A stretch of 64,000 nucleotides of DNA, taken from assembly GCF_026914265.1 (NCBI RefSeq), contig NC_069135.1, forward strand, positions 39,079,946 through 39,143,945, given 5' to 3'. A program made the position numbers and the translations under genes. The first letter of the stretch is position 1. Each line of letters starts with the position of its first letter. The stretch comes from Mya arenaria. Lineage: Eukaryota > Mollusca > Bivalvia > Myida > Myidae. The notes beneath the pieces are model-generated. The model saw only the letters and a program-made list of their open reading frames with translations, did not search any database and was not told the DNA's origin. Positions 1 to 64,000 of the stretch are shown here, one piece after another.

Positions 1-877
1 AACATGGAACAGACAACATATGACCAAATAGATAAATATAAATTGTGGAGAGTTCAATATGAACACATTGTTTGAATAAAATGCACAATAATACTCTGTT
101 AAAACAGAATGTTTAAGGTACCAGATTCATAATAAGCTATTGATTATATCGTGTCAATAGCGGTAATGTTGTACTTTGATGACAATTACATGTGTTCATA
201 TATATTTTAGGTACCAGAGTAGAGCGTCTACTACTTGCTGATTACTAAAATAATAACCAACTAAAAACACATTGTACATGAAGTTACTTCAGTTGATATT
301 TTTGTTCTTTATTTCAACTGAAATCCTACAGAAGCTGGCCAATGTTGCAATCTTTTATCATTAAAAAATTATAATCAAAAAAGCTTAATAGTAATACTAC
401 TTTTGATACACTGCTTTTATATAATTCTTTCTCTAGACCTAACTTCCCTTCAAATGATACTTAAATAATATGCGGTCACCTGGCGTCTTAAAATGACAAT
501 TGCAGATTGGCTACCTTAATTTCATGTCTGCTTATCTGGATTCAATGTTTAAAATGTACAATCACAAATGAACAATTATTGGAATTAAATATCTCAACAC
601 AGGTTTTTTGTACACCAAAATTATCATAAAGGTCATAAAATATTTCCTCATATAAATAAATGCCAAATAAAAAGAAAAGTAAACTTGCAAGTTTTCATTA
701 GCACAACTACAGAATGATCCAGTAATGTCCATAAATGTTTCTAAATATTTCTTTACCCTGCTTTAACTTTGAACAAGTATTTGCTCGCGAAAACAATCAG
801 TTGAAGCCTATATATGTATTGATTGGCATATCTGACTTAACACAATTAAGAGATGAACCCTCATCGCAACAGTTGAC
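1..877. other. 3' flank of TK2, no gene seen
   Basis: AT-rich sequence downstream of the minus-strand TK2 gene. It probably includes part of its 3' UTR. I see no exon, repeat array or transposon end here. Confidence 0.5.
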
Positions 878-1108
878 TCAATAAGTTGATTTTCCAAGCC
901 CTTCAAATCTACTCAAATAAGAGTAAAACATGGTCCCTTTTTTCAAAAGCTGATTAGAAACTTCCAGTGACACTTCAATTCCACTCAAATACGAGCGAAA
1001 TGTGGTCCCCCGCTTCAGCAGTTCAATTCCACTCGAATGAGACCAAAATGTGGTTTCCCGTTTCAAAAGTTCACTAGATACTTTGATTGACACTTTCATT
1101 CCACTCAA
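878..1108 (-). repeat. short minisatellite in the TK2 3' UTR
   Basis: Four diverged tandem units, each containing a version of ATTTGAGTGGAATTGAA followed by an A/G-rich stretch and a GGGACCACATTT-like block. The array starts about 50 bases downstream of the TK2 stop codon. On the minus strand it stays open for 76 codons in the same frame as TK2, but two stop codons (the TK2 stop and one more) separate it from the kinase. I therefore treat it as a UTR repeat, not a protein. Confidence 0.5.
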
Positions 1109-1159
1109 ATGAGAGCAAAAAGTGGTCCATCATTTCAAAATAATTTGCAAAGAATCAGA

Positions 1160-4100
1160 TCAGGTCAAATGCATTGCTGTCGAAGTATTTTCTTCCTTGT
1201 CCTCAAGTCTAGAACTAACATTTGGAATGGCCTTGAGTATTTCACTTTTTACATCAGCAAACGATGTTCTAACGTCCGTTTTGCCTTTGTTTCCATCAAT
1301 GATCTGAAAATATGCATACATATAATAAGTGATGTGATAAAAAGACCCTTGAGTCTGTTCACTGACGAGTTATAATCAGCGTTGTTGTTTGATTATGCCA
1401 GAATGTTTGCAAGGCAATGAGTGTCAATGTAAACATTGTACACCATAATACATTTGCAGTTTAAAGTTTTAACTGGCAAACCTAGAGTTAAAACTTTTTA
1501 CACCAATAGACGCAGCAGAGAAACAGAAACCAGCAATTAACTTAAATCAACTACAACAAGAGATGTTATTCAAACATTATGCCCCCCCCCCCCGAGCGCC
1601 ATGTTGTCAGGATTATATGGACAATTGAATGAAATATGCATGCACCGAAATGACAGCTGATTTGTCGCTAACATTGTATGCCGTTGAGGCAGTTTTAAGA
1701 TTATGACCATTCAAAGTTGGAGGATAGAGTGTGTTATGACCATGACCTTTGACTCTATGACCTCAAAATCCATAGTAGTCATCAGCTGGTCACCAAAAAT
1801 CTAAATGTTAAGTTTGAGGGCCATGGGTGCAGGCATTGACAAGTTATCACACAGACAAGCATTTTTCGTTCAAGGTCACTGTAACCTTGACCTTTGATAC
1901 AATGACCCCTTAAATCAATAGGGGTCATCTACTGGTCAGGCCCAACCTCCAAGTCAAGTTTGAGGGCCATGGGTGCAGCCATTGTCAAGTTATCACACAG
2001 ACAAGTTTTTTTCGTTCAAGGACACTGTGACCTTCACCTTTGACCCAATGACCCCTTAAATCATAAGGGGTCATCTACAAGTCAGATGCAACTCCAAGTC
2101 AAGTTTGAAGGCCATGGGTTCAGGCACTGTTGAGTTATCGCTCGGACAACCTTTTACCATTCAAGATCACTATGACCTTGACCTTTGGCTCTATGAATCC
2201 TAAAATCAATAAGGGTGATCTACTGGTCAGGCTTAACATCCATGTCAAGTTTAATGATCATAGGTTCAGGCATTGTTGAGATATCAGTGGGAGAATATTT
2301 GTTAACCTTTTAGCGTTAAAGGTTACTGTGACATTGACCTTGGTCTGATGACCCCTAAAGTCGATAGGGATCATCTACTGGGCAGGCCTAACCTTCATGT
2401 CAAGTTTGATGACCATAGGTCTAGGAATTGTCGAGTTCGCTTTCAAGGTCACTATGACTTTGACCTTTAACCCCTAAAATCAATAGGGGTCATCTACTGG
2501 TCAGGCCCAACATCCATGTCAAGTTTGAGGGCCATGGGTGCAGGCATTGTTGAGTTATCACTCGGACAACCTTTTATCATTCAAGGTCACTGTGACGTTG
2601 ACCTTTGGCCCAATGACCTCTAAATCTAGGGACCATCTTCTGGCCAGGACCAACCTCCAAGTCAAGTTTGAGGGCCATGGGTGCAGGCATTGTCGAGTTA
2701 TCACTCGGATAACCTTTTACCATTCCAGATCACTGTGACCTTGACCTTTAGCCCAATGACCCCTAAAATCAATAGGGACCATCTTCTGGCCAGGCCCAAC
2801 CGCCAAGTCAAGTTTGAGGGCCATGGGTGCAGGCATTGTGGAGTTATCACTCGGACAACCTTTTACCATTCCAGGTCACTGTGACCTTGACCTTTGGCCA
2901 GATGACCTCCAAAAACCATAGGGGTCATCTCCTGGTCAGGCCAATTCTCCAAGTCAAGTTTGAGGGCCATGGGTGCAGGCATTGTCGAGTTATCACTCGG
3001 ACAACTTTTTACCATTTAAGGTGACTGTGACCTTGACCTTTGGCCAGATTACCCCCGAAAACAAAAGGGGTCATGTACTGGTCAGGCCCAATTCCAAGTC
3101 AAGTTTGAGGGCCATGGGTGCAGGCATTGTCAAGTTATCACACGGAAAACCTTTAACCATTCAAGGTGACTGTGACCTTGACCTTTGGCCCGATGACCCT
3201 CAAAAACAATAGGGGTCTTCTACTGGTCAGGCCCAACCTCCAATTCAATTATGAGGGCCATGGGTGCAGGCATTGTCAAATTATCACTCGGACAACCTTT
3301 TACCAATCAAGGTCACTGTGACCTTGACCTTTGGCCCGATGACCCCCAAAAACAATAGGGGTCATCTACTGGTCAAGCCCAACCTCCAATTCAATTATGA
3401 GGGCCATGGGTGCCGGCATTGTTGAGTTATCACTCGGACAACCTTTTACCATTCAAGGTCACTGTGAACTTGACCTTTGACCCGATGAGCCCCCAAAACA
3501 ATAGGGGTCAGCTACTGGTCAGGCCCAACCTCCAAGTCAAGTTTGAGGGCCATGGGTGCAGGCATTGTGGAGTTATCACTCGGACGACCTTTTACCATTC
3601 AAGGTCACTGTGACCTTGACCTTTGGCCTGATGACCCCCAAAAACAATAGGGTTCATCTACTGGTCAGGCCCAACTTCCAATTCAATTATGAGGGCCATG
3701 GGTGCCGGCATTGTTGAGTTATCACTCGGACAACCTTTTACCATTCAAGGTCACTGTGAACTTGACCTTTGACCCGATGAGCCCTAAAAACAATAGGGGT
3801 CAGCTACTGGTAAGGCCCAACATCCAAGTCAAGTTTGAGGGCCATGGGTGCAGGCATTGTCAAGTTATCACTCGGACGACCTTTTATCATTCAAGGTCAC
3901 TGTGACCTTGACCTTTGGCCTGATGACCCCCCAAAACAATAGGGGTCATCTACTGGTCAGGCCCAACCTCCATGTCAAGTTTGAGGGCCATGGGTGCAGG
4001 CATTGTTGAGTTATCACTCGGACAAGCTTTAAAATTATTTTACCATTAAAGGTCACTGTGACCTTGACCTTTGACCCAATGACCCCCAAAATCAATAGGG

Positions 4101-7100
4101 GTCATCTACTGGTCAGGCCCAACCTTCATGTGAAGTTTAATGACAATACGTCCGGGAATCGTTAAGTTATCACTCGGACAAGCTTTGGTCTACCGACGGA
4201 CCGACCGACCGACCGAAGGGGGGCATAAAAATTAAATACACAGTTTTACCAAAGAAACTTCAATTCTTTAAGATATTAGAAATGTTATTGCACCAGTGAA
4301 AACTTATATTGAAACTCCAATTTTACTCATAGACACTAGATCAGAAATAGTGCACTTTTATACCATATATAATATTGCCAAACGTACAACTAAACACCTT
4401 AATGACTTCCTCAAAAGGTTTTGAAGAGAGAACAAAGTACAAAATTTATAAACACCATACATTTAACAAAACTTTGTCCAGCAAAACAGTCAAACAAACA
4501 CTTACCAAGACTGGAGGTGTTATCAGTTTTCTGTCAGATTTTTTAACTAACCACCGCTCATGTAACTCATGTAACTGGTTCAGGTAATCCTGCGATAAAA
4601 ATGGATTTCCTCTCAAAAGATACATTTCAAACAACAAATGGGCGATATAGTTATGCAGGAAATATGATGTTAGTCTTTTGATCTTTTTGGGCTGTATCAC
4701 TTACAGCTGTTTGAGTCCAGTATCATGCTATTATCTTTATACAAGCATTCAGAAGCGTTGAGCTCCCACAGATTAAATGACTAGCATAGTATTGCTTTAA
4801 TTTCATACGCAAATTCCAATATAAATTACTTTTAGCTATCAATAATCCCATTTTCTTTATAATAGCATCTAAATTATCATTTGCGTAGAACTGCAGAAGT
4901 ATATTTTCAGATATTGAATCAGATATTCAGTTAACACTATGCGTTGTATGGATATTGTGTCTGTCCTGTCGCAATATTTGTTTGAGACAGAAACTTAAAA
5001 TAATTTAAGCAAATGTTTATACCAAGTCATTGTAGTTCTCTTAAGTGCACTAAATTCACTTCATGGTATTCAATTCTGGCTAACATAGTTGTTTTATCAA
5101 GAAATGAAATTAAAATGCATTCCATTTGTTCTAAAACAATCAATTGGCACAGCCATACCGTTTAACTGTGTACTGCACTCAAATACAAAAATGAATTGAT
5201 CAATGCAACATTTTTTTTTTAATTTTATACATTTTCAAGTATTTAAAGTATTTGTATTTATATAGTAGATAAATCTTCTAATGTTACCAAGGTAATGTTT
5301 CTTTCCTCTGGTCGATTTCTAGTCTGTATTCTCTCAAAACAGGTTTGAGGGGATGTTTGAAGATATACTGAAAAAACAAATACCAATATAACAACATTTC
5401 TTCAGCCTTTCAAGTGACTCCAATACTTTTGGACGTTTGTAAAATTATAATCACTGTTTAATAAGAATTTCATATATCTATAAATACTAGCCACTAAATC
5501 ATTGGCATAAATACTGCCAACATTAAACAATATCTTCGTACCTAAGTATATATTCTTACCTATAAGACCCACACTGACTCTGCCCTAATACTGCCAATAT
5601 TTAACAATATGTATATATTCCTACCTATAAGACCCACACTGACTCTGCCCTAATACTGCCCATATTAAACAATATTTTTTTATGTATATATGCTTACCTA
5701 TAAGATCCCCACTAACTCTTCACTAATACTGCCAATATTAAACAATATGTATATATTCTTACCTATAAGTTCCACACTAACTCTGCCCTAATACTGCCAA
5801 TATTAAACAATATGTATACCTTCTTACCTATAAGCCCCACACTGACTCTGCCCTAATACTGCCAATATTAAACAATATGTATATATTCTTACCTATAAGA
5901 TCCACACTGACTCTGCCCTAATACTGCCAATATTAAACAATATGTATACCTTCTTACCTATAAGATCCACACTGACTCTGCCCTAATACTGCCAATATTG
6001 AACAGTATGTTTATATTCCTACCTATAAGATCCACACTAACTCTGCCCTAATACTGCCAATATTGAACAATATGTATACCTTCTTACCTATAAGATCCAC
6101 ACTGACTCTGCCCTAATACTGCCAATATTGAACAGTATGTATATATTCCTACCTATAAGATCCACACTAACTCTGCCCTAATACTGCCAATATTAAACAA
6201 TATGAATATATTCTTACCTATAAGATCCACACTGACTCTGCCCTAATACTACCAATATTAAACAATATGAATATATTCTTACCTATAAGATCCACACTGA
6301 CTCTGCCCTAATACTGCCAATATTAAACAATATGTATATATTCTTACCTATAAGATCCACACTGACTCTGCCCTAATACTGCCAATATTAAACAATATGT
6401 ATATATTCTTACCTATAAGATCCACACTGACTCTGCCCTAATACTGCCAATATTGAACAGTATGTATATATTCCTACCTATAAGATCCACACTAACTCTG
6501 CCCTAATACTGCCAATATATTCTTACCTATGAGATCCATACTGACTCTGCCCTAATACTACCAATATTAAACAACATGAATATATTCTTACCTATAAGAT
6601 CCACACTGACTCTGCCCTAATACTGCCAATATTAAACAAGAGATGTTAGTGAAACATTTATGCCCCCTTGGGAGCCAAATTGTTAGTAGGATTTGGACAC
6701 TTAAATAAAATATGGACAATCAGAAAACCTTTTTTCAGCTTACAGTCACACTGACCTTGACCTTTGACCCACTGACCTCAAAATCAATAGGGTTCATCTG
6801 CTGGTCATGACCAATAAGCCTACCTAGTATGAGGTCCCTGGGTCAAAGCGTTCTCAAGTTATTGATCGGAAACCGTTTTTCATGTTAAGGTCACACTGAC
6901 CTTGACCTTTGACCCACTGACCTCAAAATCAATAGGGTTCATCTGCTGGTCATGACCAATACACCTACCAAGTATGAGGTTCCTGGGTCAAAGCGTTCTC
7001 AAGTTATTGATCGGAAACCGTTTTTCATGTAAAGGTCACACTGACCTTGACCTTTGACCCACTGACCTCAAAATCAATAGGGTTCATCTGCTGGTGATGA

Positions 7101-10100
7101 CCAATACACATACCAAGTATGAGGTCCCTCGGTCAAAGCGTTCTCAAGTTATTGATCGGAAACCATTTGGTATTCCGACCGACCGACAGACAGACAGACC
7201 GACCGACCGACCGACATGTGCAAAACAATATACCCCACTTTTTTCAAAAGGGGGCATAACAATATGTATATATTCTAACCTATAAGATCCACACTTACTC
7301 TGCCCTAATACTAACAATATTAAACAATATGTATATATTCTTACCTATGAGATCCACACTAACTCTGCCCTAATACTACCAATATTAAACAATATGTATA
7401 TATTCTTACCTATAAGATCCACACTAACTCTGCCCTAATACTGCCAATATTAAACAATATGTATATATTCTTACCTATAAGATCCACACTCTCTCTGCCC
7501 TAATACTGCCAATATTAAACAATATGAATATATTCTTACCTATAAGATCCACACTCTCTCTGCCCTAATACTGCCAATATTAAACAATATGTATATATTC
7601 TTACCTATAAGATCCACACTGACTCTGCCCTAATACTGCCAATATTGAACAATATGTATATATTCTTACCTATGAGATCCACACTCTCTCTGCCCTAATA
7701 CTGCCAATATTAAACAGTATGAATATATTTTTACCTATAAGACCCACACTGACTCTGCCCTAATACTGCCAATATTAAACAATATGTATATATTCCTACC
7801 TATAAGACCCACACTGACTCTGCCCTAATACTGCCCATATTAAATAATATTTTTTTATGTATATATGCTTACCTATAAGATCCCCACTAACTCTGCCCTA
7901 ATACTGCCAATATTAAACAATATTTATATCTTCCTACCTATAAGATCCACACTGACTCTGCCCTAATACTGCCAATATTAAACAATATTTATATATTCTA
8001 ACCTATAAGGCCCACACTGACTCTGCCCTAATACTGCCAATATTAAACAATATTTATATATTCTTACCTATAAGATCCACACTGACTCTGCCCTAATACT
8101 ACCAATATTAAACAGTATGTATATATTCCTACCTATAAGATCCACACTAACTCTGCCCTAATACTGCCAATATTAAACAATATGTATATATTCTTACCTA
8201 TAAGATCCACACTAACTCTGCCCTAATACTGCCAATATTAAACAATATGTATATATTCTTACCTATAAGATCCACACTAACTTTGCCCTAATACTGCCAA
8301 TATTAAACAATATGCATATATTCTTACCTATAAGATCCGCACTAACTTTGCCCTAATACTGCCAATATTAAACAATATGTATATATTCTTACCTATAAGA
8401 TCCACACTAACTCTGCCCTAATACTGCCAATATTAAACAATATGTATATATTCTTACCTATAAGATCCACACTAACTCTGCCCTAATACTGCCAATATTA
8501 AACAATATGTATATATTCTTACCTATAAGATCCACACTAACTCTGCCCTAATACTGCCAATATTAAACAATATGTATATCTTCTTACCTATAAGATCCAC
8601 ACTAACTCTGCCCTAATGCTGCCAATATTAAACAATATGTATACATACTTACCTATAAGATCCACACTGACTCTGCCCTAATGCTGCCAATATTAAACAA
8701 TATGTATATATTCTTACTTATAAGATCCACACTAACTCTGCCCTAATACTGCCCATATTAAACAATATGTATATATTCTTACCTATAAGCCCCACACTGA
8801 CTCTGCCCCAATACTGCCAATATTAAACAATATGTATATATTCTTACCTATAAGATCCACACTGACTCTGCCCTAATACTGCCAATATTAAACAATATGT
8901 ATATATTCTTACCTATAAGATCCACACTGACTCTGCCCTAATACTGCCAATATTAAACAATATGTATATATTCTTACCTATAAGATCCACACTGACTCTG
9001 CCCTAATACTGCCAATATTAAACAATATGAATATATTCTTAACTATAAGATCCACACTGACTCTGCCCTAATACTGCCAATATTAAACAATGTGTATATA
9101 TGCTTACCTATAAGATCCACACTGACTCTGCCCTAATACTGCCAATATTAAACAATATGTATATATTCTTACCTATAAGATCCACACTGACTCTGCCCTG
9201 TTTCAACAGAAAGTCAAACCACCCTGTCAGCACATTGTATTCGACATCTGCCAAAAGTCCACTGAAACGGAGACAAAGAGTACATGTATAATGTATTAGA
9301 ACCATTTACAGTAACGTTGTCATTTTCATCATTTCCAGTTTAGTTTATGTTTCTTTCGTCTGTATAGTCCAGCTTTTAGTTCCAAACAAAACATATATTT
9401 GTTTCTGGTTAAGGCCTGAAAAATATGGGTCCGTAGGTAGATTTTTTGGGAGCTTTTTTTCCTGAATACATTATAAAAAGCTAACACAAAACTGTCATAA
9501 CTTTATGTTTAATGTACTTTTGTCATTAATTTGAGGTACTTGTAAAATCAGGCATCAACATTAATATTAAGCTTAAAGTGACACTCTTATTCAAAATTAA
9601 TACATACACATGTGTACCAAACATATATTTTGAGTAATAAACATTTATCTACTTTCTAAATAGTGCATTTATGGAAAATATTAATTGCTGATAGCAAGAT
9701 TGAAACTGTGTATTTAATAGCTGAAAATGCAAAAATATTAAATGATTGGTGAGTGCTTAAAGATTCACTGTTATCTACTATTGTCTCATAAGGTAGAAAT
9801 ACTGTATTTTCTGCACCATTCTTTCAAATTAAACTCGGTATCCTTTATAAGCATCATTATTTCCTCGTTTAGTCATCCTTTTTGGTATTTAAAAACAATT
9901 GTATTGATTGTGGAAAATCTTATTCGGGAGTAAGAGTGCATCTTTAATGGAGCTATCCGAGAGCGAGCTTATTTGTGGGTAGGTTTCCTTAATAAAGGGT
10001 GAATCTACAAAATAGTAAGTGCTTAGAATGTTCACTATATTCTCTGAAACCACTGAGTTCACAAGGGTGCCTGAATTCTGAGTATTGTAAGTACTTTCAG

Positions 10101-13100
10101 TGTCATATTTAGGTCATCTGACAAATAAATGTTCAATTCGTAAGGAAAGCTTGACTAGAAAGATTTTTATGTATTCAATAAAAGTTCCACATCTTAAGTT
10201 AGCAAAAAATGTACGTTGGAAAAGTGAATATAACCAAACCAAATATTTGTGGTATAATGTAAGACATATAATACAGAGTTATATATTACCTGTTCTTAAG
10301 GTTTTCAATGAAACAATACGTGGCACTGTACAGGGACCGTTCCATCACTCTCAATGGCTTTGTCTGAAAAACAAACATATGTTAAAGGCATGCTATGGTT
10401 TTAAAGCCGTGTTATGGTTGAATAGCCATGTTGAAGAAATGTTATGGTGTTAAACGTTTAAGACATGTTATTGTTTTAAAGACAAGTTAACATGATTTAA
10501 AAGCCATAAAGGTACAGTTCAAACTCGCTATGTCGACGTCGGATATCTCGACTTTCCGGTTGTGTCGACTTTTTTCTCCGGTCTCTAATTTATTCCTTTT
10601 TATTCTATATAAAATAAATCTGTTTGTGTCGATACATATATTTCGATTTTTTCGCTATGTCAACCTCATATTTCAGTCCATGTGGTCGAATTTCACACAT
10701 TTTCCTTGTTTTTTATGTCGAACTGTAGATCGAGTTGTAGGTGCGAAAATAGTTAGGACGGTTTGCGGATCATGCTAGATTACCGTGCTTGTCAAAATAA
10801 CAAACTGTCATAATTGGAGGTTTATTGGTAAATGTGAATAATTAAAGTGTTTTTTTTAGTTTTTGATTAAAGAGCCATTTATTGCTCAAGCTATTCATTG
10901 AACCGCACAAGGACGCTGATGACATCAGCGGAAAATTCAACAACATTGAAATTTACGTGACAAAGAAATTTCTCTATACTGCATGAACAAATCAAACAGT
11001 CATAACAAATGCACTATTTTAAGTTGCTGTCATATGTGCTATACTGTTTTCTTACAAAGTACTATTTAAGTTGCTGTCATATGTGCTATACTGTTTTCAT
11101 ACAAAGTACAAGTGTATGTAACTGTGGTTTTATATCTGTTTTGTGTAATCCATAAACGTGATTTAAATAAATTTGACACAAAAAAATCATTTTTTTCGCT
11201 TTATTTTTCAATAATGCGTTTGCTGTTTTCACGACGGTAACAAGACCAATCAATTGCAGAAGTCAGATGGCGGAGATAAATCACTCTCAAATGTGTTGGG
11301 ATTGGTGATATTTTTGTAATTAGTTTGTGTCAAATGTTCGTTATCTCGTCTTTTTTCCCTAGGTCCCGACAAATTTGACATAACGAGTTTCGACTGTATG
11401 TTCTGTTTTAAAAACATGTTATGGGTTAAAAGCCATAGTAAATCGTTAAATAGCCATGTGAAGAACATGATTTGGTTTTAAAGCAACATTATAGGCATGC
11501 TATGTTTCTATAGCCATGTTTAAGACATGCCATGGTTTTATAACAATGTTAAAGTCATGCCATGGTTTTAAAGCCATGTTAAAGACATGTTATAGTTTTA
11601 AAGCCACATTATAGACATGCTATGTTTGTAAAAGTCATGTTTATGACATGCCATGGTTTTATAGCCATGTTAATGTCATGCCATGGTTTTATAGCCATGT
11701 TAAAGTCATGCCATGGTTTTAAAGCCATGTTAAAGACATGTTATAGTTTTATAGCCACATTATAGACATGCTATGTTTGTAAAAGTCATGTTAAAGTCAT
11801 GCCATGGTTTTATAGCCATGCTAAAGTCATGTTATGGTTTTACAGCCATGTTAAAGTCATGGTAAGGTATTATAGCCATGTTAAAGACATGTTACTGCTT
11901 TATAGCCACTAAATAGGAATGCTATGTATTTGTAGGCATGTTCAAGACATGTTATAGTTTTATAGCCATGTTATTGTCGTGTTATGGGCCATAATATGGC
12001 TAATACTCATGTTGAAGTCATGATATGGCTTTATAGCCATCTTATTGACATGCCATTTTTTTATATAGCAATGTTACCATCGTTTTATAGCCATATAAAA
12101 GTAATGTTTTGGTTAAATTACAATGTTATAGTTATGCTACGGGTCAATAGTAATGTCATTTCGCTTGCGGGCTCTGACATATTACAACCACTGCTTAAGA
12201 GTACAAAAAAAAAAAGAATGTACCTGCGGATGATCATGTTTCTTTAGCAAAGTGAGTGTAACGAGGGACTGGAATGTGAACGACCATCTTTTTGGATCTG
12301 AATACAGGTGAGCCTGAAATATAGATGCAAAATGAAAATTTACTGAACAAAATGTTTAAAAAGTATTTATTCAAATCCATGTTTCTTTGAAAAGATGTGT
12401 GTAAAAGTGTACACAACAATAATCTTATACATATTTAATCTATTTACATTTTAAAATGACTTACTTGGTAAAACAAGCAAATCTTTAAAACAAGCAAATC
12501 ACGCTGCATCCTTGATTTCGACTTGAACAAGAATAGCATGTACGTTGAAATTAGTTTTCTAACACAGGGGATGAAAAGACCGCCGAAGTTTACTTGTTTT
12601 TTCTTAGAGTTATGAACCTTATTTTGGCCAAGAAACACACTTAGCATAACTAAACATTACTAAACATTAGACACATCCACTTAATTGCATGGGATTTATT
12701 TATTGCTTTGTGAAATCACAAAGGACACTTTTCTTATGAGATACATTGTATATTAACTCTTTTATTTTGATGAAAAAGATTAATAACAGCATATTTGTTT
12801 TAAACAAGAGATGTTTGTCAAACATTACGACACCCCCACCCCCTCAGCGCCATGTTGTCAGGTTTATTTGGACAATTGAAAGAAATATGCATGGACCTCC
12901 AAGTCAGGTTTTAGGGCCATGGGTGCAGGCAGTGTCAAGTTATCACACAGACAAGCATTTTGTGTTCAAGTTCACTGTGACCTTTGACCAAAAAAACAAA
13001 AATCAACAGGGGTCATCTACTGGTCATGCCCAACCTTCATGTCAAGTTTGATGACCATAGGTCCAGGAATTGTCTTGTTTGGCTTTTAGCATTCAAGGTC

Positions 13101-16100
13101 ACTTTGACCTAGTGACCGACTGACATGTGCAAAGCAATATACCCCTCTTCTTTGAAGGGGGGCATAAAAATTGACTGATTTAAAATCTTGATTTAAAGGA
13201 TTCTGTTCAAAATGAAAATATATAATACAATTGTTGTTTGATATTTATCCATGAAAATCAATATCATGAAAGAAAAAAATGCCATCAGATAAATCATTTG
13301 GAGAAAGTCCCTTATTAGAATAAGTCAACTTATTTCTTTTAATTTTCTCCTTACAAGGGGATTCTCGCCTCCAAAGTCTCGCCATTGATCGATTGGTTCC
13401 TCGACTACCTGCAAAAGCCAAAAGGAATCTTTCATTTATCAATAGATTTATAATTTATTTTTATGTCTATTTCAGTTCCAAAACAAGAGCGCCTGGAGCG
13501 AACGTCAATGTTAATTTGATGACTTTAAAAAAGCATCATTTTTTTCACACTTAATTAATATATTTATATATTTATTTATATATCTATTTCAACTCAGAGC
13601 GAACGTCCCGGGAGCCATCGTCAGCGATCCCCTGTTTTGTCACTCAAAAGAGGGGCATATCTTTTAATAAACCCATTGTTGTGGGCCATGCTGTACATGT
13701 GTGTATTTTTTTTATGCAGCTTTTGTACAAAGTTTCAATGAAACAACTTTTTTTATTTCTGGTCAAGGCTAAATAATTTGCCAATGTATATTTGTGTATG
13801 AACAATTTAATACATGATGATCCACATTGTAGCAATAAACAACTGAAACTAAACCTATTTCATAAATGCTTACCTCTAGAATTGGTCTCAAATCCTGGAA
13901 ATGTTGCAGGAATGTTGTTTTACCACTTCCAATGTTGCCTTCTATGCATACCTGAAAGTTTCATGATCACAGAATATTATTTTTCTTGAATTGATATCCA
14001 GTAGCATATTAAGACAGGACTTTCAAAATGACCTTTAATAAAGCATGAAATGCCTCCTACTACACTTATCCATTCAATCAAAAACTATGAAGGCAAAATA
14101 AAGACATTCTATATGGGGACAGAAGTTTGTTGTTGTTTTTCAAACTGTTTATGTTAAAAAAGTCTAATGGGGGACGGTTAGATTTGAAAGTGCCTTTTCT
14201 GGGCTGGGTTGTAAACTTGTTGAATAGGAATTCTAGGGCTATTTTTCCTTTGCCTCAAGTTCTTAATAAACATTTTCAGGGTTTAAGCCAGGTTTTTAAA
14301 AAAACAGGGTACTGCAGAAATTGAACAGAGGGCTCAGGGAAAAAGGCACATTGTATCAGGATTTGAAAAACTGTTATATTACGCATTTGACAGTTAAGAA
14401 GTGTGTTAAACTGAAGTTATAGTATGTTTCAACTGCCAGATACTGTTAAGTTTGTTAGTATTTATATTCATAATATAGAATTAAATGATTAAGAAAATCA
14501 TTTTTTTGTTTTTGTAATGGTCATTGCTGTAAATGCGATGGTAAAATGTCACGGAATGAACAAATAGGGGGACTCAGGGGGATGGGTTGAAATTCCGGGG
14601 GATTTTTTCCCCGGCCAGGGGATATGGCATGTATGGGTGCCCATGCTGTCTCAATGATGGCAGAAAATTGCTATCAAAAAAGCCAGGGTACAGCATCCTT
14701 CCATAAATCTTAAGCTAAAAGTGGTCAAATCCTTTAGTTTATGTAATAACGTATAGCAGGGTAACGCATACTGTAGCTGCATACATTTATTTAACTACTC
14801 TGGCTACTTTTTTCTTATGGTACAAATACACATAATCTCTATCTCCTTACATTGAATTTCATGTTCCTTTGACTTTCACAACCTCTCGAATCTGACATCC
14901 ATCTCTTGCAGACCAAACCTGAAACATAGCAACATATAACTTTAAGAACAAATATTATATTCAAATTAACATCAGGCATACTCAAACAACATGTATGAAT
15001 TAATAAATGTTAATGTTGAATTATACAAAATTGCACTATTAATATAAACAAAAAACTTTTCTGGTACAATAGATTTATTACATGTACACATGTATGTATT
15101 TTTTTGAAGCTGCACTTTCACAGACTGTTTTGATAACTTTATGTATTTTTTGACTTAGAACTAGCCAATTTTTCTTAAATGTCTGGTAACCAGTGGTATA
15201 AGACTGCAGAAAAAAAATTCAGATAGCAGTTATTCATACTGTCGAAAATTTATGTTTTATGGCTTAAAGGGTAAATTATGCTTTAAGAAAAATGAGTAAT
15301 TCAGCATGAAACATTAATATTCGACCGTATATATATAAAAATCTGTGATCTGATTTTTTACATATAAAAAATATATCACTAGTTCCTGACATTTTTTTTT
15401 TTAAATAAAAATTGGCTCATTCAAAAAAAAAAGTACTCACAACGGTCAACCTGTAAGAGTGCAGCTTAAATATATAAAAATCACAGAATATTTTGTTGTT
15501 TTATATATCTTTATGTTTTGTCGTTATGCCTTTATCAGTACATAAAAAAACATTGGAAAAAAAAGACAACAATGTCATACACTGTGATGACAGCATGTTG
15601 TTTAGTGGCAAACCAAATGAAGTCAACAAAGCAGCAATATGTTATAGCAACATAAATATGAACATCAAAGTAATATTGATCACAAGAGATTCAATACCCT
15701 TCTTAAATTTATTTAACAAACTTTAACAAACTGAAACTGCAGTCATCGAAATTAGACTTTTATATCAACAAGCCCGAATTCTTATACTATATCTTGGCAT
15801 CAAATTTTTGAACAAGCCCTGCTATATAAAATTCAGAATTTGAGCAAGCCTGAAAGACATTTTACCAGTGCAGGGCTTGCGGGCTTGTGTTAATTTTGAC
15901 CACTGAAACTGTATAATGGACTGCAAAATATATGATCAAAATAACATTAACCATTTTTCTAATTAATTAATACAGATCATCTTTTTATCAACTAGATTTA
16001 ACAAGAGTGATGAGGTGCTAAACATCAACTTTGCTTGTTTTTCCTAGTTGAAAAACAGTTCTGAGCCTTAATTAACATGAGTGTCAACATAATGTCATGT

Positions 16101-16286
16101 ATATCAATAAAGGATAAAATTTGTGCATGATAAAAAAAAAACGCAGAAAGCTTTGACATTACATTGTTTTTATTCTTTCTAAATTTATTTGAGCTTAATA
16201 CAGAGAGTATGGTGAAACTTACGGAAACTGCTTGGCACAAGCTGACTTTGTAGCACTCTAGGAAACAAATGATGGACCACCGGCAT
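1160..16286 (-). CDS. TK2: mitochondrial thymidine kinase 2 / deoxynucleoside kinase, 10 exons
   Basis: Deoxynucleoside kinase that phosphorylates pyrimidine deoxynucleosides for the mitochondrial dNTP salvage pathway. Exons in order: 16286-16223, 14918-14851, 13951-13874, 13408-13355, 12313-12224, 10363-10290, 9261-9173, 5367-5288, 4589-4506, 1303-1160. All junctions have AG acceptors and GT donors and all phases agree, giving 274 aa (human TK2 is about 265). Residues 1-43 form a basic, acid-poor presequence, consistent with mitochondrial import. The P-loop GNIGSGKTT is at 49-57, the EEP-xxx-W substrate motif at 73-79, MERS at 125-128, WFDFLL near 157-162, and an arginine-rich LID with RNRPEER in exon 8. 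The order matches TK2 and insect dNK throughout. The small exons sit in large repeat-filled introns: intron 7 (5368-9172) is mostly satellite and intron 9 (1304-4505) holds a large repeat element. A 5' UTR exon may exist upstream, since TTTTGCCTAG just before the start resembles an acceptor. Confidence 0.93.
1558..4228 (+). mobile_element. bivalve tandem-core element, copy 1 (long)
   Basis: The left end is AAGAGATGTTATTCAAAC followed by ATTATGCCCCC, and the right end is a GACC tetranucleotide run and then GGGGGGCATAA. Between them lie about 17 diverged units of about 146 bp with the recurring blocks GGCCATGGGTGCAGGCATTG, ACTCGGACAACCTTTTACCA and AGGTCACTGTGACCTTGACC. No protein is encoded; the 65-79 aa frames are repeat shadows. 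Three other copies in this window share the same ends. The organisation (ends, tandem core, terminal microsatellite) resembles the bivalve pearl/CvA type of non-autonomous element; that family name is my inference. It lies in TK2 intron 9. Confidence 0.75.
5510..6637 (-). repeat. 65-bp satellite carrying TK2 exon 7 end and splice donor, block 1
   Basis: About 17 tandem copies of a 65-bp unit. On the minus strand each unit reads GGCAGAGTCAGTGTGGATCT, TATAG, then GTAAGAATATA and an AT-rich spacer ending GGCAGTATTAG. The first 25 bases equal the 3' end of TK2 exon 7, and the next bases are its intron start. Thus nearly every unit has a 5' splice site, and the preceding TTAG gives a weak acceptor-like AG. 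Confidence 0.92.
6638..7260 (+). mobile_element. bivalve tandem-core element, copy 2, inserted in the satellite
   Basis: It begins AAGAGATGTTAGTGAAAC and ends AAAAGGGGGCATAAC. It contains three ~146-bp core units (TGACCTTGACCTTTGACCC, CAAAATCAATAGGGTTCATC) and a GACC/GACA run. It interrupts a 65-bp satellite unit between ATTAAAC and AATATG, so the empty site is known from the dozens of neighbouring units. A 3-base AAC on both sides may be a target duplication. Confidence 0.78.
7261..9172 (-). repeat. 65-bp satellite carrying TK2 exon 7 end and splice donor, block 2
   Basis: About 29 more units of the same 65-bp satellite, running without a break into the real exon 7 at 9173. Units are nearly identical near 8100-9170 and more varied further away (for example a TTTTTTATGTATATATGC variant near 7852, also present near 5674). 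This suggests repeated homogenisation or block duplication. No other features are visible in the block. Confidence 0.92.
9173..9261 (-). CDS. TK2: TK2 exon 7, parent of the 65-bp satellite
   Basis: The exon encodes GLLADVEYNVLTGWFDFLLK, then QGRVSVDLI, matching the VLSEWFDW region of TK2. Its last 25 bases and the GTAAGAATATA donor are the sequence repeated about 45 times in the adjoining intron (see the satellite entries). It starts in phase 2 and ends in phase 1. Both agree with exons 6 and 8. Confidence 0.9.
9300..10289. other. TK2 intron 6, no further feature seen
   Basis: AT-rich intronic sequence between TK2 exons 6 and 7. I see no exon, tandem array or transposon end. Confidence 0.5.
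10383..12150. repeat. 30-bp minisatellite in TK2 intron 5, split by a MITE
   Basis: Degenerate 30-bp units of the form ATGTTAAAGTCATGCCATGG plus TTTTAAAGCC. They lie at 10383-10512 and 11398-12150 on both sides of an inserted pogo-like element. The right block has about 25 copies and the left about four. Confidence 0.85.
10515..11396. mobile_element. non-autonomous pogo/Tigger-like element with TA target duplication
   Basis: The left terminus is CAGTTCAAACTCGCTATGTC. The right terminus, reverse complemented, is CAGTCGAAACTCGTTATGTC. Each end is bordered by TA. Subterminal TATCTCGACTTT-like motifs repeat inside. There is no transposase frame, so it depends on a partner. A 45-bp internal duplication (AAGTTGCTGTCATATGTGCT) lies at about 11022-11110. 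The TA duplication and CAGT ends fit the Tc1/mariner superfamily, pogo branch. Confidence 0.78.
12806..13167 (+). mobile_element. bivalve tandem-core element, copy 3 (short)
   Basis: It has the same left end (AAGAGATGTTTGTCAAACAT) and right end (GAAGGGGGGCATAA) as the other copies, but only about one to two degraded core units. It lies in TK2 intron 4 and shows that core number varies from about 1 to about 17 between fixed ends. Confidence 0.72.
13874..13951 (-). CDS. TK2: TK2 exon 3, P-loop
   Basis: This exon encodes 26 residues beginning VCIEGNIGSGKTTFLQHF, the ATP-binding Walker A loop of the deoxynucleoside kinase family. It is flanked by a TTTCAG acceptor and a GTAAGC donor, both in phase 0. 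This exon first identified the gene. Confidence 0.93.
15107..15467. mobile_element. foldback MITE, AAGCTGCACT family, copy 1
   Basis: It starts AAGCTGCACTTTCACAG, and its end reverse complements to AAGCTGCACTCTTACAG. The middle has AATTTATGTTTTATGGCTTA and imperfect inverted halves. Related copies lie at 26249-26500 and 62600-62899. It is non-coding and sits in TK2 intron 1. Confidence 0.65.
15740..15905. mobile_element. 166-bp MITE with 6-bp target duplication, copy 1
   Basis: The termini are CAGTCATCGAAATTAGAC and, reverse complemented, CAGTGGTCAAAATTAACACA. AAACTG is repeated directly on both sides (15734-15739 and 15906-15911). A second copy in the opposite orientation is at 57455-57611. 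It lies in TK2 intron 1. Confidence 0.78.
16223..16286 (-). CDS. TK2: TK2 exon 1, start codon and mitochondrial presequence
   Basis: The exon begins at ATG and encodes MPVVHHLFPRVLQSQLVPSS plus Phe. It ends at a GTAAGT donor in phase 1. Exon 2 continues with RLVCKRWMSDSRG, so the N-terminus has Arg/Lys and hydrophobic residues and no Asp/Glu until residue 31. That fits a cleavable matrix-targeting signal. The start is chosen because it is the first Met in frame with the P-loop exon and gives a normal TK2 length. Confidence 0.8.
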
Positions 16287-16859
16287 GCCTCAAAACTAGG
16301 CAAAAGAAACAGCACTTTTAATTTAATACTTAAACTTTAAAACCTGTGGAAAAATAATGATAATGACTATAGAGAAAGAAAAATCAAAAATGTGTGTGTA
16401 CATTGTAACTATTAAAAAGTTTATTATTTGTTTTAGACAGTAGACACTCTCTTTTGGGTTTAAATCAGTTTAAACTTATTTAATTTTACAACGATAGTGG
16501 AACAAGCTTTTACAACTTATACTAATCACTCTGGTTGGTACAGTGTTGTATTAGTCCAAATAATTGTACGTTTACGGATTTTTTTACGTTTTTTGATATG
16601 GCAAATCCTTCACGTACAAATTGTTTATCAAAAGTGGGTAGTTATTCTGATCGGGATTCCAGGTTAAAGCATTTAACATATAAAAAATATCATAAAAAAC
16701 AAGAAATATTACCAGATTATGTTATTATACATATCAGTTCAATACATAAAAATGTCATATCCTACGAATAATTAAGAGTTTGAAGTGTTTTTTTCATTTC
16801 TTGCTGTCAAAACATAGCGATGTATACATGAAGGGCACCTGCAAGGCTTCAGGGCACAA

Positions 16860-17000
16860 TTTTTAAACAATCGGAACATCTCGGCCATGGCCGAGTTGTT
16901 ACGATTGTATTTACGAGGTCTATCTCGAAGCTAGTCAGAGGTGGCCGAGTTATTACGATTGGGTCGAGTTGTTCCGCTTTGCATAATTGTTGTCTGTGTC
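16860..17000. repeat. CTCGGCCA/GGCCGAG palindromic motif cluster
   Basis: Short palindromic sequences such as CTCGGCCATGGCCGAG, with repeated GAGTTGTTACGATTG-like blocks. Related motifs recur in the 17770 hairpin and near 39610-40020. This is probably an old degraded dispersed repeat. Confidence 0.4.
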
Positions 17001-17204
17001 AGTCAACTTTCGTTTTATTGGAAAGGTAAATAATGTGTTTTAATGCATTAAATGCTTGTTTTGTGCAAAATAACTTTTCACTTACATGGTAAAATATGAA
17101 TATAAACCTTTATGATCAATTTCAACCATAAAATACTTCACTTAATACAATTTCAATATTTTTCAAAACACCCCCGTTTTTTGCACAAACCCATTTAGAC
17201 ATTA

Positions 17205-17430
17205 GGGATTGGAAGAATCCCGTATAACACGTCTATAATTTTAGACTAGGTGTTGTATGAGAGTGTTGTCTTGTGTTGTAGAGGAAATTGATATACCCGG
17301 AGGAAACCCACTTGTCCGATTAGGTTGACCACAAACCAAACTCACATGTGCCCAGGCCAGGAATTGAGCCCTGGTCACCTACATGTAGGTGAGAAATGAG
17401 TGCACAAACCACTATGCTAACCGGACAATA
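17205..17430 (-). mobile_element. tRNA-derived SINE
   Basis: Read on the minus strand it begins TCCGGTTAGCATAGTGG (A-box-like) and then GGGCTCAATTCCTGG (B-box-like, related to GGTTCGANTCC). A body follows with GGGTTTCCTCCGGGTATA, the type of conserved central block seen in metazoan SINEs. This layout marks a tRNA-headed SINE. It lies between the divergent TK2 and stathmin-like genes. Confidence 0.72.
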
Positions 17431-17769
17431 GTTTGAAATTATGAATCTAGAATAAAGAAGCGCTTTTAATTGGGCTTCAGGGATTTAAACACAAGATGGT
17501 TTGAAGTTCACAATTTAACATTTGAACATTTTTTTTCTTGGATTGGCCCATATATTGAATCTCAATGAGGAATATCCGAAAAATATTTCCTATCCGAATA
17601 TGTACACATTCAGAAAAGCGCTGTTTCAGATAAATCGTAAAATAAAATACTTTTCTAGCTGTCTCTAATTGTTGACTAAATAATAATGATTCAATTATTA
17701 TGTTCAGTTAAATTCGTCTCGCTTACCACTCTCAAAAATGTAGAAAATTATTAGAACATTTCATCAGTT

Positions 17770-17838
17770 CATTCGGAGCTCCTCGGCCATTTTATCGAAA
17801 ACAATGTTTTCGATAAAATGGCCGAGGAGTTCCGAATG
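17770..17838. repeat. near-perfect 33-bp-arm palindrome flanked by direct repeats
   Basis: The left arm starts CATTCGGAGCTCCTCGGCCA and runs to CGAAAAC. The right arm is its reverse complement with one mismatch and almost no spacer. TTCATCAGTTCA stands directly on both sides (about 17760-17771 and 17839-17850). It would fold into a long hairpin. It may be a minimal foldback insertion. Confidence 0.75.
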
Positions 17839-18430
17839 TTCATCAGTTCAGTGACTTCGAAGCAGACAACAGTTGTGTTATCGATTGCATGGGTTTTTTC
17901 CTTGCTCTTTACATTTTTCGACTGCACGGAGAATGACTATTTTCCGATAGCAAATGGCGTTCAATTGATTGATCATTGATAACAAACAGACGAATGCAGT
18001 GCTAATATTTAACCATTTTTGTATGCCGTAACTTTTTCGGCTTTTCGTCCATTGGTCGCCATCTCGGACCTATAACAATTCTACTCCCAGTCGCCATGCA
18101 AAAAACAACAGCATAGTAAGTTTTTAGGATAACTATTTCTTATACAAAGAAGGTACTTCACAATAGTGCTAAAAGCAAAATATCACGCATGCCAGCTAAA
18201 TGAACGTCACATCGCATGACGCCAAACCTGACGTATGGTGAAACATGAACACTAATACAGCAAGTTGTATAACCAATCGACTGTACGACTCAATCACTCA
18301 TTATTTACACACAAACATATATAAATAAACAATGGTAAATAAAAAAGACTAAGATACTGGTAAAACATCAGAAAAAAACAAACACACAGGTAAACAGTTA
18401 ACGCGAGCTGTTAACACAGTCCGGTTTCCT

Positions 18431-18495
18431 TGACGTCACCACGGACCACGGTTTATAGGTCCGTGGTTTATAGGTCCGTGACGTCACTGACGTCA
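18431..18495. promoter_or_regulatory. three perfect CRE palindromes upstream of the stathmin-like gene
   Basis: TGACGTCA occurs at 18431-18438, 18479-18486 and 18488-18495. Between the first two is a direct repeat GGTTTATAGGTCCGTG. TGACGTCA is the full-length site for CREB/ATF bZIP factors. The cluster lies about 220 bp upstream of the chosen start codon and 85 bp upstream of the alternative MGNC start, so it is probably the core of a promoter. Confidence 0.65.
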
Positions 18496-18580
18496 TTTCC
18501 ATAAGGACGCGTAGCGACTGTTTGTTGACAGGTTGTCTTTTACTTGATTTTCGTCAATAAAATCAATTTCTAGCGAAAAT

Positions 18581-18665
18581 ATGGGAAATTGCTTTAGAAA
18601 AAAAGAGTAATAAAGTTGGTCCTGATCCGAGGCAACGTAACGATTACGTTTCTGTCACTATTTAG
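18581..18665 (+). pseudogene. broken N-terminal coding stretch (MGNC) of the stathmin-like gene
   Basis: ATG at 18581 opens MGNCFRKKE and then TAA. After a one-base shift at the A7 run the reading continues SNKVGPDPRQRNDYVSVTI to a TAG at 18663-18665. The same frame then leads through SNTHFRPSPSAVKYGD into the Met chosen as the start at 18714. MGNC is a typical N-myristoylation/palmitoylation start, and stathmin-domain proteins of the STMND1 type also begin MGC-like. The lesions may be real decay, an assembly error in the homopolymer, or a chance match in the 5' UTR. Confidence 0.45.
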
Positions 18666-18713
18666 TCGAATACTCACTTCCGTCCGTCGCCATCAGCAGT
18701 GAAGTATGGCGAC

Positions 18714-20906
18714 ATGGAAGAAGAGTTGAAGAAGGGCGAAGAAATTATTGGCGACCTTGACAAAGGTGTGGATTAAGCTAAATTTATATATTTGTTATTG
18801 ACTATACATAGTCCATTTAACTGACTACATGCATATAAACAAAACACCAAAGATGATAAATAATCCATTATGGTATAGTTTTTGCAAAGTTTGTCACAAA
18901 TAAACATTTCCCAACATCCGATTCTAGATACCAATGCACAAAATCAAACGAAACCATGGACAAATCATGCGTCACGGGTTCGAAACCTAGACCCCCGGGA
19001 CACTGGCAACTGCGATTGATTCTTACCTGTTTTAGTGTGTAGTTTCTTTTAAAATAGATTGAATAAAGAACCACAAATCATGCAGTAAAATGGTGTGAAC
19101 CTGTTTTAAAGCACAAGGTATGTAATTATTAATTACCTGTTACTGAAATTGATTGAAAAAAATGGTTAAAATTGCATATCAAATTATCCCATTTAGGCCA
19201 GGATGCCAAAGTGACCACAGGCGGTGTGGCGTTTGACGTCACCCTTGATGATAAGTCTTCAAACCATGCCGTTCCTCCAAGGAGGCTACCCCCACTTCAG
19301 ACAAAGAGACCCTCAAAAGCGGTATTTAAAGGCTTAATTTATTATTTAACTTGTTTGAGCCCATCGGAGTTGAGGCTACATTGCAATCCGGGAGTTATAA
19401 TGGTCGAACTGTACACACAGTGCGGTATTTTTATGTCATATTATATAAAAAATTGTTATGTTAATTTAGGTGGTTATTTTTAAATTGATTTTTGATGGCA
19501 ATTTCTTTGATGATAATGTTCCATGCCCGATTTCATTACATAGCTGTTTTATTACTTGGGGCAAACCTTATTTCACCACGCATCCGCAAATGTGTTTATA
19601 CGTAGGTACGTAGATGATCCTTGATCATGCCTCCTTATTGGTTTCAGGTCTCATCTGGGTCTGCCAAGAAGAAAACGAGAAAGTCCTCACGACAGAACGA
19701 AGCTTCTCAACCCGACGTTGCGGTAACTCTTGTTTACAACTGTAAATTATGTTCAGTTTTAAGTGCCAGATACTAATTTTTCCAAATGGAATTAGCATTC
19801 TGGGGTTTCAAAGTACTACGTAGTGATGGTGTTAACTTTGCCCAAATCCCCAGTGGCGTCTGAAAATTAAAGTAAATTTTAGAAAAGATCCCTGAATTTA
19901 AATTCACAAGTATCACGTGACAAAATCGCTTAATTTAAATGTTCAGTTTCACAGCGGTTAAACTATTTGTTTCGTATGATTTTAATTGCTCTCGAAATAA
20001 ATAACACATTTTTTAGGTGACTTATACGGCAGATGAAAAGAAACTCATTGCTGGTATACTCCATGATGATTTCATTAACGAACGGAGACAAAAGGCGAGT
20101 AAGCTGCAAAATTGGAAACTTGCTAAGAAAGCAGAAGATGAGACGACAAATGAACAACAAGATGACTGGACTGATGTGTCTGCTGTAGAGGAGGACGCGA
20201 AGGTTAATGTCATAAATATGATAATAATTATATAAACTATGTACAGTGTATTGATTATTTTTTCGTCAGATTTTATCCATTTTCTAAAAAATGAACTTAT
20301 TCTGTAGGTATCCTATACGGCAGATGAAAAGGAACTGATTGCTGGTATACTCCATGATGATTTTATAAACGAACGAAAACGAAAAGCGAAGACACTGCAA
20401 AATTGGAAACTTGCTAAGAAAACAGAAGATACGGAGAAAGATAACCAACAAGATGACAGGACTGAGGCTTCTGCTGTGGAGGAGGATGCGAAGGTTAATG
20501 ACATTAGTATAATAATTATTATAAAAAACATCCCTTCTAATATACGCATTTGGTAGACTTTCGCTTGTAACATCTAAATGGATTTGGTCAATGAGACTGA
20601 TTGATTATTTTAACAATATATACACAAAGGCATACTCACATGTTTGTTGCAATATAAACTCCCTATAAACCTAAGTTCATGAAAATAACATAAAGGGTAA
20701 AGCGTTTGAAACCCTAAGAAATCTAAAGCTTTACTCAGTATGCTAAAACCATGTTGCATTTATATTATCTTTTCAAAATGTCCCTGAAAATTATTTCTTT
20801 TGAGGTTACTTACACTCACTCGGAGGACCAGCTCATTGCTGAAATCATGCGAGAAGACTTCCCCGCTGGGAGAAAGGCCAAGGCAGGGAGAAAGGCCAAG
20901 GCATGA
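18714..20906 (+). CDS. stathmin-domain-containing protein 1-like, 6 exons with tandem exon duplication
   Basis: Exons 18714-18765, 19197-19321, 19648-19722, 20017-20202, 20308-20493 and 20805-20906 join in phase to 241 aa. Residues 27-50 (GGVAFDVTLDDK, then PPRRLPPLQTKR) resemble the start of the stathmin domain (aromatic-aliphatic-Leu core, then Pro and basic residues), closest to STMND1. A basic Lys/Arg linker follows (60-84). Two 62-aa repeats of one design come next (85-146, 147-208), each V-[TS]-YTADEK-x-LIAGILHDDF and ending EEDAK. A short third version (VTYTHSEDQLIAEIMREDF) and GRKAKAGRKAKA close the protein. Stathmins bind tubulin, so a cytoskeletal role is inferred only. The donors after exons 1, 4 and 5 (GTGTGG, GTTAAT) are weak. 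The true start is uncertain because of the broken MGNC stretch upstream. Expression evidence would settle whether it is functional. Confidence 0.7.
20017..20202 (+). CDS. stathmin-like gene exon 4, first duplicated exon
   Basis: 186 bp, 62 codons, phase 0 at both ends. It encodes VTYTADEKKLIAGILHDDF and onward and ends EEDAK before GTTAATG. It is the same length as exon 5 and about 75-80% identical to it at the protein level. The intron start after both exons is also similar, so the duplicated unit included flanking intron. Confidence 0.8.
20308..20493 (+). CDS. stathmin-like gene exon 5, second duplicated exon
   Basis: 186 bp, 62 codons, phase 0 at both ends, starting VSYTADEKELIAGILHDDF. 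Changes from exon 4 are mostly in the acidic, less constrained second half. The frame is fully open and both splice borders are kept, so both copies look usable. Confidence 0.8.
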
Positions 20907-23210
20907 AGATGCAAGACACACAGATGTAACCAGGATAATATGGTTAGCTGGGTATAATATTTCACTTCGGAAAACTAGGAAATATAACTAAAGCCAGTAA
21001 AGTTTACTTAACATTTTCTCGATTAACTGAGACCAAGGTCAGATTATGTTAGACAAGCAAAAATAATTATACCCAACTACAGCAGCCAGCATATTATGGT
21101 TAGTTGGGTATAATTCCTTATAAGGGAAGCTATTCCCAATTATTTGTTTGGAAAAATGCTTGAGGGATTTGAGCATAGACTTTTTCGCTTGCTGGTTGTG
21201 ATATACTTTCTATTTGAAATCCTCTCCTAAGGGTCGAATTCACCAGAATAGTAGATTTCTATGCGTGGTTCGGTAAATATTTCCAAGTTGTGGGTTAGAA
21301 CATCCTATTTTGTTTGGTTTGGACATATGGCTTTCGATGCAAGTGTGGTATGTATGTGTGGTATATGTGTGGTATATGTGTGGTATGCATGTGGTGTTTT
21401 GTACGTTCTGTGTCTGAGTTAAGTGTCTGTTGGGATTCGGACTTGTGCCTTTAAACAACGGCATTGTAAAATGTTTGCTACTGCGTTAAATATTACAGCA
21501 TGATGCTCTAATATGTTTACTCCTTGTTCCATGTCAGGTCTAGAATATGCTTGATATGTTCTTTAACCAGGGTTGGGTGGCTTGGTATCGGTCACGTGTG
21601 TGAATCACACAAACTATTTTCAAGGTAAAGTTGTAGTTTTCCGCAATTGTGGCGTTGTTGAGTTGTACTGACATGAATTAGTATTTTATTTTAACATCAC
21701 ATATACAAATTAACCCCAGTTTAAGATGCTGGTTTAGGGATTTAACTCATTTATTTATACATGTTGCTTGTAAATGCTTTTTGAATGGAAAGTTAAACCT
21801 TATTTTCCAGGACAACTGTTGATAGAAGTGAAATGACTTGAAGAGAAGTTGACTTTAGAACATTAAAATGCATTGTCCATGAACAATTTATACTTCCATT
21901 CTCGAAGAATTCCATGACTCTGAAATAGAAGATATTTTTACAATTTTTGATTGCGATTTTATTGTTGTAAGTTTGAGTTTGTTTTATCTTTTAAATACAT
22001 TTTAAACTACAAAGCATAGTGTGTGTTTTTTGGAATACCTGCAAACACACAATAAGAAAACATTTGCAACAATATCTTAAAGCTACCTTGTTTGAGAAAC
22101 TAGGCTTTCCTTTGAACGTAAAATATATTGTAGACATATGTGTTGTTGATGATTTACAATATATGTCAGTGTCAATGTCTTAAAATTGAATAAAAATAAA
22201 AGCAAAGTATTTCTAGTTTTTTGTATCTAAGAATATTTAAGTCGTTTATGTCAAATTGTTAAGCACGGCCATTGATAAGTTGATATCTAATTTTGTTGAA
22301 ATCATATAACTCGTAAATGCGCCCCACAAATACGGGCCGTATTCATAAAGCCCGTTAGACAAGACATTTTGGATCCACTATCGCCACTTGCCGGTGCTCG
22401 AGTCTTTGCGTGAGAGGCCCACAAGTATAAATATATTTTGATTACAATACCCTTCATCATCTGTATAAGGTTTAACGTCCGTCAGCTTCAAAACCTAAAA
22501 ATCCTTTATTGGATTTAACGTACTGTTTTATAGTTACGTATCTTGTACTTGAGACACATGTAAAAGCCGATATATTACATTCAAATAAATTTTAAAAATA
22601 ACAAAAGAAATATATGAATATGGAACGAATCTCAAAGGGGTTATACTATCGGTCAAATAAGGAGCTGTGAATGTGCGTATTGTCTCTGGCAAATGTAACC
22701 GCGGTCCTGGCCGTTCGTCTTAGAACCCTTCCACACCCCTTACTTGCACAAATAACAGTGCTCGTTTCAAGGTTTCTTTATATCAAAAATAATTGTTAAA
22801 TCTTACAATCTTAACTTTTTGACTAAAACAGTATACAGGGGGTGATCCCAGGATTTGACGTTAGCGGTGGCGTTACTTTGGGGCGTTACCTTTAGGCATG
22901 TGCCGATCACTCAAAACAGAAATGAATTTGTTTTAAAATGACAGTGGGGAATAGGGATACTCCCGTGAGAAAATGTTAATAAGATTAGCCCGGAATGGTG
23001 CATTTTGGGGTTATTGTTTTTCTTATTTTTCCAGTTACAGAATAACGATATTAATGAACGTTTGTGTAATTTGAGTGTTTCAAATGTTATTGAGTAAGGT
23101 TATTTGTTTTTTGTTGTTGTTTTTTGTATCCTAATGCATATACGTTTGCACAGTTAATGACATATTCCAATTATCATGTACTAACCAAAGTCTTTAAATA
23201 TATATGTTCA
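20907..23210. other. 3' flank of the stathmin-like gene, no gene seen
   Basis: AT-rich. It holds a direct repeat of TTAGCTGGGTATAAT/TTAGTTGGGTATAAT near 20943 and 21098, a GTGTGGTAT microsatellite at about 21345-21385, and AATAAAAATAAAA near 22187 that could serve in polyadenylation. No coding exon is recognised. Confidence 0.5.
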
Positions 23211-23214
23211 ACAG

Positions 23215-23760
23215 CCAGTAGTGTTATTGACTATTTATTGTTAAACGAATGGTCTAATCACGCCCCGACCTATTATGGATAGTTTAGTATATAGCTCCCG
23301 TAACTATGTTCAATCAAGCATTCGTTGGAATAATGAGCTTTGTGATACTTTTCGACGCAATATTATTTCGAAATTACCTACTTTTAACTCGATTACAAAT
23401 GGAGCGCCTTGAAATAATCGGGATGATGTTAACGATTGTATATCGAAATTTGCCGATAATATTAACTCTAAAGCAGAGCCCTTGTTTTCCAAAAACTACT
23501 GTTATAACTGATAAGCCAAATTTTGGCCAAGGTATTTGTAAAATGCAGATTGATTTGTTAAAGAATATTGTAATAATGCTAAATGCTTGTTTATAAGGGC
23601 TCTCAATAAATATGATAGTTGTAAAAATGATATTAATAGGCAATACTTTTGCGATTATAAACCATCATATAAGCGCCCTTTTAAGAAGAAGAAAAGGCGA
23701 TGTGAAATAGATAAAATAATTGAGAAGATGAATTATATTTTATCTTTATTTAACCAACAA
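23215..23760 (+). mobile_element. LINE relic (endonuclease-RT linker region)
   Basis: Across shifting frames the sequence gives WNNELCDTFRRNIISKLP, then NSKAEPLFSKNY, then IRALNKYDSCKNDINRQYF, CDYKPSYKRPFKKKKRR and EIDKI. This succession (Trp-Asn/Asp acidic start, Cys-Lys-Asn pairs, Tyr-Lys and Lys-rich stretch) is the linker before the reverse transcriptase in mollusc LINEs. Several stops and shifts show it is dead and truncated. The clade is uncertain. Confidence 0.6.
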
Positions 23761-23834
23761 TTGGCCAGCCGGGCCATTACTAGTAGAGTTTTATGGATTG
23801 ATTTCTGTGTCTTAGTGGTTACATTTTATCAACT

Positions 23835-23850
23835 AATTGAATTCATCACG

Positions 23851-23938
<88 letters not shown>

Positions 23939-23962
23939 CGTTATGAATTCAATTCAATGATT
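23835..23962. repeat. TA microsatellite inside a palindrome
   Basis: About 43 TA units at 23852-23937. The left flank is AATTGAATTCATCACGTAAT and the right flank is ATTACGTTATGAATTCAATT, near-perfect reverse complements. The whole block can fold into one very long stem. A 34-residue Ile-Tyr frame through it is not a protein. Confidence 0.85.
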
Positions 23963-24059
23963 ATATTACTAACAATGACTACACAATCTCTAAAATATAC
24001 CAGTTGTCCATTTCAATCGGCATCGTTCTTAATACTGAACATGCCTGTTTGATTCTACT

Positions 24060-24915
24060 TGGCTACACCAACGACATGTAAGCACCTTTTTATTTAAAAT
24101 AAATTGGTAATACTTATAGATATAATAAAATACACAATCTTTTCAAACACTTATCTTTAACAATTCGTTTTTTATTATGTTTAAACACACATAAACAGTT
24201 GTTCATTCATGTGACAGATAATAACAAATATAATTACAATTCATTTATTGAATTAAGCATGATTAGGTATTTCACATGTGAAAGTTCAAACACTTATCTT
24301 TAGTATGGTTTCTTTATGATTGCATATATTTTACACATGTACCACTACAGAACCGTAAAACATGAACTATAACCCATTTCAAACACAAAACAATAGGCCG
24401 TTATTATTATAACCGTAGTCTTTATAACATCTATTGAATCAGTTATGGCATACAGCAACTATTAAACCAATAAGTTCATATAACAATGATTGGGTTAGTA
24501 ATTCCATTAAGCAACAATTGAATCAGCAATTTCATGGTAGTTTACGTCAGTACTCAAAAAACCCAGTATATATAAAAACCCTGTTTAGGGCCAAACGACA
24601 CTGAGCGAGCAGACGTCAAATGTACAAACACAACACACAGACCACAAATGCATCAAGATAGCATTATTGTTAAAAACGCCATCAATCATTTTGCCAATGG
24701 TTTACATTACAAACACGCACTATTGTATTATATACATCAAGCTTCTCATTTATAAGATAAAGATGTACAAGTCAAATGCATATGTACGCATAAATTGTTA
24801 ATCAGCATCTTAGTATCTTTACGTGACACAACTGTAGTTAAAAGAAGCAACAACTTAAACAACACTCGTTGTGAAACAAAACGCCCGAGCATACATAAGA
24901 AAAAGATATTGACAA
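24060..24915. other. 3' flank of the hexosaminidase gene, no gene seen
   Basis: AT-rich spacer between the LINE/TA block and the last hexosaminidase exon. A TATATATAAAAACC near 24568 looks like a TATA box, but no matching transcript start or exon follows on the plus strand. Confidence 0.45.
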
Positions 24916-27900
24916 CTATGGTGAGATATGTGGATTTAAAGGATTTGCGGACCCCGCCGGACCGTCACGCCCAACCACGGCGGTCAGCTCAACAGGGCGA
25001 CTCACGCGGATTTGCCCAGAAGACCTGAACAGAAGTAGAGAATGTAAGCAATATAAATATGTTCCAAAGATCGGTTATATTTTGCATCGGTTGTGTTTCT
25101 GTAATGTATACACGAACAATTGCTTTAACATGAAGAAAATGTCGATTTGCATGTACATGTATCCTTTTGTATGTATCCAGTAGTTTAATAAGTGACCAAA
25201 TTTACTCAAATTAAAAGTAACGTTAAATGTTGGAAACTAGTGTAAACCATGATTGCACGCACCTGAATGTAGATCGAAGTAGAATTGACTTCCAACCGGA
25301 CCCGGAAAGAGAGATGGAAACACCTCGATGTTCATTGTTAATCAGATCTTGTTGTACCATTTGCCAAGAATGTCCATTATCTTTGCTTATTTCAACGCCA
25401 AGACCAGGGTAAGTAGTAGTTACTTGCACACTTCCATCCTTTAGCTCTCTGATTAAAAAGAAGCACACATTTAACTTGTATTTTGTATTATTTTAAAAAA
25501 AAAAAACAATTCAACAAACAGACAACACGCCATTCAAATAACTACGCACAACAAACTAAGAAACACATTATTACCATCAAATTTATGAGCATCACATAAA
25601 CGACTTGCCTGCCACCAGGAGGTGGAATGCGGAATGCGATGTTCATTTCATTCAAACGCCGGAACTCCCTGGACCCAACAGCCTTTGCAAATGCGCTCCA
25701 TTCCCTGACAAACGCTTCGTCATGTTTAGGAGTACTCTCAAACCCAGCCTTATACCATGATCTCTCAGCTAAAGCCAGCAAGCGGGGAAATATCATAAAA
25801 TCCATGTTTTCACTTGTCCTCACCGTCTCACTCCACAAAGCTCCTTGAATTCCTATATGGAAGAAAACAGATGCATGCCATAGTAGCGTTGACAAAACTA
25901 GACCGAAAAATGTCAGTACTTTCAAGGCTATCATTTACTTTGGTGAGGACTTATGGTTATATTCACCTATAATATTTTCTGGTTTCTCCAATCGAGTACA
26001 TTTAGACATATTTGCTCCGCACACATCTTCCTTTGATAAAGGATTTCCACCTCGATCTTCAAATATATTGTCATAAAACGCATCGGGCATAAATTTAAGA
26101 ACTTTCTTGGTGTCTGTGAACCGTGTCGCCCAATATAGCCCTCTTTCTTCAGGGTCCGGCTCTTGTGGATGGTCAAAATAAAGATTTGTACCTGGCGTTA
26201 GTATAACCTGTCAGATAACAAAATGAGAAAGACTGATACAATATAACTAAAGCTGCACTCTCACAGATTTAGCGTTTTTCCACCTTTTTTATTTTTTGTC
26301 TTGGAAAGAGCAATTTTCGCGTAAATATCTGCAAACCAATGATAAAAGATTGCTGACAAAAGATCAGATTGCATATTTTCATATTTCCGTTCGAAAATTA
26401 ATGTTTTATGGCTTAAACCGTTAATGTTTTTATTGAATTTGTAAATTGCTAAATTTCTTAACATTTCTATATATCTTATAAACAATTATGTCAGAAATGA
26501 AAGTGTTAAGCATAAGTGTGTGTATACATGTAGCTGAAGCCACCCCATGTACCATAACTAGCTTAAGGCTATTCATAAGCATAACTGACGATAGCAAATT
26601 TACCTTACGTCCAGCGTATTCATACTCGCTATTGGCGCCATATGTACCTTATATCAAGCATTTATAAGTGTATTCATAAGAATTATTGAGCCACCCCATG
26701 CACCTATTATTCAGCGATAGTATACGTGTTTTTGAAGTCAATCCATTTCCAGTATATACAGCGTATGTATAAGCGATATTACACTTCCCGTGCACCTTAT
26801 TTCCAGCATATGTATAAGCGTAACTGATGCCACCCTATACAAATTATATCCGGTGTATTTATACATATTACGGACGCAACTAATCTAACATCAAGTATAA
26901 TCGTATATCGACGGCACCCATGCTGCCAACAGTACCGTATTGTATACTGACTTCACCCCATTTACCGTATATATCGTGTTGGTTGTAGGAGCATAATTGA
27001 CGACACCCCATAATTTTTTATACTTTATATCCAGCGATTGTGTATGTATAATCGTTGCTGACAAAACCCAATTAGCCTTATATCTAGCAATTGTGTATTT
27101 ATTAAAATAACTGTATTCACCCAATGTACCTTATATCCAGCATTGGCGTATTTATAAGCGTTACTGCCGCCGCCCCATTCCCAGATGTTGTTCCAAGGAT
27201 TAACGTATAGCTCCAACCCAGGCATTTGGTCTGTAGGTAATGGTGCCGGTGGCTGTCGTCCGTCGATAAACCCATCTTCCCATCCCCCAAGAGACATATT
27301 TTTCATAACGGCCAAGACGGCAATTCGCTTCGCAAAATAGTTCTTTAAGCCTGAAGTTAGGACCGATCATGAAATCTCATCATGCCACTACAATTTCTAT
27401 ATCTACGGAGGAAACGGTTATACTGGGAAACCATAGACAATTGAAACTGGACACAAATGGTATTAAATCGTTTAAACATATCTTTCAATGTTCTATAACA
27501 GTTTTACTAATGAAACCGTGCTGTCAAATTACTTGCCATGTGTGACATTCAATGCAGCATTCTGCCGAAAGAGTTCTCCGCATTTGTTTGAGTTTGACCA
27601 AACACCGTGAGGTACCTCGTCCCCACCAAAATGATAAATCAAAAGTGGTTGAACGCCCTCATGCAGCGCTTTTATTCCATCCATTACTTTTCCAATAAAG
27701 GCATATGTAGATTCCATGCATGGATTCATTACATCGTCTCTCCAGTTTTGAACAGATGTGTAAAAAGTTGTATCATCGGGATCTATAATTCGGAACTTTT
27801 CTGCAGCAGCTCGGTTTCCAGCGTCAATATACTTGTGGTACCTTTGTTCCATCGAAACAACTGCAGCATGACTATGGCCTGGCATATCAATCTCCGGTAT

Positions 27901-30900
27901 AACTGTGACAAAATGCTTGCTTGCAAATTTGAGAATATCTCGATAGTCGTTTTTTGTATAATACCCAGATCCTGAGGAGTTTGCAAATGGTCCCGATCCG
28001 AACTGAGGGATGACACAACGCGTTTCATTCAAATCATGGCATCGTTTTCCGCCAACCTGGAAAAACGTTTTTTCACTTTAAAATTATAATGAAAAAAAAT
28101 GTTTAAGTAATTTGATATGGTCAAAATGATGTGGGTGATAATCTAAGCCTCAATATCAGTATACATGTATTTGGGTTGATACCAGCTATAGTATATAGTC
28201 ATAATACAATGTATGACACAAAGCCATATATTTTTTACTAGGGAATCATAACTTTATTTCTATTAGAAAACAAATGAACAAATAAGTATCTAGTTAGAAT
28301 CCGATTATAAGTATGTTCAATGGCCGAGAATGTTAGGTTCATTCTAACCCAAGCGTACGGTGTTTTGCAGAAACGAGGTAAACCGAGTTTTCGAATAACA
28401 CCCTGCGCGAGGTTGGGCTTTAACCTACCTTACACAAGCAGCTATGATAGATGCTTTTTTATCCCACCTCAGTTTAACCAAATATTTTTTTTTAAATAAA
28501 AAATATTTTTCGCAGGAACTCTTTTATGTGTAGTGAAAATAATTTCAAAGGAGATATGTGATAGTTCGTGGTTGTCTTGGATATGCTAGTAGTGATTAAG
28601 ATCACGTAAATGGTCAAATTGCTCTATAAATATTTCTGAGATGAGTGCAGTATTCAAGATGCAGCGTGAAAACAGTGTATGGTGCCATTTGAAGCAAGAA
28701 ATAATTTATTTGGGTTTTAAAATTCCCGCATAAAAGGTTTCAATAAAGATCCAGACGACGGTCTTCAACAGGTAATTGTGTGATGACAATAAAAGAGTTC
28801 CAAACGGGTACTTGTTTTATCTTTACCCGCGGGCAAGATAAGAATTTCCAGCATGGCCAAATATTTGTATCTACTTTTCAGAGATAGGAGAAAAGGTTAG
28901 CTTTGGCAAATCGTATTTAAAACAGCGTTCTTTCATACGTAAAATTGTAGACACATTATAATTAAATGTTAAGTTGAGTTACAAGGCCTATTTAAAAGAA
29001 GCGTCCTGTGATTTACGTCAGTAAGCTCTGGAAGACCCTCTATCTCCACCCTCCACCCCTCATCATCTGTCAGGTGCAGATGCAAGGCGTTCATCTTATA
29101 CATCGCCATGGCTTCTATCAGTCTCTTCACGTCGCCAACTGAGCGAAAATTTCTTGCAACGTCCAAATGCATTCCTCGCCATTCGAACCTCGGTTCGTCC
29201 TCGATCACTATAGCCGGAATGTTGGTGCTGTTGTATTCTTCAAGAATGGCTCGCAGTGATTGGATTGCGTAAAACATTCCTTGTGTGGATTTGCTCTGAA
29301 GAAATATCTTATTCAGCCTAGGTGATACAATAATACTGTATCCCTGTTTTGAGAATGTGGTGTTCCTCGAGAATACAATCGAATTTGAGGACTCATTGGA
29401 AATAAACTTGAAACCGTATAGCTCTGAAACATTGAAAGTATTTTGATATAGTAATAGAAAATACTAATATAACTTATGTAAAATAATGTAAATAATTGAG
29501 ATGAATAATGATTGAACCTGTACCTTTTAGAAATATAGCTGTCTCGTTGAATTGTATTGCATCGACAAGTATTCCCCAGGACGTATTTACTGAACTTAGC
29601 TTGACTGTCTCATCAACTCTTATGTTTTTCGGTGTAGGGATAATCAGCTTTGTCTGTAAAGAACACATTTAAATTTCAACCTTGTATTCCTTAACAAGAC
29701 AGTTTTTGCCTTATAGCAAATGATACATAAACATGCAGTAATCGAATGTGCGTTTCTTTTTGTTTTGTTAAAGAGAGTTCATATCTGTTTAATGCTTATA
29801 CTGAAACATATAAACATGCTGTTATCGAATGTGTGTTTCTTTTTTGTTTTGTTAAAGCGAGTTAATATCTGTTTAATGCTTATTCTGAAACATTTGTTTA
29901 AAACATTGATGGTTTGGTTTGCCAATTGAGAGCAAATACGAACCTCTCCAGTTTCATTAAACTTGAGTCTAGTTAGCCTTTCCTCCGGTGTGTAAGGATT
30001 ATATTGGTCTGCTCTCCATCGTTTCCACTGTCTGGGGTCTTTAAAAGGTTCAACGTAATCAAGGTCGAAAGATGAAGTAGAATGGACAATGCATGGGTCA
30101 ACACTTTCATCCTCTGACACTACATACCATAAAGGCATGAAATCCGTTCTGGACACAGCCCAAAAACTTACAATTACATTGTAGATTCGTTCTTCTCCCG
30201 GTTTTATAGGAACAAAACCATCGATCGGTTTCATGTAATACAAATCTCCTTGCACTAAACCAAATCGGACTTTCTCAATATCAAAGTCCACTGTTTTGTT
30301 TCCTTCCTGTAGCAATATGTCAGGAAATGCTGCAAGCATGCTATGAAAGTATAGCGTCCAACCGGAGTCGGGTATTGGCAATTGTCCGGAGTTTTTTATG
30401 AACGTTTGGACGATGTGGCTTTTAAATTCATGAAGAAGGTTATCAACGACTTTTACTCGAATTTCTAGCGAGTTAGCAATCCCTTGAAGCTCATTCTGTG
30501 TTAGAGGCACTGCGCTGGATTGAACTGAAAAGCATAACAAACTTGTGTGTGTTTACTTGTTAGCCCTGGGGTTCTAAAAGCACACACTCGGCTTAGATAA
30601 AATAGTATGAGTATTTACGTTAAAGAACCACACAAATGGTTACAATATAACGCTTCTCATTAATCGTCTGCATGGAAGCGAAAAGTGTCGTCAACGAAGA
30701 TAACATTATACTTTAAGGCCTAGTTTAAGGAATGTTTGGCATGACAATAACCTGCTGTGCATCTCCTGCTAATTGCTCTGATGTCACAGTAAGGGCCAAT
30801 TTCCTGATATTTGTTTATTGGCGCAGGGCCATTAAGGGTCCATTTCTATAATTAAACCTTCAAAATTGCACAGCAGGACATTCTGATCGGAGTTCTGATA

Positions 30901-33900
30901 AGATAATTAGGCAATTAGATTAAGATCGATACACAGAGGTTGTGTACAATATTCGTAGTTTTTGTTGTTACTGTTGTTGTTTCTTTCTTTTTGTTGTTGT
31001 TGTTGTTGTTTGTTTGTTTTTTTGTTTGTTGTTGTTTTTATGTTGTTGTTTTTTGTCGTTGTTGTTGTTGTTTTGTTGTTGTTGTTGTTGTTGTTGTTTT
31101 GTTTTTTTTGTTGTTGTTTTTTTTTTGGGGGGGGGGGGGCACTTATAGAATGATTAAACTAGGCCTTTAAGTATGCTCACTTAACCTGTTAAACATCGAC
31201 ATATGATTGAATGCCAACAATTTATTTTTAAAATTCGATACAATCATGAGTTTCATTTATGATGTTAGGCCCGGTCACACCGCCCGAACTTTGTTGGAGC
31301 GTTCCTTGAACGGTAGGGAGAGGGGACCGAATTTCGACAACGCTCGTCACCGCGCACAAAAATGGGGAAAAAATCGAAAACACTGGCGTTGCCTTAGCGG
31401 TGCACCGCTGAAGCCGGCGTTGCTATAGCGTTGGCTTAACGGTAGCGAGCGTTGGTTTAGCGATGACGCGAGCGTTGATAGAGCGGCGTTCTGTGCATGC
31501 GGGCGTTGGCTCGGCGGGGGTTTAAAGTTGGTTTAGCGGCATACCGCTTTTGACTACGGAGCTGAACGGATCGCTTTGATAGAAGTTCTGATAGATTGTA
31601 GATCTGAGCATCCGAGGATGAGCCATTGCCTGATAGGTCAATGTAGGTGAACTTGTAGTCAGCATCCACCATGGCAAACAGGATCATGCTGTAAAAGCCT
31701 TTGTAGTTGTAGAATTCTGAGCCAGAGTTACGAGGAGCTTTACAGGCCACGTGCTTGCCATCAATGGCACCAACTGTGTGGGGAAAGTTCCATCTCTGGT
31801 ACCATTGGTCAGCCAGGTCTCTCCATCCTTGTTCTGTTGTTGGGCAAAACAAGAGTTCATCTGTGTACTCCTCAATGATGGCCTTTACCACTTCTCTGAC
31901 TACCACACTGATGGTGTTGTGGGGAACCCTGCAGGCGTATTCCATGTTTCTGTAGGTGTTACCAGAGGCCAGGTGCCGTAGGGTGATTGCCACTTTGAGA
32001 CCAGGTTCCAGGCTTGCTCGATATTTGGTGTCTTGCTTGGTAAATCTGGGGGTCAGCCTCTGTACAACTTCATCAAACATTGCTGGTGGCATCCTCATGA
32101 AGTGCTGGAAGGCTCGTGGATCCTCATTCCTCAGCTCCACCATCAGCTTGTCATACAGTCCATGTTCAGGCCTTCTCAGTATCCACTGTCTGACCCACAC
32201 AACTCTGTCTCTCCTTCTTCTCTCTCTTCTCCTTCTGTCAACAGCTTGTTGCAATCTGAGGAGGTTCTGATTCTGCTGCTGGACTAGTGCACCAATCATA
32301 GCAAGTCTCTCAGCATCCATGGTAGTACAGTTTTACTGTAACTTTGAGCAAATTCGATGTAAATGAGGTCTGCACTCAACGGCAGCTCGATTCCAAATGG
32401 GATCCTGGTCCATTTCTCCCCGTATTTATAGCCAAATTCTGGTCCCGCTCCGATATCTCCATACCAACGCCAAACCAAAGTTCATCACCGCAATGGATCG
32501 CTGCTTCATCGCCCGACACCGTTCCAGCAATCCCGTGTCCGCTCGTAAAACGCTTACAACCGCTCCACCAAAGTGTGTGCAACGTTTAATCACCGCCCGG
32601 GCAAAGCTGGCGAAGCAGCGGTGGTCAAGCGTTCAAGATTTCTGCGTTGGCCTAGCGGACCCAAGCGTCCACGAACTTGCGTCTAGCGGTGCCAAACTTT
32701 GACTGGGCGTTGTTGGAGCGGTGGTGAACTTTGCCGGAGCGGAAAATTGCCCGCTCCTCACCGCTCGCAATATTTTGTGCAGTTCAAAACTTTCGGAGCG
32801 GTAGGAGGGACCATAAGCGATGGCCGAGCGTATACGGCGTTGCCTTAACGGGGGCCAACTTCTGGTAAACGGTAACGAGCGGTGATGATTTTTTTTCACC
32901 GCTCCAGGAACGCTCCAGCAAAGTTCTTGCGGTGTGACCGGGCTTTTACATAACGCCCAAGAGTTATCGACGCGTTTGCGGTGCAGGGGTTACGCTTTAA
33001 CCCAGAGGTCCGAGATTGAATTTAAATTAACACGAACCTTGGTTAGTTTTTATCGCTTTAAGTAAGCTTGTTTAGTAATGATTGTTATGGGATGTCCGCG
33101 AATGTGATATTCCGTATAATATAAATATATATATTGTAAAAGCTCATTTATTTTTTCTTAAAACACGTACATGTATAAAGGTAAACCTAACTTATATGTA
33201 ACACATTTGGCTTAACAAGAGGAATATTATGCACTTAAATATAGCCAGATTCATATAAAATGTGACCGGGTCCTTTGACAATTCTACACGGAAATTAGAC
33301 CTGTACAATAACCGAGGATATTTGTTGTCCGCAAACTCGACATATCATGTCTATGCCATGACGATTTTGATGCAACTACGTTCAAATCATTTATCGTTAG
33401 ATTACGTTGCAAGCAGTACGTGCACATTGATAAACGTGTTATAAATGGTAAACTAAGAGCGTTTTTTTGTTGATACCAAACTAGTTTCATTTTTCGTCCA
33501 TGGGTTTCGGCGGTTTGAAAAACTGTTTCAAAAGTTTTGCTTGAAGAAACAAATGCATGCATATTCAAGCCCAAAAAGATTATTCAATTTTTGTATACAT
33601 CTTTATATTTATATTGTTCATATTCACCATATACCATTATGTTGGCATTGTAAATGTATATCGTCTATAAAGGAGGCAATAAAGAATTTGAGTATTCACG
33701 CAACACATTTGTGAAGAGCTTCGGTTTGTTCTTTATATATACTGCTACCAGTTTTAGAACTTACACTGCAGTATTCATGCATGTTAAAGAAACTAATGCG
33801 TCGGGGTCTCTAAATTGGGCGTATGGTTTCATACGGTTTAAAATGGTGCAAATTGGAAGACTAGAATACGTATTCATAAAATTGCAACGTTTATGTGAAT

Positions 33901-34171
33901 TTAAAAGTCAGTCTCTTTTAATGAGGAACCGAGGGGATATATAATAATAGATAATTACGCAGAAAATGGAAATGTCTTGACTTACTTTACTTACTGCAAA
34001 TATGTCCTCGGCCCAAATCGAATTTCATTTATCAAGCCAAAATGTACATCGCGATGATTTCTTATCAAACAGGAGATATTGTACAGTAGAAATATTTAAT
34101 AAAATACACTAACCTGTCAATATTATCTCCAAAAGGAGAAATATTCGTACGTGTTGCAAAGTATTTGCCAT
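24916..34171 (-). CDS. secreted GH20 beta-N-acetylhexosaminidase (chitobiase type), 10 exons
   Basis: Removes terminal GlcNAc/GalNAc from chito-oligosaccharides and glycans. Exons: 34171-34114, 30524-29944, 29653-29524, 29423-29017, 28056-27537, 27350-27130, 26207-25967, 25852-25609, 25448-25263, 25024-24916. All phases agree and give 898 aa, normal for chitobiase-type family 20 enzymes. A signal peptide (MANTLQHVRIFLLLEIILTV, then QSSA) spans two exons. The N-terminal carbohydrate-binding CHB_HEX domain is about 40-205, the GH20b support domain about 214-320, and the TIM barrel about 335-770. The barrel shows RGMHLDVARNFR, HLHLTDDEGWR, EIDMPGHSHA, the catalytic pair HFGGDEVP (D538-E539), and GIQGALWSE with RLLALAERSW. 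A C-terminal beta domain follows (about 802-898). Introns 5 and 8 use GC donors. Intron 1 (3.6 kb) holds a Harbinger transposon and intron 6 a decayed array of its own exon-6 end. A role in shell/chitin turnover or digestion is inferred. Confidence 0.93.
25603..25608 (-). other. GC splice donor of hexosaminidase intron 8
   Basis: Exon 8 ends GGTGGCAG and the intron begins GCAAGT. This phase-2 cut joins PPPGGR to ELKDGSVQV in exon 9. The alternative GTCGTT three bases later gives the wrong phase. Confidence 0.8.
26249..26500. mobile_element. foldback MITE, AAGCTGCACT family, copy 2 (incomplete)
   Basis: It begins AAAGCTGCACTCTCACAG. It shares TATTTCCGTTCGAAAATTAA and TGTTTTATGG with the copy at 62600-62899. 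The far end is not clear, so it is probably truncated. It lies in hexosaminidase intron 6. Confidence 0.6.
26510..27129 (-). repeat. decayed ~54-bp array from the end of hexosaminidase exon 6 and its donor
   Basis: The sequence directly beyond exon 6 repeats degenerate versions of the exon end and donor. On the plus strand ACCTTATATCCAGCATTGGC at 27128 is echoed by GCCTTATATCTAGCAATTG (27074), ACTTTATATCCAGCGATTG (27022) and ACCGTATATATCGTG (26964). More distant echoes follow, each preceded by a CACCC(C)A block. Spacing is about 52-58 bp. Around ten units can be discerned, decaying leftward. Confidence 0.7.
27531..27536 (-). other. GC splice donor of hexosaminidase intron 5
   Basis: On the minus strand exon 5 ends ATG and the intron begins GCAAGT, the best consensus for GC-AG introns. 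The nearby GT (two codons on) gives phase 2 and breaks the frame with exon 6. Confidence 0.8.
27537..28056 (-). CDS. hexosaminidase exon 5, catalytic core
   Basis: The exon starts VGGKRCHDLNETRC and carries EIDMPGHSHA and HFGGDEVPHGVW, where Asp538 positions the substrate acetamido group and Glu539 is the acid/base in the family mechanism. It ends in phase 1 at CATG followed by GCAAGT, a GC-type donor. Only that cut restores frame with exon 6, which begins after ACTTCAG. Confidence 0.92.
28060..29016. other. hexosaminidase intron 4, no feature seen
   Basis: Unremarkable AT-rich intron between exons 4 and 5 of the hexosaminidase gene. Confidence 0.5.
30960..31139. repeat. TTG-rich microsatellite ending in a G run
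   Basis: Irregular (TTG)n with T runs, about 165 bp, then a run of about 12 G. Long Val/Leu/Phe frames through it are repeat artefacts. It lies in hexosaminidase intron 1 just beside the Harbinger element. Confidence 0.85.
31268..32945 (-). mobile_element. PIF/Harbinger DNA transposon, internally deleted
   Basis: The termini are GGCCCGGTCACACCGCCCG and, reverse complemented, AGCCCGGTCACACCGCAAG. TTA lies at both flanks (31265-31267 and 32946-32948), the usual 3-bp Harbinger target. GC-rich subterminal segments on both sides repeat GCGTTG, GGTAGCGAGCG and similar motifs. The transposase frame is inside, in the same direction as the host gene. It is about 55-60% GC against an AT-rich surround, which shows its foreign origin. 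Confidence 0.85.
31457..32320 (-). CDS. Harbinger transposase, C-terminally truncated
   Basis: 287 codons starting MDAERLAMIGAL. A basic arginine-rich region follows (30-50), then the HARBI1-like N-domain (FQHFMRMPPAMFDEVVQRL), and the nuclease core with TVGAIDGKHVACKAP (first catalytic Asp) and FAMVDADYKFTYIDL with GSSSDAQIY (second Asp). Family members run about 350-430 aa and carry a third acidic residue further on. Here the frame turns into an unrelated low-complexity Arg tail right after the second site, so the third residue is missing. Either the element was internally deleted or it has shifted frame. It is unlikely to cut DNA by itself. Confidence 0.85.
   Translation of the reverse strand: MDAERLAMIGALVQQQNQNLLRLQQAVDRRRRERRRRDRVVWVRQWILRRPEHGLYDKLMVELRNEDPRAFQHFMRMPPAMFDEVVQRLTPRFTKQDTKYRASLEPGLKVAITLRHLASGNTYRNMEYACRVPHNTISVVVREVVKAIIEEYTDELLFCPTTEQGWRDLADQWYQRWNFPHTVGAIDGKHVACKAPRNSGSEFYNYKGFYSMILFAMVDADYKFTYIDLSGNGSSSDAQIYNLSELLSKRSVQLRSQKRYAAKPTLNPRRANARMHRTPLYQRSRHR
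32946..34110. other. right part of hexosaminidase intron 1, no further feature seen
   Basis: AT-rich intronic sequence between the Harbinger element and exon 1. Short open frames at 33262-33574 and 33654-33944 have no recognisable content. Confidence 0.45.
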
Positions 34172-35005
34172 TTAAATCTTAAAACCTTTCTTTGTCGTTT
34201 TTACAAGCTTTTAGTCAGCACGCTTTACCGAGTACCGCATTTGAGATGAATTTGGCGACGAATTTGCCGGTTGGCGGAGATAATGGCAAACATTAAACCG
34301 TCCTTTATACTGATAAAGTTTAAAGTCCAACTCTCAGTGTTGACCACTGGGTTCGTTATATATACGGATAATGAAATAAACAAGTGGTGGCATTTAGCGT
34401 CTTTAATTTTTTTATCACCCATCTGATAGCGAAACATGTCGACAAAACATAACTGTGTTCGAAACTATGTTAAAAAACACCCTACTATGCTGACACCTTT
34501 TGCTGCAATTTTGACATATGTTTAATAAAACCTTATGCATTCATCTAGGTTCCGTGGTGCGATTTAAACAGTCCTCGATTGGAGACCTAAAATAAAGACC
34601 TAAGATTGATCTCCTTCCGCCGTCGCAACCATTTTTTCTAATTTTCTTTTTTGTTATTAGTTTTCTAAAATTGATTTTTATGTTATAAATTATCAATTCA
34701 TAGGTTTTCCCATATATTCGTTAATATTTTCATTTATGTTTTACTTTTCTTAACACCAAAACTGCAGCTGATGGGCCTTTAAAACAGCACTCTACGTTAT
34801 CTAATCAGTAAGTATTTCTATATAGAGTCAGAAACACATGTCAGTAATACGTGCACCGATATTGCTATTGGGTTGGTATTTAATATTGTTCTTAGTTTGA
34901 TCATAGAACGATGTAGCTTATCATACAACTTTTAATTAATAACCGACCAATAGAGTGAATTAAGTCATTGATGTATGGCCATAAGATTTATTGAATACCA
35001 TCCCT
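34172..35005. other. upstream region of the hexosaminidase gene
   Basis: The promoter and 5' UTR of the minus-strand hexosaminidase gene should lie here, immediately right of its ATG at 34171. I see no clear TATA box or repeat. Confidence 0.4.
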
Positions 35006-35009
35006 TAGG

Positions 35010-35296
35010 TGGCGGATTCGTGGTCTAGTGGTTACACACTTGACTGTCAATCCAGGGGTCGCAGGTTTGATTCCCCGTCGCATCACTAAAATACTAATCG
35101 TCTTCCGGGAGGGACGTTAAATAGGGGTCCCGTGTGACAGTGCTTTACACTGGAGCACGTTAAAGAACCAGGGTAGCTATAACCAGGGTTACATTCTGTC
35201 TGTACACTATGCTCCAACAACCTTAACTGACTAAGAATCTTAGCGGAGCACTCGCCGAATGGGCAAGGCCCGAGTGCGATTATAAATAAGCTTACA
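35010..35296 (+). mobile_element. tRNA-derived SINE
   Basis: The head is GGTGGCGGATTCGTGGTCTA (A box region TCGTGGTCTAGTGG), then GCAGGTTTGATTCCCCG as B box, at tRNA-like spacing. The body has GGGACGTTAAATAGGGGTCC and CACGTTAAAGAACCAGG, and the element ends before a C run. It is a tRNA-headed SINE, not a working tRNA, because the acceptor stem does not close. Confidence 0.78.
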
Positions 35297-35399
35297 CCCC
35301 CCCCCCACCCCACCAATCCCTTGATAAACAATCTAACCATTGAAATGGTCACGTGTATCAATATAAGGATGTTTTCTTACTCTAGAAGGCCAAGGTGCG

Positions 35400-38300
35400 G
35401 TAAGTAAGTGAGGTTGTGCACACAAACTAGTTTAAACCCTCAGTAAAATGACATTTTATTGACAGTTCCAATGCGGTACCTTACAATCCTTGCTAAACAC
35501 CCCTTGTTTTATATCTGTAGTGTGTTCTCTGTGGATTTTTGTGTAGTTGTTCGATGTTTTGTGTTGTGAATGTTTGTTTTCTATTCTATTTCATTGGCGT
35601 CGACCTAATGTGCCATTGAACGGGGTTTGTATTTAAACTTACAACCACTGGACTTGTTTTTGTTGTTTTTCATATAAAAAAATGTCTTGACTTACTTTAT
35701 CTACAAGAAATATTCAATATCGAGTTTCATTTCCTCCTGAAGTTGAATCTAATGTACTACTGAGCTTTACTCTGGGTAGTTACTGTACACGCTTAACGCC
35801 TTTTGCCTACGCCGAATTATTTGTTTATAACTACTCAAGGGATCTTATTTTGTGTTCAAAATGTTATACAAAACTGCCGTGTTATACTTTATCAAAAGTA
35901 ATAAGACAATAATTGGTAAACACATGCTTATTGTCGAAGTGTTATTGTCAAGTAAAATACGTAAAAAAAAAAGAACCAAAATGTTTTTTAAAAAACTCTA
36001 TAGTTTGTGAGACATAAACTTGACTGAAAATAAAGCTAATCTATAAAAGTTAACTTTTAAGCTAGTCGTTCTATTTACGAGCTTTGGAATTATTAAGCGA
36101 TAATCACTTTAAAGTAAATTTCTGTTCAAAATATGGTTATACTATAACACTGCTTTTGCCTATAAGAACATGTTCGCTATAGATTGCAAGATTTAACCCT
36201 GTTTGAGTGTAAACTGCAATTTAATGAAAATATATCCTAAAACTGAGAAAATTGATTCTGCCCGTAACTTTACGCGCGACTTTCCTCTTTATTCCATGGT
36301 TTATATCTGATTACATTATTAAAGTAACACCAACGGTTCATAAAAGAGCAGAAACTGAAGCTGAGAGTAGAAAATATTTTAAATGCAAGCACCAAAGGTT
36401 AGATTGTATACAGTTAAGATAATTATCTTTTAAATCAAATGTCTCTTTTGTATTTTAACAACTGACCAATGAAAACGGCATTGCCGTTCGAGAGCTAGTA
36501 TGTAAACATCCTGATTGAGAACGATTATGAATTGCTAAATAGACACCACATGCCCAAAGGTCGGTAAATGCACACGCATTCAGTGCTTGAATGCGAGTAA
36601 TGTTCAACGATTTACATCTAGAGCGTCCTCGCCAGACGGTCGAAAATGGTGAACTTGTCCCGTACTTGCTTACTGATAAGATATCAAACACGAAATCTCT
36701 TTTTGTTAAATATATATGTTCTCCTTATTTTGTCAAACAGAGCTAAGGATGCCTAATGTTTAATATCGATGTTTATAGGTATCGTTCAAATGTTCAACTG
36801 CAAAAGACTTGTCGCTACAACAGAAACTGAAGGACCATACATAAGTACACTATGTGAGATTAGGGAACATTAGCAAAGCCAACTACATTTTATATTACAT
36901 GTCGTTTCATGATCTCTTCGCATGATTCATTTCTATGTTTTACATGTAACTTTATTTTTTTCACTTCATTCAAAATAACCGTAAACGAAGTCGGTTCATT
37001 TATGTTAACTACCAGGAGAGTGCAACATTTCCATCATACATCTGAAGTTTCAAAGATGCAAATATCACTCCTGAATATATTTCCCATTTCGTCCAGGTAA
37101 TTTTCTTCAGGCTGGTCACACATGTCAGAGACTATCGTCATCTACCTGTGAGCTCCTGGCAGCCTAAACCAGTTGTCTGCACAATTTCTGGTCACTGTAC
37201 TCAAGAGAAAACTAATTTGCACATGCATCAATTCACCATAGTTGTGTTGGTATGACATTCGACATTATACACACATTAACTATGTACCAAAACAGGATAT
37301 GAAGCCTGCTATACTACCAAATCAAATATCAATAAGTTAAGAAAACTGAAACGGTAAAAAATCTCGACAAAGCACATGTAGCAAAGGGAACGATATTATG
37401 GCCAACTCTAAAATGTACGATGTCATAGAGGTGTCATGTAGGAAATTTTTTTTTATCTCATGGTCGCGACGCACTCGTTCCCTGCACTTATATTTCGATA
37501 AGGTGTGGAAACAAGTTAGTAAGTCAGGGCAACGAAATAATTTAATCGTGATTAAGAGACAACTAAGTCGTTGGAATGAGTTTGTAAATCATTATTATCG
37601 AGATGAAGAAGTAACTTTTAATGAACCCATATACCTTTTTCCCTCTACAAATTTGAGGACTAACTGTTTGGCTTCTTTTATCACCGACTGGGGTAGGGTG
37701 AATATCTCACCAGCTGAAAGTCTTCATATATGAGCATATGAGTATAATAATGGTCAATATCATTTCAATAAGTTTATCAGACAAAAATCTAGGGGGAAAT
37801 GGCGCGCAGAACTCCTAATTTTGATAAACTATTACTGGAATTTCCAGGATCACTCATTTTAACTTTTTTTCTAAATTTTAGTTCTAAATGCTTGCTTTCA
37901 AATGGTCGAAAGACCAGTAGCCAATTCAATTAAACTGTTGTTTGTTTGGTTTTGTCAAAGTTAGCCTTAATGAGTATTGATTGGTTAATATTGATAAATA
38001 TATAAGTATTTACTAGTATATGAAATCATGTCCAAAACGTTTCGTTTTGTTTTAGTTAAACATCATTTAAACGCACAAAGTATTGCCAGAAACAATTACA
38101 GTGTTGTTGTTTTCAATTTGAAGCAGAAGTTTGGCTGATTCCTATTGCTGAACATATATATTTTTCAATGTCCGGGGTTTTATTTCGTTTTTTTTTATTT
38201 ATTTCATAAAAACGGATCTTATCACAATATTTTATGTAGCATTTGCTACGATCCCCGACCACATTTTCAAAATGGTGAGAAAACAATCACACTTTATTTG

Positions 38301-40547
38301 TTTGAAGTTTTAGAAAAAAACACTAAAAAATAAACAAACATGTATAACTTGAATTCAAAATTAATTTGTTTTTAATACTGACTACAAACACAATTCCGTA
38401 ACAATGACTTATGAAATGTCTACAACTGAATTCATCTTTTTTCCAAACAATGACTATTTGGAATGTATTCATACTTTGAGATTTTTCACTGTTTTGAAAT
38501 TTTAACCCGCTCTCAGTCAGCGCACTCAGGATTGTCACTCAATTTCAACGACATTATTTCCGAAACGACAAACCATACGCACACAAATTGGCGCGTTTTT
38601 TTCTAAAAGTGTGTAATTGAATGACTTTTAATCTACTTTAAGCCATAATATTTATTTTTTATTTCAGTGTAAGATAGAAATACATTTCAACCCATGAACA
38701 CTTAAAGTGTATGCAACTCGTGAAATATAACTTTTGGTGCTTACTCGGTGAAATATATTACGATCTCACAGAGAAACAGACAATTATCTTCTATATAATA
38801 CATCATAACCAAATATTGGTTATATAATACATAAGTACTGGGATCTTATGCAATTGCCTGACAAAGAAAGTGTCAAATTTCTATATTACTTCAAGCCTAT
38901 TTCGGCTTAAAGCCGACCCAAAAATAGACAGGATAGTCTAATTAAGAGTTCATTATAATTACTAAATCGCTTAAAGTGCATTAATTGTTTAAGACGAAGA
39001 TGTACTGACACATTGTGACAATATCAATGTAAGTTCCCACTCAAATAGTAGAGTTACAGGTGAAATTTACATAAATATCAACTACATATTTGTCATAATT
39101 CGATTTTTTGACTATAATTACATTTTTATAACACGACCTGTAATAGGCTATTATACCACCAAATGATTCATAATAGTAGGATGTCTACATGGTTATTATA
39201 TGTATTGATACAGGCGTCATGCCGAAACCATTACGTTAAATAAAAATTAACGTGTCAATTTTAGTATTATTGTACGTATATATTTCTTATAAAAGCTTAC
39301 TTCTCAACATTTGGTTACAGGATGTCAAGAGTCGTAAGCTCAAGACAATAAGTCACAAAAGAAGTGAATGCCTAAGATGAAATAAAAACTCTAGGTTTGC
39401 AAACAAAAACAAGAGATAAAGGTTATCAATTTGTACTTGATATCGTCTTCAAATATTAAGACGCATCCAAACATGACATTGGATGGACGTAAATCACAAT
39501 TACTTCATTTGCACTCAAGGTTGCAGATAATCAGGTGAGAAGGGTTATCAGCCTGCATTTATATTAAGGAATCCCACTCACAAAATAAATTAATTATTTG
39601 ACAGAAATCGCAACATCTCGGACATTATCCAGCAGCTATGTCTATCTCGAAGCCAATCGTAACAATTGGGCCATTTCCGGCAAGCTTCCAGATAAATAGT
39701 TCTGTCAATTTTGATTTAATAATATTTTATTGCATGGGAACACTTTGACAATGAGAATATAAATGCAATTTTTAACACAATATTTAAACCGACATTATAA
39801 AATCAAGCATGCAAAGGGATTGGGCCTCGAGATTTGCAAACATCAGTTACGGCCCTCTCCCAAAACGTCAATTCTATACCAAGAAAAGTGTTTTATTAGA
39901 AATAATAAAGAGCAATAATTTCTGTCAATTATGGGTCAAGGGTCAATTCTATAGGATAATGACCGATGTGTTCCGATGGTCTCGAAGCGTACCTGGTGAT
40001 GACCGAGTTGTTACTCAGTTGCTCTGATCTTAATTTGAAATGTTGATGCCTTGTGACCCAACACAATTTTAGTATTTTAAAAGGTACCTGTTACTGATAA
40101 CGATTATGTAAAATAAACAATTGATGCAATCTCAAAGAATTTAGTCACTGTTAAGTTTCCATTTTGCAGGATATTCGGGTTGTGAGTCATGATAAAAATC
40201 ATTTTTTGAAAGGGTTGAACAGAAACACTAAAAATCCAACATTCGAGAGGTTGTGGAACCTTTTCAGAACATGTAAACAATGACCATTTTCTCTGATTCT
40301 TCATTTCAGATCAGTAATAAGCTGCCCGTGCATTTTTGCATTCCTAGTGGATGGCAACTAATGCCCGTTTTTAAAATATAACTTTCATAATCATTATAAA
40401 TATAACATTTTCACATATAAATAAATGGTTGTATAAGTGTGTAAAAATAAAAATCAACTACAATAAATAAATGCCAGATGGAATTATGAAGAGATCAATT
40501 GCACAGCACTCTGACTATCTTTAAGTATTTTGAAGTCACGTGTACTT
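35400..40547. other. intergenic region, no gene recognised
   Basis: Mostly AT-rich sequence between the hexosaminidase and DUF229 regions. Open frames at 36455-36691 (minus) and 37398-37733 (plus) are described or rejected separately. Fragments with TCTCGAAGC and CCGAGTTGTTAC near 39610-40020 belong to the same old dispersed repeat as at 16860. Confidence 0.45.
37398..37733 (+). other. unrecognised 111-codon open frame
   Basis: It opens at ATG and runs 111 codons with a basic middle part (SRRTRSLHLYF, IKRQLSRWNEF). It is longer than most chance frames in this AT-rich stretch. It shows no domain, no repeat and no clear splice context. I cannot assign a function, and it may be chance or an old transposon piece. 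Confidence 0.2.
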
Positions 40548-41743
40548 TTATCTTACTTTAAGCATATCTAAACAGTAGCATACTTGTTTGAGTTTTACTT
40601 CATCAACACAATATGATTGGTTCCCGTATCTGTTGAGGCGAAATGGGTCCCCAACCACTGTCATTTTGTCTTCTTGGTTCCCAGCTTTGAACGCCATATA
40701 GTCCACTGTCCCTTCATAAAAGGCTAGACCAGTAGGGGTGGTGTAAAAAAACAGACTATAGCGCCCCGTTTCACGGTCTATATAGGGCGATAAGTGAAAA
40801 AAAATATTGAACAAATTCCACCGACCCCACTCTTTGTTCAAATTACTGTTGTCTTTTTCCGAATACACAACCGTAGCTTCCGTAACATTTGCAAGCAATA
40901 TGTTTGAACACTTGTTTGAAACCACCTTGTTCATGTGATTAACAAGAACCTTGGCTATACGTTTTGCACTAATGAGGAACTGGTATCTACTGAAACTTTA
41001 TCTTTGCACATGCAAAACGCATCTTCCACTCCTGCGTCAATGCACGTGCGATCTAATGGAATTGGATGAAAAACGTTATGTTTCACAAGATATTTTTGAG
41101 TTAACACCATTTCTGGTTCCAGAAACGCCTGACCGTATAAGAAGTCATAAACCGTCTTATAAATATCAAAAGGGGTAACGAGTCGCTTTGAATTTTCTCT
41201 AAGGTGGCTGTTAATTTTGGGGTACACTTTAGATACACTGTCTGGAACGTGAATCATTATCCACGGGTTGTTGTTTTCAGCGCGCTCTATGTATGTTAAA
41301 GAAGCACCACCTATGCGGAATCCGTGGTCACTTAGCACTATAAATATTGTGTTGCCCATGTCGGTTTCGCTCACCATCCACCTTACGAATTCTAGGAAGG
41401 GTTCGTTTCCTCTACTAACGGACGAAAAGCTCTCATGTCCAACCTGATTTGACCACATAAAGGCGAATTTACGTTTGCCGTTGTATTTGCGTAAAAATCC
41501 TTGTAAGTAATCCATTTGAATTTGAAAATGATTTCTGTTCCCATAACAATCATTCGTAGATTTACAAAGAGTTGTGCCAAACACCGCTTCGAAATCACTC
41601 ATAGCCAACGTGTAAGGTCGGAAGTAAAAATCCGTTGGGGTTTTCTTAAACCCACTTTCAAGGGCAGTAATGTCAGGTGCGTCCATGCTTCCCGGTTCAT
41701 TGTTTTGAGTGAAAAACATCCTCGATTCGATGAGTATTACCAC
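40548..41743 (-). pseudogene. DUF229 (alkaline-phosphatase/sulfatase fold) gene fragment with a frameshift
   Basis: Two overlapping frames make up the C-terminal two thirds of a DUF229 protein. The first (41743-40955) has GFKKTPTDFYFRPYTLAM, CYGNRNHF, KRKFAFMWSNQVGHESF, the metal-site motif VLSDHGFRIG, ERAENNNPWIMIHVP, and RTCIDAGVEDAFCMC. It then ends at a TAG. The family continues one base out of frame with ISAKRIAKVLVNHMNKVV down to the Cys-rich end CVDEVKLKQVCYC (stop at 40548). A one-base deletion near 40975-40985 explains this. The N-terminal third and any signal/anchor segment are not found upstream. It may be a truncated pseudogene, or a real gene with an assembly error and undetected exons. 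Confidence 0.72.
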
Positions 41744-43860
41744 TGTTTTCTATATGTTTCAACGATAATTTTAAGAAACGAACTTGTGCACCGAATGAAG
41801 AGCAAAATTAGTTAAATAACAACTAAAGTAGTCATATACCAATGAAGGTATATCTAACTATTGGCAGTGTGCGAAATTTAACTTTTCTGGTTCTGTCAAG
41901 GCAGTTGGATTGTTGATAAAATGGAGGATGAAATACCTGGAAATACAGAATAAGAATTAGGACGATCATTTGCTATCGAGTATATATTAATTTATTAGAC
42001 ACCAAATGAACCTTAAAGTTCGCGAAACAGTGTGGTAGTTGGTCATACTTGAAAAGGATCGCAAATGATATTGATTCAGTAAATTGTTAATGTTCATGTT
42101 ATTAAATTGCTACAGTTCTTTCGTTTCCTACTAAATTACAATTCATGAGCACCACAACTTATTCATTGGCACCACAACGTTCAGAAAATCGAGCATAGTG
42201 CAGCAAGTACAACAAATAAAGTTCTAAAATTTGTAACGAGGCAACCTTTTGTTAATAAAAAAAGCCACACACATGTAAAGAAAATGCTTAAACCTAAGGT
42301 ACGAGAACAATTCTCACGAAAATCCAGTTTTTTACGTTGTCAACACTAACGTCTAGCAAGTTATGCAAGTTCTAGACGATCAGATTTTAAATTTTATTCA
42401 GAACTTTTACATTAAAATAGAACAACTCATAGCTAGTTCTGGCGTCCATAACTTTAATGTTGATATTTTTTTATGTTTACAACACGTCCAAAAAGGTTAT
42501 ATATAACGTGTTCGCTGAAGTTCTTTAGCTAACTCATAGTTATTCCTAGGTGGAACTACATTCTCCATTTTTTTTAAATTTACTTGTATAAACCTTTAAA
42601 AATGATAAATAAGAAACCATACTCACTGAATACATCCATATTCCACTCATTGGCACTATAACGGAAGACGCGTTGGAGCATTTTACAACACATAACAAAA
42701 TGTTATGGCTCCAATAATTGTCCGTCATGTATAACCAAAATTTAAAATGCTGTTTTAAATGGTACGCGGTAAAGTACGGCGTTTTCATTCGACGGCAAAT
42801 TAAATTAAGTATCCTACGTTACATTTTGGAGAAAAGAGAATGAAGGTACCAGTCTACGGGAAATGGAGGGAATGAACCCAAAGAAAATTATTTAGCAAAA
42901 AAGATTGCGGGAAAAGTTGACAGCGAGAACACGAGTTTGGGTTTAATTTTAACAGATTTTGCAAAGTTGTAAGTATTTATTGGATTGCATTTAAGTAAAA
43001 TGTTCTTGAAAAATGCAAGAGAAGACGTGCCCATTCCAGCTCTCAGTTTGTTTCGCGTAAAACTTAAATTCGTACACTCATTCATTCGTACCCTCATCCA
43101 TTCGTACTTGTATAATAATAGACGTTCATAGCGTTCAATTCTTCTAACCCGTTGCATCTATACGGGTTTGTGAAAAAACGAGGAGTGGGGGATGAACAAT
43201 ATTGGAATTGTTTTTAGAAAAGAAGTTGATGTTTGAAATAGATTTTAAAGGGTAATATATTTATATTCAACCATTTATCTGCAGAAGGTTATTTGAACAG
43301 CTATAAGGATTTGCCATGTAAAAAATACATAAAATGCATAAAAAATATAGGTTACACGTTTATTACCAAAATAAGGCAACTCCTGAATCTTAATCTTGGA
43401 TATCGTAGCAATGTGCTGGGTCCCTACCTTTTACTGCATCACTTGATATCAATTATCATGCGGACCTGCATATGCTTATAGTTTTTGATAGCTCTTCCTG
43501 AATGCAGTCATACAAGTAACTGCATTATTCATTGGGGGCACTTATCATTTAATGTGACAGCTCTTGTTTCTGTTCTACGCACCTGCACACACACTCAGGC
43601 ATACACACACATACACAAAGTGACAACCACTTAATCTTGCAGTAATTTATCATCTTCATGTTCATACTTTGCTCTTTACAAATGTCAGCGATCAATATAT
43701 ATGCAAACTGCATGGGAAGTTCTTCATGAAATATGTTGAAAATGAAAGGTTATGTGTCAACTGAGGTCCAAAACTAATGGCTATCTGCCCAATGAGGTCT
43801 TTTAGTGTGCATTTGTCACATTTCGGTGACAGTTTATATTTAACCTCATTTCATATTTTT
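41744..43860. other. intergenic region between DUF229 fragment and ankyrin-MYND gene
   Basis: No repeat array or recognisable exon. A minus-strand ATG frame at 42788 runs to a good donor (TTCA then GTGAGTATGG, near 42623) and could be a 5' exon of the DUF229 gene, but its protein (YHLKQHFKFWLYMTDNYW and on) is not recognisable. The ankyrin-MYND 5' UTR lies at the right end. Confidence 0.35.
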
Positions 43861-43872
43861 CAGAGATTAAAC

Positions 43873-46800
43873 ATGTCTAAAATCACAGAAAAGGTGGTTT
43901 CTTCAATGAGCCGTTCAGAGTTGGAGAAATACCGGCACACACCAGGGACAGACCTTGCTGTCAAAATTGGCAGAGCAAAAGAGATGGAAGAGTATGCAGG
44001 GTTGAAGGATTACCTGCAGGTACGGGTCCCCAATGGGTTGCATACAATTCAAGAAGCAGGATGTGTTATGAATTTGACAGAGTCCCTTTTGTCTTGGAAC
44101 AAACAGCATGCCTCTTTGACATGTAGCAGATAGCATGCCCCTTTGACTTGTAGCAGACATAATGCCCCCTTGACTTGTAGCAGACAGAATGCCCCCTTTC
44201 AAGTGTTACAGACATAATGCCCCTTTAACTTGTAGCAGACTGAATGCAGTCTATTCCCCTATGTGAAGGGTAGAGTGTGTCAGACACATGTAAAAGTTAT
44301 TAGAATTACATACATTTGTTAAAATTGTTCTTCAATGTGCTTAATTTTTGTTTTGTTTAGAAATTGTCAGATGAGAAGTCAGCCAAAATCAATGAGACTG
44401 ACTCAGCTGGGATGACCAGCCTTCACTGCGCTGTGGCCTTCAGCTCTGTAAGTGGGTCGGGTAAACTATTTTACTTTTTTTTTTTTGCAATTGCCACCAT
44501 GGCACTTTGAATTTTCAACATGAAACTTGGTAGAGATGGTCTTGGAGTAATTTGAAAACTTACCATCATGGTTATTTACAAAGTATAAGCATGACCTAAA
44601 AGTCCCCAAATATTCAGTGCCTAAAAGTACAGTAACCTCCAAAGCTGAAAGGTTTGAAGTTTAAAATATCAAAATTTTGTATCAATGATACATTAAAGAC
44701 AATATTTTCAATAGGTTTTTAATTGAATTATAGTTTCAGCCGCAAATTACTTCAAAATATGTCAGATTTGTTGTATAAAAGTGGAAAAAAAACTGTGTTA
44801 AAGGGACTTGAGCTTCATGTTTTGGAGAAACTTTCAAAATTGATGGCAAGGAGCTTTAAACTTTCTTTTTCGAATTTGTAATGCATGTCCTGGGGGCGGG
44901 GGCATGATTGAAAACAGTCTGAAGTCTGAGTTTTAGTCATCACGTTGGCATAATTGCAAATTCGACTTTCAATGATGAAATTTGCGCAGAATATAATTAC
45001 TACATTGTGTGTTTGAAATTGACATTAATCTTTGTAAAAAAATTGGAATAAAGATAATTGTAATTTAATAAAGCTTTTCTGAGTCAGATTCTGAACTCAT
45101 ACTTGAGACTTGTCATAATAGGTAGTGATGGGCAATCGGCTTCGATTTTCATAATCGATTAATCGTCTTTTGTCAATGACATGAACCGGTTTTGAAAATT
45201 AAATTGAAAAAAATGAGCCATAACAAATTGGTTTTGGATGGCATAAGCTATTAAAACTAACGAGTATTAAAATAGCAAACCTTTTCTGACATATTTTCGG
45301 AATTAGACAGCAAATATTTACATTCTTCAAATATTTCCTGTTTTTACATCAACTGATTATGACGTTCATTTCAATATGTGAGCATGGCTAGGGTCGATCA
45401 AGCCTAGTTTCATAAGAATCTATTCTTGAATGACCCTAACCATATCACTTGAAATGCACTTTTCCAGCACCTGGAAGACCGATCACAAGGGTAATCAAAT
45501 AATTTGGGATTGGGCTTGCTGTCTGAAGTGTCTGAAAAACTAAAGGAAAGTACTGTTAAAACTCAAAGTAGCGGTTAATTCCCTTAGATCTTAGTTACCA
45601 AGCTATATACAGTTAGAAATGTACTAGATTCAAGCAAACATTTTTTTCCAGAATGTTCAATTATGGAACGATGAGGTTGCCTATCGCCGAGTAACTTATG
45701 TCTGCCGATATAATCGATTATCATCGGCCCATCACCATTAATTAGAGCCTCTGATCTCTTTATATACCAGGGGAGACCACCACCATAGAACAAGTTGTCT
45801 GTTTTCAGCTGCCTTCTGTGATCTTGCTGCTGAAATATGGGGCCAAAGTAAATGTAAAAGACGACCTTGGATTTACCCCGCTCTTCCTAGCCACAGGTAG
45901 GGATTCTGGAATAGTGTCAGCTCATTGGTCTCATGTTATTTAGGTGATGAAATTTTGCACCTGGGGTTTCGTATAATGCTGCACTTAAACCATCAAATGA
46001 GTTAAACTTTGTAGTGCAATTAAATTACAAAAAAAATGTTTGGCATCTTGTTTTATTGTGCCATTTCAAGGCTGCTTGGTAACGCATTATAAACAAGAGG
46101 GAAAGGTAGACTTGAAATATAAAAAAAACCTTAAAAAATATTTTGCCTGGTCCAAGGCTCGTTGGAAATAAAGCTTTAAATAAGAAGTACTCAACCTTAG
46201 GTCGCTATGTGGACAGATTGCGGCACATCTTATGCTGGAAGACAAGGCAAAAGTGTATTTTTAAACCTAGATGGTGGGAAACATCATACATGGGGCAGCT
46301 CTGGTTAGAAATATATCTAGAATTAATATGAGATTGTTTTTCATTCCTAAATGCCGCTATGTGGACAGATTACAGCACATTTTATGCAAGAAGTGTATTC
46401 TTATGCCAAGACAATTGAAACAGAATTACATGGGGGAGCTCTGAATGGAAAAAAATCTGAAATTATTAAGAGTATTTTTTCTCACCCATAGGTCGCTATG
46501 CAGACAAAGAGATTGCTACACATCTCATACAAGAAGGCAAGGCAGATGTGAACTCTAGAAACAAGACAGGAGGGACAGCATTACATGGGGCCGCTCTGAT
46601 GGGCAATAAGGGTGAGCTAAATTAACTTGTAGGTTTGTAACCGTATATAAATCATACCTTGCTGGAAGTTCATATTCGGCTTGAAACACTGGTAGTTGTA
46701 TTTTGTTTCTGATTTATGTTTATATATAATTTATTGTTTCTAATGGCTACATCGTAACATGCAGATATATTGACTATAGAATCAAGATCACCCTTTAATA

Positions 46801-49800
46801 ATTTGATTTTGTCATTGCATTGTTTTTTGTGTCTCCAAATTTAGGGCAAGATGTTGCAAATAATTGGAAGTTGTTTTGAATTTTAATCATCTTTTATAAA
46901 TAAACAAATTTATAAAATGGTGTTTTATCATGTATAGCACTACCTAGTAGAACTGACACGTTCCTTTCAACCAAGTCTGCTTCCACAATCACATCCACCT
47001 CTCAACCAATTCTGCATCACCAAGTTCCCCTTTTGACAAAGTTCCCCTTTCATCCAAGTTCCCCTTTTATCCAAATTCCCCTTTTATCCAAATTCCCCTT
47101 TCGACCAAGTTCCCCTTTTATCCAAATTCCCCTTTTATCCAAATTCTCCTTTCGACCAAGTTCCCCTTTTATCCAAATTCCCCTTTCGACCAAGTTCCCC
47201 TTTCAACCAAATTCCCCTTTCAATCAAGTTCCCTTTTCAACCAAGTTCCCCTTTAAACCAAGTTTCCCTTTCAACCAAAAATCTGCCTCTCGTGTTCTCT
47301 ACTCAACCCAAACTGTCTCTAAATCACATCTGTATCTCAACCAAGCAGGGTTCGAATTTAACTTTGAGGAGCACTCGCAAAATTTTGCGAGTGCATTTTG
47401 AGGCAACTCGCAAAATGACAAATCAACTTGCAATTTTATTATTTGCTTTATTCCCTTATAATATTGTCTAATTAAAGTAGAAATTAACACCTAAGACATT
47501 TTATGAATATTAAAAAGTATCAATCTTGAGTGACTAGACTACTAGAACTTGTTGATGGCATATTTACCCTCGCCATCGGGTAATTTAATACCCATTCGAC
47601 AAGCACGCTACAGATTTCATTAAGTCTATAAGTATTAAAAACAATAAAATAATAAATTCAAAATAAAAAAGCAACAGTAAATGTAACGTGGATACTTTGG
47701 ACTATGAACTATATCGATCAACGAAGTCTATTCATTTTGACAGGATGATGGGGTGTACATATAGTGCGCAAAAGCGCTAAATTTAGCCAATGACTGAGCT
47801 AGGTGATTACGTCATTCGTATTTACTTTGTATTATGCAAGCCTCGGAGCATCCCGGAAAGATTCAAGATAAAACTTGGCCTTTTCCGTATTTGTTCTATT
47901 TTTGAAAACCTACTAGAGCGTGACTCCGTACTGTCTTCTTTATACTGGTAGTGTAAACATGCCACTTATAGGCTGTTTACACTCGACTACATAGTGGAAT
48001 TAAGTTCATGTTTATTCTACTTTCCTTTTAACATTTTGTGGTCTAGAAAAAGCCACTTACAGAATTTTGTGAGCTTGAATAAAAGTCACTCGCAATTTCC
48101 AAATGTCGCTCGCATTATGCGAGTATGCGAGTCTAAATTCGAACCCTGCCAAGTCCTCTTCTCATAAAAGTTCCCCTTTCAACCAAGTCTACTTCTTATG
48201 GTCTCTTCTCAACCAAGTTTGCCTTAAAATCACATCCACCTCTCAACCAAGCTCACCTTTCAAGTCCTCTTCTCAACCAAGTACCCCTTCAACCAAGTCT
48301 GCCTCTCAACCAAATCAGCCTCTTAACCAAGTCTGCATCACAACCAAGTCCACCTCTCAACCAAACTCACTTTTCAACGAAGTCAACTGGTGAACTAAAG
48401 TCATCTCTCAACAAAAAGGCTGTGGGTATGAATTTTGCGGGGGGATTATTTGTTGCATTTCTATGAAAGACTAATGGTGAGGTTTCTACCTGGGAAATGA
48501 AATCAAGAGTAGCTTCACAGCAGAGCTTAAGTGATATATATTACACTATGTATAAGGTAAATATTTTTCAGAATGTTTGGAACTGCTACTAAAGCATGGA
48601 GCTGACCCCCGAAGAGAAGACGAGGATGGGACGACCCCGTTTGAACTGACGAGTGACGAGACCATATTGGGAATACTGCACGAGGCAATTGCGGAATCGG
48701 ACAGACAGAAAGAGGAATCTGGTAGGTTGAATAGTATTATCAGACAGTTTGAACCAATTTGTTTAAATCCACACTCTCAGCTTTGGTCAGTGTATTCAAG
48801 GATGTGATTTCGCCACAGATTTCTGCAGATCTAATGTTAACAGGGACCTCTTTTTTTTAACTGATTCAAAAAAGTTAGTTTGGTTGCTTTTGGTTATTTC
48901 TCTATTTGTTGATATTATTGACACTCAAGTTTGCTTCAAAATTAAAGCAGAATAGCCCTCCAAAAGTCTTCTAAAAAGCCAATTTTGATCCTTTTTTTAG
49001 GGGCCCCCCTAACCCATTGCCAACCTTCAGCTCTCTGTTCAATCACATTCCTGATATTTGGTTACATTTATGATATAGCTTAAAAAAAACAAATAACTGT
49101 TGGCATAAGGCCTCTTCAAATCTTATGATATGCCTTCTGTCTGATAACGAAAAAGTGTTAAAAGGAAAGATAAGTTGAATAACTTCGTTTTGTTAACTCT
49201 TAACCTGTAAAACATATTTTGATATAATAATGAATTTTGCCTCAGAGATTTGATTCAGACTATTGGCCAGTTATTTTTATAGGCAGATCAAAACACTCAG
49301 ATTCTATCGAAACATTCAGATTCTACTCATAAACTTAAATTAGATCCTAGTTGGTTATTGAATACTGCCCCTTGCCTAGCAATCCAGAGGTCCCGGGATC
49401 AAATTCTGCTGCCAATCTAAACTTCTATTTTTTCTGCTTTCCTTTTTTATTTTCAAAATTTGTCAGTATTTTTTTTAATTTTATTTTTATAATTATTGAT
49501 ATATTTTATTTATGATCACTTTACTACTGCAGCTTGTTGGCCTTTAATCTCTATTTTGTAGCATGCAAGACAAAAATTAATTCTTTAATTTATTCTCAGC
49601 CATCTTGGGAACGCTGTGTGAGTTGTTTATAATGTTTTCAGGTGCCCTATGCTTACAATGTGGAAAGCACGGAGAAAATATGAAGAGATGCTCCCAATGT
49701 CAGCAAGCTCTTTACTGCGACAGAAATTGTCAGATAAAACACTGGCACACCCAGCATAAACAGCAGTGTGAAGGTTAGTGGTTTACTATCAGTTCTGGCC

Positions 49801-52800
49801 CCAATTTATCGAAACTTCGTAAGTTTAACAGGCTTACCGTAAGTAGTTTATTTGAATAAGCTAAAATGCATACTTAAATTGAATTTTGATAAATAAAAAT
49901 GGTTTATTGTGATTACCATAAAGATAGTTCCTATCTAAAGTATAAAAACTCTTAAAGAAGTAAATATTATGCAAATTATTTAAAAGCAAAAGTAGAGAGC
50001 TTAGCTTAATCCTGTTATAAGTTTCGAGAAATCAGGGCCTGGAGTATTTAAAAAAAAAGTGTTATTTTGTCACCTCAGTCACTCCAGAGTTATGACCCTT
50101 GAATTGCCCAAAATTGGCTTAACATGTACAACCACTTATCACAAAACTTGATGTTCAAAAATTAGGATGGGCAAATTCTGTGACAATTGGCACTCTTGTA
50201 TTTCCTGTGCTCATTATTTATTCCTTTTTCAGTTCAATTCAAACAAAAATGTTATTTTTAAACGAAAAACATGACACTTAAGTTAAGAGTTAGATGAAAT
50301 AAGTTTGAAACGGTCTTTGACGTGAGGGCTTTTAAGATTTTATTCAAAACTTGCTTTCAGGTTTTGTGTTAGCGAGGCCACACGTAATGAACTGCGATAC
50401 AGACGATGTTCAGATGAGCTTCTATCATGTACACGGGTCCAGTAATAGAAATGTAAAGATGTTCTCAAGAAAACCGTATGAAGCAAACCAGAGGATGGCA
50501 TTTCTGAAGAGAAAACGATTCATTGTAAAAGTACAGACTCCATTAGGTACAGTATTTCAAGTCTAGAATGTGAAGAAAACAATTAAAGCATATGTGAACA
50601 TTTATATAATTTAAGTATTTCTCTCTTGACTTTTTCGAAGAATAAGGAAGGCTATATTACTTGCCCGCCATCTGCATCTGTTGAAAAAAAATTGGCACAT
50701 TCAGATTTTTACTTAGATCTCGAAAACAACGCAATTTATTGCATTGTCCACTGTTAAAATGTCAGTGGTTTTTGGCAAAATAAAGTATTGTCCCTTCAGG
50801 CTGAGGCAAATACTGCTGACCAAGGACAATTAACTCGGCCAATATGAATAACAATTCAACTAAATAATAATTATTATGTATGTTATACGTATGGTATGAC
50901 ATTTTGGTTAAAAACATTCTGATAACTTACCTTAAATTTATATTGAAGCTTATTTATCCCTTATTCATTCATGGTGTCTGCTTTTCTAGACTTCACTTTG
51001 CTGATTTTGACATGTAGCCTTTGAGTGACATTGCCCATACTTTAAAGCACTGTACAGTCTAAAGAAGCATGTCTTTTCATCCTGATTTCGTAAATTGTTC
51101 ACCTTTCCTCGGCCATCTTGTCGGCTTTCAAAAGATAATTATCATAAAATCTACCAACAGATTAAACACAACTATAATATCAAACTGTACAAAATGGTTG
51201 AAGTATTTAGTAGGCTTTTAATTCCAAATATGATTTAAACACAATTTTCAAACGTAACACATAAGACAAAAAGGCTGCCTTTAAAAAAATAATTTCCAGC
51301 ATATTTCTCAAATAAGGGCGATTTTCAAAAGCCAATGAAAATTGACTATTTAACTAATTCTGTCTTTGGCAAGTTTTTTTAGCCAGTCAAAAAGATGGAA
51401 ATGAATATTGGCCGACTTTGGTCGATATTGTGCGAGTTTTGGCATATATTGTTGTTAATTGTCTTGTATTAGTACTGTGATTGTCCTTGTATCAAATATG
51501 TTATAGTTTATTAATAACATTGAATAAAGTTAATCGCTAAGGAGTTTGGCAACATCTTTTATAGCATTGTCCACAATTTAATGGTCAGTGGAGTTTGACA
51601 ATATACTGTAATTAAGCATTGTCCACAGTTTAATGGTCAGTGGAGTTTGTCAACATCAATTATAGCTTTGTCCACAGTTTAATGGCCAGTGGAGTTTGAC
51701 AACATACTGTAATTAAACATTGTCCACAGTTAAATGGCCAGTGGTGTTTGGCAACATACTGTAATATAGCATTGTCCACAGGTAAATGGTCAGTGGAGTT
51801 TAACCACATACAGTAATTAAGCATTGTCCACAGTTAAATGGCCAGTGGTGTTAAGCAACATAATATAGATTTGTCCAAATACTAATGGCCAGTGGTGTCA
51901 GTTACCCCATAAAATTATATTTTGTCTGTATGTTCAGGAACTGCTCATAGAGATATGATGGTCTACAATGTGGATCGCTCATGTGAAGGCTTCATCCATG
52001 GCACTGAAAAAGGTAAACATGTCTGATGTTATGTTCATTAAAGTGACTTGCTCGTGGCCACAAATAAGTTTTCCATAAAATGCATCTGAAAACACTTATT
52101 TTATCATTATTATGCCCCCCTTCGAAGAAGAGGTGTATATTGCTTTGCACAGGCATGTCGGTATGTCGGTCGGTCGGTCCGTCGGTAGACCAAAGCTTGT
52201 CCGAGTGATAACTCAACAATTCCTAGACGTATGGTCATCAAACTTCACATGAAGGTTGGGCCTGACCAGTAGATGACCCCTATTGATTTTGGGGGTCATC
52301 GGGTCAAAGGTTAAGGTCACAGTGACCTTTAATGGTAAAATAATTTTAAAGCTTGTCCGAGTGATAACTCAACAATGCCTGCACCCATGGCCCTCAAACT
52401 TGACATGGAGGTTGGGCCTGACCAGGAGATGACCCCTATTGTTTTTGGGGGTCATCAGACCAAAGGTCAAGGTCACAGTGACCTTGAATGGTAAAAGATT
52501 GTCCGAGTGATAACGTGACAATGCCTGCACCCATGGCCCTCAAACTTGACTTGGAGGTTGGGCCTGACCAGTAGATGACCCCTATTGTTTTTGGGGGTCA
52601 TTGGGCCAAAGGTCAAGGTCACAGTGACCTTGAATGGTAAAAGGTTGTCCAATTGATAACTTAAAAATGCCTGCACCCATGGCCCTCAAACTTGACTTGG
52701 AGAATTGGCCTGACCAGGAGATGACCCCTATGGTTTTTGGGGGTCATCTGGCCAAAGGTCAAGGTCACAGTGACCTGGAATGGTAAAAGGTTGTCCGAGT

Positions 52801-55741
52801 GATAACTCGACAATGCCTGCACCCATGGCCCTCAAACTTGACTTTGAGATTGGGCCTGGCCAGAAGATGGTCCCTATTGATTTAAGGGGTCATTGGGCCA
52901 AAGGTCAAGGTCACAGTGACCTGGAATGGTAAAAGGTTATCCGAGTGATAACTTGACAATGGCTGCACCCATGGCCCTCAAACTTGATTTGGTGGTTGAG
53001 CCCGGCCAGAAGATTGTCCCTATTAATTTTAGGGTTCATTGGGCCAAAGGTCAAGGTCACTGTGACCTTGAATGATAAAAGGTTATCCAAGTGATAACTC
53101 AACAATGCCTGCACCCATGGCCCTCAAACTTGACATGGATGTTGGGCCTGACCAGTAGATGACCCCTATTGATTTTAGGGGTCAAAGGTCAAGGTCACAG
53201 TGACCTTGAAAGCAAACTCGACAATTCTTGGACCTATGGTCATCAAACTTGACATGAAGGTTGGGCCTGCCCAGTAGATGACCCCAATTGACTTTGGGGG
53301 TTATCAGGCCAAGGTCAATGTCACAGTAACCTTTAACGCAAAAGAGTTAACAAATCTTCCCCCACTGATATCTCAACAATGCCTGAACCTATGATCATTA
53401 AACTTGACATGGATGTTAAGCCTGACCAGTAGATCACCCTTATTGATTTAGGATTCATAGAGCCAAAGGTCAAGGTCACAGTGATCTTGAATGGTAAAAG
53501 GTTGTCCGAGTGATGACTCAACAATGCCTGAACCCATGGCCTTCAAACTTAACTTGGAGTTGCATCTGACTATCTACCCTTATGATTTAAGTGGTCATCG
53601 GGTCAAAGGTCAAGGTCACAGTGACCTTGAACGTAAAAAAAAATTGTCTTGTGATAACTTGACAATGCCTGCACCCATGGCCCTCAAACTTGATATTTAG
53701 GTTTCTGGTGACCAGCTGATGACTCTGGATTTTGAGTTCATAGAGTCAAAGGTCATGATGGTCATAACACACTTTATCCTCACACTTTAATGGTCATATT
53801 CTTAAAACAGCAACAAATCAGCTGTCATTTCGGTCCATGCATATTTCATTCAATTGTCCATATAATCCTGACAACATGGCGCTCAGGGGGGGGGGCATAA
53901 TGTTTGACAAACATCTCTTGTTTTACTATATGATATCACAATTGCAGAAAAAAATACAGTTTTAGCTTAAAAAAGTAGGGGTCGAACCCATGCTGGTAAA
54001 GTCAAGAAAAAAGTAGAAAACAGCTGGCTGGTCAAAACGGCCAGGATGACTTTAACAAAAGTACTGGATATGTTGACCTGTTAAGGATCACATGATAATG
54101 ACAACCAATTATGCAATTCCACAGCTGTAATTAGTTTTCGAAAATTGTGGGCTTCAAAGAAGATATTTAAACAAATATCAACATCTGCTGAAGAGTTCCA
54201 GCTTTTGGTATTTTTGTTTTAACACTCCTTATGATTTGCCACACTTTATTTCGTAATTAAATGATTTTCAATTCGGCCAATGATGCAACCTAAAACCTAT
54301 GTTGACCTCTACAGCAAAAGTCTTGTTCAAGTTACTCTTCAACAAAAGGCTTGCTCATGTTGACATCTGTAGCAAACAGTCTTGTTCAAGTAACTTTTTA
54401 ACAAAAAGCTTTGCTCATGTTGACCTCTGTACCAAAAAGTCTTGTTCAAGTTACTCTTTAACAAAAGGCTTGCTCATGTTGACATCTGTAGCAAAAGTCT
54501 TGTTTATGTTACTCTTTAACAAAAGGCTTGCTCATGTTAGTTTCTATAGCAAAAGTCTTGTTCAAGTTACTCTTCAACGAAAGGCTTGCTCATGTTGACA
54601 TCTGTAGCAAACAGTCTTGTTCAAGTAACTTTTTAACAAAAAGCTTTGCTCATGTTGACCTCTGTACCAAAAAGTCTTGTTCAAGTTACTCTTTAACAAG
54701 AGTCTTGCTCATGTTGACATCTGTAGCAAAAGTCTTGTTTATGTTACTCCTTAACAAAAGGCTTTGCTCATGTTAGCCTCTATAGCAAAAGTCTTGTTTA
54801 TGTTACTCTTTAACAAAAGGCTTGCTCATGTTAGTTTCTGTAGCAAAAGTCTTGTTCAAGTTACTCTTTAACAAAAGGCTTGCTCATGTTGACCTCTGTA
54901 CCAAAAAGTCATGTTCATGTTACTCTTTAACAAAAGGCTTTGCTCATGTTAGCCTCTATAGCAAAAGTCTTGTTCATGTTACTCTTGAACAAAAGGCTTG
55001 CTCAAGTTAGCCTCTGTAGCACAAGTCTTGTTCATGTTACTCTTTAACAAAAGGCTTGCTCATGTTAGCCTCTGAAATAAAAGTCTTACATGTTCATGTT
55101 ACTCTTTAACAAAAGGCTTGCTCATGTTGACCTCTGTAGCAAAAGACTTGTTCATGTTACTCTTTAACAAAAGGCTTGCTTATGTTAGCCTCTGTACCAA
55201 AAGTCTTGTTCATGTTACTCTTTAACAAAAGGCTTGCTCATGTTGACCTCTGTACCAAAGGTCATGTTCATGTTACTCTTTAACAAAAGGCTTTGCTCAT
55301 GTTGACCTCTGTACCAAAAGTCTTGTTCATGTTACTCTTTAACACAAGGCTTGCTCATGTTGACCTCTGTACCAAAAGTCTTGTTCATGTTACTCTTTAA
55401 CAAAAGGCTTGCTCATGTTGACCTCTGTACCAAAAGTCTTGTTCATGTTACTCTTTAACAAAAGGCTTGCTCATGTTGACCTCTGTAGCAAAAGTCTTGT
55501 TCATGTTACTCTTTAACAAAAGGCTTGTTCATGTTAGCCTCCATAGCAAAAAGAGAACAGATGATCATTTTTATCCACATCTGAAACTCTCTGTTTTACA
55601 GGTTATCCAAAACTGCAGAGTAGAATTAAGAAGGAAGGCATGATGGGTATTAAGGCTTTCTTCTGGGCGGAGATTTGTGATGACCAGAGCGGGGAATTCA
55701 AAGTGTTCCATGGGAAAACAGCCCCTTTTCAGAACTGGTGA
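43873..55741 (+). CDS. ankyrin repeat and MYND zinc-finger protein, 9 exons
   Basis: Exons 43873-44019, 44361-44447, 45809-45896, 46492-46611, 48572-48721, 49642-49773, 50361-50546, 51938-52012 and 55602-55741 join in phase (mostly phase 1) to 374 aa. Residues 1-50 are a helical lead. Ankyrin repeats span about 60-190: AGMTSLHCAVAFS, KYGAKVNVKDDLGFTPLFLA, KADVNSRNKTGGTALHGAA, and KHGADPRREDEDGTTPFEL. A complete MYND finger is at 201-240 (C201, C204, C214, C217, C223, C227, H236, C240). The ~130-aa C-terminal part (ARPHVMNCDTDDVQMSF, YHVHGSSNRNVKMFSRKPYE, WAEICDD and on) is not a domain I know. MYND fingers bind proline-rich peptides, so an adaptor role is inferred. A TTTTTCAG acceptor 9 bases before the ATG suggests a 5' UTR intron. 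Intron 8 is 3.6 kb of repeats. Confidence 0.9.
44098..44260. repeat. ~29-bp minisatellite in ankyrin-MYND intron 1
   Basis: About five units of TTGACTTGTAGCAGACATAA plus TGCCCCC, diverged. They start about 80 bp after the exon 1 donor. Confidence 0.75.
45122..45738. mobile_element. probable hAT-like non-autonomous element
   Basis: The left side GGTAGTGATGGGCAATCGGC and the right side (reverse complement) TGGTGATGGGCCGATG form inverted ends. ATCGATTA motifs are repeated inside both ends. The interior has no transposase frame. It lies in ankyrin-MYND intron 2. The superfamily is inferred from the TAGTGATGGGC-type end only. Confidence 0.5.
46201..46314 (+). pseudogene. dead copy 1 of ankyrin exon 4
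   Basis: GTCGCTATGTGGACAGATTG, later GCACATCTTATGCTGGAAGA, then ATACATGGGGCAGCTCTGG. This follows the real exon 4 (46492-46611) along its length with small deletions. Even the acceptor is kept (TCAACCTTAG against CTCACCCATAG). Frameshifts and a lost donor make it unusable. Confidence 0.85.
46353..46460 (+). pseudogene. dead copy 2 of ankyrin exon 4
   Basis: GCCGCTATGTGGACAGATTA, then AGCACATTTTATGCAAGAAG, and TTACATGGGGGAGCTCTGAA match exon 4 with a ~20-bp internal deletion and a destroyed acceptor (CCTAAAT in place of CCATAG). It lies between copy 1 and the live exon at about 140-150-bp spacing. Confidence 0.85.
46492..46611 (+). CDS. ankyrin exon 4 (live copy)
   Basis: It encodes RYADKEIATHLIQEGKADVN, then SRNKTGGTALHGAALMGNK: one complete ankyrin helix-turn-helix unit, phase 1 at both ends. 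A symmetrical exon of this type can be duplicated without breaking the frame, which fits the two dead copies upstream. Confidence 0.9.
47025..48410. repeat. CCAAGTTCCCCTTT minisatellite, split by an insertion
   Basis: Pyrimidine-rich 15-17-bp units (AAGTTCCCCTTTCAACC, AAATTCCCCTTTTATCC) at 47025-47345, and longer, more diverged CTCTCAACCAAGTCTGCC units at 48149-48410. A TIR element sits between them. It lies in ankyrin-MYND intron 4. Confidence 0.85.
47346..48148. mobile_element. 803-bp TIR element with 5-bp CCAAG duplication
   Basis: The left end is CAGGGTTCGAATTTAACTTT. The right end, reverse complemented, is CAGGGTTCGAATTTAGACTC. CCAAG is directly repeated at 47341-47345 and 48149-48153. 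CTCGCAAAATTTTGCGAG and CTCGCATTATGCGAG hairpins are present near both ends. No transposase frame. The superfamily is not certain. Confidence 0.8.
48780..49620. other. ankyrin-MYND intron 5, possible degraded SINE head
   Basis: Near 49370-49415 the sequence CCAGAGGTCCCGGGATCAAA looks like a worn tRNA B box with a weak A box before it. The rest is AT-rich with nothing further. Confidence 0.3.
49642..49773 (+). CDS. MYND zinc-finger exon of the ankyrin-MYND gene
   Basis: It encodes CLQCGKHGENMKRCSQCQQA, then LYCDRNCQIKHWHTQHKQQC. All eight zinc ligands of the MYND fold are present. The exon is flanked by TTTTCAG and GTTAGT, phase 1 at both ends, so the finger is a symmetrical exon module. Confidence 0.92.
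51536..51900. repeat. ~51-bp tandem repeat before exon 8
   Basis: About seven units of GGAGTTTGACAACATACTGT, AATTAAGCATTGTCCACAG and TTTAATGGTCAGT. The array ends about 40 bp before the exon 8 acceptor, so it lies directly against the branch-point region. Confidence 0.85.
52110..53919 (-). mobile_element. bivalve tandem-core element, copy 4 (long, reversed)
   Basis: Read on the minus strand: AAGAGATGTTTGTCAAACAT, a G/C-run, about 11 core units of ~146 bp, then a GACC run and GAAGGGGGGCATAAT. It has the same ends as the copies at 1558, 6638 and 12806. Eight core units carry a perfect AGGTCAnnnTGACCT palindrome. It lies in ankyrin-MYND intron 8. Confidence 0.78.
54296..55548. repeat. 58-bp satellite in ankyrin-MYND intron 8
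   Basis: About 21 units of TTGACCTCTGTACCAAAAGT, CTTGTTCATGTTACTCTTTA, ACAAAAGGCTTGCTCATG, with small length changes. Copies near 54300-54720 form a higher-order duplication of about 235 bp. Frames of 62-99 codons through it are shadows. It stops about 55 bp before exon 9. Confidence 0.9.
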
Positions 55742-56223
55742 TGGTTTCATAGTGATAAACAATTAAGTGGAGAAATGTTTTAGTTAAAAGATTTAAGATC
55801 TGACTTGAGTATACAATTGTATGTGTATTTGTCTATTTTTTGTGAACACCAGATTAGCAGGCTGCACCAGTTCAGAACTGGTTATGATTGAGAGGTGAAA
55901 AATGATTCAGGGATGAAAAATGATTCAGGGAATTGTTAAAAAGACTTGGTATAGAGATTTATGTCCTTTAATATGATATTATATGTATATACATTATATG
56001 AAGTTTCTGATATCATATTAGCTCTTTAATATTTCATTACTGTCTTTGAATGCTTGGATCATGAAGCACTGATTTAAAAATGTACCATGGAAAAACTGCT
56101 CCATTTTTCAGTGCTTTAATTTTAGGTTGATGGGGAAAATTGTGTATTTAGGTATTTGTACAGTATGGGTTCAGAGTTAAAGATAACTGATTGATAAACT
56201 GGGGTATGTCATTTTAATATAAC

Positions 56224-56254
<31 letters not shown>

Positions 56255-56576
56255 AAGTGTATCAAGGGGAAAATTCACTGTTTTACAAATGTTAGTGATT
56301 TGATTGTGATAAATTGTGTTCATGTTTTTCAACAAGTTGCTCAATTTCAATATTTTGATAGATGTATGTCATAATTATGTTGATTTTGTCTTTCAAAAAG
56401 GGCATGAATGTGTATAATGATTTTCTTGTGAAAAGGTTTGGTACTTTTGGGATCAAATTGTTTTACCTAGACAAGCAAGTATATTATGAGTAATTATCCA
56501 TTTATTAGCAGAAATTATATATGCCACATGACAATCCTTGTTTTGATTGTCATACACATCTACAACCATTACTTAT
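55742..56576. other. 3' UTR and flank of the ankyrin-MYND gene with a 29-base G run
   Basis: AT-rich 3' sequence. A duplicated phrase GAAAAATGATTCAGGGA lies near 55895-55930, and an uninterrupted run of 29 G is at 56224-56252. No coding content. Confidence 0.6.
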
Positions 56577-56930
56577 TTTTAGCTCACCTCAAGGTGACTT
56601 ATTGTGATCGGTCTATGTCCAGCGTCTGTCGTCCATCGTTCGTCTTCCATCGTTCGACGTCAACAATTGGTTATTTAATCATCTTCTTCTAAACCGCTTG
56701 GACAATTTTGATGAAACTTCATAGGAATGATCCTTAGTTGGTGCTTTTTCGAAATTGTTCAAAGAAATGGATTCCATGTAGAACTCTGGTTGCCATGGCA
56801 ACCTAAAGGAAAATGTCAACAGTTGGTTATACTAATCTTCTTCACCTAAACCGCTTGGACAATTTTGATGAAACTTCATAGGAATGATCCTTGGTTGGTG
56901 CTTTTGCAAATATATTTTTTTTTATCCATA
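56577..56930. repeat. AGCTCACCTCAAGGTGA dispersed repeat
   Basis: It starts TTTTTAGCTCACCTCAAGGT, then GTCCATCGTTCG-type blocks and two copies of a ~130-bp segment (AAACCGCTTGGACAATTTTG, ATGAAACTTCATAGGAATGA). This is a common type of interspersed repeat in bivalve genomes. I see no coding frame. Confidence 0.6.
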
Positions 56931-57049
56931 TTATTTGAGCTATTGTTGATATATTATAGAAGTATTCAGTCTAATATGCATTTAAGCTTTAAATAATTTT
57001 GTTTTCTTGTAATTAGTGTGATGATTTTGTGTTCTATAAAGTGTTCAGT

Positions 57050-57960
57050 CAAACATATTCATTTGTGCTACTTTTTCCCATGTAATTAATGCTATGATTT
57101 TGATTTATTGAACTCTTCAGTCAAACATATTCATTTGTGTTTTATTTTATTTTCACATGAATAAAATAAACCACACAAACATGTAAAGTTTATTATCTTA
57201 AACGTTTCGGTGTAAGGTCTTCATCAGTAGGTGTAAACAAACTATTTATATAAAAATATAAATATATTGTCATATTAAATTTATTTAGTTTGCCTATCAT
57301 TATGTTTTTATTTCCTTTTTGCCTATCATTATGTTTTTGTTTTATTTTATTTTCATGTAATTGATGTGATGATTTTAATTTATGGAACTGTACATTCAAA
57401 CATATATATTAATATGTGCTTTATTTTATTTCCATGTAATTAATGTGACCATATCAGTGGTCGAAATTAACACAAGCCCCCAAGCCCTGCACTGGTAAAA
57501 ATATCTTTCAGGCTTGCTCAAATTCTGAATTTTATATAGCAGGGCTTGTTCAAACATTTGATGCCAAGCAAAAGTATAAGAATTCATCCAAAAGTCTAAT
57601 TTCAATGACTGCCATATTGTATTCTATGAACTGTTCAGTCTTAATCACTTTGTGTATTTACTTTCATGTGTTTTCATGTAATTATTTTGATATACTGAAA
57701 TGTTCAGACCAATATACTCATTAGTGCTTTATTTTATTTTGTTTTCATACAATTAATGCTATTATTTGGATTTATTGAACTGTTCAGCCAAACGCATGCA
57801 TCTTTGCTTTACCTAATTGTGTTTTTATGTAATTATTGCGATTATTTGGATTTATTGAACTGTTCAGCCAAACATATTCTTTTGTTATGTACATTATTGT
57901 GTTTATACATAATTAATGAGTTTTTTTGTATTATATCAATTGTTCAATAAATACATGCCA
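57050..57960. repeat. diverged ~80-bp tandem repeat
   Basis: Worn units around TGAACTGTTCAGTCAAACAT, ATTCATTTGTGCTTTATTTT and ATGTAATTAATG. It is interrupted by the MITE at 57455-57611. Open frames here (57193-57399, 57756-57950) are not proteins. Confidence 0.65.
57455..57611. mobile_element. 157-bp MITE with 6-bp target duplication, copy 2
   Basis: CAGTGGTCGAAATTAACACA at the left; reverse-complement right end CAGTCATTGAAATTAGAC. CCATAT is directly repeated on both sides (57449-57454, 57612-57617). It is the same family as 15740-15905 in reverse orientation. Confidence 0.8.
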
Positions 57961-58119
57961 TTTGTGCTATATGTTATCTTCGATGTTTATCATGTAAGGC
58001 CGGGCCAAAGGCCTAATTTGATTTTTCATTAAGCTTCATCAGGCTGGTGCTTTGTAGGTTTACTTCTTTCCAATCATAATATACCATGTTCACAAAAATA
58101 AAAATTAAGCCAAAACAAT

Positions 58120-58240
58120 CAAATTTAAGACTCAATGATAATTTAATCAAAATTAAGCCAAAATAATCAAATTTCAGACTCAATGGTTATTTAATCAAAA
58201 TTAAGCCAAAATAATCAAATTTAAGACTAGTTGATTAAAA
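58120..58240. repeat. three copies of a ~55-bp AT-rich unit
   Basis: AATTAAGCCAAAATAATCAA, ATTTAAGACTCAATGATAAT repeated three times with few changes. Confidence 0.7.
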
Positions 58241-58479
58241 TGAAATAAAGAAAATATATAAAATTTAGATTTCTTGTCCTGAAACGGACTTACAAAAGTA
58301 TCACCTTATCATATAGTATTAAAATCCGCTTTGCACCTCTTTTATTTCAAGGATCACACAATTTGGTTCCATAATTCCATATTATTCTGAATATAAATTA
58401 TGGCCCCTGATTGACTTCGGGACTTTAGTTAAAGTTTTAGGGCAAATTGGGTAAGAAGAGCTTATGCGTTGGTAATGTG

Positions 58480-58800
58480 TACTAGTGCGTCCGTGCGTCT
58501 GTAAACAATTATTTGTGAACACGATACAGTCTTCAGTTTTGATCGTATATTCCTTTCGAAAACCAGCCAGATCCGCCCATGCATGCCTAGATTATGGGCC
58601 TTGAAAGTATAAAAAAATCCTTGCATCTGTAAACAATTGCTTGTGTGCACAATACAGTCTTCAGTTTTGATTGTATCTCGATGAAACTACAGTATTTAGA
58701 TATCCATGAAAGCTCGGTTCCTTTTGAAAACCAGCCAGATCCGCCCATGCATGCCTAGATTATGGGTCTTGAAAGTATAAAAAAATGCAATTTTTAGCTA
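58480..58800. repeat. ~165-bp direct duplication
   Basis: Two copies of a segment with CAGTCTTCAGTTTTGATCGT, AACCAGCCAGATCCGCCCAT, GCATGCCTAGATTATGGG. The second copy contains about 40 extra bases. Non-coding. Confidence 0.7.
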
Positions 58801-59834
58801 AGTCTATTTTTAGCCAAGTCTACATAAGCAAAGTCTATTTTAGCCAAGTTTACATGGAAAGTCACAATTGCTGAATGTTTGTTCAAATAATGCCTCTGGG
58901 GTCATTACTGGCCACGCCCCCGGGTTCACAGGTTTGGTATACTTAAATTGTGAGAGTCCCCGAGAGTCATGGTCATGTCAAGGTCACTGTTGCTAAGGAT
59001 ATAAAAAAATGTACTGAATAAATTAAGTTGAGTTGGCATACTATAGCTAAATTTGGCATATGGGAAGAGTTTATGGAATCCTTTCATGAGATAGCATTTT
59101 GTGCTCCTAGGGTCAAGGTCACTGTTATTAAAAATAGATAACAGTTTGGTTCTGAATAACTTTAGTTAGGGTTGACATATTGTGACCAGTTTTAGTATGA
59201 CGGAAGATTTTATGGCAGCGCTCGGGGTCACTGAACATTGCTTAAAATACAAAAAGCAGTCTAACAACAAAGTTTGCAGTTCTTCGGTCAACCATTGAAA
59301 ACCTGGTTTTGTTGCATTGTGGTGTTTCTTCTTCAATACTATCTAGTTTGACTTTTGTCAGGCACATATTGCATCATAATTGTATTCATTTCTGAGACAA
59401 AGCGTGTATAGTCGAGCGCGCTGTCCTATGGCCTATGACATGACCTATGATTCTCTTCCGTGTATTTATGAATTTCCAAGTATGTATTCAAGGTTTTCAA
59501 ACACATTAATACAAATCATTATATAGTTTGCATTTTTATTTTTTATATACAAAAGATAGCACTTAAAACGATTCATAGCAGCTTGACAATAAAGCAAACG
59601 TTCAATAGCACATTGATGTAATGGAATTAATCGTACAACGTAAGACACAAATATACACAGATATGTGTTTTCGTACACACTGCTTGCTATTTAACACAGA
59701 CATCTGCTGTTACAGTCACCAGCACGTTCAAAAACAACACACCAAACAATACTTTCATTTATCACGTTTTTTTTTTCAATGATGCCCTCACACAGTTTCA
59801 ACGAAGCTCACACAGATCAAACCTCTCACTCTTC

Positions 59835-62800
59835 TTAATCACACCAATGTCCGAGGAGTTCCAGAGTTCTTTCCTTATCTGTAGCTGGGTCACAGTAACT
59901 TGGAGACAAATTCAGCTGGGAACCAATGACCCGATTCTCCTTGTCGTCTGCTGATGGCCTTGACCTTGATAGATGATTCTCCGCGTTGGAATGGTGATCG
60001 TAAAGATGACAGGAAGTGATGTCACTCATCGTCGACAGGTGATCGTGAAATTCTGTTGGTTGTTGTATTGTATGAGTCGGTGCTGCGTTGGTTGGAGTCG
60101 TTGGCATGGTAACCGGTAGCGACATTCTTGGAACATCTTTATGAGAGTGTTGGTGGTTATCACAGTTCAATGACAGTGAACGGTTCAGTTCAAAGTGCCC
60201 TATGACGTCCTGCGGATGGTTCCCGGGAATGTTCAAAACAACTGGCCCATCAGCACATGAAACATCAGTCTCTATTTTACACTGATGATGAGGAAAGTTA
60301 GTTGGTGTGTGAACGTGTGTGTTTCCATAGAAACCACTGTACATCATAGGTGATGAGATGAACGGTTGAAATGGTTGAGCACGTGTGTGGATTGTCTGAA
60401 TACGGGGCAACCAAAACACCGGTGATACACTGTGATGAACTGTTGAGTCTTGTTGAGGGGTGTAGTTGGCCTGGTGATTTATTGTGTGCTGTATTTTGCG
60501 GCGTTTCGGTGTCTCTAGTGTAGGCTCATTTCCCGCTTTGCTGTCATTGGATATGTAAACACGCTTTTTAGATGTTATGTTGGGGGTCGGGGTTTGCTGC
60601 TCCGGTAATTGGGAGCTGAAAATAGAGATAAACCTTATTGAAGAATACTAATAACAGTCAACACAAAAGCCTTGTAAGTATTGATATTTTTATGCGAAGT
60701 AAAAAAGTAGGTCATGTTTCTCTTCATTAACGTGTCAAGATAAAGTATGGATCATGTCGACAATAATTACGTCATCTGGCCAAAAGTTTGAGCAACATTG
60801 TAAACTCTGTCGAGGCGCATGTGTTGCACACATTTTATAAGAAATCTTGGAAAAATAAGAATAATGTGTCAAATAAAATTGGGTCGAGTTCATAAAGCTA
60901 CGTCAAGTTTGAGTATTTGTCATGTCACTTTATTTTGACTTGCTCATTTTCTAATCTGCACGTATGTATGTTCTGTATAAAATCTAAAACAAAATGTGGG
61001 GCAAAAACGAGGACAAATTTTAGAATACCTTGTTAAATCTCAGTGCCATATTATCTATTAAGTATTTATGACACTGTAAGAATATATTTGTCCGTAAATG
61101 GTTTAAAACATGTTTGATTTTGGGACATTTCCCAAAAGTAGGTCAGTAGGTCAAATTTTAAGACATAATGTAGCCACTGCATGCTACATTTTCTACAAAA
61201 TCCTTATTAAACTTGGCCCAATGTTACAAAAGTAGGTTACTTGTTCACATGAAAGTACTCATGACGTTACATTTTGTACCAAATACTAAACAAATTTGTC
61301 TCGAGTTGAGTCATTATATTATTTGGGTCAACTAAGGTTATGGTTCCCAGTTATCTGTTTTTATCAAGTTGGTCAAGTGTTGGGGAAAAGTTTGTTAATT
61401 TTTTCCCAGGCAACCCGATAAGGGGCGCCGAACGGAGGGCTTCTGTTTGATTTTATTGTTCGGTCTTTACATTTTACTACAAGGATTCAAATTCCCAAAT
61501 GGTAGATTTATACTTACAAAGGTAAGCCGTTGTCACCACGTGTCATCTGGGACTCGAGGGGGCTCAACACGTGACATGCTGATGTCAGAGGCGGAAGTAC
61601 GGGAGTTCCAAATGTGTACTTGTTTGGATTTCCCGCCTCGTTCTGGAATATCTGTGCGCGCATCCAGGCCACGTGGTCTGATTGACGCTGACGCTTAAAT
61701 TTGGAGCGACGATTCTGGAACCAGATCTGAAAAGCAAACAACCATAACATAAGCAAAGCAATTTTATCTCTATTGGTGTTTATCTGTATTTTGAAAATAT
61801 ATTGATACAATGCCGTTGTCGCCTCGCCGTTGATTCATCTGCTGTTGCTGCAGATTGGAGTCGCTAACGAACAATTCCATTAACATTCTTCAAGGCAGTT
61901 AAACATTCAATATTTCGACATGAAAGTTGTTAATTAAATTACCAATTACAAAGGGCATATGGGAAGCAAGGTAGATAGATATCTGCTTTAAAATAGTTGT
62001 TTAAGTTAATACCCTAGTTCAGCTGTGACGAACGATTAAGAAATTTGAGAAAAAAATGTATAAAAAAGAAGAATTCCACCACTGCAAAGCTGCAAAATAT
62101 GGCGAATTGGCAAGATTACTATTAAAGGGACTAGACACCAGATGCTCCCAATACCAGCCAGCAAATACAGTATTATTATTTTTCAAAAGATGCCTAGAAT
62201 TGTCTTAACGAGCTAGCATGAGACCGATAATACATCACTTTACATGATTAAAAGAATATTTTGTCGCTGTCTCAGCTGAGATTACTCGTTTAAAAATAAT
62301 GCATAATGGGTTCCCACTTGAGTATGTGATACTTATTTGGCTGATGAGGTCGATGCCGTGAACTAAACAGAAACGATCGGAAATGTACCATTTGTAACTT
62401 TAACGAAATTGGAGAGGAATTTCATTACCTTCTTCAATGTCAACACTTAACTGCGAACGGAATTTTTTACCTATGTTAACAGAAATTTTGTAAATATTCC
62501 TGGATTTAATTGTAAACAAGAATGAAAATTATTAATGTTAATAAAATTGTCATGACATTCTGCAAAACATAGGAAATTCCATCTGACTTATTATTTTTAT
62601 TTTTTTTTGTCTTTTTTTTACGTAAATATTTGCAATCCAATGATATAAGATTTTTGACAAAAAATCAGATCGTAGATTTCATATTTCCGTTCGAAAATTA
62701 ATGTTTTATGGTCACTTACGGTTTAAGAAAAATGCATAAAAATCATTTTACGAACATAAATATAAAAATCTGCGATCTATTCTTTTATCAGAAGTCTTGT

Positions 62801-63288
62801 ATCACTAAATATCCATGGAATTTCGCTAAAATTCGCTCGTACCAAGACAAAAAAAATATAAAAAGTTGTCAAAACGTTTAATCTGTGAGAGTGCAGCTTT
62901 AATATGTACCTTTTGAATGAATGAGGTGTAATTAGATCTGATTGAAGACCCTTAATTTGTCCTGTATTACCCTTTCAAATCTGCTGTACATTTATTTGGG
63001 TAAATCAGCAGTCAGTCGTTATTGACTTTATACAGGTGAATTGGGAGATTTGAACAGAGGCTGCACCAGTATCGGAGTCTTAACTATTTCAAGGATTATA
63101 AGTATGCATTGACTAAATTACTTAAAACAAGAGTAGATATAAGACTGGCACATCCACTCATTCAAAAAAATAGAAAGATTACAAACCGAAATTCTCTCCA
63201 GGGTGACACCCAGTTCAGCAGCCAGTCGCTCTTGTTGCTCGCCGTCCGGGTAGTGGTCCGCTAGAAATATACCCTCCAAAATCTCCAC
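59835..63288 (-). CDS. homeobox protein, last three exons (5' part outside the window)
   Basis: Exons 63288-63187, 61726-61518 and 60615-59835 join in phase 0 and phase 2. The first two encode residues from about homeodomain position 13 to the end: LEGIFLADHYPDGEQQERLA, then LGVTLERIS and IWFQNRRSKFKRQRQ. The recognition helix has Ile47, Gln50, Asn51 and Ser54, so a TAAT-type site is expected. Phase-0 splitting just before WFQNRR is frequent in PRD-like genes. HYPD also recalls that class, but the tail HVAWMRAQIFQNE and the 290-aa Pro/His/Ser-rich C-terminus are not familiar, so the family is open. A basic KRRK cluster lies in the last exon. The protein ends LGHWCD. The N-terminal arm and helix 1 start must lie to the right of 64000 or in an exon I did not recognise. 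Confidence 0.85.
61518..61726 (-). CDS. homeodomain helix 3 exon
   Basis: It begins directly with IWFQNRRSKFKRQRQSDHVA after the TGCTTTCAG acceptor, then LPPLTSACHVLSPLES. The donor GTAAGT is in phase 2 and joins exon 60615 as LP-F-SQLPEQ. Confidence 0.9.
62600..62899. mobile_element. foldback MITE, AAGCTGCACT family, copy 3
   Basis: The right end reverse complements to AAAGCTGCACTCTCACAGAT. The inside shows CGTTCGAAAATTAATGTTTT and inverted AT-rich halves (TTACGTAAATATTTGCAA against an inverted partner near 62815). It lies in an intron of the homeobox gene. Confidence 0.62.
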
Positions 63289-63430
63289 CTAAAAAGGAAA
63301 ATTATAGGTATAATAGGTTTAACAATATTGTCAAACCATTAAACGATATCGGTAATGCGTCATTATATGTTAGTAGATTTTATAAAAATAAGTGTTTTCC
63401 CAAAGTACTTAGAAACTCAAAAATCCATAC

Positions 63431-63461
<31 letters not shown>

Positions 63462-64000
63462 CCAGGGTATAGATGCATATTCATCAACGACATTGGCGGT
63501 GTATGCTATGTATGAACCAACAGTGGCCCTTAGGAGAAAAGTGCACGTTTTTGTGTGTGGGGGGTTGGGGGGGGGGGTCTGACAATATACGTCATTTCTA
63601 AGAAGGAATTCCTCCACCATCCGTCAAAAAATCGATCATACGATCACCCAAGAAGTGTGCAAGCTTGGTTTGTGAAACGTTCAACAAGCATCATTTAAAT
63701 TAAAAGTAGTGCTACTTTGGTTACTAATTCAGTAGGAGACTATGTAGAATATGAATATTTGGTTTGGTTACCAGCTCTCGTTACTACAACCACTAAAGAC
63801 ATGCGCAATGGCACAGCACTGACAGCACACCCAAGACGTATTAGTTTATTATCGAGTAAACTGAAGTTCAAGCCACGAAACACATGAAATATATTTATAT
63901 TGTAACAAACTCTCAATTACGGCGGGTATGCACAACCGACTAGCGCATGCGCAAAGAACTAACTGGCTTTGCTCGGGGACTTGGGTTAACCGTATTATCC
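63289..64000. other. homeobox intron with C/CA and GT/G tracts
   Basis: At 63429-63463 a run of about 18 C is followed by (CA)n. At 63551-63580 a GTGTGTG is followed by two G runs, so the two blocks are roughly reverse complements about 90 bases apart. No homeodomain 5' exon is visible up to the window edge. Confidence 0.6.

Follow-up and report, generated by a model that had tools for sequence, protein, structure and literature searches.

Gene and array-bearing exon

The window, i.e., the whole stretch of 64,000 nucleotides of Mya arenaria DNA that was analysed, lies on contig C14 (64,373,224 bases); the genome searched comprised 1.216 Gb in 18 contigs. On the minus strand, seven coding exons of one gene were placed, at 13951-13874, 13408-13355, 12313-12224, 10363-10290, 9261-9173, 5367-5288 and 4589-4506, in a model without the gene's first and last exons. 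The 183-aa join of these exons has 100% identity with a protein annotated in M. arenaria as 'deoxynucleoside kinase-like', and it matches the Pfam family PF01712 (dNK) with an E-value of 3.8e-52. Its best PDB matches are deoxynucleoside kinases, and the alignment crosses the border of the fifth placed exon (9173..9261), which ends in TTATAG/GTAAG (the slash marks the exon end) and whose 3' end seeds a tandem array. The Pfam match, the alignment with kinase structures across the border and the identity to the annotated protein together show that this exon is real. The sequence-only reading had called it exon 7 of TK2. The exon stands, numbered as the fifth of the seven placed coding exons, and the gene is a dNK-like relative, whereas the name thymidine kinase 2-like belongs to a separate M. 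arenaria protein (P0022) that is 52% identical to the product of the gene in the window.

The next exon (5288..5367, VYLQTSPQ...) is joined to the array-bearing exon in the annotated proteins P0002 and P0003. The gene must indeed still splice across the repeats, as had been proposed. The donor of the downstream exon (4506..4589) is single here, and in paralogous pseudogenes (L025/L029 and L027) it is carried as a 51-bp array.

Structure of the donor array

Tandem Repeats Finder delimited an array with a period of 65 at 5546-9199. The 65-bp unit consists of 25 exon bases and 40 intron bases, and the units are arranged head to tail on the minus strand. Fuzzy matching gave 50 matches, of which three lay in an inserted element and were dropped, leaving 47 units when the real border is counted. 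The first unit (9133..9197) holds the final 25 nt of the exon (9197-9173) and then, with the authentic donor, 40 nt of the intron; across 65 aligned columns it is identical to units F03, F04, F24, F33, F34 and F41. Beyond it come 46 decoys, each about 65 bp long with an exon-end piece, a donor and an intron piece, which reach down to 5510 (5510..9132) with one interruption. The spacing is 65 with the exception of one 64, one 73, one 74, one 49 and the insertion. The array proper ends at 9197, position 9261 given earlier being the start of the exon, and the decoys number 46 rather than about 45. The units align to the exon end and the donor, which bears out a satellite seeded by an exon-intron border: the array begins at the real exon end, and that end is its first unit.

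An exact copy of the 25-nt exon piece is present in 18 of the 47 units. GT is retained in 46/47 units, the real one included (the unit at 9067 has TT), AG/GTAAG is present in 35/47 and TTAG stands at the unit end in 43/47. The host intron (5368..9172, minus strand) is 3,805 nt long, and the array with the insertion (9172-5510) makes up about 96% of it, with roughly 140 nt left before the next exon. At the distal edge (5510..5559), the last unit ends in GGCAGTATT and passes into single-copy intron beginning with TATGCC; internal units continue into AGGGCAGAG, and the exon has AAACAGGGCAGAG. The inserted mobile element (6640..7257) contains three 145-bp GACCTTGACCTTTGACC repeats and, close to either end, inverted TATGCCCCC/GGGGGCATA motifs. 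AACAA flanks it on both sides (6635-6639 and 7258-7262), and its borders were deduced from these flanks.

When the genome was searched for the 65-bp unit, at least 10 matches were obtained, in two places of a single chromosome. By these matches the array is not a dispersed satellite, whose unit would recur at many unrelated sites.

That the array is an artefact of assembly, or a repeat expanded wrongly, appears extremely improbable: arrays of near-identical units are difficult to assemble, but the units carry identifiable variants, the insertion within the array has matching flanks, a more diverged copy lies 1 Mb off, and the same design occurs at unrelated loci.

A pseudogene copy as a control

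The second copy (L023), located 1.02 Mb away, bears an array of 31 units counting the exon copy. It matches exons 5-7 in the placed numbering, an in-frame stop interrupts the next exon, and no upstream exons were obtained at this locus; we take it, on these sequence features, as a pseudogene. The distal edge of the array is homologous between the intact gene and the pseudogene, which means that the array already existed when the gene was copied. For 60 of the 78 units of the two arrays, all nearest neighbours lie within the unit's own array.

In the array of the intact gene, no unit is closer on average to the rest than the exon-attached one (mean distance 0.037, tied with six identical units), and this unit equals the array consensus; divergence is seen at the distal edge of the array and none at the exon edge. 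The edges of the pseudogene array diverge, and the largest mean distance in it, by a narrow margin, is that of its exon-attached unit (0.190, followed by 0.189 for a unit near the other edge). The donor of this exon-attached unit is broken and the following three units also have no GT, while GT is present in 26/31 units. The contrast between the two loci is what would be predicted if selection acted on the coding end and the authentic donor and the decoys were free.

Recurrence in the genome

The pseudogene copies L029/L025 and L027, on the same chromosome, contain a 51-bp array in which the 3' end of the second exon downstream is repeated along with its donor. These arrays comprise 71 matched units with GTAAG in 36, and 28 units with GTAAG in 21. 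Neither the exon seeding the 65-bp array nor that array was found in the stretches fetched for these copies.

A genome search with a triple of AGGTAAG gave 9,897 matches compared to 3,379 for the reversed control, and a stricter triple (three spaced CAGGTAAGT) gave 273 compared to 393. As the matches of the stricter triple show no surplus over the control and cluster in few arrays, no genome-wide excess of donor-bearing arrays is claimed. A search with an acceptor-type pattern returned 117 matches vs 26.

Among the matches listed for the stricter triple, 17 arrays were distinguished, and three were picked for their coding-looking units. All three start at an exon end, with protein homology reaching within one residue of the donor. 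The array of an LPCAT3/MBOAT-like exon has 37 units with GT in 37 (PDB E 3.4e-15; Pfam MBOAT 4.5e-8), that of a cathepsin-L-like exon has at least 15 units, as it runs off the fetched stretch, with GT in 13 (PDB E 1.3e-4, no Pfam match), and that of a MED17-like exon has 24 units with GT in 24 (PDB E 1.7e-7, no Pfam match). Of the other 14 listed arrays, two were omitted because their unit was the same as another's, and 12 were fetched unselected. Three of these 12 (L064, L070 and L073; no Pfam match) have an open, exon-like first unit, the edges of three (L067, L074 and L075) were not reached, and six are negative or unclear. For two further arrays with donor-like units (L041 and L043), a location at exons was not demonstrable. 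The reversed-pattern control likewise comprised 17 arrays among the matches listed, all on contig C1; 12 were fetched, four were omitted for a unit the same as another's, and C1:50680455, whose unit itself resembles an exon end with a donor, was omitted because its end was not listed. An exon-like first unit was seen in 0/12 controls, among which three edges were not reached, one of these three (L080) lying in a nearly open frame. The exon-likeness of arrays and controls was judged by eye and not blind. The donor-array design is recurrent in this genome, with no genome-wide excess by the stricter pattern.

In the five cases confirmed by protein homology, two of which belong to one gene family, the exon part of the unit measures 27-31 nt, with 0-2 mismatches (read by eye from the alignments). 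A constant exon footprint fails once the three unconfirmed exon-like cases are counted (about 19, 23 and 36 nt, by eye). It is quite unlikely, in our judgement, that donor-seeded satellites form a recurrent class made at exon-intron borders, with a near-constant footprint of 27-31 nt, introns growing from their own 5' splice sites and a position rule that always chooses the exon-attached donor.

Properties of the decoy donors

The decoys were compared with the real donors by their pairing to U1. Of the 46 decoys, 44 pair at least as strongly as the weakest donor among the seven placed in the gene, and 34 at least as strongly as the exon's own donor, in keeping with the proposal that the decoys are strong donors. 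By this measure they look like good donors, and their silence needs an explanation beyond sequence.

Read-through past the true donor adds 21 codons and then meets an in-frame TAG (9110-9108), just before the donor of the first decoy, so that use of this decoy brings in the stop. For this reason the decoys cannot replace the real donor, and the suggestion of donor redundancy fails at the level of the protein. In the LPCAT3-, CTSL- and MED17-like genes, read-through past the true donor also hits a stop before the first decoy in each.

For the AGs in the unit, taken as acceptors, the pyrimidine share is 0.36-0.57 and the longest run 2-4, compared to 0.50-0.86 and 4-8 for seven real acceptors, a range that touches that of the unit AGs. 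The tract before TATAG/GT in the unit (share 0.50, longest run 4) lies at the low end of the real acceptors as judged from sequence. The unit AGs thus look weak as acceptors for the micro-exons or recursive splicing raised in the sequence-only reading, although the ranges touch; the point made there that inclusion of 25 nt shifts the reading frame is correct. In the annotated proteins P0002 and P0003, which are possibly predictions rather than read-based, VSVDLI is joined directly to VYLQ, i.e., across the normal border. P0003, in which another exon is omitted, is perhaps an alternative model of this locus.

The exon piece and AG/GTAAG are no less diverse among units than the remaining positions, either in the intact gene (permutation p 0.61 and 0.60, respectively) or in the pseudogene (p 0.57 and 0.25). 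The decoys thus appear to show no sign of selection, and recent homogenisation could hide a lack of constraint of this kind.

The stretch of 348 nt from the exon end folds with a z of -5.5 against ordinary shuffles. Against tandem arrays of shuffled units the z is -1.19, with 10 of 60 at least as stable as the real array, and four other arrays range from -1.6 to +1.7 in the same comparison. RNA structure hiding the decoys was therefore rejected, the stability being attributed to the repetition itself. Seeding of the array by DNA hairpins was rejected as well (z of -0.38 to 1.33 for eight single units).

Silence is the likeliest state of the decoys, and their occasional unproductive use is the main rival. 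In that rival, which we consider unlikely, the decoys would be used part-time and the stop-bearing transcripts destroyed or truncated, so that the array would act as a length-dependent brake on the enzyme. The strength of the decoys, the stop met here and in the three other genes, and the precedent of human 6-16/IFI6, as given in the introduction of PMC4526556, speak for it. However, a stop inside 40-65 nt is frequent by chance, the annotated proteins join the exons normally, donor positions in the decoys are no more conserved than the rest, and the amphioxus papers report splicing undisturbed by comparable repeats (PMC3087553 and PMC3902484).

Maintenance of the array by selection as a splicing aid, through donor redundancy, recursive splicing or U1 recruitment, is highly improbable. 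The intact GT in 46/47 units and TATAG/GTAAG, which has the AG/GT form of a recursive site, would fit such a role, but redundancy is defeated by the stop, the unit acceptors look weak, the donor columns have no extra conservation, and the pseudogene array likewise keeps most of its GT.

Origin of the array

We regard the locus as, very probably, a 'mirage'-type splice-donor minisatellite with silent decoys and an exon-attached copy kept by selection. The unit-edge sequences indicate that a single segment, which began within the exon and ended 40 nt inside the intron, underwent duplication and multiplication. On the structure and edges of the array, a 65-bp stretch from 25 bases before the exon end to 40 bases into the intron, donor included, was duplicated in tandem, in a founding event that the homologous distal edge places before the copying of the gene to the pseudogene 1 Mb away.

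Adjacent units are more alike than chance (0.057 vs 0.065, p 0.0005), 28 pairs of units are identical, and some rare variants recur jointly in distant blocks (units 20-22 and 44-46), as slippage or unequal exchange would give. Multiplication probably proceeded by one of these processes; the likeness of neighbours is observed, and the exchange mechanism is our interpretation. By arithmetic, the intron without the array would be about 190 nt long, and it would thus have grown from roughly 190 nt to 3.8 kb.

The pseudogene contrast suggests that the decoys drift, whereas the exon-attached copy is preserved by purifying selection on the coding end and the authentic donor. The exon-attached donor would be spliced, as the annotated proteins suggest, and we propose that the decoys are ignored because they lie downstream, have no good acceptors and bring in a stop when used. 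Such donor arrays have also arisen at further exon ends in the genome.

Comparison with known systems

Turri, Cuin and Porter reportedly described, in 1995, a minisatellite of the human 6-16/IFI6 gene giving multiple splice donor sites. According to the introduction of PMC4526556, this minisatellite yields multiple donors and two downstream repeat units are used. The clam array resembles it in the tandem repetition of donor sites at an exon-intron border, but differs in that the clam decoys are known from sequence alone and the unit is 65 bp long with 25 exonic bases.

The amphioxus mirages are tandem duplications of exon-intron borders that, per PMC3087553 and PMC3902484, involve both splice-site sides and leave regular splicing undisturbed in the authors' account. 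In the globin gene BflGb6, two haplotypes have 6 and 3 units, and intron gain is modelled (PMC3087553). PGBD5 offers a similar case. As in amphioxus, the clam units span exon and intron sequence across the splice junction, the authentic border is the copy at the array end, and evolution is concerted with the array boundaries left out, except that the intact exon edge of the clam has not diverged. Unlike in amphioxus, the host is a bivalve, there are 47 units compared to 3 and 6 in BflGb6, and the clam cases tested are on the donor side. The pseudogene copy as a natural control and the occurrence in several genes of one genome are additions. In the literature searched, with most subscription journals outside its reach, no report of donor arrays from a bivalve was found.

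Intron gain by tandem duplication of AGGT, as in PMC4974935, likewise involves a duplicated segment holding an AG/GT border. In the clam, unlike in that process, the acceptor (5368-5369) lies outside the repeat; at most one of the intron's splice sites stems from the duplicated segment, and this origin was rejected. Human internal tandem repeats (PMC2812944) and earthworm metallothionein introns (PMC12783039) are not closer parallels. The clam array belongs to the known mirage/IFI6 kind, to which it adds its scale, the dead copy of the gene as a control and the presence in several genes of the same genome.

When a transcript holds a real donor together with dozens of near-identical copies, position or exon context has to guide the choice made by the spliceosome, because the donor sequences hardly differ. 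These loci are consequently natural test cases of donor choice, with the dead gene copy as a control and the unrelated genes as replicates, and the outcome can be read from RNA. The arrays also show one route of intron lengthening, and, as the repeats adjoin coding sequence, gene conversion from them could write changes into the exon.

Exon part of the donor-array units and probable dead dNK copies

The exon part of the unit was 27-31 nt long in all five protein-confirmed cases, i.e., the LPCAT3-, cathepsin-L- and MED17-like donor arrays (L061, L062 and L063) and the dNK arrays of L025 and the window, a regularity that was observed post hoc; the unit length in the same five cases was 41-65 bp. 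The regularity is broken by the unconfirmed arrays L064, L070 and L073, in which the exon part is about 19, 23 and 36 nt.

Three dNK paralogous fragments (L023, L025/L029 and L027) are located at 37.95-38.07 Mb of C14, the contig that carries the window. All of them have a common in-frame TAA in the exon following the array exon, which argues that they probably descend from a single dead copy. One of these fragments carries the 65-bp array, and the remaining two carry the 51-bp donor array.

Element inserted in the donor array

The donor array of the window is interrupted at 6640-7257 by an element with inverted TATGCCCCC/GGGGGCATA motifs, which contains tandem 145-146-bp GACCTTGACCTTTGACC repeats and has AACAA on either side. 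Related repeats are present at other window positions: 1737-4186 and 52192-53693 hold 146-bp arrays of a similar kind, and there is a fragment at about 13170-12804.

Other arrays

The genome search with the TTTTTGCAG-type pattern gave 117 matches versus 26 in the reversed control. TTTTTGCAG is present in every unit of the arrays at G000:C1:3918117-3920117, C10:29225489-29227002 and others, and such arrays are possible candidates for acceptor seeding. The reversed control of the donor-pattern search included the array at G000:C1:50680455-50681401, whose unit (..TTACCAGGTACGTACAATGAATGG) likewise resembles the end of an exon followed by a donor.

The 53-bp array L045 (G000:C1:14055179; about 29 copies) has a unit that resembles part of a tRNA gene (GGTTCGATTCCCGGCC). 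Within the window, a 30-bp/151-bp tandem array at 11450-11973, in the intron separating exons 12313-12224 and 10363-10290, showed no apparent relation to an exon end, and about 21 tandem copies of a 58-bp unit form an array at 54299-55551.
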